64,000 nucleotides of DNA from Anaerococcus murdochii (GTDB lineage: Bacteria; Bacillota; Clostridia; Tissierellales; Peptoniphilaceae), in assembly GCF_019957155.1 (NCBI RefSeq), contig NZ_JAIPME010000002.1, forward strand, positions 1,798,001-1,862,000, written 5' to 3'. How positions within the stretch are numbered: position 1 is the first letter of the stretch; each line of letters begins with the position of its first letter. This document shows, piece by piece, positions 1 through 64,000 of this stretch. Under the pieces are notes generated by a model. That model was given only the letters and a program-made list of their open reading frames with translations. It did not search any database and was not told the origin of the DNA. A program made the translations under genes and the position numbers.

Positions 1-988
1 TAGCGATTAAATCGTCAGTTTCTGCAGCGAAGCCTATTATAGTTTGGTCTTTTTTTATTGAGCCGAAATATTTTATTATATCAATATTTTCGATTAATTC
101 TAAGCTCAAATTAGAACCATCTTTTTTTATTTTCCTATCGCTTGGATTTAAAACCTTATAATCGACAGGTGCTGCTGACATTATAATGGCATCAGCATCT
201 TGAAATTCTCTTTCAATAGCATCTTTCATTTCAAAATTAGTTTTAATTTCTATTCTCTTAATTCCATTAACCTTAATAGGATTTACTGGACCAGAAATCA
301 AAACAACTTCGGCCCCACGCTTCCTAGCCTCATTAGCTATATTATAACCCATCTTGCCACTAGAATTATTGGTTATGTATCTTACAAAATCAATAGGTTC
401 AACAGTTGGCCCTGCAGTTACTATTATTTTTTTGCCCAAGAGATCTTTTTCTGTAAAATAATCTTCAAGAAAATCTACAATCTCCTCAGGCTCTTCAAGC
501 CTTCCATCCCCTATTGTATTGCAAGCCAAAAGACCTGGTTCTGGTTTTATAATCCTAACACCATCTTCTTTTAAGATATTTAAATTTCTTTGAATGGCTT
601 TTGCCTTTAGCATATTAGTATTCATAGCAGGAGCTATTACTACGTCTTTATCACAGGCAAGGTAGGTTGATAAAAGAAAATTATCAGCTATACCATTAGC
701 CATCTTTGATATAGTATTAGCGCTAGCTGGTACTATAAGCATTAAGTCTGCCCATTTAGCAAGTTCTATGTGATGAACTTCTTCATGGTGGCCAGAAAAT
801 AAATCCGAATAGACTTTGCATCTTCCCATAGTTTCGAAGCTAAGAGGATTTACAAATTCTGTTGCAGACTCGGTCATAATTATCTTAAGATTTACATTTC
901 TTTTCTTAAGGCGTGAACATAAATCCAAAACCTTATAAATAGCTATCCCCCCACTTATCCCTAGGAGAATATTTTTATTTTCTAGCAT
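1..988 (-). CDS. coaBC: CoaBC, phosphopantothenoylcysteine synthetase/decarboxylase (3' end outside window)
   Basis: This bifunctional enzyme makes 4'-phosphopantetheine from 4'-phosphopantothenate and cysteine in coenzyme A synthesis. The N-terminal flavoprotein (CoaC) begins NILLGISGGIAIYK, a typical FMN-binding start. It has a PAMNTNM motif, the HHEEVHHIELA histidine region and a LLACNTIGDGR segment that carries the active-site cysteine. The CoaB part starts at KKIIVTAGPTVEPID and runs off the window, so about 60-70 C-terminal residues are missing here. The frame is open over all 329 codons I can read. The ATG lies 4 nt after the rpoZ stop, so it is the third gene of the gmk-rpoZ-coaBC operon, a common Firmicutes order. 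Confidence 0.93.
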   Translation of the reverse strand, partial: MLENKNILLGISGGIAIYKVLDLCSRLKKRNVNLKIIMTESATEFVNPLSFETMGRCKVYSDLFSGHHEEVHHIELAKWADLMLIVPASANTISKMANGIADNFLLSTYLACDKDVVIAPAMNTNMLKAKAIQRNLNILKEDGVRIIKPEPGLLACNTIGDGRLEEPEEIVDFLEDYFTEKDLLGKKIIVTAGPTVEPIDFVRYITNNSSGKMGYNIANEARKRGAEVVLISGPVNPIKVNGIKRIEIKTNFEMKDAIEREFQDADAIIMSAAPVDYKVLNPSDRKIKKDGSNLSLELIENIDIIKYFGSIKKDQTIIGFAAETDDLIA

Positions 989-992
989 ATTA

Positions 993-1178
993 TTATTTTT
1001 TTCTTACCTTGCCCTCAATAATCTCATTTAGGGCTTGTGTTACTGGTTTGGCTTCTACATGTTTGGTTAATGGCGCAGAGCCATTTACAATTCTTCTTGC
1101 TCTTTTGGCACACATCATGCAAATTTCGTACCTACTTGGGCTAACTTCAGATAATGTTTTAAATGATGGATTTTTCAT
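993..1178 (-). CDS. rpoZ: RNA polymerase omega subunit
   Basis: This small subunit helps assemble and stabilise RNA polymerase. It is 61 residues, at the short end for Firmicutes omega (about 60-75). The recognisable part is SRYEICMMCAKRARRI followed by KPVTQALNEI, matching the family's conserved helix and the 'A..EI..GK' end. The ATG overlaps the last base of the gmk stop (TAATG), and a strong GAGGAGG lies inside the end of gmk, so the two are translationally coupled. Placement between gmk and coaBC is the usual Firmicutes context and supports the call despite the small size. Confidence 0.9.
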   Translation of the reverse strand: MKNPSFKTLSEVSPSRYEICMMCAKRARRIVNGSAPLTKHVEAKPVTQALNEIIEGKVRKK

Positions 1179-1777
1179 TAATCCTCCTCAAATACTAAAT
1201 TTTCTTCCCTAAATACTTTATGTTTTTCTGCGTTTATTATTTCATTAACAGATGTTATAGCAGAATTTAGGTGGTCATTGACAACTATATAGTCGTAATC
1301 CTTAATATACTGTAGCTCTTTTTTAGCATTATTCATCCTAATTTTAATATCTTCATCAGTTTCTGTACCTCGGCCTACAATTCTCTTTTTTAATTCCTTA
1401 AGACTAGGTGGGGCTAAAAAAATAAAGACTCCATTATCAGTATTTTTCTTGATATTCAGAGCTCCTTGTACGTCTATTTCTAGTATTACGATTTTTCCTT
1501 CGTTTATCTTTTTTTCTACGAATTCTTTGGGTGTTCCATAATAATTATTATGGACTTGAGCATATTCAAGGAATTTATCTTCTTCGATCATTTGTTCAAA
1601 CTGATCGTGGTCTAAATAAAAATAACTAACTCCCTCTATTTCTCCGTCCCTTTTCTTTCTAGTGGTAGCAGATACAGAATATACTAAGTTTGTTTGTGTA
1701 TTCATCAAATCGTGAAGAACAGTACCTTTACCGACTCCAGACGGTCCTGATATTACTAATAAAAATCCCTTTTTCAT
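1178..1777 (-). CDS. gmk: Guanylate kinase
   Basis: Converts GMP to GDP with ATP in the guanine nucleotide pathway. The P-loop is GPSGVGKGT at about residues 11-19, followed by SATTRKKRDGEIEGVSYFY, the guanylate-binding segment, and a lid region near GRGTETDEDI. About 199 residues, normal for the family. I place the start at ATG 1777, not at the GTG just before it, because AAGGGGGAG sits right upstream. It heads gmk-rpoZ-coaBC, and a -35/-10 pair lies in the gap to the divergent rqcH gene. Confidence 0.96.
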   Translation of the reverse strand: MKKGFLLVISGPSGVGKGTVLHDLMNTQTNLVYSVSATTRKKRDGEIEGVSYFYLDHDQFEQMIEEDKFLEYAQVHNNYYGTPKEFVEKKINEGKIVILEIDVQGALNIKKNTDNGVFIFLAPPSLKELKKRIVGRGTETDEDIKIRMNNAKKELQYIKDYDYIVVNDHLNSAITSVNEIINAEKHKVFREENLVFEED

Positions 1778-1797
1778 CACTCCCCCTTATCTTAATC

Positions 1798-1825
1798 ATT
1801 TTACTTTTATATGTTTTTACTTCAA
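1798..1825 (-). promoter_or_regulatory. Predicted sigma-A promoter of gmk-rpoZ-coaBC
   Basis: Reading the minus strand there is TTGAAG (1825-1820), a 16-nt spacer and TAAAAT (1803-1798), about 20 nt before the gmk ribosome binding site. The opposite strand of the same gap has TATAAT at 1849-1854 for rqcH but no clear -35. Confidence 0.5.
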
Positions 1826-1870
1826 GTATCATGTTTGATGGCAAAGAGTATAATAAAAATGAGGTGAATT

Positions 1871-3613
1871 ATGAGTTTTGACGGAATAGTAACAAGAAAA
1901 ATAGTAAATGAACTAAAAAAAGAAATCCTTGGTGGAAAAATTCAAAAAATATCACAACCATCAAAAAACGACCTTGTTTTTAACATATATTCAATGGGCA
2001 ATTCAGTAAAGTTATTGATTAGCGCCAACAACAATGAGGCCAGGATAAATTTAACTAAAAAAAAGTATGAAAACCCTGAGAAGCCTGATAATTTTTGTAT
2101 GGTTCTGAGAAAGCATATTGGTCAAGGAAAAATATTAGATATAAAACAATACGGTTTAGATAGGGTTATTGAATTTTCCATAGGATCAATTGATGAGATG
2201 GGCTTTGATACAAGCAAAAAATTGATAATTGAGATTATGGGTAGACATTCAAATATTATTTTAACAGACGATAATTATAAAATTATTGATGCAATTAAAA
2301 GAGTAAATGACCAAATGTCATCAATTAGGCAAATTTTTCCATCATTAACTTATGAGAGAATTAAAAGTGACAAGATAGATTTAAGTGACGATTATTTTAA
2401 TAAAGACATCTCTGCTATAGATACAAAGATTCCCAATGGAATTGAGCCTTATAAGATCTTTTATACCTATTATGAGGGATTCTCTCCTGTAATTGGTAAA
2501 GAACTAATCAATAGAGCTAACATCGATCCTAGGATAAACTGGGGTCTTGTAAGTGAAGCTGATAAAAATGAATTAAATCATATACTCCTTAAATTAAAAG
2601 AAGACATCCTTGAAGATAATTTAGGTGCATACGACTATAGGGATGATAGGAAAATCAAAGAATACCATACGCTAAAGCTAAGTCATTTGAATTTTAAAGA
2701 GAACGCATATGATTTAATGAGTGATGCCATAGATAATTTTTATTCTATAAATAAATCTAATGATAGACTCGATCAGACTAAAACTAACCTAATTAGAAGA
2801 ATTAACAGCCATAAAAAAACTGTAAATAAAAAGATAGGAATTTTGAATACTAATATTTCAAAGGAACACCAAGCTGAAATAGCAAAGAAAAATGCTGATT
2901 TATTAGCAGCTAACCTATATAGGATAGAAGAAAAATCCAAAGAAATTATCATAGAAGATTTTTATAATGAAAATAGGCCAGTAAAAATAACTCTAAATCC
3001 GATGAAAACACCGTGGGAGAACATAAATGATTACTATAGTAGAGCTAAAAAGATAAAAGCTGCAATAACTTACGCCAATAAAGACCTTCCAAATCAAGAA
3101 AATCTTCTCTCCTATTTAAATCAGTTAGAAGACTTTATTCAAAGGGCAAATTCTATAGCTGATTTAGATGAAATAAGAGAAGAAATGGTTGATAATAATT
3201 TAATTAAAAAGAAGGGTAAAGATAAGAAAAAATCCAAACCTTCAAAACCCCTTCACTACAAAACAGAAAATGGAGCTGACATTTATGTAGGTAAAAACTC
3301 CAAGCAAAATGATTACATTACTCTTAAAATTGCTAGGAAGGATGATCTTTGGTTTCACGTAAAAGATAGCCCAGGCAGCCATGTTATATTAAAAACCGAT
3401 AAGATTTACGATGAAGATGTGGAACTAGCCGCTTATCTTGCGGCACTCAACTCATCTTTGTCGAATGATAATAAGGTAGATGTGGACTATACAGAAAAGA
3501 AAAATGTTAATAAAGCTAAGGGTGCCAAAGATGGTATGGTTTATTATGAAAATTTTTCAACCATTAGAGTAAACTTAGATCATAAGATTGATTTAAAACT
3601 AGAAAAACTATGA
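1871..3613 (+). CDS. rqcH: RqcH/NFACT family ribosome quality control protein
   Basis: RqcH binds stalled 50S subunits carrying peptidyl-tRNA and recruits tRNA-Ala to add C-terminal alanine tails for degradation. The same family was earlier called fibronectin-binding protein (FbpA). Visible parts are an NFACT-N domain from residue 1, an Asp97-Arg98 pair (QYGLDRVIEF) at the same numbers as the functional DR of Bacillus RqcH, a coiled-coil middle around 280-450, and a C-terminal NFACT-R domain with DLWFHVKDSPGSHV. 580 residues, full length. Start chosen from GAGGTG 5 nt before the ATG. Monocistronic, ending at a strong terminator. An rqcH gene next to gmk is common in clostridia. Confidence 0.93.
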   Translation: MSFDGIVTRKIVNELKKEILGGKIQKISQPSKNDLVFNIYSMGNSVKLLISANNNEARINLTKKKYENPEKPDNFCMVLRKHIGQGKILDIKQYGLDRVIEFSIGSIDEMGFDTSKKLIIEIMGRHSNIILTDDNYKIIDAIKRVNDQMSSIRQIFPSLTYERIKSDKIDLSDDYFNKDISAIDTKIPNGIEPYKIFYTYYEGFSPVIGKELINRANIDPRINWGLVSEADKNELNHILLKLKEDILEDNLGAYDYRDDRKIKEYHTLKLSHLNFKENAYDLMSDAIDNFYSINKSNDRLDQTKTNLIRRINSHKKTVNKKIGILNTNISKEHQAEIAKKNADLLAANLYRIEEKSKEIIIEDFYNENRPVKITLNPMKTPWENINDYYSRAKKIKAAITYANKDLPNQENLLSYLNQLEDFIQRANSIADLDEIREEMVDNNLIKKKGKDKKKSKPSKPLHYKTENGADIYVGKNSKQNDYITLKIARKDDLWFHVKDSPGSHVILKTDKIYDEDVELAAYLAALNSSLSNDNKVDVDYTEKKNVNKAKGAKDGMVYYENFSTIRVNLDHKIDLKLEKL

Positions 3614-3622
3614 CAGATAATA

Positions 3623-3656
3623 AAAAACCGGTTCTTTATTTCAAGATCCGGTTTTT
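3623..3656. terminator. Bidirectional terminator between rqcH and the HU gene
   Basis: A 9-bp perfect stem (AAAAACCGG at 3623-3631 with its complement at 3648-3656) has A-runs on one side and T-runs on the other, so it can end both the plus-strand rqcH and the minus-strand HU transcripts. Confidence 0.85.
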
Positions 3657-3671
3657 AAAATTTTAATTTTT

Positions 3672-3950
3672 TTATTTGTTAACAGCTTCTTTAAGAGTTT
3701 TACCAGCTTTGAATACTGGAGCTTTAGAAGCAGGGATTTGGATTACTTCTTCAGGTTTTCTTGGGTTTCTACCTTCTCTAGCTTTTCTATCTCTAACTTC
3801 GAAAGTACCAAAACCAACAAGTTGAACTTTGTCGCCAGCTACAAGTGCTTCTTCTACTGTTTCTAAAAATGCGTTAAGTGCTTTTTCAGATTCAACTTTT
3901 TTAAGACCACTTTTTTCTGATATGCTATTTAATAATTCTGATTTATTCAT
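3672..3950 (-). CDS. hup: HU family DNA-binding protein
   Basis: A histone-like protein that bends and compacts DNA as a dimer. It is 92 residues, the standard HU length. It carries the signature GFGTFEVRDRKAREGRNPRK in the beta-arm region and the closing AGKTLKEAVNK. An AGGAGGAAAT ribosome site sits before the ATG, consistent with high expression. It is transcribed alone from its own promoter and ends at the shared terminator. HU rather than IHF is the natural call for a single-gene Firmicutes homologue. Confidence 0.96.
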   Translation of the reverse strand: MNKSELLNSISEKSGLKKVESEKALNAFLETVEEALVAGDKVQLVGFGTFEVRDRKAREGRNPRKPEEVIQIPASKAPVFKAGKTLKEAVNK

Positions 3951-3996
3951 ATTTCCTCCTATAAATCAACATGTATTCTGTTTAACTCTAAGAATG

Positions 3997-4025
3997 ATTA
4001 TACATAACAAATTCAATAAAATCAA
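3997..4025 (-). promoter_or_regulatory. Predicted sigma-A promoter of the HU gene
   Basis: On the minus strand TTGATT (4025-4020), a 17-nt spacer and a perfect TATAAT (4002-3997) lie about 45 nt before the HU start. This separates HU from the upstream lipoprotein gene, after which no terminator is obvious. Confidence 0.6.
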
Positions 4026-4031
4026 GCCTTT

Positions 4032-4940
4032 TCAAATAAATACCTTAATTTTACTAGATTTTACTAATTTATTTAAGTACTGATTATAGGCATCCCTAAG
4101 ATATTTATCCTTTGTATGCATCAAAAGCTCATTTTCATTCTCATTATATGAGTTAATCATTAAAATCATGTACTTATTGTTATATTCAAATATATCACTA
4201 ACCTTATCCTTCTCACTCATTTTAGATTCTACAAGCATAGGATCATCTTTATAAACAAAATCTGAATTTATAATCTCATAGTTTCTAACCGGATTTTTTA
4301 AGGCTTCTCTAAAGTCCAACTGATTTTTTATATTAGATTTAGCCTTCTCAGCTCCATCCTTATTGTCAAAAACCAATACATTGTACTTATATAATTTGTG
4401 AAGATCTTCATTAGCCTTGTAATATTCCAGGATTTCTGAATCCTTAATCTTGTTATGGGTTAAAAAATAATCGTAGTGTATTTTTCTAATTGAATCGTTA
4501 AAAATTACATCTGAGAAGTCCCCTTCATTAATATTCAGAGACTTCATATTTGCTTTAAGTGAATTTTTATCGCCCAATTCTTTTTCCATATCACTTCTTA
4601 TCTTATTGGCTGTATTATCGTCTATTTCTATTTTTTTCTTTGCCAAATCATTCAACATTACCTGATCTTTTATCATCGAATCAAGCAGATCGTCTCTAAG
4701 AACTTCCTTATTGGTCTTGCCCTTAGAACTCTTCTCTTCCAGGTAAGTGTCGCCATACTTTTTAGTATAGAATGTTAGATAAAACTCCAATTCTTTATCA
4801 AAAACCTCTTTTTCAATTGCCTCACCGCCAACTAATGCTATAGCATTTTTATCAGTATTATTTTTTTTACATGATGTAAAATATACGAGGCAAAGACTTA
4901 AAGATAATAAACTAATTATTATCTTTTTTATCTTCTTCAT
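4032..4940 (-). CDS. SurA-like lipoprotein with degenerate peptidyl-prolyl isomerase region
   Basis: A predicted membrane-anchored chaperone-like protein. A lysine-rich N-terminus and hydrophobic stretch lead to FTSC, so Cys24 is the likely lipid attachment point. Residues about 35-190 resemble the SurA/PrsA N-terminal fold ([20 protein letters not shown], then [14 protein letters not shown]). The following parvulin-sized segment keeps only hints ([20 protein letters not shown]) and lacks the usual HIL, GG-LG and GYHII motifs, so catalysis is doubtful. The ATG at 4940 overlaps the end of prsA by 29 nt, and the ribosome site is weak, suggesting coupling. Longer in-frame starts exist only because the upstream sequence reads prsA's acidic tail in another frame. 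302 residues. Probably a diverged paralogue of PrsA. Confidence 0.75.
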
Positions 4941-5976
4941 TTTCTTTGGTATCGTCAGATTTTTCTTCTTCTGATTTATCTTTATTTTCTTCAGTTTCTT
5001 TTGATTCTTCTTTTTTGTCTTCAGCTTCTTTTTCTTCAGCTTTATTTTCTGCAATAGTAGCTTCTGTAACTACATTTGCCTTTTCATTTAATTCTTTAAT
5101 GTAGTCAGCATATTTCTTGTCATTAAGAGCCTTTATAATTGCTTCTTTATTATCTTCAATAGAATCAGCAACTTTATTTAGTTTTATAATATGATAACCA
5201 AATTGAGTTTTGATTGGTTCAGAAATTTCACCTTCTTTTAAGGCAAAAGCAGCATCTTCAAATTCTTTTACCATTTGTCCCCTAGAGAATGTTCCTAGTT
5301 CACCACCGTTTGCGGCGTTTGCTGTATCTGTTGAATATTCTTTAGCAAGGGCTGCGAAATCTTCACCATTATTAAGTTTTTCTTTTACTTCTTTAGCTGT
5401 TTTTTCATCAGCTACAAGGATATGAGATGCATCACGTTTTGCAAATTGATCCTTATTATCTTCATAGTATTGTTTAATTTCTTCTTCTGTTACTGGATGC
5501 TCCTTTTCAAACCATTCTCTGTGTTTTTTATACATTAAATCTTTTTTAACAGTTTCTTTGAATTTTTCTACATCCATATTGTAGTCATCAAGCATCTTGT
5601 CAAATTGTTCTTGACCACCAAATTGTTTCACTGAATTAAGGAAAGCCTCATTAACTTCTTTATCATCAACTTCAATTTTGTTTGCTTTCATATCATCTGA
5701 TATAAGCTTATCTTGAACCATCATTTGAACAATAGAATTTTTAAGGTTTTGTCTGCTTGCAAGCATAGCTCCATAAAAACTCATTTCTGCCTTGTAATCA
5801 TCTTTTGAAATTTTATCTCCATTAACAATGGCAATTGTTCCTTTATCAAGTTCTTTAACTTGGTTAGCCTTTTCTTCTACTTTTGTATCTTTCTTATCAT
5901 CCTTTGCTTGGTTTCCACAAGCTCCTAGCACCATTGTTGATGCTAACATTGCAATTAATAATTTCTTTTTCATCAT
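4912..5976 (-). CDS. prsA: PrsA-type foldase lipoprotein (parvulin peptidyl-prolyl isomerase)
   Basis: An extracytoplasmic chaperone/isomerase that helps secreted proteins fold at the membrane-wall interface. The lipobox LGAC places the lipidated Cys at residue 20. A SurA/PrsA N-terminal region precedes a canonical parvulin domain at about 181-268 with [19 protein letters not shown] and FGYHIIKL. Unusually, residues about 310-354 form a low-complexity tail of Glu/Lys/Asp repeats not typical of PrsA. The ATG overlaps the mfd stop (ATGATG), with AAGGAG just upstream; either ATG could be used. It lies between mfd and a degenerate paralogue, in the same transcript. Confidence 0.9.
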
Positions 5977-8900
5977 TTACTCCTTATTTTGTTAATTGTA
6001 TCTAAAAGTTCGTATGTGTCAAGTAATTTACTCTTTGTAACAGGGATTTTAAAGGCTGGTTTACTTGATAAATCTAAGCTCATCTCTCCCTTATAAGATT
6101 CGTTTATACCCTTAAGCTCTTCAAAGGAATAAAAATCTCTATCAGAGAAGAATAAACAAATCTTGTTATCCACCTCTCTAATCTCTGTAATACCATTTGC
6201 CGATCCAAGAGCTTTGATTAGAGATACATACATTATATTATCCACGATTATAGGAATATCGCCATAAACGTCGATTAATTCCTCAACCAAAGCCTCATAA
6301 TCTCTCTTATCATCTATGTTGGCTATACGATTGTAAATCTCAATTTTTTGAGATGAATCACTAATATATGAATTTGGAATATAGGCATCGACCTTAATAT
6401 CGATGAAAGTTGGATTTTCGTCTTTGATTTTAACCTCTTTGCCAGATGCCTTTTCGACTGCTTCTTGTAAAAATTTTACATAAAGATCATAACCGACAGC
6501 TTCTACGTGGCCAGATTGACTTTCCCCCAAGAGATTTCCTGCTCCCCTCAGTTCTAGGTCTTTCATAGCAATTTTATAACCTGAACCAAAGTCAGAGAAG
6601 TCTCTGATTGATTTTAATCGCTTTTCACCAATCTCAGTTAAAATTTTTTCTGTCCTGTAAGTAAAATATGCATATGAAGATCTATATCCCCTACCTATCC
6701 TTCCCTTTAGCTGGTAGAGCTGAGAAAGACCCATAAGGTCAGCATCATAAATCACTATGGTATTTACGTTTTTAATATCCATCCCCGTTTCTATTATAGT
6801 TGTAGCAAGCAAAATATCGGTATTTCCTTCAATAAAGTCGAGCATTATATTTTCAATTTGTCTTGGACTCATTTGCCCGTGAACGATATCTATACTTGCT
6901 TCTGGGACTAGATCTTTTATTTGAAGATAGAGCTTTTCAATATTATTTACCCTGTTATAAACAAAATAAACTTGTCCATTCCTATTTATTTCCTTTAAAA
7001 TCGCATCTCTTATTATTCCTGAATCGTATTCTAAAACATAGGTATTAACAGGAAGTCTGTCTTCTGGCGGCTCATCTAATGTAGATAAATCTCTAATACC
7101 AGACAATGACATTTGAAGGGTCCTTGGTATCGGTGTAGCTGATAGGGTAAGAACATCAATTGATGACTTTAGTTTTTTGAATTTTTCCTTATGCTTTACT
7201 CCAAATCTTTGCTCTTCGTCAATTATCAAAAGCCCAAGTTTATTAAATTTGATGTCTTTTGACAAAAGTCTATGAGTTCCTACAACGATATCAACTTTTC
7301 CAGTTTTAATATCCTTAAGAATTTTCTCATCCTTGGCTTTTGTATTAAATCTTGAAAGCATAGCACATGTTACAGGAAAATCTTTAAATCTTTCAAGCAT
7401 TGTATGATAATGCTGATTAGCTAATATTGTCGTTGGAACAAGGAAAGCCACTTGATAACCGTCCATAATGGCCTTGAAGGCTGCTCTTAGAGCGACCTCA
7501 GTTTTGCCATAACCAACGTCCCCGCACAGTAATCTATCCATTGGATTTTCGCTTTCCATATCCTTTTTAATTTCTTCAAGGCTTCTTAACTGAGATAAGG
7601 TTTCATCATAAGGAAAGGAATTTTCAAATTCATCTTGCCAGCTAGTATCCTTTGAAAAGGCATGGCCTTTTTCCTTAGCTCTCTTTGCATATAGCTTCAC
7701 TAGGTCATCTGCAATTTCATCAACAGCCTTTTTGGCTCTTTGTTTGGACTTTTGCCACTGAACAGAACCTAGAGCAGATAACTTGGGTTTTTCACCCCTA
7801 TTACCTATATACTTACTAACCAAATTCATCTGGTCTACAGGTATATAGAGCTTGTCATTCCCTCTGTATTCTATAAGAATGAAGTCCTTTTCAACATCAT
7901 TTCTTTCAATCTTTGTAAGCCCCTTATAAATTCCGATACCATTATTTTCATGAACAACATAGTCTCCAATTTCAAGGTCAGAGTAGTTTATAATGTTCTT
8001 TGATGAAAGTTTTTTAGGTTTTTGTTTTCTAGTTGCTGATTTCCCGTAGATTTCTCTGCTAGTAAATACATAAAGGCCTAAATCTTTTACAAAATAACCT
8101 TCACTTGACTTTTTTTCTGAAATAATTATTGGAAATTTATCAAAATCCGAAACACTTTCTTCAAATCCTGCAGGAAGAAAATCATTGTCTATAAAACTTT
8201 CTAGAAGTTTTTCTTTACGTGCCTTAGAACCAGCAAAAACAAATACTTTTTGTTCTCTATTAACAATGTCAATGCTTGTATTTATAAATTCTTCAACATT
8301 TTTATTAAAATTTTCAGCCTCTATTGTTTTAAGTTCAATAATTTTTTTTGGAGAAAATAGCTTTGTTCTTTTGAGAATTGATGTAAGATTTATAATCTTT
8401 TTGTCAGAAATTTTCTCATAGATTTTTGTAGTTTCCACCAAATAATCTGAAAAACTAGAAAACACTTCACCATTTTCCATCTGATAGGTTAAATCTTCAA
8501 AAAATTTTTCATCGCTAGCTACAACAGACTCATAGATCCTAGAAACATCATCAAAGATAAAAACAGTATCCTCAGGAATATAGTCAACAAATGTGTCATA
8601 ATTATCTTCCCTATAAGCATTTATCAAATCTTTGTTTGCTATATACATGCTTTGGTCCAAAAAAGATATGATTTGTCTATACTTATCAATAAGCTTTTGG
8701 TCACTAGTATCCGATATTTTTTTATTATCTAGGTCAACTGAGATTGCCTTTATAATCTTCTGATAGTCATCCTTATCATATAAAAGCTCATTAGCTGGTC
8801 CTATTTCAACACTTTTTATTTTTTCTATAGTTCTTTGGTTGTTCTTATCAAAAATTCTTATAGAGTCAATCTCATCATCAAAAAGTTCAATTCTGATTGG

Positions 8901-9461
8901 GTTGGCATAATTTACAGGCCAGATATCAATAATCGAACCTCTTTTTGCAAAGTCAGCTTTTTCTTCTACAAAGTCCGAAGGGTTATAATTAAGAGCTAAG
9001 AGATTTGAAACAAAATCATCAACGTCTACTATGCTCTCTTCATCTATTCTAACAAAAGACTTGTTAAATTTGTCTAAAGGCGTGAGTTTATTTTTAAGAG
9101 CGTCAATACTTGTTACAGTAATAAATTTTTCACCCTTAGCTAGACTAATTAGTGTATCTAGCCTCTGATTAATTTTTTTATCATCAATTGATTTTATATT
9201 ATAAAAATTAGTATCTAGTGCTGGAAAATTTTTAGCAGTATCCGATACCTCATTTATATCATTAATAAATCTTTCTGCCCTTTTTGGATTTTCAGCTACA
9301 ACAACTAAATTTTTATCTAATAATTCAAAAAGGCTTAAAACAAGATGTGCCTTAATTCCTTCACTTAAGCCCTGTATGTATAGCGGGGAATAATCTTTAA
9401 GCTGATATTTAATTTTATTAATTTGGTCGACATTAATTAATCTTTCAATTAATCTATTCAT
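5973..9461 (-). CDS. mfd: Transcription-repair coupling factor Mfd
   Basis: An ATP-dependent translocase that removes RNA polymerase stalled at DNA lesions and brings in UvrA. 1162 residues, full length. In order: the UvrB-like N-terminal modules, the polymerase-interacting domain ([17 protein letters not shown]), the helicase core with P-loop [37 protein letters not shown] and the second RecA lobe ending in QLKGRIGRG, then the C-terminal TRCF domain. The start ATG overlaps pth by 8 nt. In Firmicutes, pth-mfd-prsA is a frequent cluster, as here. Confidence 0.97.
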
Positions 9462-10041
9462 TATCTTCTTTCACCAACTTGATAGAATTACACTTATTCA
9501 TAGCCTTATCTATATCATCTTTTAAGATTATTTCGATTCCTTCGGCAGCAAGTCTGATTTCATCTTCGAGTACTCCTACCTCTTCTTGACTAAAACCACT
9601 TAAGACAAATTTAGCAAGATCCCACCTTTCAGGCTTCTTACCAATGGAAACTTTTATTCTTGGAAATTGATCATCTTGGATTTGATAAATAATAGACTTC
9701 ATTCCATTGTGGCTACCTGCAGAGCCTTTCTTCCTAATCCTAATTGTACCAAAGTCAATATCTATATCGTCATAAATTACAATTAACTTATCTATATCAA
9801 ATTTATAGAAATTTTTTAATTCTCTAATTGCTTCACCCGAATTATTCATATAGGTTTGTGGTTTTATGAGCATAACTTTATGGCCAGAGATTTCTCCCTG
9901 ACCATAGAGTGATTTAAATTTTAATTTTCTTACATCTATATCATATTTGTTTGCCAAATAATCAATAGTAATAAAACCTACATTATGCCTAGTATTTTCA
10001 TATTGTAATCCAGGATTGCCTAGTCCTACAATAAAATACAT
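9454..10041 (-). CDS. pth: Peptidyl-tRNA hydrolase
   Basis: Releases tRNA from peptidyl-tRNA that has dropped off ribosomes. The first residues YFIVGLGNPGLQYENTRHN hold the family signature with catalytic His19. YMNNSGEA and VIYDDIDIDFG carry the other conserved Asn and Asp, and GSAGSHNGMKSI follows. 195 residues, normal. The ATG shares one base with the prs stop, and the end overlaps mfd by 8 nt, so translation of prs-pth-mfd is likely coupled. Confidence 0.97.
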   Translation of the reverse strand: MYFIVGLGNPGLQYENTRHNVGFITIDYLANKYDIDVRKLKFKSLYGQGEISGHKVMLIKPQTYMNNSGEAIRELKNFYKFDIDKLIVIYDDIDIDFGTIRIRKKGSAGSHNGMKSIIYQIQDDQFPRIKVSIGKKPERWDLAKFVLSGFSQEEVGVLEDEIRLAAEGIEIILKDDIDKAMNKCNSIKLVKEDNE

Positions 10042-11024
10042 TATTCAATAACCGTAAATAGACCACTTATTGATTCATAAGTATTAATTCTGTTAATAGC
10101 TTCAGCAAGAAGTGGAGCTATTGATAGTTGGGTTATCTTGTCTATTCTTTTTTCTTCTGGTTGGGCTATGGTGTCTGTAATTATAACTTCTTTAACAGAT
10201 GGTTTTTGAAGTTTCTTTACAGCATCTCCAGAGAATACACCGTGAGTTGCTACTAAATAAACATCTTTTGCGCCATTTTCAACTAGGAAGTCTGCCGCAT
10301 TTGTAATTGTTCCAGCAGTATCTATCATATCATCAACGATAATAGCGTGCTTACCTTTGAAATCACCAATTACAGACATTACTTCAGAAACATTTGGCAT
10401 AGGTCTTCTTTTTTCGATTATGGCTATTGGTAATTTTAAGTAGTCAGCAAATTCTCTAGCACGTCTTACACCACCAAGGTCAGGACTTACTACTACAAAT
10501 TCCTCTGGTTTATCAAAAGCGAATGACTGGAAGTGAGTTGAAAGTAATCTAATTGCAGAGAAATGGTCAACTGGAATATCAAAGTAACCTTGTATTTGAC
10601 CAGCATGAAGATCCATGGTTATAACTCTATTAGCTCCCGCAATAGTAAGTAAGTTAGCAACTAATTTTGCTGTTATTGGCTCTCTTCCTCTTGTTTTTCT
10701 ATCTTGTCTAGCATAACCGTAGTAAGGAATAACTGCGTTTATGTAACCAGCAGATGCTCTCTTACAAGCATCAATCATTATCAATAATTCCATCAAATTA
10801 TCATTAGTAGGGCTTGAAGTTGGTTGTACTATAAAGACATCTTTACCTCTAACTGATTCGTTGATTTTAATGCTTATTTCACCATCTTTAAACTTTTCTA
10901 TATCAGCCTTTGTAAGTTCAGTTCCAAGATTTTTAGCCATACTTTCTGCTAATTTGATGTTGGAATTTCCTGTTAATAGTTTTAATTCCCCTCTTTGGAT
11001 ATACTTATTTGTTTTAGTTGACAT
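10041..11024 (-). CDS. prs: Ribose-phosphate pyrophosphokinase (PRPP synthetase)
   Basis: Makes PRPP from ribose 5-phosphate and ATP for purine, pyrimidine, histidine and NAD pathways. It has the bacterial class I features: NSNIKLAESMAKNLG near the start, YYGYARQDRK ATP loop, MDLHAGQIQGYFDIPVDH, and the PRPP-binding IIVDDMIDTAGT. 327 residues, slightly longer than usual through a short N-terminal extension. It sits 2 nt after glmU; glmU-prs-pth-mfd is a conserved Firmicutes order. Confidence 0.97.
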   Translation of the reverse strand: MSTKTNKYIQRGELKLLTGNSNIKLAESMAKNLGTELTKADIEKFKDGEISIKINESVRGKDVFIVQPTSSPTNDNLMELLIMIDACKRASAGYINAVIPYYGYARQDRKTRGREPITAKLVANLLTIAGANRVITMDLHAGQIQGYFDIPVDHFSAIRLLSTHFQSFAFDKPEEFVVVSPDLGGVRRAREFADYLKLPIAIIEKRRPMPNVSEVMSVIGDFKGKHAIIVDDMIDTAGTITNAADFLVENGAKDVYLVATHGVFSGDAVKKLQKPSVKEVIITDTIAQPEEKRIDKITQLSIAPLLAEAINRINTYESISGLFTVIE

Positions 11025-11026
11025 TT

Positions 11027-12412
11027 CTACTCCTTGTGATTTTTATCTCTTTCTTTTTTTCTTTCAACATAACCTTTAATGTGTTTTTGTTCTGCCCTTT
11101 CTATAATCAACTCGCCAGTACTAACATCTTCTGTTATTGTAGAACCAGCAGCAACAAAGCCTTCTTTCTCTACCTTAACAGGGGCAACTATATTCGCGTT
11201 TGATCCTATAAAAGCACCATCTTCTATAACCGACCTATGCTTAAACTTACCATCATAGTTTACAAAAACAACTCCACAACCAATATTTATATCTTGACCT
11301 AGGTCACTATCGCCAATGTAGGCAAGATGGCCCGCCTTGGTTCCTTCACCAAGGCTAGAATTTTTAACCTCAACAAAGTTACCAATATGGACTTTTTTTC
11401 CTATGTGTGCATTAGGTCTCAGTCTTGCAAAAGGACCTATATTACTACCTTCTTCCATATAAGAATTTTCTATAACTGCATTATCTATTTTAACATTATC
11501 TTCTATGGTTGAATTGATAATTCGTGTTGACCCATCAATTAAACAAGACTTTCCAATCTTAGACTTACCATAAATTTTTACAAAACCTGATATTACAGTA
11601 TCAATCCCAATTTCAACTCCATCTTCAATAAAAGTTGTTTCAGGACTTTCAATTATTACACCATTAATCATGTGCTCTTTATTTATCCTAGATTGAAGGA
11701 TTTTTTCTGCTTTATATAGCTCGTATTTATTATTTATGCCATAAAATTCTTCGTGATTTTTACTAACAAAGGCATTTACTAGTTTACCATCGTTTTTTAG
11801 AATCCCTATGCAATCTGTTAAGTAGAGTTCATTTTGGTCATTATTTGAATCTATTTTTGAAAGAGAATCTTTTAAGTCTTTAGCTTTAAATATATAAATG
11901 CCTACATTAATTTCATTTATTGTCTCTTGGCCCGGTTTTAAATCTCTATCTTCAGTAATTTTTATAAAGTAATTATTTTCATCTCTAATAATTCTTCCAT
12001 AACCCTTTGGTTCATCAATCAAGGTAGAAAGAATTGTGCAAGCAGCGTTTGATTCATTATGATAGTTAATAAGTTTTTCCAGGGATTCTTTTTTTATTAA
12101 TGGTATATCTCCATTTAAAATTAGAACTTGGTCATCATCTTCCACAAAGTCTAAGGCTAGGCCTGCTGCATAGCCAGTTCCATAAGGAATACCCGGTCCT
12201 ATTTTTTGCTCTACTATTTTTACATCAGGGAATAAATCTTCTAACTTAGGTTTATTTTTTCCTCCAATTATAATAGTTTCTGAATTTTGAAAATCACTAG
12301 CTTCTTTTACGTATTTTATAATTTCTTTATTGACAAGCTTATGAAGGACTTTTGATTTTTCAGATTTCATCCTTGTGCCTTCACCAGCTGCCATTATTAT
12401 TGTTTTAATCAT
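11027..12412 (-). CDS. glmU: Bifunctional GlmU, UDP-GlcNAc pyrophosphorylase / GlcN-1-P acetyltransferase
   Basis: Makes UDP-N-acetylglucosamine for peptidoglycan and wall polymers. The N-terminal nucleotidyltransferase (about 1-228) has AAGEGTRMKSEKSKVLHKL, PYGTGYAAG and LILNGDIPLI. The C-terminal half is a left-handed beta-helix of hexapeptide repeats with RLRPNAHIG, NFVEVKNS, KAGHLAYIGDSDLG and NYDGKFKHR, which form the acetyltransferase site. 461 residues, full length. The motif usually reads PKVLH and here is SKVLH, a mild change. It follows directly after the deoD stop. Confidence 0.97.
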   Translation of the reverse strand: MIKTIIMAAGEGTRMKSEKSKVLHKLVNKEIIKYVKEASDFQNSETIIIGGKNKPKLEDLFPDVKIVEQKIGPGIPYGTGYAAGLALDFVEDDDQVLILNGDIPLIKKESLEKLINYHNESNAACTILSTLIDEPKGYGRIIRDENNYFIKITEDRDLKPGQETINEINVGIYIFKAKDLKDSLSKIDSNNDQNELYLTDCIGILKNDGKLVNAFVSKNHEEFYGINNKYELYKAEKILQSRINKEHMINGVIIESPETTFIEDGVEIGIDTVISGFVKIYGKSKIGKSCLIDGSTRIINSTIEDNVKIDNAVIENSYMEEGSNIGPFARLRPNAHIGKKVHIGNFVEVKNSSLGEGTKAGHLAYIGDSDLGQDINIGCGVVFVNYDGKFKHRSVIEDGAFIGSNANIVAPVKVEKEGFVAAGSTITEDVSTGELIIERAEQKHIKGYVERKKERDKNHKE

Positions 12413-13132
12413 CTAGGCTTCAGCTACCTCCAGGGCTAGCTCCATCATATTTGTATATGATTTTTGCCTATTTTCGGCACTATCGGCTACATTTTCTATA
12501 AGAGAGTCAGAAATTGTAAAGATTCCAAGACCTTTTTTACCATGTTTTCTAGCAGCCATAAATAGACCATAAGATTCCATTTCTACACAAAGGATGCCGT
12601 ATTTTCTTAAATTTTCAAATACTTTAGGATCCATATCATTGTAAAATTGATCTGAAGAATGTACTTGGCCACAATGAGTTCTATATCCTAATTCCTTTGA
12701 TTTTTCAACAGCTTTAACCAACAAATCAAAATCTGGTGTTACAGAAAAATGGATATTACCAAATAAATTATCGTTAATGGATGACTCTGAACAAGCTGAT
12801 TGAGCTATTACTATGTCATGAAGTTTTACATCTTCTTGCATAGAGCCAGCTGTGCCCACTCTTATAATGCAATCTACATCATAAAAATCAAAAAGTTCAT
12901 TGTAATATATCATAGCAGATGGTATTCCCATGCCACTACCCATTACAGATACTCTTTTTCCTTTGTAGTAGCCAGTAAAGCCAAGCATACCACGAGTTTC
13001 AGTAAATTGAGTCACATCTTCTAAGAAATTATCAGCTATAAATTTAGCCCTCAAAGGATCACCTGGCATTAGTACAGTTTTTGCTATCTGATCTTTGCAT
13101 GTTGCAGAAATGTGCGGTGTTGGTATTGTCAT
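12413..13132 (-). CDS. deoD: Purine-nucleoside phosphorylase, DeoD type
   Basis: Phosphorolytic cleavage of purine nucleosides to base and (deoxy)ribose 1-phosphate for salvage. Typical DeoD sequence: TPHISATCKDQIAKTVLMPGDPLRAK at the start, MGSGMGIPSAMIYYNELF, IIRVGTAGSM, and ECVEMES-like LCVEMESYGLF, then ISDSL near the end. 239 residues, normal for the hexameric family. GGAG lies before the ATG. It directly precedes glmU with no gap, so it appears to be the first gene of the deoD-glmU-prs-pth-mfd transcript, downstream of a weak terminator after rpiB. Confidence 0.96.
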   Translation of the reverse strand: MTIPTPHISATCKDQIAKTVLMPGDPLRAKFIADNFLEDVTQFTETRGMLGFTGYYKGKRVSVMGSGMGIPSAMIYYNELFDFYDVDCIIRVGTAGSMQEDVKLHDIVIAQSACSESSINDNLFGNIHFSVTPDFDLLVKAVEKSKELGYRTHCGQVHSSDQFYNDMDPKVFENLRKYGILCVEMESYGLFMAARKHGKKGLGIFTISDSLIENVADSAENRQKSYTNMMELALEVAEA

Positions 13133-13144
13133 ATATGCTCCTTT

Positions 13145-13176
13145 TTATAAACAAAAATAGAGACTCAAATAGTCTC
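13145..13176 (-). terminator. Weak terminator or attenuator between rpiB and deoD
   Basis: A 6-bp inverted repeat GAGACT/AGTCTC (13160-13176) overlaps the rpiB stop and is followed on the minus strand by a T-rich but interrupted tract. It may reduce, rather than stop, read-through into deoD. Confidence 0.45.
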
Positions 13177-13618
13177 AATTATCTTCTTCTATTTTACAAA
13201 TTTTATCTACACGTCTTTGGTGACGACCACCTTCAAATTCGGTTGTTGCAAATTCTTCTACAATCATTTTGCAAACTTCTGTTCCTATAACTCTGGCACC
13301 AAGGCATAATACATTAGCATTGTTATGAGCCCTGCTCATTCTTGCAGAAAATGTCTCAGAAACGCATGCTGCTCTTATTCCTTTAACTTTATTTGCTGAC
13401 ATAGACATTCCTAAACCTGTACCACAAATAAGGATAGCAAAATCAGCTTCTTTATTGACAACTTTTTCACAAGCCTTGACAGCAAAATCACTATAATCAC
13501 AAGATTCTTTATTATAAGTACCTAGATGAATAACTTCATGACCTAGTTCTTCAAGTTTTTCACAAACAGTTGGTTGAAGATCAATGCCCCCATGATCATT
13601 AGCTACTACAAATTTCAT
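13175..13618 (-). CDS. rpiB: Ribose 5-phosphate isomerase B (RpiB/LacA/LacB family)
   Basis: Interconverts ribose 5-phosphate and ribulose 5-phosphate. It has VVANDHGGID near the start, the catalytic-Cys loop ILICGTGLGMSMSANKVKGIRA and SRAHNNANVLCLGARVIG. 147 residues from ATG 13618, chosen because AAAGGAGGGG is directly upstream; an in-frame longer form starting at 13693 would run through the promoter. RpiB next to deoD makes metabolic sense, as PNP produces ribose 1-phosphate. LacA/B isomerases look similar, but no galactose genes are nearby. Confidence 0.93.
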   Translation of the reverse strand: MKFVVANDHGGIDLQPTVCEKLEELGHEVIHLGTYNKESCDYSDFAVKACEKVVNKEADFAILICGTGLGMSMSANKVKGIRAACVSETFSARMSRAHNNANVLCLGARVIGTEVCKMIVEEFATTEFEGGRHQRRVDKICKIEEDN

Positions 13619-13713
13619 GGCCCCTCCTTTAAACTTTACATTATAATATAAATATACGTCATCTATTCCCATATTCAAAGTAGAACTTGACAAGTTTTCT
13701 TTATTAAATATGG

Positions 13714-13719
13714 TATAAT
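13714..13719 (+). promoter_or_regulatory. Extended -10 promoter of murC
   Basis: TGGTATAAT (TATAAT at 13714-13719) forms an extended -10 about 47 nt before the murC ATG. A perfect TTGACA at 13687-13692 is 21 nt away, too far for a normal spacer, so the extended -10 is the main signal. Confidence 0.5.
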
Positions 13720-13766
13720 GTAGTAAATATACTTAAAGACTTAACTATTAAGGAGATTATCAATAT

Positions 13767-15161
13767 ATGTTTGAATTTAACTTAGATAGACACGATTATA
13801 AATATGTTCATTTCATTGGAATAGGTGGAATTTCCATGAGTGGACTCGCCCACCTTTTATTTGAAAAAGGATATAAGGTTACTGGATCTGATAGGAGCGA
13901 ATCAGATACAGTTAAGATCCTAAAAGATCTTGGCATAGAAGTTTTCATTGGTCAGAGAAAAGAAAACATCAAAAACCCAGACTTGGTTGTATATACAGAT
14001 GCGATTGCAGATGATAACGAAGAATTAATTGAAGCAAGAAAACTTGATGTACCTGTTGTTACAAGAGGTGTATTCTTAGGAGCTCTTATGAGGAATTATA
14101 AGAATTCCATTGCAATATCAGGTTCTCATGGTAAATCAACTACAACAAGCATGATTTCTAAAATTCTTCTTCATTCAGATGAAAATGCCACTATTTTACT
14201 TGGTGGAAATCTAGATGATATGAAGGGAAATGTAAAAGTTGGAAATGAAGACTTCCTTGTTACTGAAGCCTGTGAATATAAGGGAAATATAAGATATTAT
14301 TACCCTCAAACAGTAATTATTTTAAATATTGACGAAGACCACCTAGACTATTACAAGGATTTAAACGATATCGTTGAAACTTTCAAAGTTTATCTTAGAA
14401 ACCAAGACAAAAATTCAAAGACAATATTAAACCTTAATGAAGAAAATAATAAGCTTATCTTAGATGCTGTCCAAGGGGAATTGATTACCTATGGACAAGA
14501 AAATCCAGACGCTGATTACTATGCTACAAATATCACTTTTGATGAAATAGGTAGACCAAGCTTTGATCTAATTATGAAAAATGGAAATACTGAGCATTTC
14601 AAACTTGGAGTTATCGGTAGGCACAATATTAACAATGCCATGGCATCAATTATAGCGACCTATGAAAATGGTATTAATATAAATACAATCAGAAATAATA
14701 TCCTAAAATACACAGGTCTTGACAGAAGAATGCAAGTTATTGGTCATGTAAATAAAACAACTATAATGACTGATTATGGCCATCATCCTTCAGAGATTCT
14801 TGTTACACTAGATGCACTTGCAGAACATACAAAAGGCAGACTAATTTGTGTTTGGCAACCTCATACCTATTCAAGAACAAAAACTCTATTTAATGACTTT
14901 TTAAATAGTTTTGATTCAGCTGATGAAATAATTGTTACAGACATTTATGCAGCAAGAGAAAAATTTGACCCAACAATCCACTCAAAAGATGTTGTAGATG
15001 CTATGGTTAATAAAGGTTTAAACGCCAAATACCTTGCAACATTTGAAGAAGCCAGAGATTATATTTATAAGATAATTAAAGACGACGATTTAGTTATAAC
15101 TACAGGTTGTGGAAATCCTGATAAACTTGCGAAAATGATTGTAGAAGATCAAAAAAATTAG
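13767..15161 (+). CDS. murC: UDP-N-acetylmuramate--L-alanine ligase
   Basis: Adds L-Ala to UDP-MurNAc, the first peptide step of peptidoglycan synthesis. The N-terminal Rossmann motif HFIGIGGISMSGLA is followed by the ATP P-loop SGSHGKSTTTSM near residue 115, EACEYKGNIRYYYP, NIDEDHLDYY and the C-terminal DYGHHPSEI and WQPHTYSRTKTL. 464 residues, full length. It stands alone on the plus strand between minus-strand operons with its own promoter and a strong terminator. Confidence 0.97.
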   Translation: MFEFNLDRHDYKYVHFIGIGGISMSGLAHLLFEKGYKVTGSDRSESDTVKILKDLGIEVFIGQRKENIKNPDLVVYTDAIADDNEELIEARKLDVPVVTRGVFLGALMRNYKNSIAISGSHGKSTTTSMISKILLHSDENATILLGGNLDDMKGNVKVGNEDFLVTEACEYKGNIRYYYPQTVIILNIDEDHLDYYKDLNDIVETFKVYLRNQDKNSKTILNLNEENNKLILDAVQGELITYGQENPDADYYATNITFDEIGRPSFDLIMKNGNTEHFKLGVIGRHNINNAMASIIATYENGININTIRNNILKYTGLDRRMQVIGHVNKTTIMTDYGHHPSEILVTLDALAEHTKGRLICVWQPHTYSRTKTLFNDFLNSFDSADEIIVTDIYAAREKFDPTIHSKDVVDAMVNKGLNAKYLATFEEARDYIYKIIKDDDLVITTGCGNPDKLAKMIVEDQKN

Positions 15162-15175
15162 TTGATATGTAAAAT

Positions 15176-15225
15176 AAAAACCAGCCTTATAAACATATAT
15201 TATTGTTTATAGGACTGGTTTTTTT
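15176..15225. terminator. Bidirectional terminator between murC and mazF
   Basis: A long hairpin (AAAAACCAG then CTTATAAAC at 15186-15194, pairing with 15205-15224, one mismatch) is flanked by A- and T-runs, serving both converging transcripts. Confidence 0.85.
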
Positions 15226-15574
15226 AATCTTGTTCAATCGCTAGAGAAATTCCAATAGCTTCATCAATTTTATTCATGATATCAGCAGAGAATGTTCCTA
15301 TTTTTTCCCTAAGCCTAGTTTTGTCTATTGTTCTTAATTGTTCCATAAGGGCTACAGAATTTTTAGGTAAGCCGTATTTATTACCCTTTAATTTTACATG
15401 AGTCGGAAGTTTCGCCTTATTCATTTGACTTGTCACAGGTGCAACAATAATTGTAGGCGAATATTTATTTCCTATATCATTTTGAACTACAATAACAGGT
15501 CTTACTCCTCCCTGCTCACTACCAACTACCGGAGAAAGATCTGCGTAATATAAATCTCCTCTTCTAACTTTCAT
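15224..15574 (-). CDS. mazF: MazF/PemK family endoribonuclease (EndoA-like toxin)
   Basis: A sequence-specific mRNA interferase. The protein matches Bacillus EndoA closely: [42 protein letters not shown] and [18 protein letters not shown]. The conserved Arg (GVRPV) and Thr/Ser (VTSQ) of the active site are present. 116 residues, full length. In Bacillus the order is alr-antitoxin-toxin, but here the mazF ATG overlaps the alr end by 11 nt, so there is no space for an antitoxin. The AGGAG ribosome site lies inside alr. It is the last gene of acpS::nnrD-alr-mazF. Confidence 0.93.
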
Positions 15575-16682
15575 TTAATTCTCCTAAATAATCACGCGCT
15601 TCAATCACTTCTCCGTTTTTTATGTAAATCCTCTTAACTCTCATTGATATATTTGTCATTAACTCATAGGAAATAGTGCCTATTAAGTCAGCATCTCTAT
15701 CTATGTCCCTATATATTTCTACTTTTTCACCAATCTTAACATCAAGTCCACTTACATCAACCATCATCTGATCCATGCAAACCCTGCCTAATACCTTACA
15801 AGCTTTACCTTTTATGTAAACTTGACCTTTATTTGAGAATAACCTATTGTAACCATCTGCATATCCAATAGCAACTGAGGCTACCTTCATTGGTTTATCA
15901 CTTACAAAAGTTCTTCCATAGGAAATTGGAGTGCCAGCCTCTATCTCTTTGACAAAATGAACATATGTATAGAGTTTGAAAATTTTCTCTAGTTCTATTT
16001 CTGTATTATCTTTAACCACTATTGACGGATATAAGCCATAAAGAGATATACCAACTCGGTTCATTCCCTTAAAGATTTTTTGTCTTATAGTAGCTGCAGA
16101 GTTTGCAAGATGTACAAATTCAAAAGCAAAATCATCTTTAACTTGGTCAATAATCCTATCAAATATTTCCTCTTGCTTAATAGTAAAGCTATTATCTTCT
16201 TCGTCAGCTGTTGCAAAATGGCTAAAAGCAGAAATTATATCTATATTTTTTAAATCTTTTAACTTCTTGATTTGGGAAATTTCATCTTCCCTAAAACCAA
16301 TCCTACCATGGCCTGTATCTAGGACAACATGACCTCTTATTTTATAGCCTAATTTATTTATTTCTTGGGCTAAACCAAAGTCATATATTGAAATATCAAT
16401 GTCATTTCTAGAACATTTTTCTATATCATCTAAACCTACATATCCTAATATTAAAATTGGCTTTATTATACCTGCTCGTCTTAGCAAAAGTGCTTCGCTT
16501 AGTCTTGCTACAGCAAAATAATCAACTATATCTTCTATTTCTCTACAAATCACATCAGAACCAAGGCCATATGCATTAGCTTTGACTACTGCGCAGAATT
16601 TAGAATTTTCGCTTATTTTTTTTATTTTTAATATATTATTTCTAATTTTATCTATATTAATTTCTAAATATGTTTCTTGCAT
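15564..16682 (-). CDS. alr: Alanine racemase
   Basis: A PLP enzyme that makes D-alanine for peptidoglycan. PLP-binding Lys34 is in [11 protein letters not shown]; the catalytic Tyr region is [25 protein letters not shown], and [13 protein letters not shown] is the substrate Arg/Met loop. 372 residues, full length. It starts 2 nt after the acpS::nnrD gene and overlaps mazF at its end. Neighbourhood acpS-nnrD-alr-mazF is well conserved in Firmicutes. Confidence 0.96.
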
Positions 16683-16684
16683 AC

Positions 16685-17863
16685 CTACCTCAAAAGTCGG
16701 ATTGCCTTTGGTAAATAAGCTATAATATCACTCGCAATTAAGGATTCCTCGCATAAATCAGCACTTGCCAAATCACCAGCAAGGGAATGTAAATAGACAC
16801 CAAGTCTTGCTGCATCAAATTCTTCCAGTATTGGCAAAAGTCCAGAAATAATTCCAGTTAAAACATCACCACTACCAGCAGTTGCCATACCAGGGTTTCC
16901 AAGCTTATTTATATATAACTCATTACCGTCTGTTACTATAGTTTCTTCAGATTTTAAGACAAGAATAATCCCATATTTTTTTGCAAAATCTTTTGCATTA
17001 CCAATCCTATCAGCATTAATTTCACTAATTGATAAGCCACTTAATCTCGAAAATTCTTTCAGATGTGGGGTTAGGATTATATTTTTTTTATGTAGAACGG
17101 ACTTATCTTTAGCTACCGCGTTTAATCCGTCTGCATCGATTATAATTTTGCCATCAAAATTATTTATTATATTACCAATAAGTTCATTTAAACTTGAATC
17201 TTGTCCCATTCCTGGACCAATCGCAAGAACGTTCTTATCATCTAAGTATCCTAAAATCTGCTTAAATATAAGTTTATTATACTTTAAATTATAAGAATCA
17301 ATAGTTTTTATTATCTGCTCACAAGACTTAATTTGCAAAATATCACTTATAGATGAAGGCACAAGTAGATAAACAAGACCAGCTCCAACCCTTAAAGCAG
17401 CAGAAGAAGCAAGGTAGCAGGAACCTGCCATACCCTCAGATCCACCCAAAATTGCAACCTTGCCGTAGTCCCCCTTATGACTAGTTTTTTTTCTAAGCGG
17501 CAAAATATCTTTCATCTGTTCAGAAATTTTTATTTTATTAACTTCATTATTTATGCAAATAGCAACAGCTATATCAGAGTCATGTGAAATTGACACTTCT
17601 GCATCAACTATATTTCCGTCAATTAAAATGAATGGCGTGTATGATTTGTGTTTTACTTCTATTTTCAGACTCTTTATATAGGATAAATCAAGATTATAAG
17701 CTTTTATAACCGCTTCTTTTAGAGCATAAATTCCAGCTAGAGTCTGAAAAGGGTTTTCTTTTTTAAAAGCATAAGAAAGCTCATATCTACTAAAGACTTT
17801 TTTTAGAAAATTATCTGATTTTCCCTTAATTTTATGTATAGAAATTATATCAATACCAATCAT
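16685..17863 (-). CDS. Fusion of holo-ACP synthase (AcpS) and ADP-dependent NAD(P)H-hydrate dehydratase (NnrD)
   Basis: Residues 1-107 are a complete AcpS, which transfers phosphopantetheine from CoA to acyl carrier protein: GIDIISI with metal-binding Asp5, FSRYEL, ALKEAVIKA with Glu50, and VSISHDSDIAVA. Residues about 112-392 are the YjeF C-terminal kinase-like dehydratase that repairs hydrated NAD(P)H: GGSEGMAGSCYLASSAALR, GPGMGQDSS, IDADGLNAV, LTPHLKEFSRL and NPGMATAGSGDVLTGI. The YjeF N-terminal epimerase, usually joined to NnrD, is absent; AcpS takes its place. The same genes are neighbours in many clostridia, so this looks like a fusion of adjacent genes. No frameshift is seen. Confidence 0.9.
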   Translation of the reverse strand: MIGIDIISIHKIKGKSDNFLKKVFSRYELSYAFKKENPFQTLAGIYALKEAVIKAYNLDLSYIKSLKIEVKHKSYTPFILIDGNIVDAEVSISHDSDIAVAICINNEVNKIKISEQMKDILPLRKKTSHKGDYGKVAILGGSEGMAGSCYLASSAALRVGAGLVYLLVPSSISDILQIKSCEQIIKTIDSYNLKYNKLIFKQILGYLDDKNVLAIGPGMGQDSSLNELIGNIINNFDGKIIIDADGLNAVAKDKSVLHKKNIILTPHLKEFSRLSGLSISEINADRIGNAKDFAKKYGIILVLKSEETIVTDGNELYINKLGNPGMATAGSGDVLTGIISGLLPILEEFDAARLGVYLHSLAGDLASADLCEESLIASDIIAYLPKAIRLLR

Positions 17864-17972
17864 TACAAACCTGGCCTTTTTGTTTATTCTTTCTCACTAG
17901 AGAACTTATCATTACGCAAATTAAATATATTTTTAAATCCTAAAATCATTCTTTTATCAGTGTCTTCATTAG

Positions 17973-17998
17973 AAAAAGGGAAGCGCCTTAGCACTTCC
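17973..17998 (-). terminator. Terminator after gatB
   Basis: On the minus strand an 8-bp stem GGAAGTGC/GCGCTTCC with a TAAG loop (17979-17998) is followed by a T-run. It separates the gatCAB transcript from the acpS::nnrD operon; the rest of the gap (17864-17970) is AT-rich and must hold the acpS promoter, which I could not define. Confidence 0.75.
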
Positions 17999-19416
17999 TA
18001 TTCTCCTAATTTTTCTTTTAGTAATTTATTGATTTCCTGAGGATTACCCTTACCTTTTGTCTTCTTCATAGCTTGTCCAACTAAGAAACCAAAGGCCCTA
18101 TCCTTACCATTTTTGATATCTTCAATTGATTGAGGATTTTCGCGAAGAACTTCACTAACAATATCTTCTAGGAAAGAAGAATCTGAGATTTGTAGAAGGT
18201 TTCTTTCTTCTGCAAGTTTTTCTGGATTCTCATTAGAAGTATATATTTCTCTTAACAATTTTTTTGCTACATTATTATTGATCTTGTTATTCTTAGCAAG
18301 GTTTATCAATTTTGCAAAATTTTCTACAGATAATGCCATATTATCTGCTGTTTCTTCGGCTTCGTTAAGTCTTCTAGATAATTCAGTTAGGATCCAATTT
18401 GCTGTTGTATTTGAATCTTTAACTAATTTATCAGTTGATTCAAATAAACTTGCAAGATTCCTATCATGGCTTAATAGGTTTGCATCGTACTCAGAAAGTT
18501 TGTAATCTTTCATATATCTAGCTTGTTTTTTACTTGGAAGTTCTGGTAAGTTCTCTCTAAAATTTTCAATAAATTCATCAGATAGGTAAATATCTGGTAT
18601 ATCACCATCAGCAGAAAACCTATAGTCATTGCCTACTTCTTTATTTCTCATATGGATAGTTTCAAGCTCGATATCATCCCATCTTCTGGTTTCTTTAACA
18701 CCTGTTTGACCTTTTTCAAGAAGTGCAGTCTGTCTTTGAACTTCAAAAGTAAGGGCGTTTTCTATAGCCCTTATTGAGTTAATATTTTTAATCTCAGCTA
18801 TTTCTGTTCTAAAACCTGATTCTTCGTCCTTGATATTTACGTTTACGTCAACACGCATAGATCCTTCCGCCATTATACAGTCAGAAACACCAAGGAATTT
18901 TAAAGTAGATGCAAGAGTTTCAACAAACTCTCTTGCTTCTTCTGGTGATGACATATCTGGATCTGTAACTATTTCAATTAAAGGAACTCCCGCTCTGTTA
19001 TAATCCATAAGAACTGTGTCATCATCGTTATGGTTTGACTTACCAGTATCTTCTTCCATATGAATTTCTCTAATGTTTATGTGTTTGCCGCTTGTAAGTT
19101 CAAGGTAGCCTTCGTAAGCATATGGCTTTTCAAATTGGGTTAATTGGTAGCCCTTAACAAGGTCTGGGTAAAAATATTTTTTCCTATCAACCTTTTGGTC
19201 ATTTCTAATCTTGCAATTAAAAGCAAGACCTGCCATTACAGCGTATTCCACAGCTCTTTTATTCATTTGTGGAAGTGTGCCTGGATGGCCTAAACATATT
19301 GGACAAACATTTGTATTTGGAACTGCTCCGAATTCATTTTTACAGGAGCAAAACATTTTTGTAGCTGTTGATAACTCAACGTGGATCTCAAGACCTATTA
19401 TTGTTTTAGTTTTCAT
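17998..19416 (-). CDS. gatB: Aspartyl/glutamyl-tRNA(Asn/Gln) amidotransferase subunit B
   Basis: The kinase/tRNA-binding subunit of GatCAB, which amidates Glu-tRNA(Gln) and Asp-tRNA(Asn). It starts TIIGLEIHVEL, then has the zinc-site cysteines in MFCSCKNEFG and NVCPICLGHPG, RKKYFYPDLVKGYQ, and a C-terminal YqeY-like tail domain (GQAMKKTKGKGNPQEINKLL). 472 residues, full length. It overlaps gatA by 11 nt and is the last gene of the operon. Its presence suggests indirect tRNA charging in this organism. Confidence 0.97.
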   Translation of the reverse strand: MKTKTIIGLEIHVELSTATKMFCSCKNEFGAVPNTNVCPICLGHPGTLPQMNKRAVEYAVMAGLAFNCKIRNDQKVDRKKYFYPDLVKGYQLTQFEKPYAYEGYLELTSGKHINIREIHMEEDTGKSNHNDDDTVLMDYNRAGVPLIEIVTDPDMSSPEEAREFVETLASTLKFLGVSDCIMAEGSMRVDVNVNIKDEESGFRTEIAEIKNINSIRAIENALTFEVQRQTALLEKGQTGVKETRRWDDIELETIHMRNKEVGNDYRFSADGDIPDIYLSDEFIENFRENLPELPSKKQARYMKDYKLSEYDANLLSHDRNLASLFESTDKLVKDSNTTANWILTELSRRLNEAEETADNMALSVENFAKLINLAKNNKINNNVAKKLLREIYTSNENPEKLAEERNLLQISDSSFLEDIVSEVLRENPQSIEDIKNGKDRAFGFLVGQAMKKTKGKGNPQEINKLLKEKLGE

Positions 19417-20818
19417 TTAAACTCCTTAAAAATTCTTCGCCAGCATTTAATAATTTGCTATCTTCATTTGCATTTGCAATAAATTGAACTGATCCTGATA
19501 TACCCTCCCTAACAGGGACTGATAAACCACACATGCCTGAAAGATTTACAATAACATTAAAACCATCAGATTTAAAATCACTCAAAGGATCCATATAATC
19601 ATCATCAAGAGATGGTGGTAAGTTTGTAACAGTTGGAGTAATAATTAGGTCGTAAGTTTCAAAAACTTCTTCTAATTCTTTTTTAATTAAAGTTCTAAGT
19701 TTAAGGCCTTGTTTAAAAACTCTCTGATTATCATCAGCGGATAGGTACATAGTTCCAAGGGCAATTCTTCTTTGAACTTCCTCACCAAGACCTTCTGTTC
19801 TTGAATTTATAAATAATTCTTCAACGGAGGTGTAATTATCACTTTGATATCCAAACCTAATTCCGTCAAACCTTGACATGTTTGATGATACTTCGCTAGA
19901 CATAACTACATTATAAACTTGGTTAGCATAATTAGAATACTTTAAATTAATAGGAGCTAAGTCTGCACCTAGTTTTTTAAGTTCATCTAGAGCAAAATTG
20001 TAATCTTTTACAACAGTAGGGTCGATATCCTTATGCATCTCGTCATCTGCAGGAATATAGGCAATTTTTTTGCCTTTAAAATCATAATTTTCAATTTCAT
20101 ACTTATAATCATCAAGCCTTACTGTCATATCGTTTGAATCTGGTCCTTCTATTGTTTGAGAAACAGTTCTTACATCCGAAACATTTCTAGCAAATACAGA
20201 CACTTGGTCTAAAGTGTTAGCCATTGAAACGACACCATTTCTACTCATCATTGAATATGTTGGTTTGTAACCAATAATATTACAATAACTCGCTGGACAT
20301 CTTACAGATCCACCGGTATCAGTTCCTAGTGCTACAAGGACATCTTCTTTGGCAACAGCCGCTGCTGAACCTGATGATGATCCGCCTGTTACTCTTGATT
20401 CATCAATTGGATTTTTTACTGGACCATAAACTGAGGTTTTGCCCCTCGCACCCATAGCAAATTCATCCATATTTGTTTTTGCTATAATAATTGCATCTTC
20501 TTTTAAAAGATTTTCTACAACCTTGGCATCAAACATAGGCCTAAAATCTTTAAGCATTTTTGACGCACAGGTCATATTCATATTTTTATATGAAATATTA
20601 TCCTTAACTGCAACTGCAATACCGAAAAGTGAACCTAAATCTTCTCCTTTTTCTAATTTCTCGTCAAGTTCTCTAGCTCTTTTTAGAGAATCTTCTTCAT
20701 CAAAGGTGATGTAGGCGTTTGTCTTGTCATTCTTAATTTTTTCAAGTATATTTTTTGTGTTTTCTTCGACACTAATTTCTTTGTTTTTATATTTTTCTAT
20801 AATAGCTTTTATATCCAT
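19406..20818 (-). CDS. gatA: Glutamyl-tRNA(Gln) amidotransferase subunit A
   Basis: The amidase subunit that releases ammonia from glutamine. The Ser-cisSer-Lys catalytic set is visible: Lys in GIAVAVKDNISYK, the GGSSSGSAAAVA loop and DTGGSVRCPAS. 470 residues from ATG 20818, chosen because AGGAG stands 6 nt before it; an upstream in-frame start lacks such a site. It follows gatC by 8 nt and overlaps gatB. Confidence 0.97.
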   Translation of the reverse strand: MDIKAIIEKYKNKEISVEENTKNILEKIKNDKTNAYITFDEEDSLKRARELDEKLEKGEDLGSLFGIAVAVKDNISYKNMNMTCASKMLKDFRPMFDAKVVENLLKEDAIIIAKTNMDEFAMGARGKTSVYGPVKNPIDESRVTGGSSSGSAAAVAKEDVLVALGTDTGGSVRCPASYCNIIGYKPTYSMMSRNGVVSMANTLDQVSVFARNVSDVRTVSQTIEGPDSNDMTVRLDDYKYEIENYDFKGKKIAYIPADDEMHKDIDPTVVKDYNFALDELKKLGADLAPINLKYSNYANQVYNVVMSSEVSSNMSRFDGIRFGYQSDNYTSVEELFINSRTEGLGEEVQRRIALGTMYLSADDNQRVFKQGLKLRTLIKKELEEVFETYDLIITPTVTNLPPSLDDDYMDPLSDFKSDGFNVIVNLSGMCGLSVPVREGISGSVQFIANANEDSKLLNAGEEFLRSLNEN

Positions 20819-20826
20819 TATTGCTC

Positions 20827-21105
20827 CTATAGTTTCCAATCTAATCTAAAATAACCATATTCAGTATCTTTGGCATTCTCTAAAGCTTTTGACCTAGCTA
20901 AGGATTCTTTTGGTGAATCTTCTCTAAAAATAGCCTTATGAGTCTTGATATATTCAGTCATTTCAACATCTTCTGTATCAACTTCAAAGATTTGTTCAAT
21001 AAAATCTAAGACCCTGTTAAATTTTTGGGCAATTATTTCTTTATCTTGATTTTCCAAACTTAAATGGCTTAGGTTATAGATTCTCTCTACTTCTTTTACG
21101 TCCAT
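20827..21105 (-). CDS. gatC: Glutamyl-tRNA(Gln) amidotransferase subunit C
   Basis: A small belt-like subunit that holds GatA and GatB together. 92 residues, the usual size, with ERIYNLSHLSLENQDKE near the start, FNRVLDFIEQIFEVDTEDVE and the closing FREDSPKESLARSKAL, matching the family's 'LREDxV' end region. Located 1 nt after ligA and just before gatA, the normal gatCAB order. Confidence 0.95.
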   Translation of the reverse strand: MDVKEVERIYNLSHLSLENQDKEIIAQKFNRVLDFIEQIFEVDTEDVEMTEYIKTHKAIFREDSPKESLARSKALENAKDTEYGYFRLDWKL

Positions 21106-21106
21106 C

Positions 21107-25308
<4,202 letters not shown>

Positions 25309-25333
25309 CTACACATCCTTCCTTAACCATAAC

Positions 25334-25342
25334 ATTATACCA
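25334..25342 (-). promoter_or_regulatory. Extended -10 promoter for pcrA-ligA-gatCAB
   Basis: On the minus strand TGGTATAAT (TATAAT is 25339-25334) directly follows the T-run of the terminator of the preceding gene. No good -35 is visible, so the TGN extension is probably important. Confidence 0.5.
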
Positions 25343-25372
25343 CAAAAAAAGAGTAAGTGGCCTTACTCTTTT
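25342..25372 (-). terminator. Terminator after yerC
   Basis: An 11-bp perfect stem (25347-25357 with 25362-25372) and a 7-nt T-run on the minus strand. The stem includes the end of the yerC coding sequence. Confidence 0.85.
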
Positions 25373-25680
25373 GATTCTTTCAAATCTTTTTCAATTAGTT
25401 TCTCAAGAACTAGGTCATAACCGCCTGCACCATAGTTTAGAGATCTGTTAACTCTAGATATAGTTGCTGTTGATGCTCCAGTCTCTTCCTCAATTACTGA
25501 ATATGTTTTTCTAATCTTAAGTAGTTTTGCTACATGAAGTCTTTGAGAAATAGATTGAATTTCTCTTGCCGTACATATATCAGTAAAAAATTGATAACAT
25601 TCTTCAACGTCTTTGAGCATTAAAATTGCTTCAAATAATTCATCTGCTTCTTGTGTTCTTAGTTTTGATTCACTCATCAT
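25363..25680 (-). CDS. yerC: YerC/YecD family TrpR-related regulator
   Basis: A small helix-turn-helix protein of the Trp repressor superfamily whose regulatory target is not well defined. 105 residues. The helical part AREIQSISQRLHVAKLLK leads into the recognition region EEETGASTATISRVNRSLN. Two ATGs in tandem follow AAGGAG, so the first one or two residues are uncertain. In many Firmicutes yerC lies beside pcrA; here it also closes the murT-gatD transcript, 9 nt after gatD. Whether it controls either operon cannot be told from sequence. Confidence 0.85.
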   Translation of the reverse strand: MMSESKLRTQEADELFEAILMLKDVEECYQFFTDICTAREIQSISQRLHVAKLLKIRKTYSVIEEETGASTATISRVNRSLNYGAGGYDLVLEKLIEKDLKESKE

Positions 25681-25689
25681 ATTTGCTCC

Positions 25690-26331
25690 TTATAAAATTA
25701 TTTCTATGATTTTTTTGCACAAATTCTCATTTCTGGCTAAAATCGGACCGTGCAAGTATGTCCCAATAGTGTTTTTATATATAAAACCTTCAGTCTTATC
25801 TTCTCCATTGTTGCCATTTCCTTCAATTACAGTTCCAAATGGTTTTTGATTATCAGATAGAAAAGTCCTTCCACCATGATTTTCAAATCCTAAGCATGTT
25901 TCATCAAATTTTTCTACATAAATTTGTATCTGACCTGTGAAACGATTCTTGGAATCTTGATTTAATGTGTAATGGTCAAAAATATTTAAACCATCAATTT
26001 TTTCTCCTTCAGCATTGTAGTAATACTTACCCAATAGTTGGTATCCTCCACAAATAGCTAGGAATAAACCATTGTTATTTATATATTTAACTAGTTCTTT
26101 CCTTTTTTTTAGAAGATCATCTTTTACTATTGACTGCTCGTAATCTTGGCCACCACCAAAGAATACAAAATCATAATCATCGCTCTTAAAATCATCGCCA
26201 ATTGATACAATCTTTCTTTCGGAATCTATACCCTTTTTTTTAAGTTCGTACTCAAAAGCCATTAAATTTCCAACATCTCCATAGGTATTTAAAAGGTTAC
26301 CATATAGGTGGCATATTCTTATCTTTCTTAT
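25690..26331 (-). CDS. gatD: Lipid II isoglutaminyl synthase, glutamine amidotransferase subunit GatD
   Basis: Provides ammonia to MurT for amidation of D-Glu in lipid II. The glutaminase nucleophile is in LAICGGYQLLGKY and the His in GTYLHGP. The conserved N-terminus (RICHLYGNLLNTYGDVGN) is fully encoded, but the only canonical start (ATG 26262) lies after it. In frame, a UAA comes before the Shine-Dalgarno AGGGAGGT (26348-26341), and the best-placed codon after it is AUA at 26331, overlapping the MurT stop as ATAA. With that start the protein has 213 residues and the nucleophile is Cys94, the number I recall for Staphylococcus GatD. Either a rare AUA start or a sequence error (ATGA would be normal). 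Function is certain; the start is not. Confidence 0.88.
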   Translation of the reverse strand: MRKIRICHLYGNLLNTYGDVGNLMAFEYELKKKGIDSERKIVSIGDDFKSDDYDFVFFGGGQDYEQSIVKDDLLKKRKELVKYINNNGLFLAICGGYQLLGKYYYNAEGEKIDGLNIFDHYTLNQDSKNRFTGQIQIYVEKFDETCLGFENHGGRTFLSDNQKPFGTVIEGNGNNGEDKTEGFIYKNTIGTYLHGPILARNENLCKKIIEIIL

Positions 26332-27650
26332 AAGGCAAGCACCTCCCTTAATTTAAGCATTGCTGTATAGGTTGAAAATATATAGATATTATCCGTCTTA
26401 GCATTTTTAATAATATTTTTTATATCTTCTTCAAAATCAAATTCCTTGATTTGTCCATTGAATATTTCCGCTATTTCAAGTCTTCTTTTCATATCTTTTT
26501 TTCTCTTGCCAGATACATATACATCTCTTATATCTAAATTTCTTAGTTTTTCATAATACGAATCATAAATCCAACTTACATCAAGTCCATCAGCGTAATT
26601 GTCATTTAACAAGCAAATAAGACTTACTGGTTTTTCCTCAAGCATAACAAGATCTATAACCTGGTTTAACCCAGTTGGATTTTTAACTAAATTAATGACA
26701 AGATTTTTACCAAAAATATCTACATTTTCTTGCCTACCGAAGACATTTTTTTGTTTTTTTAATCCCATACATATCTCTTCATAAGTAAGTCCTAATTCAT
26801 AGGCAACTGAAACAGCTGTCAGGGCGTTATAAATATTATAAACCCCGCCAACATTGACTTCATATGGCTTGCCAGAAATTTCAAACTTAGAATGATTAGG
26901 ATCAAGACTTGAGATTTTTTCTATTTCATACCTTATTTCAGGCGATTTAAAATCACAGTTAGGGCAAGTAAAATCTCCCAAGGAAGAATAATTTACTGTC
27001 CTATATTTGAGTACGCTGTGACAAGATGGACAAAGTATACCATCCGAGTTGAATTCAGCATCTTTATCATAGCCTTTGTTTTCATCAGCTCTGATTCCAA
27101 AATAAATTGGATCAAACTTTTTTAAATTATCATATGAGAAAACTGGTAAATCACCATTAGCAATTATTTTTGCGTTTGGCATAAGGTCGAGACCTTCTAG
27201 TATCTTATCTAGTATATTATAAATCTCGCCAAACCTATCCATCTGATCCCTGAAAATATTTGTAAGTGCAACATAATCAGCCTTGATATATTTACCAATC
27301 CTAACTATGTTTGCCTCATCGACTTCAAGAACTGCTACAGTCTCCTTATCAGCAGGGTTATCAAGTAAGGATGTGATTATTCCTTGAACCATATTTGACC
27401 CAGATTCATTAGTTAGAACTATCGGGTAATGTTCTCTTAGGATAGATACTAGAAAGTGGGTTGTCATAGTTTTGCCATTCGTACCTGTAACAAAAATAAA
27501 CTTAGTATTTTTAGATAATTCCTTTAATATGTCCTTATCTAATTTATAAGCTATATAACCAGGTAGGGATGTTGCTTTCCTATTAAATAACTTTAATGTA
27601 CTTCTAATTGATTTGGCTAATACTTTAACCCATTTGCTTTTTAAACTCAT
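26328..27650 (-). CDS. murT: Lipid II isoglutaminyl synthase, Mur ligase-like subunit MurT
   Basis: Activates the D-Glu carboxylate of lipid II with ATP; with GatD it forms D-isoglutamine in the stem peptide. The Mur-ligase P-loop is FVTGTNGKTMTTHF, followed by NMVQGI, EVDEANIV, a ribbon-type zinc site with two CxxC pairs (CPSCHS, CPNCDF) that marks MurT, and the C-terminal DUF1727 region. 440 residues. Start chosen at ATG 27650 because homologues begin in this way and an ideal promoter ends 6 nt before it. There is no Shine-Dalgarno at proper distance. Confidence 0.94.
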   Translation of the reverse strand: MSLKSKWVKVLAKSIRSTLKLFNRKATSLPGYIAYKLDKDILKELSKNTKFIFVTGTNGKTMTTHFLVSILREHYPIVLTNESGSNMVQGIITSLLDNPADKETVAVLEVDEANIVRIGKYIKADYVALTNIFRDQMDRFGEIYNILDKILEGLDLMPNAKIIANGDLPVFSYDNLKKFDPIYFGIRADENKGYDKDAEFNSDGILCPSCHSVLKYRTVNYSSLGDFTCPNCDFKSPEIRYEIEKISSLDPNHSKFEISGKPYEVNVGGVYNIYNALTAVSVAYELGLTYEEICMGLKKQKNVFGRQENVDIFGKNLVINLVKNPTGLNQVIDLVMLEEKPVSLICLLNDNYADGLDVSWIYDSYYEKLRNLDIRDVYVSGKRKKDMKRRLEIAEIFNGQIKEFDFEEDIKNIIKNAKTDNIYIFSTYTAMLKLREVLAL

Positions 27651-27656
27651 GCAACT

Positions 27657-27685
27657 ATTATATCCTTTTTTTACCAATATTTCAA
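27657..27685 (-). promoter_or_regulatory. Strong predicted promoter of murT, implying a leaderless mRNA
   Basis: TTGAAA (27685-27680), exactly 17 nt, TATAAT (27662-27657) on the minus strand. Only 6 nt separate the -10 from the murT ATG, so transcription should start at or next to the ATG. Confidence 0.65.
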
Positions 27686-27687
27686 TA

Positions 27688-27957
27688 TTAATAAACTATT
27701 TGAAAGTCATATTCTCCATCTATTACAGAAACTTCATCAATATTTTTGCTGTCTATGATTGCAAAGTTTATATTTTCAAGTCCTTTTAAAAAATTCATAA
27801 GCTGATTTTCATTTCCCTGGATACAAACTTCTACACTACCATCATACATGTTCCTAACAGTTCCCGTAACACCCAGCCTATCCGCTAGCATTTTTACTTG
27901 AAACCTAAAGCCTACTCCTTGGACCCTACCTTTAAAAATAATATGATATCTTTTCAT
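27688..27957 (-). CDS. acyP: Acylphosphatase
   Basis: Hydrolyses acyl phosphates such as acetyl phosphate or carbamoyl phosphate. 89 residues, standard. The signature GRVQGVGFRF carries the catalytic Arg, and VRNMYDGSVEV the catalytic Asn. Later residues fit the small alpha/beta fold. It has its own start upstream (AAAGGAGTAAAT ribosome site) divergent from copA. Its stop is 3 nt from the murT -35 box, and I saw no terminator, so murT could also receive read-through. Confidence 0.93.
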   Translation of the reverse strand: MKRYHIIFKGRVQGVGFRFQVKMLADRLGVTGTVRNMYDGSVEVCIQGNENQLMNFLKGLENINFAIIDSKNIDEVSVIDGEYDFQIVY

Positions 27958-27981
27958 ATTTACTCCTTTAATACATTATAC

Positions 27982-28009
27982 TTGACAAACTCTATTCAGT
28001 AAATATAGT
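27982..28009 (+). promoter_or_regulatory. copA-csoR promoter
   Basis: TTGACA (27982-27987), 16-nt spacer, TATAGT (28004-28009). The CsoR-type operator lies directly after the -10 at the expected transcription start. Confidence 0.7.
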
Positions 28010-28015
28010 TTATAT

Positions 28016-28032
28016 ATACCCCCTAGGGGTGT
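28016..28032 (+). promoter_or_regulatory. CsoR-type copper operator
   Basis: A GC-rich near-palindrome centred on CCCCTAGGGG (28020-28029) in an otherwise AT-rich gap, of the ATACCC...GGGTAT-like class recognised by CsoR. Its place over the copA start site predicts repression by apo-CsoR and release on Cu(I). The csoR gene is in the same operon, so autoregulation is likely. Confidence 0.75.
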
Positions 28033-28045
28033 GAAAGGAGGTTTA

Positions 28046-30577
28046 ATGAAACAAAAATTTGACGTTTATGGGATGACTTGTGCTTCTTGCCAGGCAGCTG
28101 TAGATAGGGCTGTGAAAAAACTTGGTGTTAATGAAGTGAATGTAAACCTTATAAATGAATCAATGAGTGTAGAATACGATCCAAATAAAATTTCAGATAG
28201 CGATATCATTGAAGCAGTTTCAAGAGCAGGCTATGAGGCTAGGCTTAAAAATAAAGGACAATCATTTAAAAATGAAAAGGAAAACTTAAAAGAACTTGAA
28301 GAAGATAATACAAAGTTTAGGCTAAAGGTATCCTTTTTCTTCATGATTATCCTAATGTATGTTGCAATGGGACCGATGATAAGTCTACCTATTCCAAGTT
28401 TTTTATTAGGAAGTCAAGGTGCTATAAATAATGCCTTTGTTCAATTCTTATTAACTATTCCCGTAATATTTGTTAATAGAAAGTTTTTCATATCAGGTTT
28501 TAAGTCACTTAAAAATAGAAATCCTAATATGGATGCTCTTATAGCCATGGGATCATCATCCGCCCTAGTGTATGGGATTTTTGTAATTATGAGAATGGCC
28601 CATGCCGCGGGTCTCGGTGATTTTGAAACTATTGATTCTTATAGGCACAACCTATATTTTGAATCTTCAGCAATGATTCTTACATTGATTACTCTAGGAA
28701 AATATTTTGAAGCAAGAAGTAAGGGAGAAACCAAGGCTTCATTGAAAAACCTAATGGATCTTGCTCCAGAAAAGGCAAGGATAATTAGAAACAATGTAGA
28801 AGTTGAGATTGACTCTGCTGATATTGAAAAGGGGGATATTATTGTTATAAGACCTGGTGAAAGAATCCCTGTAGATGGAGAAATTATTGAAGGGTCTTCC
28901 CTAGTTGACGAAGCAGCTATCACAGGTGAATCAATACCCATCAATAAAACTATTGGAGATGAAGTAATTTCTGCAACAATTAACAAGCAAGGTTCCTTTA
29001 AATTTAAGGCAACTAGAGTTGGTGAAGATACAACTCTCTCCCAGATTATTAGCCTTGTAAATGATGCGAATGAAACCAAGGCACCTATAGCAAAACTTGC
29101 TGATAAAATTTCTGCAATTTTTGTACCTGCTGTAATAGTTATTTCATTAATAACTTTCATTGGCTGGTATATAATTAGTAAGGATTTCGAATTTGCGTTA
29201 AATCTTATGATTTCAGTACTTGTTATATCATGTCCATGTGCTCTTGGGCTTGCAACACCAATGGCAATCATGGTTGCTACAGGTAAGTCAGCTGAACTTG
29301 GATTATTGTTTAAAAATGCAGAAAGTTTAGAAAACCTACACAAGGTAGATTCTATCTTGCTTGATAAAACAGGAACAATCACAGAGGGAAAGCCAGTAGT
29401 TACTGACATAATTACGAAAATTGATGAAAAATCTTTCCTAGAAATTGCTGCATCTTTAGAGCATTTATCAGAACATCCCCTATCTGACGCTATTAATACT
29501 TACGCATCAGAAAAAAATACACATATTATTCCAGTAGAAGATTTTGAATCTATTGTCGGAAGAGGTATTAAGGGGAAAATTGATAATAATCTTTACTATG
29601 CTGGTAACCTCAGGCTTATGGAAGAGAATAATATAAATTTAGATAATTATAAAGAACTAAACAACAAACTTTCCAAAGATGGCAAGACTTCAATGTATTT
29701 TGCAAATGATATAGAAGTTATAGGCTTAATCGCAGCAAAAGATATGGCTAAAGATTCTTCTAAAATTGCTATAGATACTCTAAAAAAAGAAGGATTCGAA
29801 ATTACCATGGTTACTGGAGATAATGAAATTACTGCAGAATCCATTAGAAAAAACCTAAACATCGATAAAAAATTTGCTGAAGTACTTCCACAAGATAAGG
29901 ATAAGGTTGTAAAGACACTCCAAGCAGAAGATAAAAAAGTTGCAATGGTTGGTGACGGTATAAATGATGCCCCAGCCCTTGCAAGAGCTGATATTGGTAT
30001 AGCGATTGGTAAAGGATCAGATGTTGCAATTGATTCTGCCGATGTAGTTTTGGTTAAGAATAGTTTGTTAGACCTTGTAAAATCAATTGACTTATCAAGG
30101 GCAACAATAAAAACTATAAAAGAAAACTTATTCTGGGCTTTCTTTTATAATATTATCCTAATCCCTCTCGCTGCAGGTCTCTTGTATCCAAAATTTGGTC
30201 TAACTTTAAATCCAATGTTTGCTGCGCTAGCAATGAGTTTCTCTTCGGTATTTGTATGTCTAAACTCACTTAGACTTAGAGGATTTAAGTCAAAGGCAGA
30301 ATCATATTCAAATGAAACAAATAATAAAAACGAAATTCTAAAGGAGAATGAAATGAACGAAGTAAAAAAAATGATAGTAAATGTTGATGGAATGAGCTGC
30401 AATAACTGTGCTAAGCATGTTAAAAATGCTCTAGAAGATATTGATGGTGTAAGCGAAGCTATTGTGAACCTTGAAAAGAAAAATGCCGAAATATCTTACC
30501 AAGGTGATATAGATGAAAAAGTAATAAGTGATGCTATTAACGAAGCTGGTTACGAATATAAAGGCCTTCAAAAGTAG
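28046..30577 (+). CDS. copA: Copper-exporting P1B-type ATPase CopA with C-terminal CopZ-like domain
   Basis: Pumps Cu(I) out of the cell. N-terminal heavy-metal domain with GMTCASC (Cys12, Cys15), eight predicted membrane segments, VISCPCALGLATP (ion-binding CPC), DKTGTITEG with the phosphorylated Asp, HP motif SEHPLS and GDGINDAPALARADIG. Unusually, a second metal domain with GMSCNNC (Cys785, Cys788) is at the C-terminus; in relatives this would be a separate copZ gene. 843 residues. Start is ATG 28046 after AAAGGAGG, not the upstream in-frame GTG. Controlled by the CsoR-type operator; csoR follows after 3 nt. Confidence 0.95.
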   Translation: MKQKFDVYGMTCASCQAAVDRAVKKLGVNEVNVNLINESMSVEYDPNKISDSDIIEAVSRAGYEARLKNKGQSFKNEKENLKELEEDNTKFRLKVSFFFMIILMYVAMGPMISLPIPSFLLGSQGAINNAFVQFLLTIPVIFVNRKFFISGFKSLKNRNPNMDALIAMGSSSALVYGIFVIMRMAHAAGLGDFETIDSYRHNLYFESSAMILTLITLGKYFEARSKGETKASLKNLMDLAPEKARIIRNNVEVEIDSADIEKGDIIVIRPGERIPVDGEIIEGSSLVDEAAITGESIPINKTIGDEVISATINKQGSFKFKATRVGEDTTLSQIISLVNDANETKAPIAKLADKISAIFVPAVIVISLITFIGWYIISKDFEFALNLMISVLVISCPCALGLATPMAIMVATGKSAELGLLFKNAESLENLHKVDSILLDKTGTITEGKPVVTDIITKIDEKSFLEIAASLEHLSEHPLSDAINTYASEKNTHIIPVEDFESIVGRGIKGKIDNNLYYAGNLRLMEENNINLDNYKELNNKLSKDGKTSMYFANDIEVIGLIAAKDMAKDSSKIAIDTLKKEGFEITMVTGDNEITAESIRKNLNIDKKFAEVLPQDKDKVVKTLQAEDKKVAMVGDGINDAPALARADIGIAIGKGSDVAIDSADVVLVKNSLLDLVKSIDLSRATIKTIKENLFWAFFYNIILIPLAAGLLYPKFGLTLNPMFAALAMSFSSVFVCLNSLRLRGFKSKAESYSNETNNKNEILKENEMNEVKKMIVNVDGMSCNNCAKHVKNALEDIDGVSEAIVNLEKKNAEISYQGDIDEKVISDAINEAGYEYKGLQK
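30353..30577 (+). CDS. copZ: Possible free CopZ chaperone from an internal start within copA
   Basis: An in-frame ATG at 30353 lies 6 nt after a perfect AAGGAG (30341-30346). It would give a 74-residue protein that is exactly a CopZ-type copper chaperone with GMSCNNC near residues 13-19. It starts precisely at the border between the linker after the last CopA membrane segment and the C-terminal metal domain. The site is probably the original copZ start kept after fusion with copA. Whether it is used is not known; this entry overlaps the copA gene on purpose. Confidence 0.5.
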   Translation: MNEVKKMIVNVDGMSCNNCAKHVKNALEDIDGVSEAIVNLEKKNAEISYQGDIDEKVISDAINEAGYEYKGLQK

Positions 30578-30580
30578 TAA

Positions 30581-30856
30581 ATGAAAGCTGATAAAGTTAA
30601 AACTATCAGAAAATTAAAAACTGTCAGTGGACAAATTGATGGTTTGATAAAAATGATTGAAGACGATAGGTATTGTATTGATATATCTAATCAAGTTATG
30701 GCCTCCATTTCAATTCTAAAAAATATAAATAAGGATGTTTTAAGAGGCCACCTTGAACATTGCGTTTACGATAGTCTTAAGCAAAAAAATGAAGAAGATA
30801 TAAAAGATAAAATAGATGAGATAGAAAAAATTATCGATAAACTTAATAAGATTTAG
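30581..30856 (+). CDS. csoR: CsoR family copper-sensing repressor
   Basis: A DUF156-family repressor that lets go of DNA on binding Cu(I). 91 residues. The copper ligands are present in normal spacing: Cys32, His57 and Cys61 (RYCID; GHLEHC). The helical sequence KLKTVSGQIDGLIKMIEDDRYC is typical. It follows copA by 3 nt with no clear ribosome site, so translation is probably coupled. The operator in front of copA fits this regulator. Confidence 0.93.
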   Translation: MKADKVKTIRKLKTVSGQIDGLIKMIEDDRYCIDISNQVMASISILKNINKDVLRGHLEHCVYDSLKQKNEEDIKDKIDEIEKIIDKLNKI

Positions 30857-30863
30857 GATATAG

Positions 30864-30900
30864 AAAACTCCTCTGGTCCATGTGACCGGAGGAGTTTTTT
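30864..30900. terminator. Terminator after csoR, shared with queT
   Basis: Stem of about 15 bp (AAAACTCCTCTGGTC with its partner after a short loop; one G-U pair), T-run on the plus strand and A-run on the other, so it can serve both converging genes. Confidence 0.88.
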
Positions 30901-30901
30901 C

Positions 30902-31402
30902 TTAAAAATTATAAATATATGACATGAATCCATCATTTTTTTCAAGTATCTTAAATAGCAATACACCGATAATTGAAACCATAACAAATTCACTTAACAT
31001 AAATTGCATCAAAAGTACGAAAAATACTTCATCACTAGCTAAGATTAGCCAAGTTCCAATAGCAGGTACTGAAACTAATAAAACTGGAAATATTGATGCA
31101 ATGTATAGATTTTTAGCTCTTTGTATTAATATAAAAGCTATATATGATGAAAGTGTCCCAAATACAACGTCAAATAACATCATTGGACTAAATAAATTTG
31201 CTATAGCACATCCTAAAACAAGTCCTGGTATAAATCTCTTGTTATAAAATACTAATAGTACCAAAATTTCACTAAACCTAAATTGAATTGGACCATAGGA
31301 CGCAACTGGCAATAAAAGTGTCAATACAGCATATAAAGCTGCTACACCTGCAGACTTAACTAAAAAATTAGTATCGTCTAAACTAATAAACTTTTCTTTC
31401 AT
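30902..31402 (-). CDS. queT: QueT family transporter (queuosine precursor ECF S component)
   Basis: A predicted substrate-binding membrane subunit for uptake of queuosine precursors such as preQ1 or queuine, working with a shared ECF energy module. 166 residues, about five hydrophobic segments, and the family segment SYGPIQFRFSEILVLLVFYN. The upstream preQ1-I type riboswitch strongly supports the substrate. It is a single gene; no other queuosine genes are in the window, suggesting the organism salvages the precursor. Ribosome site AAGGAG lies 6 nt before the ATG and inside the riboswitch pseudoknot. Confidence 0.92.
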   Translation of the reverse strand: MKEKFISLDDTNFLVKSAGVAALYAVLTLLLPVASYGPIQFRFSEILVLLVFYNKRFIPGLVLGCAIANLFSPMMLFDVVFGTLSSYIAFILIQRAKNLYIASIFPVLLVSVPAIGTWLILASDEVFFVLLMQFMLSEFVMVSIIGVLLFKILEKNDGFMSYIYNF

Positions 31403-31410
31403 TTTTTTCT

Positions 31411-31450
31411 CCTTGATTTTTTTTAGTAATGGGTGCCAAGAAACATTACC
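31411..31450 (-). promoter_or_regulatory. preQ1-I riboswitch controlling queT
   Basis: On the minus strand: stem P1 GTAATG (31449-31444) pairs with CATTAC (31431-31426). The loop holds CTTGG (31440-31436) followed by CACC, then an A-rich tail ends in CAAGG (31415-31411). CTTG pairs with CAAG to form the H-type pseudoknot. The last strand overlaps the Shine-Dalgarno AAGGAG (31414-31409), so ligand binding should hide it and block translation. Confidence 0.9.
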
Positions 31451-31455
31451 CGTAT

Positions 31456-31461
31456 ATTATA
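31456..31461 (-). promoter_or_regulatory. -10 box of queT promoter
   Basis: A perfect TATAAT on the minus strand, about 7 nt before riboswitch stem P1, so the aptamer would be the first thing transcribed. The -35 (TTTAAA, 16-nt spacer) is weak. Confidence 0.5.
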
Positions 31462-31494
31462 TGCGAAAAATAAAAATTTTAAAGTTTTATTTAA

Positions 31495-31522
31495 TTGAAG
31501 CAAAAATTATTTCTAGTAAAAT
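31495..31522 (+). promoter_or_regulatory. Predicted promoter of the C39-like lipoprotein gene, implying a leaderless mRNA
   Basis: TTGAAG (31495-31500), 16-nt spacer, TAAAAT (31517-31522), then only 6 nt to the ATG at 31529. No Shine-Dalgarno is present upstream. Confidence 0.55.
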
Positions 31523-31528
31523 GTAACT

Positions 31529-32404
31529 ATGAAAAAGCTATTAATAGTACTTCTATCTCTATTTAGCCTAACATCTTGTTCTAAAGGACCTGATATAGAT
31601 ATCAAAGGCTTCATAGATGAAGAAAGTGTAAAAATAATTGAAGATTTAAAATCTTTAGCCAGCGACACCTTTAAAAGAAAAGATTTCCTAGACTTTGAAT
31701 ACGAAGTTAAACCAAAGAAAAAATCTGAAGTTAAAGAAGATTTGATAAAAAATGTTGAAGAGGCAGCAAAGAAAGACAAAAAAGCCGAGTGGGTCTATGA
31801 TAATTTTTATAATCTGGACAATGTTGACGCATATTTAACTGGTAATGATCCAGATACTATAGAATTCGTATACAATAAGAACCATAATTTTACCGACTTC
31901 AATTTTTATAAGGGTGAATCTGTAAAGCTAAAAAGAAAAACCCCATATTTTATCCAATGGGATAATAGGTGGGCTTATGATACACTCTACCCTACCAACA
32001 TAGGTATTTCTGGTTGTGGACCAACATCAATGGCCATGATTATGTCTAGAATGACTGGTAATTTAATCTACCCAAATGAGATGGCTAAGAAAGCTTCCAA
32101 ATTTATGAATGACGGTGGGATGGATTGGGCATTTATCGATCACATTTCAAAAGAATACAAAATTAAAGTTGAAGACGTTAACCTAGATAAGGATAAAATG
32201 ATTAAGGCACTAGAAGAAGGTCCCTTATTAATATCTGTTGGTAGAGGATACTTTACTCTCTATGGTCATATATTAGTGATCGATTCCTATAAGGACGGCA
32301 AATTTATTATAAATGATCCAAATAGCGTAAAAAATTCTATCATAGAATGGGACTATAACGATATCTCAGACCAAATTCTAAAAATTTGGAAATTTTCAAA
32401 ATAA
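31529..32404 (+). CDS. Lipoprotein with C39-like (papain-fold) peptidase domain
   Basis: A predicted surface-anchored cysteine peptidase-like protein of unknown substrate. Signal peptide with lipobox LTSC gives lipidated Cys17. Residues about 20-130 are a charged, lysine-rich spacer without a recognised fold. Residues about 138-285 match the Peptidase_C39_2 pattern: QWDNRWAYDTLY, catalytic Cys163 in GISGCGPTSMAM, His247 in YGHILVIDSY and INDPNS. 291 residues. Such domains cut peptides or cell wall peptide bridges in other systems; nothing nearby suggests a bacteriocin exporter. Monocistronic, upstream of tRNA-Lys. Confidence 0.85.
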   Translation: MKKLLIVLLSLFSLTSCSKGPDIDIKGFIDEESVKIIEDLKSLASDTFKRKDFLDFEYEVKPKKKSEVKEDLIKNVEEAAKKDKKAEWVYDNFYNLDNVDAYLTGNDPDTIEFVYNKNHNFTDFNFYKGESVKLKRKTPYFIQWDNRWAYDTLYPTNIGISGCGPTSMAMIMSRMTGNLIYPNEMAKKASKFMNDGGMDWAFIDHISKEYKIKVEDVNLDKDKMIKALEEGPLLISVGRGYFTLYGHILVIDSYKDGKFIINDPNSVKNSIIEWDYNDISDQILKIWKFSK

Positions 32405-32408
32405 AAAC

Positions 32409-32437
32409 TTGACAGAAGCTATATCTGGTGTTATACT
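32409..32437 (+). promoter_or_regulatory. Promoter of tRNA-Lys
   Basis: Perfect TTGACA (32409-32414), 17 nt, TATACT (32432-32437), ending 24 nt before the tRNA. The strongest sigma-A match in this region. Confidence 0.8.
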
Positions 32438-32461
32438 ATAAAGGTAGTCAACTGAAAGTAT

Positions 32462-32537
32462 GCACCATTAGCTCAGCTGGTAGAGCACCTGACTCTTAAT
32501 CAGGGCGTCCAGGGTTCGAATCCCTGATGGTGCACCA
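32462..32537 (+). tRNA. tRNA-Lys (anticodon CUU)
   Basis: A 76-nt cloverleaf including encoded CCA. Acceptor stem GCACCAT with ATGGTGC (32527-32533), D-arm with AGCTGGTAGA, anticodon stem CCTGA/TCAGG enclosing the loop CTCTTAA (anticodon CTT), T-arm CCAGG GTTCGAA TCCCTGA region, discriminator A and CCA at 32535-32537. It reads AAG codons. A single tRNA with its own promoter and terminator. Confidence 0.97.
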
Positions 32538-32550
32538 AATATTAAAATTA

Positions 32551-32573
32551 GAAGGCAATCGCCTTCTTTTTTT
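32551..32573 (+). terminator. Terminator after tRNA-Lys
   Basis: GAAGGC/GCCTTC hairpin with a 4-nt loop followed by seven Ts. The rest of the gap up to 32712 is AT-rich; it contains a TATAAT about 30 nt before the next gene but no other feature I can support. Confidence 0.88.
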
Positions 32574-32712
32574 GTATTTATTTTCTTAGAATTCATTTTG
32601 AAAATTTCTAATTTTATAAATTAAAATAAATTATTAATTTTTTATCAATTAGACCTTTACTTTTCATTTTTCGTCGTATAATATAAGAAAGTTTGAGATT
32701 TAGGAGGAATTA

Positions 32713-33450
32713 ATGAAATTAGAAACAAAAAATCTCACCACTGTTGGTATTCTGGGCTCAATTGTTATAATGCTTGGCCTAACTCCCCTAGGATTTATCC
32801 CTCTAGGCATGCTATCTATAACTAGCTTACATATTCCTGTAATAATTGCGGGCATCCTTCAAGGACCTGTTGTAGGCGGCCTAGTTGGCATGATATTTGG
32901 TTTTTTCTCTCTATTTAATGCAATGACTAGACCAGGGCCAATATCTTTCGTCTTTTATAACCCGCTTATTTCTATATTACCTAGAATATTGATCGGTGTG
33001 GTCACTGGACTAATCTACAAGGCTCTTAAGGATAAGGATAATAATAAACTTCGTTTATTTATGAATATTTTTTGGTCTGTAATTGTAATTATCCTTAGCT
33101 ATGTAACTATAAAGTCCTTTATGACAGAAGTAGCATTAATAAATAAAATATTTTCAGTTATATTTTTACTAATTGCTTGTACTATGCTTTACTTATCTGT
33201 CAAAAATAAAAAGGCAAATTTTGCTATAGCTGTCAGCTCCTTTATGGGAACTCTAACTAACTCAGGTCTAGTACTAGGTCTAATTTATATCCTATATGCG
33301 CAAAAATATGCTGAAGCTATTGGTATTAGTCCAGATCTTGCAGCAAAAACTATTTTTTCTGCCTTTGTCACAAATGCTATACCAGAAGCTATTGTTGCAA
33401 TCCTTGTAGCAAGCGCTGTTGTAACTTCATTTAGCAAAAGAAGAAGATAA
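32713..33450 (+). CDS. ECF transporter S component (vitamin uptake, possibly pantothenate type)
   Basis: A substrate-specific membrane subunit of an energy-coupling factor transporter. 245 residues, with at least six hydrophobic segments. The N-terminal part (LTTVGILGSIVIMLGLTPLG, then SLHIPVIIAGILQGPVVGGLVG) is typical of the ECF_trnsprt family (PF12822), which includes PanT. Helix 1 holds the alanine/glycine-type motif used to dock the shared EcfT. A region with only weak similarity between residues 100-150 separates the two halves. No ATPase or EcfT is nearby, so it should use a shared module. The substrate cannot be fixed from sequence. AGGAGG ribosome site at good distance. Confidence 0.82.
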   Translation: MKLETKNLTTVGILGSIVIMLGLTPLGFIPLGMLSITSLHIPVIIAGILQGPVVGGLVGMIFGFFSLFNAMTRPGPISFVFYNPLISILPRILIGVVTGLIYKALKDKDNNKLRLFMNIFWSVIVIILSYVTIKSFMTEVALINKIFSVIFLLIACTMLYLSVKNKKANFAIAVSSFMGTLTNSGLVLGLIYILYAQKYAEAIGISPDLAAKTIFSAFVTNAIPEAIVAILVASAVVTSFSKRRR

Positions 33451-33451
33451 G

Positions 33452-33488
33452 AAAAATGCACTCTCGCCTTAAGCTTGAGTGCATTCTT
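33452..33488. terminator. Bidirectional terminator between the ECF S component and the DUF4298 gene
   Basis: AATGCACTC (33455-33463) pairs perfectly with GAGTGCATT (33477-33485), with A-rich and T-rich flanks. Confidence 0.8.
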
Positions 33489-33791
33489 TTATTTCTGTTG
33501 AATCATTTTATTAGCAAGGTCTAAAAATCTTAGGGCAAGATAATAATCATCTCCCATAAGATCATATATTGCATCTTCAGATAAAATTCCTTGATTAATT
33601 GAAGAATCAATCTTTCCTTGATTTGAGTCATCGTAATCTTTTTTAAATTGATCGCTGTAGTAATATTCAACGAGCTTATTAAAATCTTTCCTGTCATTTT
33701 CAAGCTTGTCTAATAACTCGTTAACTTTTTCTATAAGGTCTTTGTAGTTTTCATAAGTTTCTGTGTGCTTTTTTAAATAATTATAGTCCAT
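33489..33791 (-). CDS. DUF4298 domain protein
   Basis: A 100-residue protein of unknown function. The N-terminal two thirds is a charged helical region likely to form coiled coil (ENYKDLIEKVNELLDKLENDR). The C-terminal part GILSEDAIYDLMGDDYYLALRFLDLANKM is the conserved end of the DUF4298 family, found in Firmicutes. No signal peptide or membrane segment. It overlaps the end of the upstream serine hydrolase gene by 11 nt, so the two are co-transcribed, but I can not infer a joint function. Confidence 0.75.
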   Translation of the reverse strand: MDYNYLKKHTETYENYKDLIEKVNELLDKLENDRKDFNKLVEYYYSDQFKKDYDDSNQGKIDSSINQGILSEDAIYDLMGDDYYLALRFLDLANKMIQQK

Positions 33792-34704
33792 TGTATTCCT
33801 TTCTAAAATCTTGAATAATAGTAGTAATTTGACCCTTTATAAGAGGCGCCTTATTAGAGTCCCCTCCGTTTGTAGTCACTATGATAATACCCTCTTTTTC
33901 TAAAAATATAACATATTGGCCACCAGTACCTGATGCATAAACAAGATCGTCTTTTCCAGTCCAAAGGCTATATCCATAGTAATCATCTGATAAAGCAGAC
34001 CTATCTATATAATCTTTGTCGTTTTTGTATAATCTTGATGACATTTTTCTTATCCAGCTTGAGGAAACAATCCTCTCCCCTTCATACAATCCCTCATTTA
34101 ATATAAGTTTTCCTAAATTTAACAAGTCTCGCGAGTTTAAATATAATTTGCTAGCACCTACAAGATACTTACCGTATCTTTCCCAGCTAGGAGTTGAAAT
34201 ATCTAGTTTTTTAAAAAGATTTTCATTTATGAAGTCATATAGATCAAAACCAAGATATTCTTGCATTGTAGCCGATAAAACATAGTAACCAGCATTAGAA
34301 TACAAAAACTCCTCACCTGGCTCAAAATATAATGGGTATGACAAGGCATAATCTAAAAGAGAATTTTTATCCAAATCCCCTATTTCCTTACTCATTAAAA
34401 TTATATCCCTATATCCCATTGTGTGAGTCAAACAATCTCTAACACGAATATTTTTTAGCTTTGGAATATTTTTCTTATTAGATATATTAACCTTATCCTT
34501 TAAAATATCATAAATAAGTGTATCCTCATTAAAATCACCATTTGATTTGTCAATTAGAATACCGCAAGCAAGGCTAGTTACAAACTTAGCTATTGACCTT
34601 ATATTAATTTTTTCTTCATTTATTTCTTCAAATAAAATTCCCTTGTCTTTGGAATAAATTATTAGAGAATCCATCTCAATTTTATCTATCTTATTAATTT
34701 TCAT
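33781..34704 (-). CDS. Serine hydrolase, class C beta-lactamase / penicillin-binding protein fold
   Basis: A predicted cytoplasmic serine hydrolase of the PF00144 family; the natural substrate is unknown. The SxxK motif is SIAKFVTSLACG, the YxN motif is YSNAGYYVLSA, and GTGGQYV near the end fits the third (KTG/HxG-like) motif. 307 residues. There is no signal peptide, so it is unlikely to be a secreted beta-lactamase. Start set at ATG 34704 because AGAGAGGTGG is right before it. First gene of a two-gene unit with the DUF4298 protein. Confidence 0.82.
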   Translation of the reverse strand: MKINKIDKIEMDSLIIYSKDKGILFEEINEEKINIRSIAKFVTSLACGILIDKSNGDFNEDTLIYDILKDKVNISNKKNIPKLKNIRVRDCLTHTMGYRDIILMSKEIGDLDKNSLLDYALSYPLYFEPGEEFLYSNAGYYVLSATMQEYLGFDLYDFINENLFKKLDISTPSWERYGKYLVGASKLYLNSRDLLNLGKLILNEGLYEGERIVSSSWIRKMSSRLYKNDKDYIDRSALSDDYYGYSLWTGKDDLVYASGTGGQYVIFLEKEGIIIVTTNGGDSNKAPLIKGQITTIIQDFRKEYNGL

Positions 34705-34785
34705 TTCCACCTCTCTTCTACTATACAAGACAAATTTTCTAAATAAAGAAATACTAATATGTTATAATAAAACCAGGAGATTTAT

Positions 34786-35976
34786 ATGAATTTTTTAGAA
34801 TTAGCAAAAGAAATTGAAGATAAAATTATATATGATAGAAGAAAACTTCATCAAATTCCAGAGCTTGAGTTAAACCTTCCAAAGACAAGTGCTTATATTT
34901 GTAAGAGACTAGATAGAATGGGAATCTCTTATGATAAACTCATTGGTGGTAATGCCATTATCGCCTATATAGGAAATTACAAAGAAAAATGTATAGCAAT
35001 TAGAGCTGATATGGATGGTCTAGAAATCAAAGAGGAAACTGATTTGGAGTTTAAATCCCTCCATAATGGCCTTATGCACGCCTGTGGCCACGATGGCCAT
35101 GTTGCTATGGCATTAGGTGCATGTGAACTTTTAAAGGCTAATGAGGATAAATTAGGAGGCTTAGTCAAGGTATTTTTCCAACCAGGAGAGGAAATACCTG
35201 GCGGCGCAGAACCTATGATAAAAGAAGGGTGCATGGAAAATCCAAAAGTAGATAGGATTGTCGCTATTCATGAAGGAGGATTATTTGGAGAATATCCTAA
35301 AGGTACCATCGCTATTAAAAAAGGAGAAATGATGGCAAGTATGGATGCCTTCACCTTAAAAATTATTGGTAAAGGAGGCCACGGCGCAAGACCAGAATCA
35401 TTTATAGATCCTATTTCAATTATAAGTGAGATTAACAATGCCTTTTATAAGATAATTTCTAGAGAGATTGACCCTTTAAACCCATCCTTAATTTCTGTCT
35501 GTCAAATTCATGGAGGTGTCAACCAAAATGTCATTCCTGATGAAGTCTTTGAAGAAGGGACCGTTAGATGCTTTAATGATGAAACTAGAGATTTTCTTGA
35601 AAATAGGATGAAAGAAGTATCTGTAAATATTGCCAAAGCCTATAGGGCTAAGGTAGAATTCACTTATAAAAGATACTACCCATCATTAATAAATGATGAT
35701 GATTTTACAGATTTTGTAAAACGAACTGCAACAGACTTATTTGGAAGTGAAGAAGTGATAAATCTTAAAAATCCAACAATGGGTGCTGACGACTTTGCCT
35801 TTTTTCTAAAAAAAGCAAAAGGAACTTACATTTCATTAAATAATCTAAAACCGCATTCTGATGGACAAACTTATCCTCATCATTCATCAAAGTTTGATAT
35901 ATATGAAGATACACTTTATCTTGGAAGCAGTCTTTTGGCCGAAGTTTGTTATAGGTATTTAAACAATTTGCAATAA
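34786..35976 (+). CDS. M20 family amidohydrolase (IAA-amino acid hydrolase / aminoacylase type)
   Basis: A zinc metallo-hydrolase that probably removes acyl groups from N-acyl amino acids. Typical M20D motifs: LHQIPELELNLPKTSAYI, AIRADMDGLEI, MHACGHDGHVAMALG (metal ligands and catalytic region), FFQPGEEIPGGAEPMI with the catalytic Glu, GKGGHGARPE and, near the end, MGADDFAFF. 396 residues, full length, cytoplasmic. AGGAG ribosome site and a TATAAT at 34763-34768. Candidates include N-acetyldiaminopimelate deacetylase, hippurate hydrolase or a general aminoacylase; sequence alone can not separate them. Confidence 0.88.
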   Translation: MNFLELAKEIEDKIIYDRRKLHQIPELELNLPKTSAYICKRLDRMGISYDKLIGGNAIIAYIGNYKEKCIAIRADMDGLEIKEETDLEFKSLHNGLMHACGHDGHVAMALGACELLKANEDKLGGLVKVFFQPGEEIPGGAEPMIKEGCMENPKVDRIVAIHEGGLFGEYPKGTIAIKKGEMMASMDAFTLKIIGKGGHGARPESFIDPISIISEINNAFYKIISREIDPLNPSLISVCQIHGGVNQNVIPDEVFEEGTVRCFNDETRDFLENRMKEVSVNIAKAYRAKVEFTYKRYYPSLINDDDFTDFVKRTATDLFGSEEVINLKNPTMGADDFAFFLKKAKGTYISLNNLKPHSDGQTYPHHSSKFDIYEDTLYLGSSLLAEVCYRYLNNLQ

Positions 35977-35980
35977 AATA

Positions 35981-36021
35981 AAAATCCTCTACTTAGTATT
36001 TACTAAATAGAGGAATTTTTT
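35981..36021. terminator. Bidirectional terminator between the M20 gene and the GNAT gene
   Basis: A hairpin with CCTCTA...TAGAGG and inner TTAGTA/TACTAA pairing, A-run before and T-run after. Confidence 0.8.
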
Positions 36022-36454
36022 ATATAAACTTACTCATGATTAATAAGTTATTTGTCTTCTCAAATGAAAATTTTTCATAAAAATTTAAGTGCTTGGCATC
36101 ATTTACGCTCATTAATTCAATCATACTTACGTCCCTATTCAATAATTGCTTTTGAAGTTCACTAATGAATAAGGTCCCAAGTCCTTTATTTTGATAATCT
36201 TTAAAAACTACGATTTCTTCTAGGAAATAAGATTTTAAATCATCATATTCTTTAATATAGCCCATCAAAAATCCTGTATAGAGGCCATTAACTTCTTGAA
36301 TAAGGCAATAAGAGTCAGGAGTAAGCAATACTTGCCTAATCCTTTTGTTGGCTTTCTCAAATGTCCAAATTCCATCTTCATTTTCATTATAATATCTTAC
36401 GTAAAGACTTGTAATAATATCCAGATCTTTTTCGCTCATTCTAAAATAATTCAT
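36020..36454 (-). CDS. GNAT family N-acetyltransferase
   Basis: A predicted acetyl-CoA dependent acetyltransferase of unknown substrate. 144 residues. The acetyl-CoA binding motif A is VVFKDYQNKGLGTLFISEL (QxxGxG), preceded by the FLEEIVV beta strand and followed by LMSVNDAKHLNFYEKFSFEK, the usual motif B with the Tyr. It starts 5 nt after the smpB stop without a clear ribosome site, so it is probably coupled to smpB. Closest types are the small aminoglycoside/aminoacid GNATs, but no specificity can be stated. Confidence 0.82.
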   Translation of the reverse strand: MNYFRMSEKDLDIITSLYVRYYNENEDGIWTFEKANKRIRQVLLTPDSYCLIQEVNGLYTGFLMGYIKEYDDLKSYFLEEIVVFKDYQNKGLGTLFISELQKQLLNRDVSMIELMSVNDAKHLNFYEKFSFEKTNNLLIMSKFI

Positions 36455-36459
36455 AACTT

Positions 36460-36900
36460 TTAGTAATTCTTAAGAGCTCTTTCCATACGCCTCTTATCGT
36501 CTTTTCTCTTGATTGATTCTCTCTTGTCGTACATTTTTTTACCCTTAGCAAGAGCAATTTCAATCTTTACAAGACCATTATTTTCATAAACTTTAAGTGG
36601 TACTAGGGTATAACCGTCAACTGTTTTTTTGCCTATAAGTTTATTTATTTCTTTTTTGTGGAGCAAAAGTTTTCTGGTCCTTGTTGGGTCTATTTTATCG
36701 AATCCTTCTGTATATGGAGTCACATGCATACCATAAACAAACATTTCACCCTTTCGGTCAGAAATGAAAGCTTCTTTAATCGAAACCTTGCCAGCTTTTA
36801 TAGATTTTACTTCGCTTCCTTTTAGTTCAAGTCCTGCCTCGTATTTTTCTTCTATAAAATAATCATGAAAGGCTTTTTTATTATTGGCTAATAATTTCAT
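36460..36900 (-). CDS. smpB: SsrA-binding protein SmpB
   Basis: Partner of tmRNA in trans-translation. Near the start NNKKAFHDYFIEEKYEAGLELKGSEVKSIKAG is the family signature. HVTPY..., RTRKLLLHKKEI, and the basic C-terminal tail RESIKRKDDKRRMERALK enter the ribosomal decoding site. 146 residues from ATG 36900, selected because GGAGG stands 6 nt before it. It overlaps the rnr end by 20 nt. rnr-smpB order is standard. I did not find an ssrA gene in the window. Confidence 0.97.
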   Translation of the reverse strand: MKLLANNKKAFHDYFIEEKYEAGLELKGSEVKSIKAGKVSIKEAFISDRKGEMFVYGMHVTPYTEGFDKIDPTRTRKLLLHKKEINKLIGKKTVDGYTLVPLKVYENNGLVKIEIALAKGKKMYDKRESIKRKDDKRRMERALKNY

Positions 36901-39001
36901 CTTCATCCTCCAAATAAAAGTCTATTTCTCTTTTAACTAGGTCGACATTTATAACTTTTATCCTAACTTCTTGGCCGATTGAATAATATTTCTTAGAATC
37001 AACATCAAAGGCTCTCAGACTGTCTTCGAAAAAGTCATACCTGTGATCAGAAAACTTATACATAAATAAGCCTTCTACTGTATTTTCAAGCTCTATGAAC
37101 ATACCAAATTCAGTTATAGATGAAATCCTACCATCAAAGATATCTCCAATAAAACGTGTCATATATTTACACTTCATTAAATCTTCTACAGCTCTTTCGG
37201 CTTCCTCGCTTCGCCTTTCTGTAATTGATAGATGATCAGCAGCTTGTTCAAGATTTGATTCAAGACTCGTTTGATTTACCTTACTTAATTTATTTTCTAT
37301 GAAATATTTTAGTATCCTATGAACTATTAGGTCAGGATACCTTCTTATAGGGGCTGTAAAATGGGTGTAGAACTTGGTAGAAAGACCGAAATGTATATCA
37401 TTATAATTTGCATACTTGGCCTTTTTCATTGTCCTAAGCATGAGCATATTGATTATTTTCTCTTCTTTCTTTCCCTCTACTTCTTTTAAAATATTTTGGA
37501 AATCTTTTGGATGAAGGTCATTTCCCTTTATATTATAACCCATGGCATTTAAGGCTCTTTTAAAGCCCTCAAGTTTTTCTTCGCTTGGTTTTTCGTGGAT
37601 CCTGTAAATAAAAGGAAAATCCATATAGGCAAATAAACTTGCTACAGTTTCATTTGCTATAAGCATAAATTCTTCAATCATCTTATTACCAGGGCCTCTT
37701 TCAAGAGCTTCAATATTTAAAACTTTACCAGTTTCTGATACATCGATTTGGCTTTCCTCAAAATTAAAGTCAATTGATCCACGATTATCTCTTGATTTTC
37801 TTAAAATTTTATAAATTTCATTAAAAAGCCTTAATTTTTCTTTTAGAATCTCATCATCGTAGATATCATTATCACCTTCTAAAAAGTCATTTACATCGTC
37901 ATAAACAAGTCTCTTATCAGATTTAATAAAAGATTCATAAAAATTATTATTTACAACCTTACCCTTCTTATCAATAGTCATTTTTGCAGTAATAGCAAGT
38001 CGGATTTCACCTGGATTTAGAGAACAAATACCATTTGATAATTTTTCTGGAAGCATAGGGATAACTATATTATAAAGATAAGTAGAATTACCCCTTTCAT
38101 AGGCATCATCATCAAGAGCTGTATGTCTTTTTACGTAATGGCTAACATCAGCTATATGGACATAAAGGTCATAATTGTCTCCATTTTTTTCTATAGAGAT
38201 GGCATCATCAAAATCTTTTGAATCCCTGCCGTCAATTGTTACTGTAAAAAGTTCGCTGAGGTCTGTCCTGCCTATAAGTTCGTCTTCTCCTACTTCGTCA
38301 CCTATAAACAAAAGTTCTTTCTTTGTTTGTTTTGAAAACTCAGTAGGGATTTTTTCCTGCCTTATTATTGATAAAACGTCTATATTTTTATCATTCTTAC
38401 CGCCAATTATTTCAATTATTTTTCCTTCAGGATTCCCCGATTTTGGGTGTGAAATAATCTCGACAACTACCTTATCTCCATTTTTAGCACCTAGTGAATT
38501 ATTTTTCTCTATATAGATATCATCAGGATGTGACCTATCATCAACTATTACAAATCCAAACTTTTTGCTCGCTTGATATGTCCCAATTAATTCCTCATTA
38601 GCTCTTTCTAATATTTCAGAAACTTCGCCCTCAGCATTCTTTGATGTTTCTTTTTGTCTGAGAATTTTAATCCTGACCTTGTCATTATTATGAGCCCCAT
38701 TTAGCCTATCTCTTGAGATATAAACATCGTCAAAGTCTTTATTATCAGAAATAAAAAATCCATATCCTCCAGCTGCCATAGATATCTTGCCAATAAGATT
38801 AAGTTCATCATCTGTTAAAGGCATGATTCTTTTTTTATTTGATATTCTAATTTTATTTTCATTTACGAGTTCGTCTACAATGTCCTTAACAGCTGATTTT
38901 GTGTACCTATCAGCTTTTAAATAAATTTCTAATTCCTTCAAGGTCATAGGTATATAATCGTCATCGTATATTAAATTTAATATTAATTCTTTTATATTCA
39001 T
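36881..39001 (-). CDS. rnr: Ribonuclease R
   Basis: A processive 3'-5' exoribonuclease that can degrade structured RNA and works with SmpB/tmRNA. In order: N-terminal helix-turn-helix (LKELEIYLKAD), two cold-shock/OB domains, RNB catalytic domain with TIDGRDSKDFDDAIS and its metal-binding Asp residues, HFTAPIRRYPDLIVHR, and a C-terminal S1 domain (GRISSITEFGMFIELENTVEG). 706 residues, full length; the usual Lys-rich tail is absent. Located between secG and smpB, as in many Firmicutes. Confidence 0.96.
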   Translation of the reverse strand: MNIKELILNLIYDDDYIPMTLKELEIYLKADRYTKSAVKDIVDELVNENKIRISNKKRIMPLTDDELNLIGKISMAAGGYGFFISDNKDFDDVYISRDRLNGAHNNDKVRIKILRQKETSKNAEGEVSEILERANEELIGTYQASKKFGFVIVDDRSHPDDIYIEKNNSLGAKNGDKVVVEIISHPKSGNPEGKIIEIIGGKNDKNIDVLSIIRQEKIPTEFSKQTKKELLFIGDEVGEDELIGRTDLSELFTVTIDGRDSKDFDDAISIEKNGDNYDLYVHIADVSHYVKRHTALDDDAYERGNSTYLYNIVIPMLPEKLSNGICSLNPGEIRLAITAKMTIDKKGKVVNNNFYESFIKSDKRLVYDDVNDFLEGDNDIYDDEILKEKLRLFNEIYKILRKSRDNRGSIDFNFEESQIDVSETGKVLNIEALERGPGNKMIEEFMLIANETVASLFAYMDFPFIYRIHEKPSEEKLEGFKRALNAMGYNIKGNDLHPKDFQNILKEVEGKKEEKIINMLMLRTMKKAKYANYNDIHFGLSTKFYTHFTAPIRRYPDLIVHRILKYFIENKLSKVNQTSLESNLEQAADHLSITERRSEEAERAVEDLMKCKYMTRFIGDIFDGRISSITEFGMFIELENTVEGLFMYKFSDHRYDFFEDSLRAFDVDSKKYYSIGQEVRIKVINVDLVKREIDFYLEDEDEIISQ

Positions 39002-39023
39002 ATCTACTCCTTACGACTCCTAA

Positions 39024-39053
39024 TAAAAAAAGGAGTCAAAACCCTTGACCCCT
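39024..39053 (-). terminator. Terminator between secG and rnr
   Basis: On the minus strand GGGGTCAA pairs with TTGACTCC (one G-U pair), followed by seven Ts. It ends most secG transcripts; some read-through into rnr is possible as no strong rnr promoter is seen in the remaining 22 nt. Confidence 0.82.
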
Positions 39054-39055
39054 TC

Positions 39056-39283
39056 CTAATTTATTGCTATAAATATTATACTTCCTAAAAATAAAAGTAC
39101 TCCTCCAAAAATAACAACCTTGTCTAGCATTTCATTTTTTGATTTATGTGCACTTTTACCAAAAACATTTGTCTTTGTTCCAGACAAAGCTCCTAGTCCG
39201 TCAGTTTTAGGATCTTGTAATGTAACTGCAACTATAACTATTGCTGATGCAATCATCATAATTACTGCAAGCAAATTTGACAT
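39056..39283 (-). CDS. secG: Preprotein translocase subunit SecG
   Basis: A small accessory membrane protein of the SecYEG channel. 75 residues with two hydrophobic segments (LLAVIMMIASAIVIVAVTLQ and VVIFGGVLLFLGSIIFIAI) joined by a conserved loop GLGALSGTKTNVFGKS. Start at ATG 39283 because GGAGG lies 7 nt upstream. secG-rnr-smpB is a common gene order. It has a good promoter of its own. Confidence 0.95.
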   Translation of the reverse strand: MSNLLAVIMMIASAIVIVAVTLQDPKTDGLGALSGTKTNVFGKSAHKSKNEMLDKVVIFGGVLLFLGSIIFIAIN

Positions 39284-39309
39284 ATAGACACCTCCGTTCA
39301 TACTGTTTT

Positions 39310-39338
39310 ATAATACCACAAATTGCCTTGTATTTCAA
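39310..39338 (-). promoter_or_regulatory. Promoter of secG
   Basis: On the minus strand TTGAAA (39338-39333), 17 nt, TATTAT (39315-39310) with a TGG extension before the -10. Confidence 0.65.
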
Positions 39339-39341
39339 TAT

Positions 39342-39376
39342 TTATTAAAAAAGACTTGCTTCCTTAGAAGCAAGTC
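39342..39376 (-). terminator. Terminator after eno
   Basis: A perfect 10-bp stem GACTTGCTTC/GAAGCAAGTC (39353-39376) with a T-run on the minus strand. Ends the glycolytic operon. Confidence 0.9.
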
Positions 39377-39389
39377 CTTAAAAATCATC

Positions 39390-40682
<1,293 letters not shown>

Positions 40683-40703
40683 TTATTTCTCCTTATAATT
40701 TTT

Positions 40704-41456
40704 TTATTTTTTAAAATTAACTAATTGTTCAAAATCACTTGCTTTAAGGCTTGCTCCACCTATTAGACCACCGTCAATATTTTCTTTAGCAAGTAATTCT
40801 TTTACGTTTGATGGTTTCATTGAACCACCATATTGGATTCTAATTTTTTCACTAGCTGCTTCGCTGTAAGTTTCTTTGATAAAGTTTCTGATAAAACCAC
40901 ACATATCATCCGCATCTTCTGCTGAAGCGGTCTTACCTGTACCTATTGCCCAAATTGGTTCATAAGCTATGATTACTTTTTCAATATCTGCTTCGCTTAC
41001 ATCTTTTAAATTCTTTGTTAATTGTTCTTTTACCTTTGCTTCGTGTTTGTTCTCTTCTCTTTCTTCAAGAGTTTCACCAACACAAAGAATTGGAACTAAG
41101 TCGTGTGCGAGAGCTGATTTTACCTTTTTATTTACAAGGCAATCACATTCTTTGAAGTATTCTCTTCTTTCAGAGTGACCGATAATTACGTATTTTGCCT
41201 TAACATCTTTAAGCATTAGTGGAGATATTTCACCTGTAAATGCTCCGCTTTCTTCAAAATACATATTTTCTGCACCATAATTAATATTTGTACCTTCAAG
41301 AACTTCTTGAGCTACAAGTAAATCTATGGCTGGTACACAAAATCCTGCTTCAACACTTGAATCAAGATCTAAAGCTTTGACTTCTTCTAGAAGTTGTCTC
41401 GCTTCACTAGGTGTCTTATTCATCTTCCAATTGCCAACTATTACTGGTTTGCGCAT
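40704..41456 (-). CDS. tpiA: Triosephosphate isomerase
   Basis: Interconverts DHAP and glyceraldehyde 3-phosphate. VGNWKMNKTPSEA holds the catalytic Lys, IGHSERREYF the His, AYEPIWAIGTGKTAS the Glu with the mobile loop 6, and QYGGSMKPSNVKEL the phosphate loop. 250 residues, normal. It starts 9 nt after pgk. Confidence 0.98.
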   Translation of the reverse strand: MRKPVIVGNWKMNKTPSEARQLLEEVKALDLDSSVEAGFCVPAIDLLVAQEVLEGTNINYGAENMYFEESGAFTGEISPLMLKDVKAKYVIIGHSERREYFKECDCLVNKKVKSALAHDLVPILCVGETLEEREENKHEAKVKEQLTKNLKDVSEADIEKVIIAYEPIWAIGTGKTASAEDADDMCGFIRNFIKETYSEAASEKIRIQYGGSMKPSNVKELLAKENIDGGLIGGASLKASDFEQLVNFKK

Positions 41457-41465
41457 TTTGACTCC

Positions 41466-42662
41466 TTATTTGTCTTCAATTGCAGTTATTCCTGGTAGTT
41501 CTTTGCCTTCTAGGAACTCTAAGCTTGCTCCACCGCCTGTAGATACGTGAGTTATCTTATCTTTTAGGCCAGCCATTTCTATAGCAAGGGCGCTATCTCC
41601 GCCACCTACAATAGTTACAGCATCAGATTCAGCTAGAGCTTTTGCAACTTCATTGGTACCATTTGAGAATTCTTTTATTTCAAATACACCCATTGGTCCA
41701 TTCCATACAACTGTCTTAGCTTCTTTTATCTTATCTGCAAAAAGTTTTGCTGTTTTTGGTCCGATATCTAGTGCTTCCTTGTCTACTGGGATATTGTCTA
41801 TATCAACTATTTCAGTAGCAACACCAGCTTCTATTTTATCAGCAATAACAACATCAACTGGTAGAAGGATCTCAACTCCATTAGCTTTAGCTTTTTCAAT
41901 TAATTCTAGAGATAGGTCCATCTTATCTTCTTCAAGAAGTGATTTTCCTATTTCCTTGCCCATAGCCTTTAGGAATGTATAAGCCATACCACCACCAATT
42001 AGGATAGTATCAACTTTTGTAATTAAGTTTTCAATTACGCCAATCTTATCAGATACCTTAGCACCACCTAAGATTGATACAAATGGATGGTCAGGAGCTT
42101 CTAGGGCCTTTCCCATAACTTCGATTTCTTTTTCAATTAAGAAACCAACTGCAGAAGGAAGGATGCTAGCTACACCAACATTTGAGGCGTGAGCTCTATG
42201 GCTTGTACCAAAGGCATCATTTACATATAAATCAGCAAGAGATGCTAATTCTTTTGCAAAATCTTCACCGTTTTTAGTTTCTTCTTTTCTAAATCTTGTA
42301 TTTTCAAGTAAGGCAATTTGACCGTCAGCAAGTTTATTTACTTCTTCTTTTACTTTTTCATCCACAACAAGATCGCTTGGAATAAAAGTAAACTTATCTT
42401 TATATTCATTTGCTAGATAATCAGCAACTGGTTTTAAAGAAAATTCTGGATTAGCCTCTCCCTTTGGTCTACCTAAGTGGCTCATAAGGATGACCTTAGC
42501 TCCATTTTCTGATAGGTAGTTAATTGTAGGAATTGCTGCTTTAATCCTAGCATCGTCTGCTATTTTTCCCTTTTCTTCTTTTGATAAAGGTACGTTAAAG
42601 TCCACTCTTACAAGAACTTTTTTGCCCTTTACATCTAAGTCTTTTACTGTTTTTTTATTCAT
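41466..42662 (-). CDS. pgk: Phosphoglycerate kinase
   Basis: ATP-generating step from 1,3-bisphosphoglycerate. Near the start [10 protein letters not shown], then [36 protein letters not shown], and WNGPMGVFE followed by VGGGDSALA. 398 residues, full length. Its 5' side has a strong terminator 12 nt before the ATG and no own promoter, so expression should depend on read-through from gap. Confidence 0.98.
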
Positions 42663-42674
42663 TATTCACCTCGT

Positions 42675-42704
42675 AAAAAAGGCGAGATATTATCTCGCCT
42701 TTTT
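42675..42704 (-). terminator. Intra-operon terminator between gap and pgk
   Basis: On the minus strand AAAAAGGCGAGA pairs with TCTCGCCTTTTT over 12 bp with a 6-nt loop, then T/A. It lies inside the glycolytic operon and likely lowers pgk-tpiA-eno relative to gap. Confidence 0.85.
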
Positions 42705-42711
42705 AATACTC

Positions 42712-43719
42712 TTAAAGATTTGCTAGATAATCAAGTGTTCTAACTAAGTTAGATACGTATCCCATTTCGTTATCATACCAAGCAACAGTCTTAACAACTT
42801 GTGTTCCGTTTGCTCCTTCAACTATTTTTGTTAGTTGTGAATCAAATATAGAACCTGCTGGGTAACCGATAATATCACTTGAAACTATATCATCTGTTTC
42901 GTATGCGAAAGCATCGTTAGAATATTTTTTCATAGCTGCATTTACTTCTTCAACTGTAACTTTCTTTTCAAGTACAGAATAAAGTTCAGTAATAGAGCCA
43001 GTAATTGTTGGAACTCTTAGAGCTGATCCATCTATTTTGCCTTCTACTTCTGGAAGTACTTTACCAACTGCTTTTGCTGCACCTGTTGAAGCTGGGATTG
43101 TGTTTTGAGCTGCTGCTCTTCCGCCTCTAAGGTCTTTTTTACTAGCTGGTGTATCTTGGATAGCTTGAGTTGCTGTATATGCGTGGATTGTTGACATTTG
43201 TCCTGAAACAAATCCAAATTCTTTTAATAGTACGTTAACCATTGGTGATAGACAGTTTGTTGTGCAGCTTGCGCCTGAAACAACTGTTTCTGAGCCATCA
43301 AGTATTTCGTGGTTTACACCAAATACGATTGTTTTCATATCGCCTTTACCTGGTGCAGAAATAAGAACTTTTCTTGCTCCAGCTTTGATGTGAGCTTCAG
43401 CTTTTTCTTTTTCTGTAAAGAATCCTGTACATTCAAGAACGATATCTACGTTTAAATCTTTCCATGGAAGATCTTCTGGATTTCTTTCAGCAAAAACTTT
43501 GATGTCTTTACCATTGATTTTAAATCCGTCTTCTGTTAATTCAGCTTCACCGTCAAATCTACCTTGAGCAGTATCATATTTGAAAGCATATAGTAAACCT
43601 TCTTTGTCAATAAGGTCGTTAATTGCTACTACTTCAATATTATCTTCTACTGCTGCGATTCTTCTTAAGGTAAGACGTCCAATTCTACCAAATCCGTTAA
43701 TTGCTACTCTTGTTGTCAT
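42712..43719 (-). CDS. gap: Glyceraldehyde-3-phosphate dehydrogenase, type I
   Basis: NAD-linked oxidation of glyceraldehyde 3-phosphate in glycolysis. [17 protein letters not shown] is the NAD-binding start with [17 protein letters not shown] carries the catalytic Cys, with a His downstream in the [10 protein letters not shown] region, and [14 protein letters not shown] closes. 335 residues, full length. First gene of the glycolytic operon, with TTGACA promoter and AGGAGG ribosome site. No cggR-type regulator gene is upstream. Confidence 0.98.
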
Positions 43720-43752
43720 TATTGCCTCCTAAAAATTCTTTCTACATCTATT

Positions 43753-43780
43753 AATATACATTTTGTTATTACTTTGTCAA
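43753..43780 (-). promoter_or_regulatory. Promoter of the gap-pgk-tpiA-eno operon
   Basis: Minus strand TTGACA (43780-43775), 16 nt, TATATT (43758-43753), about 34 nt before the gap start; located right after the trxB stop. Confidence 0.75.
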
Positions 43781-43785
43781 TATGT

Positions 43786-44712
43786 CTACCAGGATTTGCT
43801 CTCCAGATACCTGTTAGCAACCACAGCTGCAATGCAGCCGTCACTTGCTGCAGTAACGGCTTGTCTTACAGTTTTTTTCCTAGTATCTCCTACTGCAAAG
43901 ACTCCTTCGATGTCGGTTTTCATATCCTCATCAGTAATTATATACCCATTTTCCATTTTAATCTTACCTTCAAAAATTTCTGTTTGGGCGATATTACCAA
44001 CGAAAATAAATACTCCTATTGGTGAACCATCTTCATTTTTAATGATTTTTTCTTCCTTAGTCTTTACATTTTCTAAGACTAATTCATCTACTTCTTTATC
44101 ACCTCTGATTTCTTTAACTACGCTATCGTATTCAAACTTTATTTTTGGATTGTTTTTTACATTATCTACGACAACGCCGCTTGCTCTAAATTCATCCCTT
44201 CTGTGGATGATTGTTACAGATTTTCCATAACGAGTAAGGTAATTTGCTTCTTCTAAGGCAGAATCACCCCCACCTACAACATATATGTCAAGGCCTTGAT
44301 AGAAAGGTCCGTCACATGTTGCACAGTATGAAACTCCTCTATTTGCAAATTCTTTTTCTCCTGGCACATCAAGATTCCTATGTCTAGCACCAGTAGAAAT
44401 TATAATAACCTTAGCTTGATATTCATTAGAATCAGTCTTTACAGTTTTTATTTCACCATCGAGATTAACTTCTTTTACATTTTCAAAAACTACTTCTGCA
44501 TATTTTTTTGCTTGTTCTTCCATTCTTTCAGAGAGTCCCATACCTGTAGGATTTTCTATTGACCCTGGGTAGTTTTCTACAAAGGCTGTACCGGAAATTT
44601 GGCCTCCAGCCACATCTTTTTCTGTGATCAAAGTTTTTAACTTACTTCTTCCGGCGTATAAGCCTGCAGATAAACCAGCAGGACCACCGCCAATAATAAT
44701 TATATCGTACAT
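43786..44712 (-). CDS. trxB: Thioredoxin-disulfide reductase
   Basis: FAD/NADPH enzyme that keeps thioredoxin reduced. FAD-binding IIIIGGGPAGLSAGLYAGR, redox pair CATC in SYCATCDGPFY, NADPH-binding [15 protein letters not shown] with HRRDEFRA, and the final FAD motif VFAVGDTRKKTVRQAVTAASDG. 308 residues, normal. Starts 11 nt after trmL. It lies in the minus-strand run nth-HAD-trmL-trxB. Confidence 0.97.
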   Translation of the reverse strand: MYDIIIIGGGPAGLSAGLYAGRSKLKTLITEKDVAGGQISGTAFVENYPGSIENPTGMGLSERMEEQAKKYAEVVFENVKEVNLDGEIKTVKTDSNEYQAKVIIISTGARHRNLDVPGEKEFANRGVSYCATCDGPFYQGLDIYVVGGGDSALEEANYLTRYGKSVTIIHRRDEFRASGVVVDNVKNNPKIKFEYDSVVKEIRGDKEVDELVLENVKTKEEKIIKNEDGSPIGVFIFVGNIAQTEIFEGKIKMENGYIITDEDMKTDIEGVFAVGDTRKKTVRQAVTAASDGCIAAVVANRYLESKSW

Positions 44713-44723
44713 ATATCTCCTTA

Positions 44724-45182
44724 TTAAAATTTAAAATCTAATTGTCTTAGGGCTTCGTACAAAACAATAGAAACCGAATTTGCTAAGTTTAAAGACCTAT
44801 TTATCTTTGGTGTCATTGGTATAGTTATGATTTTTTCCTTATATGCTTCAAGGAGTTTTTCATCTATACCTTCCTTTTCACGCCCAAAAATCAAATAATC
44901 ACCATCTTTAAAATTAACATCAACATATCTATTTTCACTTGGTGTCTCAACTAAATAGAAATTTTTATCTTTTAAATATTCCAAAAATTCATCAAGACTA
45001 TCGTGGATAACTAAATCTACATATTCCCAATAGTCTATTCCTGCCTTTTTTAAATATTTATCTGATAAATTAAATTTAAAAGGTCTAACCAAATGAAGTC
45101 TTGATTCTGTTAAAACACAAGTTCTTGCAATATTGCCGACATTTCCAGGATGTTCTGGCATTAGTAAAACAATGTTAAACAT
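44724..45182 (-). CDS. trmL: tRNA (cytidine/uridine-34-2'-O)-methyltransferase TrmL
   Basis: A SPOUT-family methyltransferase that modifies the wobble base of some leucine tRNAs. 152 residues, minimal TrmL length. N-terminal LLMPEHPGNVGNIARTC, LIFGREKEGI, and C-terminal IPMTPKINRSLNLANSVSIVLYEALRQ form the trefoil-knot SAM site. It overlaps the HAD gene by 8 nt. Confidence 0.93.
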   Translation of the reverse strand: MFNIVLLMPEHPGNVGNIARTCVLTESRLHLVRPFKFNLSDKYLKKAGIDYWEYVDLVIHDSLDEFLEYLKDKNFYLVETPSENRYVDVNFKDGDYLIFGREKEGIDEKLLEAYKEKIITIPMTPKINRSLNLANSVSIVLYEALRQLDFKF

Positions 45183-46017
45183 TTTTATTTGCCTCTAAAA
45201 CATAATTTACAGCCTCCAAAGCTCCACCAGATTCATTGTCTGCTACAATTACGTCTGCCACTTCTTTTAGCTTGTCCTTTGCATTTCCCATAGCAAAACC
45301 AAGCCCTGCTCCTTTGACCATTGGAATATCATTATAAGCATCGCCTATGGCTGCAACTTCACTTGTATATATACCCAGTTTATCACAAATCTCTTCAATC
45401 GATGTCCACTTTGTTGCATTTTTATTACCAATCTCTAGTAATGAATCTCCAGAAGCCGTTATATATAAATCTTCTCCAAACTCCTTTTCTAATAAATCTA
45501 TTATTTTTTCTTTAGCCATGTCTTTTTCATCTATGCCAGATATTTGAAATTTAATAGCCTTTTTCCCTTGATTGATAAGATATGAAACTGGATCATTTTT
45601 GATTATTAAATCCACTTGGTAATTCATGCCAAAATCATTATCTATTTTTAGATGCTTTATCCTGTCCAAATTTAATCTATTTGTATAATAATTTTCTTCA
45701 TCATAAAAATGAAAATCCATTTTATAATCTAGGCAAAATTCATATAATTTTTTTAGTAGTCTTTCTTCTATATAATAAGATTTATATACTTCCCTACCAT
45801 CAAGACTTATTAAACTACCATTTGTTGCCACAATAGGTCCTGAAATTTCTAACAATTTTTGGTTATATTTTATTGATGGAAAAACTCTTCCACTAGCAAG
45901 AACAACCTTTATTCCAGCATCATCAAGCTTTGCTAGAGCTTTCTTGCTTTCGTCTGTAACTTTTGAAGTATTATCTAGCAAAGTTCCGTCTATATCAAAA
46001 GCAAATAGTTTAATCAT
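45175..46017 (-). CDS. Cof-type HAD-IIB family hydrolase
   Basis: A predicted phosphatase on small phosphorylated metabolites such as sugar phosphates or flavin phosphates. HAD motif 1 FAFDIDGTLLDN with nucleophile Asp, motif 2 VVLASGRVFPSI, conserved Lys in GNKNATKWTSIEEI, and motif 4 AAIGDAYNDIPMVKGAGLGFAMGNA. 280 residues with the C2 cap domain, normal. Overlaps nth at its start and trmL at its end by 8 nt each. Substrate is unknown. Confidence 0.9.
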   Translation of the reverse strand: MIKLFAFDIDGTLLDNTSKVTDESKKALAKLDDAGIKVVLASGRVFPSIKYNQKLLEISGPIVATNGSLISLDGREVYKSYYIEERLLKKLYEFCLDYKMDFHFYDEENYYTNRLNLDRIKHLKIDNDFGMNYQVDLIIKNDPVSYLINQGKKAIKFQISGIDEKDMAKEKIIDLLEKEFGEDLYITASGDSLLEIGNKNATKWTSIEEICDKLGIYTSEVAAIGDAYNDIPMVKGAGLGFAMGNAKDKLKEVADVIVADNESGGALEAVNYVLEANKNV

Positions 46018-46603
46018 GAATCCTCCTGTAGTATTGGCACAATTTATTTATCTCACACTCTTCACATAGAGGATTTCTTGCCTTACAAAGAGCCCTGCCA
46101 TGGCTTATAATTTGATGATGAGTTTTTGACCACCTAGATTCATCGATATTTTTTTCTAACTGATCTTGAGTCTTATCAACATTATTAGCATCAGCCAGTC
46201 CAATCCTATTTGAAACCCTAAAAACATGGGTATCTACAGCTATTGATGGGATCCCAAAAGCGTTAGCACACACTACATTAGCTGTTTTTCGCCCCACTCC
46301 TGGAAGTTTCTGCAATTCCTTTTTATCAGCAGGAACAACTGAATTGTAATCCTCCATCAAAATCTTGCTTGCTGCCTTAATATTTTTCGCCTTATTTCTA
46401 TATATTCCAATAGTCCTAATGTGATTTTCAAGCTCTTTTATATCCATATTAGCAAAGTCTTCTGGAGTATTGGCAACTTTAAACATTTCCTTAGTCACCT
46501 TATTTACACTGACGTCTGTAGCTTGGGCAGAAAGTATTGTTGCCACTAATAACTCAAACGGAGTTGTAAAATCCAGCATTGAACGATCAACATCAGGATA
46601 CAT
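46010..46603 (-). CDS. nth: Endonuclease III
   Basis: DNA glycosylase/AP lyase for oxidised pyrimidines. Contains LLVATILSAQATDVSVNKVT, helix-hairpin-helix LPGVGRKTANVV with the catalytic Lys, Asp in VDTHVFRVSNR, and the iron-sulfur cluster C-x6-C-x2-C-x5-C at the end (CKARNPLCEECEINKLC). From ATG 46603 it is 197 residues, but the frame upstream still encodes the usual first helix (SKKKIGEVLELLDKMYPD). The only starts there are non-canonical: AUU at 46651 or 46654 after AAGG. A longer 213-residue product from AUU 46651 is plausible; see findings. Confidence 0.93.
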   Translation of the reverse strand: MYPDVDRSMLDFTTPFELLVATILSAQATDVSVNKVTKEMFKVANTPEDFANMDIKELENHIRTIGIYRNKAKNIKAASKILMEDYNSVVPADKKELQKLPGVGRKTANVVCANAFGIPSIAVDTHVFRVSNRIGLADANNVDKTQDQLEKNIDESRWSKTHHQIISHGRALCKARNPLCEECEINKLCQYYRRIHD

Positions 46604-46673
46604 TTTATCTAATAATTCTAGGACCTCTCCTATCTTTTTCTTACTTAAAATAATATCACCAACCTTCTCTAAT

Positions 46674-46702
46674 ATTATACTAGTCTTATTTTTACCTGCT
46701 AA
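46674..46702 (-). promoter_or_regulatory. Promoter of the nth-HAD-trmL-trxB run
   Basis: Minus strand TTAGCA (46702-46697), 17 nt, TATAAT (46679-46674). The transcript would start around 46667, only about 15 nt before the possible AUU start of nth. Confidence 0.6.
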
Positions 46703-46704
46703 AA

Positions 46705-46733
46705 TTGTATTTGCCCAATTTCTGTTATATAAT
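46705..46733 (+). promoter_or_regulatory. Promoter of the rodA/ftsW gene
   Basis: TTGTAT (46705-46710), 17 nt, TATAAT (46728-46733). Its -35 is 2 nt from the -35 of the divergent nth promoter, so the two may compete for polymerase. Confidence 0.6.
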
Positions 46734-46755
46734 AAATAAGAACTGGAGTGATATA

Positions 46756-47922
46756 ATGTTTAATTTAAAAAAGAAAAATTTCAAGGATTTTGATATCCTA
46801 CTATTAATTTCAACATTGGCCTTGTCTATATATGGCCTCATTGTACTATATTCTGCCTATGGTGGAAGACTAGCGTCAATTAAGACACAAATATTTTCGA
46901 CAATTTTAGGGTTCATATTTATCGCAATAATATGTACCTTGGACTTAGATGTTGTTAAAAAACCCTATAGGGTATATTATGCGGGTATGTTTGGTCTTTT
47001 GGGTATAACCTTAGCCATTGGTCGAGGCCTAGATGAATGGGGAGCTAGGTCTTGGATTTATTTTGGATCTTTCTCATTCCAACCTGCTGAAATATGTAAA
47101 ATTGTCTTGATTGTGTCACTTGCCGCTTTTTTAGACAAATATAAGTATTCTATTAATACACCACTCGTCTTGCTTGGTACGATTATTTTCATTGGAATAC
47201 CTATCGGTTTAATCTTGCTCCAACCAGACTTTGGTACAGCCATGGTGTATGTATTTTTCATTGCTGCAATGATATTTGTTGCAGGACTTTCTTGGAAATG
47301 GATAGGAATTTTTGCATTAGCTGGAATTGGACTAGGCCTTTTTCTTCTCGCGAACTTAAGTGGTTTCAGGGCCGACAGAATTGAAAACTTCCTAAATCCT
47401 TCAAGAGATACATCAGGATCAAACTGGCAACAACAACAAGGTATGATCGCAATAGGATCCGGCATGATAAATGGCAGGGGCTATCTAAATGGAAGCCAAT
47501 CCCAATATGGCTATATACCCGAAAAAGAAACTGACTTTATATTTTCAGTATTGGCTGAAGAATTAGGTTTTATTGGTGCAATTATAATGATTGCCTTATT
47601 CACAATTTTAATTTTGAGGTTAATCGCCATAGCAAAATCATCAAATAACACCTTTATAAGTCTTCTTGTAACAGGAATAGCTGGATTAATCTTTATCCAC
47701 ATTTTTGAAAATGTTGGTATGACCATTGGTATAATGCCTGTAACAGGTATACCACTTCCATTTTTCTCAAACGGTGGTACCTTCCAACTTTTAATTTTGG
47801 TTTGTATCGGCTTTGCCCTATCAGCATCAATGCAGAAAAATCAATATGATGATGGAATAATCGACTATGATACTGTAACACCTCTTGAAGTAAATATGGT
47901 AAGACCGTCAAAAAGAAAATAA
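46756..47922 (+). CDS. rodA: FtsW/RodA/SpoVE family peptidoglycan glycosyltransferase
   Basis: A SEDS-family membrane polymerase that makes glycan strands with a partner class B PBP. 388 residues with about ten hydrophobic segments. Conserved parts: LIVLYSAYGG, WGARSWIYFGSFSFQPAEICKI, LLQPDFGTAMVY, the extracellular loop with GRGYLNGSQSQYGYIPEKETDFIFSVLAEELGF cut by the catalytic Asp region, and GIPLPFFSNGGT. Start at ATG 46756 with GGAG upstream. It is alone; neither mreBCD nor a division cluster is nearby, so RodA against FtsW is not certain. Confidence 0.87.
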   Translation: MFNLKKKNFKDFDILLLISTLALSIYGLIVLYSAYGGRLASIKTQIFSTILGFIFIAIICTLDLDVVKKPYRVYYAGMFGLLGITLAIGRGLDEWGARSWIYFGSFSFQPAEICKIVLIVSLAAFLDKYKYSINTPLVLLGTIIFIGIPIGLILLQPDFGTAMVYVFFIAAMIFVAGLSWKWIGIFALAGIGLGLFLLANLSGFRADRIENFLNPSRDTSGSNWQQQQGMIAIGSGMINGRGYLNGSQSQYGYIPEKETDFIFSVLAEELGFIGAIIMIALFTILILRLIAIAKSSNNTFISLLVTGIAGLIFIHIFENVGMTIGIMPVTGIPLPFFSNGGTFQLLILVCIGFALSASMQKNQYDDGIIDYDTVTPLEVNMVRPSKRK

Positions 47923-47934
47923 ATTATAGCAAGT

Positions 47935-47970
47935 AAAAAGCCATCGTAGATATTCTACGATGACTTTTTT
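47935..47970. terminator. Bidirectional terminator between rodA and the V-ATPase operon
   Basis: A near-perfect stem CCATCGTAGA/TCTACGATGA with AAAAAG before and a long T-run after; ends both converging transcripts. Confidence 0.88.
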
Positions 47971-48581
47971 TCTTTATTTTTCTTTACAATTTTTGTCTTT
48001 GAGAATTCTTCTCTTTCTTTTTCTTCTATGCTTTGAGAAATATTCTTTATTAAATCAGTTTTATTTGGTATCTGAATCTTTTCTAGACTGTTTACTTTTT
48101 TATTAGCTTTTCTAATCTCAATTTCTAGGTTATTTATTGTACTATCAAGCTCGGCGAGTTTAAAAAGATCAGACCTTAATTTATTAAAGTCAATCAAAGC
48201 CTTATCCAACAAGGCATTAGTCTGATAAAACGAATAAGAAAGAGTTAATTTTTTATCTTCAAACTCAATCTCTGCTATATCTGTTTGCATAAATTTACTT
48301 GTGGATAATTTAATAGAATTATCAATAGGAATAAGGCCTGCAAGGTTTTCTAGCTTTTCCTCACCAATACTGGCTAACGCCTTGTTAAAACTGTGGCTTA
48401 CCTTGGCCATGGTTTCATTAACTTTAATATTTAAATTGTCCCTATCCTTAATTTTGCTGTCGTGAGCATTCATCAAGGCCTTTCTCTTCTTGTCAAGAAT
48501 ATCAAGACCGACTTCTAGAAGCTTAAGTTCATCCTTGGCTTTTATTAAATTCGCTTTGCTTGCTATAGCGTCATTATTCAT
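47955..48581 (-). CDS. ntpD: V-type ATP synthase/ATPase subunit D
   Basis: Central rotor shaft of the V1 part. 208 residues, normal. The N-terminal part [32 protein letters not shown] and a long C-terminal helix form the antiparallel coiled coil typical of subunit D. It ends with a Lys-rich tail. ATG 48581 overlaps subunit B by a few bases; the TTG before it lacks support. Last gene of the operon; B-D order is normal. Confidence 0.94.
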
Positions 48582-49947
48582 CAATCTTACCTATAAATTT
48601 GTCTAGATTTTTCTCAGATACCCTGTGTAGTTCAGTCCTTGGTAGAATTTTTAATATATCCCAAGCAAGGTCTAGACTTTCTTCTAATTCCCTATTTTCA
48701 TTTTGTCCCTGGGCTAGGAATTTATTTTCAAATACTTCACCAAATTCAAGGTACTTTTTATCTATTTCTGATAAGTCTTCCTCACCTACAATTTGGGCTA
48801 TATTTCTTACATCAATTACCTTTGAATATGACTCATAAAGCTGATTCATAACATCTTCATGGTCTGCCCTAGTATAGCCTTCACCTATACCATCTTTCAT
48901 GAGCCTTGAAAGTGAAGGTAGGACGTTAATTGGTGGATAAACACCCTTGCTTGATAGACCCCTATCAATAACAATTTGGCCTTCTGTAATATATCCTGTA
49001 AGGTCAGGTACTGGATGGGTTATATCATCGTTTGGCATTGTTAAAATTGGAATAAGGGTTACTGATCCCTTAACACCTTCAATCATGCCAGCTCTTTCAT
49101 AAAGACTTGCAAGGTTAGAGTAAAGATAACCTGGATAGCCCTTCCTTGATGGGATTTCGCCCCTTATTGAAGATACTTCTCTTAAAGCTTCACAATATGA
49201 AGTCATATCGGTGATTATTACAAGAACGTGATAGCCTTTTTTGTAGGCTAAATATTCTGCTGCTGTAAGAGCGCACTTAGGTGCAAGAAGTCTTTCCATA
49301 ATTGGAGAATCTGCCAAGTTTTGGTACATAACTAACTTATCTTTTACACCTGCCTTTGAAAAAGCATCTTCAAAGAACATTGCTTCGTCTTTTTTAATTC
49401 CCATAGCAGCGAAAACAAAAGCGAAATCTTCGTCTGTTTTAAGTTTTGCTTGCCTAATAATTTGCGCTGCTATCTCGTTATGAGGAAGACCAGAGCCTGA
49501 AAATATAGGAAGCTTTTGGCCACGGATGAGGGTTGTAAGTGTATCTATAGCAGAAATTCCTGTTTGTATAAAGTCTCTTGGGTATTCTCTCGCAACTGGA
49601 TTTAAGGCAAGGCCTTCAACTGGATATGTTTCGTCTGAATAAATATCGCCGCCATTATCTATAGGCTCACCTATACCATTGAATGTTCTTCCTAAGATAT
49701 TTTCATTCAATGGTAATTCAAGTGGTTTTTCATGGAAACTAACAACTATATCATCTATAGAAAAGTTATCAGTGTTGGCATAAACTTCTATTGTAACAGT
49801 ATCTTCATTAACCATTACTACAGAACCAACAAATTCCATTCCTTCTGCATGAACAGATACCAGAGAGTTATAAGCTATATCAGAAACTTTTTCAACTTCA
49901 ATTATTGACGATTCAATTTTTTTAATCTTAGTATATTCTTTTCTCAA
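48574..49947 (-). CDS. ntpB: V-type ATPase subunit B
   Basis: Non-catalytic nucleotide-binding subunit that alternates with A in the V1 hexamer. The P-loop position is degenerate as expected ([12 protein letters not shown]), followed by [37 protein letters not shown] and the [13 protein letters not shown] region. I set the start at TTG 49947 because AGGGGG lies 7 nt upstream and homologues begin near [13 protein letters not shown]; the ATG upstream at 49983 is inside the A gene. 457 residues. 4 nt after subunit A. Confidence 0.93.
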
Positions 49948-49951
49948 TAGC

Positions 49952-51694
49952 CTACCCCCTAACTCTTGCAAAATGATTTTCAATTTGTGAACTTAGATCA
50001 TTAAGTTTTTCAATCTTATCATTTTCTACGTTGTATTTCATTTGGCTTATGTCATTTAATAAAGATGAGCTATAAAATTTATTATATGAAATATTATCTT
50101 TTAAAGCCGCCTTACTTAGGTCATAGTACTTTTCAATGACATCTAGCATCATTATTTGCTTTTTGACTGGTACATACTTATCAGTATAATTATAAGCATT
50201 TTGTTGCAAGAAACCATTCCTAATTAAACTTGCTACATCAAGTATATTCTTCTGCTCATCTGATAGGGCATCAGATCCAACAAGCATCATAATTGACTTA
50301 ACTTCTTCTTCATCAATTAGAACATTCATTAATTTATTTCTTACGCCAATGATATCTGAATTATAGGTTTCTTTATAAAAATCTCTTATCTTATCTAGGT
50401 AGTTTGTATAAGATGTAAGCCAGTTTATAGCTGGATAATGTCTAGAATAAGCAAGTTTTCTATCAAGACCTAAAAATACATTTACTGAACGTCTTGTAGC
50501 TTCTGTTACAGGTTCTGAAAAGTCTCCACCAGATGGAGAAACCGCACCAATCAAGGTAACCGATCCCTTAGTTCCGTTTAGGTTTTCAAAATATCCTGCT
50601 CTTTCATAAAACTTCGAAAGCCTAGATGCAAGATAAGCTGGGTAACCTTCTTCAGCCGGAATTTCTTCTAGCCTTGCAGATATTTCCCTAAGAGCTTCTG
50701 CCCACCTAGATGTAGAGTCAGCCATAAGGGCAACATCATAGCCCATATCTCTATAATACTCAGCAATAGTTATACCTGTATAGATACTAGCTTCCCTCGC
50801 TGCCACCGGCATATTGGAAGTATTTGCGATAAGGATTGTCCTTTGCATAAGGTCCTTGCCAGTATTTGGATCTATAAGATCAGGGAATTCCTCAAGAACT
50901 TGAGTCATCTCATTTCCCCTCTCTCCACAACCGATGTAAACAATAATATCAACATCAGAATATTGGGCTAATTGGTGTTGGAGCATAGTCTTTCCTGTAC
51001 CAAATCCGCCGGGAATTGCAACGGTACCACCCTTAGCAATTGGGAAAAATACATCCAAAACTCTTTGACCTGTTACAAGTAAATTCTTAAGACTTAAAGC
51101 CTTTTTAACCGGTCTTGGATTTCTAACTGGCCAGTATTGATAAAGTTTAAGCTCATGGATGCCTTCATCATTTTCAACCTTTAAAATAGTATCTTCAAGC
51201 CTATAAAGCCCATCTTCCTTGGCTTCGATTATAGTACCTTCGACATTTGATAAAAGTCTGTGGTCTATAACCTCAGTTTCCTTGATTGTAGCGTATATAT
51301 CAGATTTTTTGATTTTATCGCCAACTTTGAATTTGATTTTTACATCCCATTGTTTTTCAAGGTTAAGATTATCAAAACCAATTCCAGATGGAATAAAGGC
51401 CCCGTGTTTGTCCATAATATCCTTAAGCGGTCTTTCAATACCGTCAAACATATTACCGAGTAGACCCGGACCTAACCTTACTGATAAGGGCATGGATGTT
51501 GAAATAATATCTTCGCCGACCTTAAGGCCTGAAGTATCTTCATATACCTGAATTGTAGCTATATCACCGTCAACTGATATAACTTCGCCAATTAGCTTTA
51601 ATCCTCCAACAGAGACCATCTCTTTTATCTTAAGACTCCTAGCATTTTTGGCATAAACTACTGGCCCATTTATTGTCTTAATTATTGGATTCAT
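49952..51694 (-). CDS. ntpA: V-type ATPase catalytic subunit A
   Basis: Catalytic ATPase subunit. Begins [24 protein letters not shown], has the large bulge domain, P-loop [51 protein letters not shown] and [16 protein letters not shown]. 580 residues, full length. Start at ATG 51694 matches homologues; it overlaps the E gene by 17 nt and longer in-frame starts would run inside E. The ribosome site is modest (AGTGAGAG). Confidence 0.96.
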
Positions 51695-52283
51695 TAAAAC
51701 TCTCACTTTCAAGAACTTGGTATAGTTTTTTACCAAATTCATACTTATTTTCTCTAATTTTTTGCCTATAAGTAAAGTTATATCTAAATTCCTTATTGAT
51801 ATCAATAAGCATAAAGCCTCCGATATTTGTTTTTTCGATACTTTCTGTATGCTTAAAATCAATCAAATTTAAATCTTCATCTACAACAGCAACTATAATC
51901 TCATCTTCATTTAGGCCTAGGCTTTTAATTTTGCCTTCTATTTCCTTTTGAAGCTTATCTTTATAATCGCTTGTCTTCCTATAGGCTTTCAATTTATCTG
52001 TTAATTTTTCATAAAAATCATCAAGCAATTGCTCTTTATAAGCAAAAAACCTATTTTTTTCATCTTGGCTAATTTTAGAAATCTCTTCATTTTTTCTTAT
52101 TTCTAGAAATACATCCCTATCTTTAACTTTTTTCTCAAAATCTTCCTTGCGGGACTCATTTTTACTATCTAAAAATGAAGAATTTCTTTCAGTGGATTGG
52201 AATAATTCTTGGTCAGTTTTTTCCTTTTCTTCATCCCAAACCATCTTTCTAAAGCTTGATAATTTTGCTTCTATATCTAGCAT
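51678..52283 (-). CDS. ntpE: V-type ATPase subunit E
   Basis: Peripheral stalk subunit that pairs with a G/H subunit to hold the catalytic head. 201 residues. The N-terminal half is a long, charged helix (from about 5 to 110) that would form the EG coiled coil; the C-terminal half (EIIVAVVDEDL, IGGFMLIDINKEFRYNFTYRQKI) is the globular head-binding domain. Start after AAGGAT, 11 nt behind the F stop. Position between F and A differs from the more usual I-K-E-C-F-A-B-D order. Confidence 0.9.
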   Translation of the reverse strand: MLDIEAKLSSFRKMVWDEEKEKTDQELFQSTERNSSFLDSKNESRKEDFEKKVKDRDVFLEIRKNEEISKISQDEKNRFFAYKEQLLDDFYEKLTDKLKAYRKTSDYKDKLQKEIEGKIKSLGLNEDEIIVAVVDEDLNLIDFKHTESIEKTNIGGFMLIDINKEFRYNFTYRQKIRENKYEFGKKLYQVLESESFNESNN

Positions 52284-52294
52284 ATTATATCCTT

Positions 52295-52531
52295 TCAGCC
52301 ATCAATGGTAACTATCAAAGGCATGGAATTATCTTTCCTAAAATTATCAATTTTGATAGAATTTTTTTGATAAACAGATCTAGTTACAATTAATATCGCA
52401 AGATTCTCATCATCGATTGATTTATCAAAAACTTTTTCAAAATTATTAGTAGAAACTAATTCTCCTTCAATCGCACCAAGTCTAAACATTGTTAACAAGC
52501 TATTTGAATCTGTTAAAATCTTCGCTTTCAT
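52295..52531 (-). CDS. ntpF: V-type ATPase subunit F, shortened at the C-terminus
   Basis: Small rotor subunit bound to D. 78 residues compared with about 100-105 normally. The Rossmann-like core is complete (MKAKILTDSNSLLTMFRLGAIEG..., LAILIVTRSVYQKN, MPLIVTIDG), but the protein stops right after the last beta strand, so the C-terminal helix that normally touches the D coiled coil is missing. Subunit E begins 11 nt later, with no remnant of the lost part. The location in the operon supports the call. Symbols for this subunit differ between organisms. Confidence 0.85.
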   Translation of the reverse strand: MKAKILTDSNSLLTMFRLGAIEGELVSTNNFEKVFDKSIDDENLAILIVTRSVYQKNSIKIDNFRKDNSMPLIVTIDG

Positions 52532-52532
52532 C

Positions 52533-52964
52533 TTATGCGTTTAGGATCATGATTGAAATGATAACACCAAAGATAGCTATACCTTCGGCAAGACCTACGA
52601 ATATGATTGTCCTACCAAGGATAGATTGGTCTTCAGAAATAGCACCAAGAGCTGCAGAACCAACTGTACCTACGGCATATCCTGTACCAATAGCTGCAAG
52701 ACCTGTTGAAAGAGCTGCACCTATATATTTAAGTCCATCAGATGCTGCTTGAGCTGTAGCTGCACCTTCTGCAGCTTTTGAAGCAGATGGAATCATAAGT
52801 ACAACTATCATTAACATAACTGGCACAAAGGTAAATAAATTCATCTTTAATGCTTTAGAAATTTTTGCTTTTGATGGGTCTTCATTGTTCTTTAATAAGT
52901 ATAAACCTGAATAAATTGTTATTATTACTACTGCTAATGCTAGCATTGCTGTATATTTAATCAT
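52533..52964 (-). CDS. ntpK: V-type ATPase membrane rotor subunit K
   Basis: Ring-forming c-type subunit that carries the ion. 143 residues. The C-terminal hairpin is a classic c subunit: Gly/Ala-rich helix KYIGAALSTGLAAIGTGYAVG, the SAALGAISEDQ loop and FVGLAEGIAIFGVIISIMIL with the ion-binding Glu. The N-terminal hairpin (about 1-60) lacks these Gly motifs and a Glu, so there is one ion site per subunit; a SASKAAEGAATA segment between the hairpins could be a processing region. AAGGAGAT ribosome site. Ion type (Na+ or H+) not decidable here. Confidence 0.92.
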   Translation of the reverse strand: MIKYTAMLALAVVIITIYSGLYLLKNNEDPSKAKISKALKMNLFTFVPVMLMIVVLMIPSASKAAEGAATAQAASDGLKYIGAALSTGLAAIGTGYAVGTVGSAALGAISEDQSILGRTIIFVGLAEGIAIFGVIISIMILNA

Positions 52965-52975
52965 AATATCTCCTT

Positions 52976-54337
52976 TTATTTACTTTCTTTAATTGGTCTG
53001 AATTTACGACCATTTCCTTGATAATATTTACTAAACATCTCATAAAACTCTAGTCTCAAGCCTTGGATAAAGACTATCATGCCTTCAAGCCCAATGATTA
53101 AGATATTTCCTAGAATTAATATAATTAGTCCCTTAATTCCTCCGCCTGCGATTTTACTCATAACTTCAAATGCCATGTATAAACCAACGTGGTTTATAGC
53201 AAAGGCTCCTACCCTTGTAAAAGATACAAGATTTGAAAATACAGATAGAAGTGCTTCTATTATCGAAAATGAACTTTCAACATAATAGTCGAAAGCACTT
53301 GATTCAAAAACTTCATCTCTCTTTTCAATTTTAGCTGCGATTGGTCTTGAAAATACAATCATAACTATTGAAGCAAGCAAAATTACTAAACCTACTGTTT
53401 TGGGTAGAGGATTTACTTTGACAATATTCAGAATTAGCAAAACAAATGAAGTCATCATCATAAGTCCTGCTATACCTTCCTTGCCAAAGATACCTTCTTC
53501 AATATTCTTTTGCTTAACAAGTTTATTATAAATTCCTATAAAATAGGATATTACAAGTAGTCCTATACCAAAGGCCACTGAAGCAATAAGGACTTTCATA
53601 ATATTATCAAATGGCTTGATAAGTATAGCAGGTATTAGGGTTTCTATACCAAATACTGAACCATACATCATTCCAAAGAAACATGCTGAAAATCCTACTC
53701 TTCTTATTAGGGCACCAAAAGTTTTGTTTTTTTTGTCAACTAAAAAACTTAAGAGAACAAAAACCAAACCTTGGCCTAAGTCACCAAACATCATTCCATA
53801 CAAGAGCATGTATGATACTGCAAAAAATGGAGTTGGATCTATTTCGTTATAATTTGGTGCCCCATACATGTTTACCAAAAATTCAAACGGCCTAAATAAT
53901 TTATTATTTTTAAGTTTTGTAGGAGGTTCTTGATTTGACTCCTCCTTGACTGTAACTATTGTATCATCATATTTATTTGATAAATTTTCAAAATCTTTAA
54001 TTTTTGAGTCAGGAACCCAACCAGATAGATAAAGGTATTTATCTCCCTTAGCCATTTTTGCAACTAATTCATCACTTTTTTCATAATATTCCAAAGAATT
54101 AGATAAGTTATCAACAACATCTTTATTTTTAGATCTGATGTCTTGTATACTTGTTTCTAATGATTTTAGTTCTGAATCAATGTCGCCTAGGTCTTTATTT
54201 ATAGTTAGTAAATCCTCATCAGGAATTTCTTTATCAATAAAGCCCATCGTATTAACAGCTCTTCCTATATCTTCCTTAACCTGCTTAGGGTAAACTAACA
54301 AATAATTTTCTTTTGATTTTTTTACCTTATCTGTCAT
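52976..54337 (-). CDS. ntpI: V-type ATPase subunit I, second half (membrane part)
   Basis: Stator subunit forming the ion channel with the K ring. 453 residues instead of about 640-660. It begins in the middle of the cytoplasmic domain (NYLLVYPKQVKEDIGRAVNTMGF aligns to the second half of the lobe), has the returning helix (SLETSIQDIRSKNKD), LYLSGWVPDSKI, then PTKLKNNKLFRPFEFLVNMYG, DPTPFFAVSYMLLYGMMFGDLGQG and about seven membrane segments with FTRVGAFAINHVGLYMAFE. ATG follows the stop of the first-half gene directly (TAAATG, same frame) and has its own AAAGGGGG. So this is a true split, not a frameshift. Confidence 0.88.
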   Translation of the reverse strand: MTDKVKKSKENYLLVYPKQVKEDIGRAVNTMGFIDKEIPDEDLLTINKDLGDIDSELKSLETSIQDIRSKNKDVVDNLSNSLEYYEKSDELVAKMAKGDKYLYLSGWVPDSKIKDFENLSNKYDDTIVTVKEESNQEPPTKLKNNKLFRPFEFLVNMYGAPNYNEIDPTPFFAVSYMLLYGMMFGDLGQGLVFVLLSFLVDKKNKTFGALIRRVGFSACFFGMMYGSVFGIETLIPAILIKPFDNIMKVLIASVAFGIGLLVISYFIGIYNKLVKQKNIEEGIFGKEGIAGLMMMTSFVLLILNIVKVNPLPKTVGLVILLASIVMIVFSRPIAAKIEKRDEVFESSAFDYYVESSFSIIEALLSVFSNLVSFTRVGAFAINHVGLYMAFEVMSKIAGGGIKGLIILILGNILIIGLEGMIVFIQGLRLEFYEMFSKYYQGNGRKFRPIKESK

Positions 54338-55219
54338 TTAATCCCCCTTTACAATCATATCAAAGGCATAATCAACTAGAGAATCTACTTCCTTGTTATA
54401 AACAATAGATATATCATCCTTTAGCTTATTATAATCACTCTTGATTTTTTTACTTTGTTCTGCTATTTCTCCATCATATTTTGAATTTATCTTAATGATT
54501 TCATCTTGAATCATATTAGAATATTTAGTATCAATCCTAGATGCTACTTTTAGACTTTCTTCTCTTTCGCTAACGATTATATTGTCAACTTCTTCACGCC
54601 TAATCCTAGTTTTCTTATCTAGTTCGATAATTTCGTTTAAGGCATCAGCGGATTTTTTTGCCTCGCTATCTAGATGGATAATTAGGGACGGTATATTTTC
54701 ATAATTATTTTTAAGAATAAACCTACCATCCTTAGATACTTCACCATATCTGTAATCAAAATATTTTAATTGTCTTATTTTATTTATATCAATATCAGCC
54801 TTATCAAGCACTTCTAAGTTGGCCTTGAAATTTAAAAGTTCTTTTCTTTTTTCAAGTAACTCTTCTCTTCTCTTTATAAGAGGCGCTAAATCTTCATATA
54901 ATTCTTCTAGTCTTTCTCTAGAAATTACTTTTTGATTATAATTTAAATTTTCATCATCATGAATTTCTAGAAATTTCTTTAGATAATTCATTTTTTCATT
55001 ATCAGACTTAGAAAGGCCATCAAAACTTTTAATATTGTTCATATCTTCAGTAAGTTCTACATTTTCTGTACTTGCGGTTACTGAAAAAGCTCTGCTGGCT
55101 ACTTGATTGAAAGCATCAATTGGTTCAATTTGACCTATATCTACCACATCTAAGAGCAAATCATTAAGATTATCTAACTTAGATGTAATATTTACCAGGT
55201 GCATTTTTTCTACTGCCAT
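54338..55219 (-). CDS. V-type ATPase subunit I, first half, with a G/H-like helical tail
   Basis: 293 residues. The start (VEKMHLVNITSKLDNLNDLL..IGQIEPIDAF) and the following helix and lobe (to about YRYGEVSKDGRF and IPSLIIHLDSE, near residue 185) match the N-terminal part of subunit I. From about 190 to the end it is a highly charged, continuous helix ending DYAFDMIVKGD; this resembles peripheral-stalk subunit G/H, whose end often reads like 'AV.LIVE.IVG'. No other G/H gene is in the operon. No internal start codon in frame lies at the tail border, so the tail can only be made as a fusion. Assignment of the tail is inference from composition, length and context. Confidence 0.72.
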   Translation of the reverse strand: MAVEKMHLVNITSKLDNLNDLLLDVVDIGQIEPIDAFNQVASRAFSVTASTENVELTEDMNNIKSFDGLSKSDNEKMNYLKKFLEIHDDENLNYNQKVISRERLEELYEDLAPLIKRREELLEKRKELLNFKANLEVLDKADIDINKIRQLKYFDYRYGEVSKDGRFILKNNYENIPSLIIHLDSEAKKSADALNEIIELDKKTRIRREEVDNIIVSEREESLKVASRIDTKYSNMIQDEIIKINSKYDGEIAEQSKKIKSDYNKLKDDISIVYNKEVDSLVDYAFDMIVKGD

Positions 55220-55221
55220 AT

Positions 55222-56202
55222 TTACCTTCCTATTAACAACTCTTCTTTTTGGCTATAAGTGTATTTATCATCCATTTCCAAAATAGCTATAAGATTTTTC
55301 ATATTTAAGTATAAAATATTCATTGCAGAAATTATATAGAGTATATCAGATCTTTCTTTGATTATTTCATCTTTGAAATTCTTAAGCCTCTTATCCTGCA
55401 TTTTTTTATAAAATAGATTCTCATCTTCAAATATATTTTTATACTTAGTATCCTTAAAATATTCCATAAGCTCATCTTTACTAAAATCAGATAACATTTT
55501 TAGTCTTTGACCATTATATAGATAACCGCCTTCAATTAAGTAATTAAAAATCTCACTATTATTTACATCAAAGAATGATTTAAGCCTATAAAGCATTTCA
55601 AAGTTGAGCAAATTTATCTCTTCTGCTAAGAAATTTTTAATAAGTTTCGATTCTTTTGATGGAAATTTTTCACTTATTTTTAAAAGCTCCCTATAATAAG
55701 ATTTTATAAGAGCATTTGACGATAAAAATATAATAGAATCCTTATCCATATTTTCATTTAAAAAAGGTTCAAGGACTCGCTTTATATGGTAATCATCAAG
55801 ACTTTCTATAAAATCTTTAAAACTTGTATCTAGATTAAGACTCATTGCCTTATAGTATGGATTATTTCTAAAATATCCCAAATTCTCAGCCAAAGATCCA
55901 TTTAAAATGCTTGTTATTATTTCTTGTATCAAATATATTTTGAAAATAGAAAAATACAGCTGGTAAAACTTTTTTTCTAGACCTGTTAGAAAATATTCTA
56001 GACTCCTAAGTTCTTTATAGAAGTGCGTACGCAGTTTATCTTCTAAGATAATCTTTTCATCATCTGCACTTAAAAAGTCATAGTTTTTTCTAAGATAACT
56101 AGCCTTAGCTGATAGATTATCTTCCCTTATCAAGCCATCTAACAAATCATTATCTAAAACATATGATAGTTTTGCTTTGGCTTTTACAGAAACATCTTTC
56201 AT
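55222..56202 (-). CDS. ntpC: V-type ATPase subunit C
   Basis: Links the rotor shaft to the K ring (subunit C of bacterial/archaeal type, d in eukaryotes). 326 residues, mostly helical, with KAKLSYVLDNDLLDGLI at the start and a repeat-like three-domain helical funnel; ALIKSYYRELLKIS and NFLAEEINLLNFEMLYRLK are typical. AAGGAGG before the ATG. It is the first gene of the operon here, which is unusual; in most relatives it lies between E and F. The 140-nt gap upstream contains the miaB terminator and AT-rich DNA with a TAAAAT-like -10 but no convincing -35. Confidence 0.87.
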   Translation of the reverse strand: MKDVSVKAKAKLSYVLDNDLLDGLIREDNLSAKASYLRKNYDFLSADDEKIILEDKLRTHFYKELRSLEYFLTGLEKKFYQLYFSIFKIYLIQEIITSILNGSLAENLGYFRNNPYYKAMSLNLDTSFKDFIESLDDYHIKRVLEPFLNENMDKDSIIFLSSNALIKSYYRELLKISEKFPSKESKLIKNFLAEEINLLNFEMLYRLKSFFDVNNSEIFNYLIEGGYLYNGQRLKMLSDFSKDELMEYFKDTKYKNIFEDENLFYKKMQDKRLKNFKDEIIKERSDILYIISAMNILYLNMKNLIAILEMDDKYTYSQKEELLIGR

Positions 56203-56313
56203 AAAACCTCCTTCCTAACAAACTATATTTTACCCGATAATTTTTCATAAAAAAGCTTTGAAAACACTTAATATAAAACATATATAAAATATTATTTACA
56301 AAACTTTCTAACA

Positions 56314-56340
56314 AATTAAAAACCCCAGCCAAGGCCGGGA
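56314..56340 (-). terminator. Terminator after miaB
   Basis: GC-rich hairpin CCCGGC/GCTGGG with a 4-nt loop followed by six Ts on the minus strand; separates miaB from the V-ATPase operon. Confidence 0.85.
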
Positions 56341-56342
56341 TT

Positions 56343-57698
56343 TTATTCTACGAGGTCTCCTGATATTGTAAATGAAGTATTATCAGTAATTTTTACCTTT
56401 ACAAACTCACCTATAAGACTCTTATCAGCCTTGACATGCACAAGTTTATAATCATCAGTTCTACCTGTTAATACTTCTGGATTGTTTTTACTCTCTGATT
56501 CCAATAAAACTTCTACAGTTTTACCTATATAATTTTTATTTTTCTCATTAAATATTGGATATAAGAGGTCTAATAGCCTATCAAATCTCTCCTGAACAAT
56601 TTCATCGTCTATCGGGGTAAGTTTTGCTGCCCTTGTCTTAGGCCTTGGAGAATATTTAAAAGTGAAGGCTGTATCATATCCCACTTCTTGGCAAACCTTG
56701 AGGGTTTCTTTGAAATCTTCTTCAGTTTCTGTTGGATAACCAACAATTATATCAGTAGATATCGCTATTTCAGGGATTTCTTCTCTTAATTTCCTTGCTC
56801 TTTCCAAATATTTTTCTTGAGTGTATTTTCTGTTCATATCCTTAAGAACCTTGTCAGATCCTGATTGAAGTGGTAAATGAAAATATTTACAAATATTATC
56901 ATTTCTTTTTATAACTTGGATTAATTCATCTGAAAGGTCTTTTGGGTGACTTGTTGTAAACCTAAGCCTTTTTAAGTTTGGAATCTGAGCAACTTTTTCT
57001 AAAAGTTCTGGAAATGTATGATTAAAGTCAGCCTTATTGCCATATGAATTTACATTTTGACCTAGAAGTGTTACTTCTTTATATCCTTGATTTACCAAAT
57101 ATTCAACTTCCTCAATAATTGAAGAAGGTCTCCTAGACTCTTCCCTACCCCTTGATTCTGGAACTATACAATAAGAACAGAAATTATCACAGCCTGTCAT
57201 AATATTTACATAAGCTTGGAAATGATTTGGGGTATTATAGAGTACAAAATCATCCTTTACATTATCTGTAGATATGTCTACAACCCTTTCACCTGTTTCT
57301 AGGTACCTAAAAATTAAATCTGCTAGGGAATTAATATTTTTTGTACCAAAAATAATATCAACTTCCTTGTGTTTGTCAATTATTACTTGCCTTGCGACTT
57401 CTGTTTGCATCATACATCCAGATACAGCTATGATCTTTTCTGGGTGAGCTTCTTTTATTTTTTTAAGTGATGAAACTTGACCATAAAGTTTAAGCTCTGC
57501 ATTTTCCCTTACCAAACAGGTATTAAACAAAATAAAATCAGCCTTTTTCCTATCTTCCTCATAGGTATAACCTAAATCTTCAAGGATAAAGGAAATTCTT
57601 TCAGAATCGTGTTCATTCATTTGGCAACCAAAGGTTGTTATGTTGTAGGTTTTGCCTTTGAAATAATCCTTATACTTATCTAATTTTTTATTTGCCAT
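56343..57698 (-). CDS. miaB: tRNA-2-methylthio-N6-dimethylallyladenosine synthase MiaB
   Basis: Radical-SAM methylthiotransferase acting on A37 of tRNAs. N-terminal UPF0004 domain with TFGCQMNEHDSERI, FNTCLVREN and SGCMMQ (three Cys for the auxiliary cluster), radical-SAM CDNFCSYCIVPESRGREESR, and a C-terminal TRAM domain. 451 residues, full length. It starts after a terminator behind ispH::rpsA; miaA and mutSL, which often follow, are not here. Confidence 0.96.
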   Translation of the reverse strand: MANKKLDKYKDYFKGKTYNITTFGCQMNEHDSERISFILEDLGYTYEEDRKKADFILFNTCLVRENAELKLYGQVSSLKKIKEAHPEKIIAVSGCMMQTEVARQVIIDKHKEVDIIFGTKNINSLADLIFRYLETGERVVDISTDNVKDDFVLYNTPNHFQAYVNIMTGCDNFCSYCIVPESRGREESRRPSSIIEEVEYLVNQGYKEVTLLGQNVNSYGNKADFNHTFPELLEKVAQIPNLKRLRFTTSHPKDLSDELIQVIKRNDNICKYFHLPLQSGSDKVLKDMNRKYTQEKYLERARKLREEIPEIAISTDIIVGYPTETEEDFKETLKVCQEVGYDTAFTFKYSPRPKTRAAKLTPIDDEIVQERFDRLLDLLYPIFNEKNKNYIGKTVEVLLESESKNNPEVLTGRTDDYKLVHVKADKSLIGEFVKVKITDNTSFTISGDLVE

Positions 57699-57712
57699 AC
57701 TACTCCTTAAGT

Positions 57713-57745
57713 AAAAAAAGAGATGAACTAAGTCATCCCTTTTTA
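57713..57745 (-). terminator. Terminator after the ispH::rpsA gene
   Basis: GGGATGA/TCATCTC stem with one G-U pair, T-run on the minus strand. Confidence 0.82.
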
Positions 57746-57755
57746 ATTATTAATT

Positions 57756-59825
57756 TTACTCAGCGTCTTCTTCGATAGAACCTAGTAAATCTTCAGATCC
57801 TTGTTCTGATAAAGCTTGAGCAAGCATATCACCAAGGTTGTTGTTTAGGTCATCATCACCAAAGGCTTTTGAGTTATCTCTTTCAACTTTTCTTCTTGGT
57901 TTATCGTTGGTTCTAGCTTGTTTTCTTGGCTTTCTTTCTGGTCTTTCTGGTGCTTCTTTAAGAGCCTTAATAGAAAGTCCAACTTTTTCTTCTTCTTTAT
58001 CAATTGAGATTATTTTAACTTCAATTGTATCACCAACATTTAATTCATCTGATGGTTTTTCTACGTGTTCCCAAGAAATTTCAGAAACGTGTACTAGACC
58101 TTCAACACCATCTGCTACTTCAACGAAAGCACCGAAGTCAAGTAGGTTTACAACCTTACCTTCAACTACATCGCCAACTTCGTGTTCGTTAACAAATTTT
58201 TCGAATGGTTTTTCAAGAAGTTGTTTACGTCCAAGAGAGATTCTGTTTTTCTCTTTGTTTAGTTTTAAAATCTTAACTTCTATGTCATCGCCTACTTTTA
58301 GAACATCTGATGGATGTTCTACTCTTGTCCAAGCAATGTCAGAAACGTGAAGTAGACCATCAAGACCATTTACTTCTACGAATGCACCAAAGTCAGTAAG
58401 TCTTGCAACTTTACCTTCTACTACTTGACCTTCTTCAAGCTCTTCCCAAAGGTCATCTAGTTCTGCTTCTAAAACATCTTTTCTAGATAAAACTAGTCTA
58501 TTTTTTCTTTCATCGATGCTGATGATCTTAAGATCCCATTCTTCACCAACGAATTTCTTTAGATTTTTAACGAAATATGTTGCGATTTGGCTAGCTGGTA
58601 CAAAACCATTTACGCCATTAACTTCAACTGTAAGGCCACCCTTATTGAAGCTTGTAACTTTACCATGAACTAGTTCATCATTTTCGTATTTTTCAGCTAG
58701 TTCTGTCCAAGCTTTCATTCCTTCTACTCTTCTTGTAGAAAGGGATACATTGCCTTCACCGTCGTCAAGTTTGATAACATATACATCAATGTCATCGCCA
58801 ACTTCAAAACTGTTTTTTGGATCTTGTTTTTCTTCTTCAGTCATTTCGTCTAGTTTAACAATACCATCTGCACGATATTGGATGTCAACAAATACTTCAT
58901 CATCCTTAACGTTGATTACTGTACCTTTGATTACCTCTTTTGGGTAAATCTTCTTTAAACTATCCTCCAGACTGTTCATAAATTCTTCTTTTGTGAATTC
59001 ATCCATACTACTTACTACCTCCTCGATAATCGACTCAGGCGTAGACGCTCCTGCGATTATTCCTAATTTTTTAAATTTAGAGAGCTTTTGCAAAGGTAGA
59101 TCTTTAACAGTTTCAATCCTAAAAACATTTTTACAAAACAAACTAGCTACTTGATATAGCTTGTTTGTATTAGAACTATTAAAACCACCAACTACAATCA
59201 TGCAATCCACTTGACTCGCAAGTTTTTTTGCTGAGTCTTGCCTTAACTTAGTTGCATTGCAGATTGTGTTTTCTATTACTACACTATCATTATTTTCTTC
59301 TAACTTGTTAGCAATATTTCTGAAAAACTCTAACCTATTTGTGGTTTGGCTTACCACATATAGCTTATCATAATTCTTAATATTTTTTGCTTCAGTCTCA
59401 TCTCCAACTATTATACCCTTATTTATGCAAGAGTCCATAGCAATTATTTCTGGATGATTTTTATCTCCAACAATTATTACTTGATAGCCTTCATTTTCTT
59501 TTTCTGTAATTCTTTTATATATATTAGTAAGAACAGGGCATGTTGCATCGTAAAGCTCATTTCCATTTTCAATTAGCTTTTCTTTTAGAGCTTTACTTTC
59601 TCCATGGGCTCTAATAACAATCAAGCTATCCTTGATATTTAGAGCTTCCTCGTGATCAATAACAGTTAGGCCTCTCTTTTCGAAATCTTCAACAAGCTGG
59701 GGATTGTGTATTAAAGGACCCAGGCAATAAGCCTTTTTCCCACTTTCAAGTGCCTTTTCTGCTAAGTCCACACTTCTTTTTACGCCAAAACAAAAACCAG
59801 AATTTTCTGCTTTAATTATTTCCAT
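57756..59825 (-). CDS. IspH (HMBPP reductase) fused to ribosomal protein S1
   Basis: 689 residues. Residues 1 to about 280 are IspH, the last step of the MEP isoprenoid pathway: GFCFGV, DATCPV and NTICNAT give the three iron-sulfur Cys, with HNPQ, RAHGES, NHPE and SQTT between them. From about 300 come four S1 RNA-binding domains (for example EGKVARLTDFGAFVEVNGLDG and EGKVVNLLDFGAFVEVADG), then a basic patch (RPERKPRKQARTNDKPRRK) and an acidic tail. This fusion is known in clostridia, and it sits between plsC and miaB in the common cmk-plsC-ispH order. Overlaps plsC by 14 nt. Confidence 0.95.
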   Translation of the reverse strand: MEIIKAENSGFCFGVKRSVDLAEKALESGKKAYCLGPLIHNPQLVEDFEKRGLTVIDHEEALNIKDSLIVIRAHGESKALKEKLIENGNELYDATCPVLTNIYKRITEKENEGYQVIIVGDKNHPEIIAMDSCINKGIIVGDETEAKNIKNYDKLYVVSQTTNRLEFFRNIANKLEENNDSVVIENTICNATKLRQDSAKKLASQVDCMIVVGGFNSSNTNKLYQVASLFCKNVFRIETVKDLPLQKLSKFKKLGIIAGASTPESIIEEVVSSMDEFTKEEFMNSLEDSLKKIYPKEVIKGTVINVKDDEVFVDIQYRADGIVKLDEMTEEEKQDPKNSFEVGDDIDVYVIKLDDGEGNVSLSTRRVEGMKAWTELAEKYENDELVHGKVTSFNKGGLTVEVNGVNGFVPASQIATYFVKNLKKFVGEEWDLKIISIDERKNRLVLSRKDVLEAELDDLWEELEEGQVVEGKVARLTDFGAFVEVNGLDGLLHVSDIAWTRVEHPSDVLKVGDDIEVKILKLNKEKNRISLGRKQLLEKPFEKFVNEHEVGDVVEGKVVNLLDFGAFVEVADGVEGLVHVSEISWEHVEKPSDELNVGDTIEVKIISIDKEEEKVGLSIKALKEAPERPERKPRKQARTNDKPRRKVERDNSKAFGDDDLNNNLGDMLAQALSEQGSEDLLGSIEEDAE

Positions 59826-60420
59826 TATTTTCTCTTCCTAAGACATTTCTATGTTCATAAATATTTTCAAATATTTCATCACTTATCATACTCATAGCTT
59901 CTTTATTTTTTATTTCCTGAAATTTTATAATCTCTATAGGCTCTTTTACATAAATATCTACCCTAGAGAACAACTTATAATTTGTAACAATCTCAATTGG
60001 GAGTATATCTGCTTTGGCCTTAAGAGCTATAAATCCTACACCTTCATGCATATTTTCACGAGAAATTTGTTTTACTCTTGTGCCTTCAGGAAAAATCCCT
60101 AGAGTCTTCCCGTCTTTTATTAGTCCTATTGCATATCTTAAAGCTTTTAGGTCATTACCATGGCGGTCGATAGGAAAAACTCCCGCTGCCTTTAAAATAT
60201 TTCTTAAAACTGGAATTTCAAATAATTCTTTTTTTGCCATAAAATTAAATTTTAGCGGCAAGCCTAGGGCTAAGAAAAATGGATCTAGGTTTGACCAATG
60301 ATTAGCACAGGCAATTATAGCTGGATTTTCTGGTATATTTTCCTTACCATGAACCTTTATCCTAAAAAATGGGAAAAATAATACTCTTAAAATAGCAACT
60401 ACTATATTATAAAACATCAT
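59812..60420 (-). CDS. plsC: 1-acyl-sn-glycerol-3-phosphate acyltransferase
   Basis: Makes phosphatidic acid from lysophosphatidate. One N-terminal hydrophobic anchor (YNIVVAILRVLFFPFF), HX4D motif in ACANHWSNLDPF, FMAKKELFEIP, FPIDR and FPEGTR. 202 residues, normal for the short bacterial form. Start at ATG 60420 because GGAG is upstream; it overlaps the cmk end by 14 nt. cmk-plsC-ispH is a conserved clostridial order. Confidence 0.94.
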   Translation of the reverse strand: MMFYNIVVAILRVLFFPFFRIKVHGKENIPENPAIIACANHWSNLDPFFLALGLPLKFNFMAKKELFEIPVLRNILKAAGVFPIDRHGNDLKALRYAIGLIKDGKTLGIFPEGTRVKQISRENMHEGVGFIALKAKADILPIEIVTNYKLFSRVDIYVKEPIEIIKFQEIKNKEAMSMISDEIFENIYEHRNVLGRENNGNN

Positions 60421-61060
60421 CTTTCTCCATATATGATAGTATTTTATCAACTGTCTGGTTAATATCTAAATCAGAACTATCTATAACAACAGCACCTTCT
60501 GCTATTTTAAGTGGTGCAACTTTCCTATTTGAATCATAATTATCTCTTTTGATAATAGCTTTTTCTATTTCTTCTATTGTCATGTCAGATTCTCCCTGGT
60601 CAAAACGTCTTTTCGCTCTAGTAATAGCGGATGCAGTTAGATAAAACTTATACTTAGCATCGGGAAAAACTACGCTTCCAATATCTCTACCATCAAGTAT
60701 AAAGGATGTATTTTCTGCAATTTTTCTTTGGAGGTCTACCATTTTCTCCCTTACATAAGATCTCGCAGAAACCCAAGAAACATTGGCTGTCACCTCATCG
60801 TTTCTTAGCTTATCTGTCACATCAATTCCATTTAATAATAATCTATTATCCTTAAAATCAATACTTATTTCTTCTAAAATCCTTTTAAGTATTTCATCGT
60901 CTGTTTGTTCATCAAGATTATTGTCTAGAAAATATTTTGTGACAGCCCTATACATAAGACCGGTGTTTAAGTACTCTATATTTAATTTTTTTGCTATAAT
61001 TTGAGATATAGTTGATTTTCCAGATCCACTAGGTCCATCAACTGCAATTATATAAGTCAT
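60407..61060 (-). CDS. cmk: Cytidylate kinase
   Basis: Phosphorylates CMP and dCMP. P-loop AVDGPSGSGKSTISQII, YLNTGLMYRAVTKY, SYVREKMVDLQRKIA and LDGRDIGSVVFPDAKYKFYL. 217 residues, normal. Its ATG overlaps the stop of the preceding flavoprotein gene by 4 nt. Confidence 0.97.
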   Translation of the reverse strand: MTYIIAVDGPSGSGKSTISQIIAKKLNIEYLNTGLMYRAVTKYFLDNNLDEQTDDEILKRILEEISIDFKDNRLLLNGIDVTDKLRNDEVTANVSWVSARSYVREKMVDLQRKIAENTSFILDGRDIGSVVFPDAKYKFYLTASAITRAKRRFDQGESDMTIEEIEKAIIKRDNYDSNRKVAPLKIAEGAVVIDSSDLDINQTVDKILSYMEKDDVL

Positions 61061-62271
61061 GTATTCTCCTTAATAAAAGTTCCAGCAGCATAGGCTGTTG
61101 AAAAATATGTTTGTAAATTAAATCCGCCTGTGAGACTATCTATATCTAAGATTTCTCCGACAAAAAATAAGCCATCTATCAATTTAGACTCCATATTTTG
61201 GGGATTAATATCCTTTAAATCTACTCCTCCCCTTGTTACAACAGCCGATTCAAAAGAACCCAGCCTAGCAAAGTCAATTTTGAAGTCTTTTAAATGTGAA
61301 ACTATAGCCTTCCTATCATTTTTCGTAAGCTCACTTGATTTTTTATTTATGTCAATTTTCCCTAGTCTTAAAATTTCTTCAAGTAAAGAAAAATTAATAA
61401 GAGCTTTTAATGCATTCCCTAATGTTTTTTTCGGATTTTCATTTAGAAAATATAAAATATTCTTTTCTAATTCATTATAAGTTAGGTCTGGTAAAAAATC
61501 TATAGAAAAGTCCACAATATTTTTATCCACTATAAACGAAGAAGCCCTAAGGGCAGCAGGTCCGGTTAAAAAATTTCCATTTATCAACAAATCTCCACTA
61601 ACAGATATATTTTCATCACTAGTCTTAATATTTAATCTTACATCCCTAAAGGATTGAGCCCTTAAGGATAGTTTATTATTAATAAAAATTGGTACTAGAA
61701 CTGCCTTTGTCGTAATAATTTTATGGCCTAATTTGCTTGCTAATAAGTATCCATTTCCGTCAGAACCTGTCCTCGGATAAGACTTGCCACCTGTCGCTAT
61801 TATTAAATAATCAAAAGTATATGTCTTATCATCTTGATCAGTAAGATAAAAAACTTCATCCTTATAAACTTTTTTAATTTTTGTCTTGGTCCTTAAATCT
61901 ATTTCTTTTTCTATTATTTGCCTTTCAAAAAATCTTAAAACATCAGTTGCCTTTTCGCTTTTTGGAAAAATTCTTCCATCTTCTTCTATAATTGTCTCCA
62001 AACCATTTTGATTTAAGAAATTTAATAAGGCGTAATTATCAAATTTTGTAAAAGCCGAGTAAATAAATTTTTTATTAGTTACTACATTTTCTAAAAAATC
62101 TTCAAAATATGCAGAATTTGTAATGTTACACCTTCCGCCACCAGTCATTAAGAGTTTCTTTCCTGCTTTATCATTAGCCTCGAATATGGTTACGTGATTA
62201 TTTTTATTTTTTGCACATATTGCTGCCATAAGGCCTGCAGGCCCTCCGCCAATTATTCCGATTCTTTTCAT
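61057..62271 (-). CDS. HI0933-family flavoprotein (NAD(P)/FAD-dependent oxidoreductase)
   Basis: Predicted flavin oxidoreductase of unknown substrate. N-terminal Rossmann GIIGGGPAGLMAAICA, the family motif KLLMTGGGRCNITNS, ATGGKSYPRTGSDGNGY and C-terminal GGFNLQTYFSTAYAAG, which closes on the FAD. 404 residues, full length for YhiN/BaiN-like proteins. Commonly next to cmk in clostridia; the biochemical role is not established. It follows rluB after a small terminator. Confidence 0.9.
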   Translation of the reverse strand: MKRIGIIGGGPAGLMAAICAKNKNNHVTIFEANDKAGKKLLMTGGGRCNITNSAYFEDFLENVVTNKKFIYSAFTKFDNYALLNFLNQNGLETIIEEDGRIFPKSEKATDVLRFFERQIIEKEIDLRTKTKIKKVYKDEVFYLTDQDDKTYTFDYLIIATGGKSYPRTGSDGNGYLLASKLGHKIITTKAVLVPIFINNKLSLRAQSFRDVRLNIKTSDENISVSGDLLINGNFLTGPAALRASSFIVDKNIVDFSIDFLPDLTYNELEKNILYFLNENPKKTLGNALKALINFSLLEEILRLGKIDINKKSSELTKNDRKAIVSHLKDFKIDFARLGSFESAVVTRGGVDLKDINPQNMESKLIDGLFFVGEILDIDSLTGGFNLQTYFSTAYAAGTFIKENT

Positions 62272-62281
62272 ATTTATCCCA

Positions 62282-62305
62282 CAAAAAAAGATAGTCTCCT
62301 ATCTT
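62282..62305 (-). terminator. Small terminator between rluB and the flavoprotein gene
   Basis: AGATAG/CTATCT stem with a 4-nt loop and seven Ts on the minus strand; it includes the rluB stop codon. Probably partial, as the next gene has no clear promoter. Confidence 0.7.
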
Positions 62306-62994
62306 CTAATTTCTTCTACAAATTTTAATTCTTCATCATTAAAATATCTGTACTCTTTTTCCTTAAGGTCAGAAAGTTTAATTTTACCAATCCTAATTCT
62401 CTTTAAATTAATTACATTAGCATTAAAAACCTTAAACATCCTTCTGATCTGCCTATTATAGCCTTGATGAATTATTACCCTGTATGTATTGTCCCCCAAG
62501 TATTCTAGTTTAGCATCTGAAGTCTTTTCACCATTTCCTATATCTAGGCCATCTTCAAATCTTTTTTCTTGATTTTTATTAAGTTTCCTATCAATTCGTA
62601 CTATATATTCCTTATCAAGTTTGAATTTTGGATGGATAAGATTGTTTGTAAAGTCACCATCATTAGTTATTATCAATAGGCCTTCGCTATCCTTATCTAG
62701 CCTTCCAGCAGCAAAAAATCTCTCATCAATATCTATAAGATCATTTAGGTCTTTTTCATTATATGGATCAAAGTTCGATGTGATAAAGCCAACAGGCTTA
62801 TATAATTTTATATAAAACTTTTTTTCTATTTCTAAAACTTTCCCACTAACTTCTACCCTATCTCCGTCATTAACTTTAATACCTGGTTCAATAATAACTT
62901 GTCCATTAATTTTAACCTTGCCGGCAATAATAAGCTCATCAGCCTTGCGTCTTGAAGTGTATCCTGAATGGGCTATATATTTGTTAATCCTCAT
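62299..62994 (-). CDS. rluB: Pseudouridine synthase, RsuA/RluB family
   Basis: Isomerises a uridine in rRNA (23S in RluB, 16S in RsuA). N-terminal S4 domain MRINKYIAHSGYTSRRKADELI, then the catalytic AGRLDKDSEGLLIITNDGD with nucleophile Asp, and HQGYNRQIRRMF. 231 residues, short and close to the minimal Firmicutes RluB. Start at ATG 62994 with AAGGAT upstream; it overlaps scpB by 11 nt. scpA-scpB-rluB is the usual context and favours RluB. Confidence 0.92.
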   Translation of the reverse strand: MRINKYIAHSGYTSRRKADELIIAGKVKINGQVIIEPGIKVNDGDRVEVSGKVLEIEKKFYIKLYKPVGFITSNFDPYNEKDLNDLIDIDERFFAAGRLDKDSEGLLIITNDGDFTNNLIHPKFKLDKEYIVRIDRKLNKNQEKRFEDGLDIGNGEKTSDAKLEYLGDNTYRVIIHQGYNRQIRRMFKVFNANVINLKRIRIGKIKLSDLKEKEYRYFNDEELKFVEEIRR

Positions 62995-63508
62995 TATTAT
63001 CAATCCTTATCTCAGGCAGGTCTTTAAGGGAATTCAGGTTAAAGTATTTTAAAAACTCTGCAGTTGTACCATAGATAATAGGTTTACCAATCTTATCTAG
63101 TCTTCCTTTTTCTGTAATTAGTTTTTTATCTATAAGAGAATCTATTGTTGATTGGGAATTAACCCCCCTAATCTTATCAATTTCTACTCTTGTGATTGGC
63201 TGTTTGTAGGCAATTATCGATAGGGTCTCAAGAGTTGAATTTGTTAATTTTTTTTCTGATTTTGAAAGAAGTGACTCAAAATACTTATCACTTGCCTTTC
63301 TGGTTGTAAACTGATATAAACCGTTGAAATTTCTTATAATAAGGCCGCTATCTAAGTCTTCTCTCTCTTTTATCATTTCTTCAAGGCTTTTTTTAATATC
63401 AACCTTAGAATAATCATATAAAATTTTACTTATTTCGTCTATACTTATAGGCTCTGCCCATACATATAGGACCTCTTCTATAAGGCCCTTTAAGTAAATA
63501 TCAGTCAT
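62984..63508 (-). CDS. scpB: Segregation and condensation protein B
   Basis: Part of the SMC-ScpAB condensin. Two winged-helix domains: LIEEVLYVWAEPISIDEISKIL in the first, and LSIIAYKQPITRVEIDKIRGVNSQSTIDSLIDK in the second, typical of ScpB. 174 residues, normal. ATG overlaps the scpA stop by 4 nt. Confidence 0.95.
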   Translation of the reverse strand: MTDIYLKGLIEEVLYVWAEPISIDEISKILYDYSKVDIKKSLEEMIKEREDLDSGLIIRNFNGLYQFTTRKASDKYFESLLSKSEKKLTNSTLETLSIIAYKQPITRVEIDKIRGVNSQSTIDSLIDKKLITEKGRLDKIGKPIIYGTTAEFLKYFNLNSLKDLPEIRIDNNED

Positions 63509-64000
63509 TTAACCCTCTTAACAATTTTAAATGAATTTATCTCTGTTTGCTTTATATATATTTCATTTAACTTTACCATCTCTAATAAGGCCAAAAAGGT
63601 TGCAATACATTCTGCTTTAGAGTTTATCCTCCTAGTAATATCTACAAGATTTAGCTCCTTTGAAAAGTTTAAAGTTTTCCTAAGACTCATTAAGTAGGTA
63701 TTAACATCAGGTATTTTTACCTGTTCAAAAATCTTTTCTTCACTCTGTTTTTCTTTTTCTAGCCTTTTTATCAATTTAGAAAATTCTTGTGATAATATAT
63801 CCACATCTTGAGAAATTACTAAAGTTTCACTTTGAAATGCTGAAAGGTCTTCTTGATATTTCGAGTGAATCTTTCTAGCTTCTTCTTCTAAGGTTTTAAA
63901 ATCGTCTTGGACTGACTTTATTTTTTTATATTCTATAAGATAAGATAAGAAGTCTTCTTCAAGATTTTCATTTTCTGCCTTAGGCAAAAGTTTATTAGCC
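63505..64000 (-). CDS. scpA: Segregation and condensation protein A (5' end outside window)
   Basis: Kleisin subunit of SMC-ScpAB. Only the last 165 residues are in the window: NKLLPKAENENLEEDFLSYLIEYKKIKSV is the typical middle region, and the C-terminal winged helix (AECIATFLALLEMVKLNEIYIKQTE) binds the SMC head. The N-terminus is cut by the window end; the TTG at 63987 is an internal Leu codon. Confidence 0.93.
   Translation of the reverse strand, partial: ANKLLPKAENENLEEDFLSYLIEYKKIKSVQDDFKTLEEEARKIHSKYQEDLSAFQSETLVISQDVDILSQEFSKLIKRLEKEKQSEEKIFEQVKIPDVNTYLMSLRKTLNFSKELNLVDITRRINSKAECIATFLALLEMVKLNEIYIKQTEINSFKIVKRVK

Follow-up and report, generated by a model that had tools for sequence, protein, structure and literature searches.

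A subunit I gene split in two, with a putative G/H stalk gene fused to its first half, in the V/A-type ATPase operon of Anaerococcus

Introduction

The stators of rotary ATPases are strongly conserved, and V/A-type enzymes have two peripheral stalks per arm. In the V/A-ATPase of Thermus thermophilus, the stator has the composition a1E2G2, its arm consists of two lobes that a coiled coil connects, and the tips of the EG stalks contact different sites on that arm, according to the available portions of two structural reports (PMC7367684, PMC5758568). The enzyme of Anaerococcus murdochii described here resembles it, as far as these portions go, in the subunit set, in the two-lobed arm with its coiled coil and in the place expected for the EG tips. 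It differs in that subunit I of Thermus is one chain and G a separate protein. A covalent link between stator parts is found in the mycobacterial F-ATP synthase, where b and delta are fused and a domain is duplicated, as stated in the accessible part of the source (PMC8617483). In both cases a stalk helix is covalently joined to another part of the stator, and the fused chain contains a duplicated domain. However, the mycobacterial enzyme is of F-type, joins b to delta and, in that part of the account, keeps its membrane stator subunit unsplit, whereas the present one is of V/A-type, so that the logic alone is shared. Nearer at hand are V-ATPase operons without the fusion from the same family and order, which have the gene order C-I-K-F-E-A-B-D and a homologous stalk gene. 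There, in contrast, the stalk gene is free and lies upstream of C, and subunit I is intact (~650 aa). In the literature covered (open-licence PMC full text, titles and the beginnings of abstracts), no account of a subunit I that is split or fused to a stalk was found.

The locus considered here lies in a stretch of 64,000 nucleotides of the A. murdochii genome (contig NZ_JAIPME010000002.1, positions 1,798,001 to 1,862,000), called the window below; positions are counted from its first letter.

The operon and the break in subunit I

On the minus strand of the window, the genes of a V/A-type ATPase form an operon that runs C, ORF1, ORF2, K, F, E, A, B, D, in which C, I, K, F and E were named by family search and A, B and D by eye. 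Subunit C (AC39; 55222..56202; PF01992, 5.5e-25) is followed by ORF1 (54338-55219, 293 aa) and, in the same frame, by ORF2 (52976-54337, 453 aa). Then come K (52533..52964; PF00137, 8.3e-16), F (52295..52531; PF01990, 4.8e-9), E (51678..52283), A (49952..51862, the real start being probably downstream of the first codon listed), B (48574..49983) and D (47955..48584). Subunit E, the presumed coiled-coil partner of the ORF1 tail, was assigned by position and by a PF01991 match (3.6e-4) under the curated cut-off. The earlier sequence-only reading of this DNA spoke of an E pair; the operon has one E gene. The same genome holds a second, separate V-ATPase operon on contig C2 (G000:C2, L047; about 641-650 kb), with its own canonical H of 107 aa as a separate gene before its 640-aa subunit I.

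Subunit F is short in this operon. It measures 78-79 aa in two fused genomes, that of the window (78 aa) included, and L048:9250-9489 and L051 (reverse strand) are among the short-F loci listed. It has 80 aa in the candidate fusion G010 and 101-107 aa in six unfused relatives; a C-terminal segment is absent from the short forms. In the unfused relative L052 it is likewise short (83 aa).

ORF1 and ORF2 abut, with a junction that reads ...GTA AAG GGG GAT TAA ATG ACA.... The ORF1 stop (TAA) occupies 54338..54340 and a ribosome-binding-like run for ORF2, AAAGGGGG (54343..54350), lies within the final ORF1 codons and ends five bases ahead of the ORF2 ATG. The sequence-only reading had described just such an arrangement of two same-frame genes. 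ORF2 matches PF01496 at 4.1e-27, the membrane domain of the 116-kDa family being present, and NCBIfam subunit I models to 1.5e-51, the best of them aligned from model position 192 onward, with bit scores under the cut-offs, as expected of a partial chain. Its membrane part covers 52979..53920. Upstream of this, residues 10-139 (53921..54310) constitute the second half of the cytoplasmic arm, hereafter the half-arm, which is single in the window according to the half-arm HMM and the tree of its copies. ORF1 has no significant match in Pfam, NCBIfam or solved structures, and a weak one to an NCBIfam subunit I model (E=0.41). A profile built on it (A4) matches the N-terminus of unsplit subunit I and, together with the alignment of the break, assigns residues 1-183 (54671..55219), with the last strand ..ENIPSLIIHL, to the first half of the arm (I-N). 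Residues ~192-291 (54347..54646) form a tail, attributed to a G/H stalk subunit by HMM and hhalign comparisons and predicted to be one continuous helix. The AlphaFold2 model of ORF1 has a helix at residues 188-289, with pLDDT in blocks of 58-77 that falls to 41 at the end; the models of ORF1 and of an A. nagyae chain are of low confidence (pLDDT 60 and 58, pTM 0.36 and 0.31, respectively).

Thus, both the N-terminal and the return half of the subunit I arm are present across the two ORFs, and the alignment places the break at a short turn of the arm, no more than a short turn being lost from I. Together the two ORFs amount to 746 aa, ~96 aa beyond the ~650 aa of unsplit relatives, which fits an insert of ~100 residues and agrees with the excess estimated in the sequence-only reading. 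At the gene level, the description of ORF1 as the first half of a subunit I arm followed by a tail of ~100 residues holds.

Relationship of the tail to the stalk gene of relatives

The operons of eleven relatives outside the fused clade were compared. In ten of them the ORFs include a free gene of ~105 codons immediately upstream of C, and a profile search recovered the gene in the eleventh (G058). In the window the corresponding site (56203..56342, minus strand) is empty by ORF inspection and profile search. An HMM made from nine free-gene proteins (alignment A2) and run against the whole genome of the window designates the ORF1 tail as the sole significant place (E=3.6e-10; runner-up E=1.57). 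In the profile-profile comparison with hhalign, tails from nine genomes, window included (alignment A3), score 98.8% against the free genes over 102 columns, whereas reversed or column-shuffled tails score 0.1-1.7%. Homology of the tail to the free gene, over its full length, is therefore strongly indicated by these profiles.

The link to canonical subunit H was evaluated with 21 sequences taken from 26 listed places in the other V-ATPase operon of family members (20 usable, the remaining one being a mis-picked 15-aa sequence). Against this set the free genes reach 79.4%, and adding the tails to them raises the value to 85.4% over 107 columns; the tails by themselves reach 30.0% over 55 columns. 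Controls give 5.3% for E, 0.4% for D and 2.0% for reversed H. A profile-level connection between the free-gene family and canonical H is thus probable, and it comes mainly from the free genes. The H model TIGR02926 omits the tail at E<=10, yet 0 of 61 family genomes hold any protein above its cut-off, and one free homologue (P0313) carries the UniRef name V-type ATP synthase subunit H. Against solved structures, A2 finds apolipoprotein and other coiled-coil matches (best 0.0015); a V-ATPase G match at E=5.2 was set aside.

The free gene was also sought around the operon in 29 loci (28 named ones plus the window) in up to 10 kb on either side, with 3971 ORFs in all, the search for the window being genome-wide. 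Here the ORF1 tail is the sole match of the free-gene profile below E=0.3; therefore no free copy is present near the operon. Collectively, this supports, at the gene level, the fusion of a G/H gene within subunit I that the sequence-only reading put forward. Its premise of a small G/H gene preceding I has to be amended, the free gene in relatives with this operon type preceding C. That reading also named, as counter-evidence, a separate G/H gene elsewhere together with a tail that folds as part of subunit I. This is only half the case: the genome does contain a separate H, which belongs to the other V-ATPase operon, and there is no sign of the tail folding within subunit I.

Distribution and maintenance of the split

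Among 130 genomes of the family, the A4 profile gives 33 full-length fused matches, of which 31 are in Anaerococcus and two in metagenome-assembled genomes (MAGs) of a sister genus (g33). In 45 other genomes it gives two separate matches, one for the first half, within a long subunit I ORF, and one for the tail, in a short ORF located 0.98-1.11 kb upstream on the same contig, with just enough space for C. The remainder comprises five genomes with the tail only, seven with the first half only, one contig-end fragment and 39 without a match. The fragment belongs to G010 (genus g11), whose operon is interrupted by contig ends and was left out of the fused/unfused assignment. In the comparison with related Peptoniphilaceae that the sequence-only reading proposed, ORF1 is thus found in all 31 Anaerococcus genomes, stop-interrupted in one (G120), and in the two sister MAGs. 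Outside Anaerococcus (g1) and g33, no further full-length fused match occurs among the matches listed in 249 genomes of the order, nor among those listed at E<=1e-8 in 391 genomes of the class, a sample with three members of the genus. The order and class matches listed are long I ORFs and soluble arms, several with a separate tail-like gene. In databases, the named ORF1 matches come from 25 Anaerococcus records and from three MAGs, of Peptoniphilaceae or Tissierellia. The 120 homologues listed, out of 524, are all 290-295 aa long; the few of them shown with a name are called hypothetical protein, subunit I domain-containing protein or subunit I.

Both genes are intact in 26 of the 29 loci, and a stop separates them in all 26, window included; the usual single-polypeptide subunit I is thus not the case here. 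This stop is TAA, TAG or TGA, and the spacing of the genes ranges from overlap to 102 bases. ORF1 or ORF2 is broken in the three other loci (A. hydrogenalis, A. senegalensis and A. obesiensis). Among draft copies, the break affects ORF2 in L099 and L104 and ORF1 in L102, and sequencing slips may be responsible.

Read-through of the TAA, giving a regulated long form, was considered. It is excluded in seven of the 26 intact pairs, where ORF2 is read in another frame than ORF1, and each of the three stop codons is used in some locus; it is unlikely in the 19 same-frame pairs, that of the window included.

In seven species pairs, with dS saturated in several, the first half has dN/dS of 0.06-0.18, the tail 0.06-0.33, the half-arms 0.03-0.26 and the membrane part 0.02-0.07. 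These values suggest purifying selection on both halves of subunit I and on the tail.

Duplicated half-arms and extra soluble arms

In eight of the 29 loci, ORF2 is enlarged to 585-687 aa and contains two tandem copies of the 132-residue half-arm, as recognized by the half-arm HMM. Two further genomes (L021 and L022) have an ORF2 of 608 aa. A rooted tree was made from 27 fused and three outgroup sequences, after two broken ORF2s and five outgroups (cut motif missing or fragment) had been dropped. In the tree of half-arm copies, copy 1 from six species forms one clade (support 100), the two copies of Marseille-P3625 are each other's nearest relatives and copy 1 of a basal MAG stands apart with weak support (54). 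Because the copies group in these different ways, the half-arm, duplicated once, twice or three times, was likely duplicated more than once. For the extra copy, two pairs give dN/dS values of 0.17 and 0.26. In the family, order and class searches, no open frame above 684 aa occurs outside the fused clade among the matches listed; such frames are too short for the duplication, which is therefore not seen there. In the A. nagyae model, both half-arm copies have a similar helix order and a fold search matches V-ATPase a subunits; this single-chain model cannot tell which copy docks. The 687-aa ORF2s of L094 and L097 have an extra N-terminal stretch (GDYLQIQAQNVKDD..) that by eye resembles a decayed third copy.

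Additional arms of another kind occur elsewhere in the order. In genus g85, a membrane-less extra arm of 344 aa lies between C and an intact I in all three genomes seen (G233, L163:4464-5498; G232, L164:4703-5737; G234, L166, reverse strand). In G233, the sole genome compared, it shares 43% identity with the arm of I. Another genome (G220, L165:4778-6184) has, besides an intact I and a free G, a 468-aa protein in which a soluble arm runs into a G/H-like tail. Within this genome, the arm part is 42% identical to I over 330 residues, and the tail resembles the free stalk gene (35% identity over 99 residues, pairwise E=1.4e-14). The A2 HMM gave no report of this tail; with the tail itself as query, the free genes of six relatives are matched at 1e-8 to 1e-12. 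Among 28 genomes of its family searched, a full-length arm-tail protein of this kind exists in G220 only. As in ORF1, arm and G-like tail are in one protein, but here the membrane-less arm is complete, G is at the C-terminal end and intact I and free G are retained. Judged by these sequences, the G220 fusion is apparently independent of the Anaerococcus event.

Proposed architecture and rival explanations

The locus very probably specifies a stator arm of a V/A-type ATPase made of two polypeptides, with a peripheral stalk covalently tethered to its distal lobe. Fusion and split, their conservation and the absence of the free gene from the stretches searched are borne out by the sequences. In an ancestor of Anaerococcus and its sister genus, a short turn in the distal lobe would have been the place where the stalk gene, located upstream of C in relatives, was fused into I and where subunit I was split. 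ORF1 would then provide the first half of the arm and continue directly into the G helix, while ORF2, beginning anew at the next strand, would supply the second half-arm and the membrane part. The halves are expected to reassemble non-covalently into the same lobe and the same coiled coil. The G helix would pair with E, so that the stalk would be tied to the distal lobe, where one EG tip binds in Thermus. Its N-terminus would sit at the docking place of one stalk tip and its far end near the top of V1. From this topology we infer why fusion and split go together: after a helix of ~100 residues the chain would end at the top of V1, unable to return to the lobe.

One reading that leaves the stalk unrelated takes the tail as a helical extension of subunit I and no stalk subunit. 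Charged helices look alike, no curated family recognizes the tail and tails alone reach only the 30% quoted above against canonical H. Nevertheless, the profile match to the free gene spans its full length and is the one significant match genome-wide, a tail-like gene stands in the same operon of 45 relatives and shuffled and reversed controls fail, so that this reading is very improbable. The chance that the stop reflects an assembly or sequencing error, or a decaying gene, is negligible. The three broken loci speak for it; the presence of ORF1 in every Anaerococcus genome, the variation in frames and stop codons, the low dN/dS on all parts and the uniform length of the 120 listed homologues speak against it, and for the clade as a whole error or decay can, on these sequence data, be regarded as excluded.

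The other alternatives concern the stoichiometry, a genuine question already raised by the sequence-only reading: if one I and two stalks are to be expected, fusion of the chains raises the issue of a second copy. The fused chain could be a precursor from which proteolysis, or an internal translation start, frees the G helix, leaving ordinary stalks in the final enzyme. This would explain a 2:1 stoichiometry without new architecture, and one or more ATG, GTG or TTG codons lie close to the linker in 17 of the 29 loci, with a TTG downstream of TAAGGA in A. vaginalis, A. obesiensis, A. tetradius and SUG34. However, the window (residues 172-223) and 10 other loci have no candidate start, one further locus has an ATT only, no internal start is common to the whole clade and the repeated duplication of the half-arm suggests that the I-N halves matter; a precursor is improbable. 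Alternatively, the two stalks may differ, one being the ORF1 fusion and the other using the canonical H of the second operon, or the enzyme may have a single stalk. The genome does hold that H and that operon, and the short forms have just one half-arm docking site. Yet canonical H and the free gene coexist in eight unfused relatives (G005, G013, G019, G022, G025, G043, G052 and G058), and therefore each operon has its own stalk gene; in addition, the two stalk families are only distantly similar. Such an arrangement seems rather unlikely, though a little less so than a precursor.

For the tethered stator, two copies of ORF1 per complex, the additional one serving the second stalk, are in our view the likeliest solution. 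The duplicated half-arms and the extra soluble arms suggest how this may be achieved. It is tempting to propose a two-armed stator, in which each peripheral stalk has its own arm and ORF1 is present twice per complex. An ORF2 with tandem half-arms would dock two ORF1 chains and create two full arms on one membrane subunit; elsewhere the second arm would be a separate soluble protein, in one case fused to a stalk tail. The short forms, as in the window, would be reduced or ancestral, with a second I-N that lacks a partner. One arm per stalk is plausible as an extension of the tethering reading, but as a complete account it is tentative, with the odds somewhat against it. Its chief difficulty is the single half-arm of the window species.

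Significance

Current annotation misses the ORF1 fusion. In Anaerococcus the stator arm was cut at one turn and a stalk tied on, and the docking half-arm was later copied, probably more than once, whereas distant relatives added whole spare arms. The sharing of load between stalk and arm thereby becomes testable by chain counting and structure. Moreover, a naturally split and presumably self-assembling subunit I, together with a stalk that has a built-in tether, would be useful for engineering and for single-molecule work.
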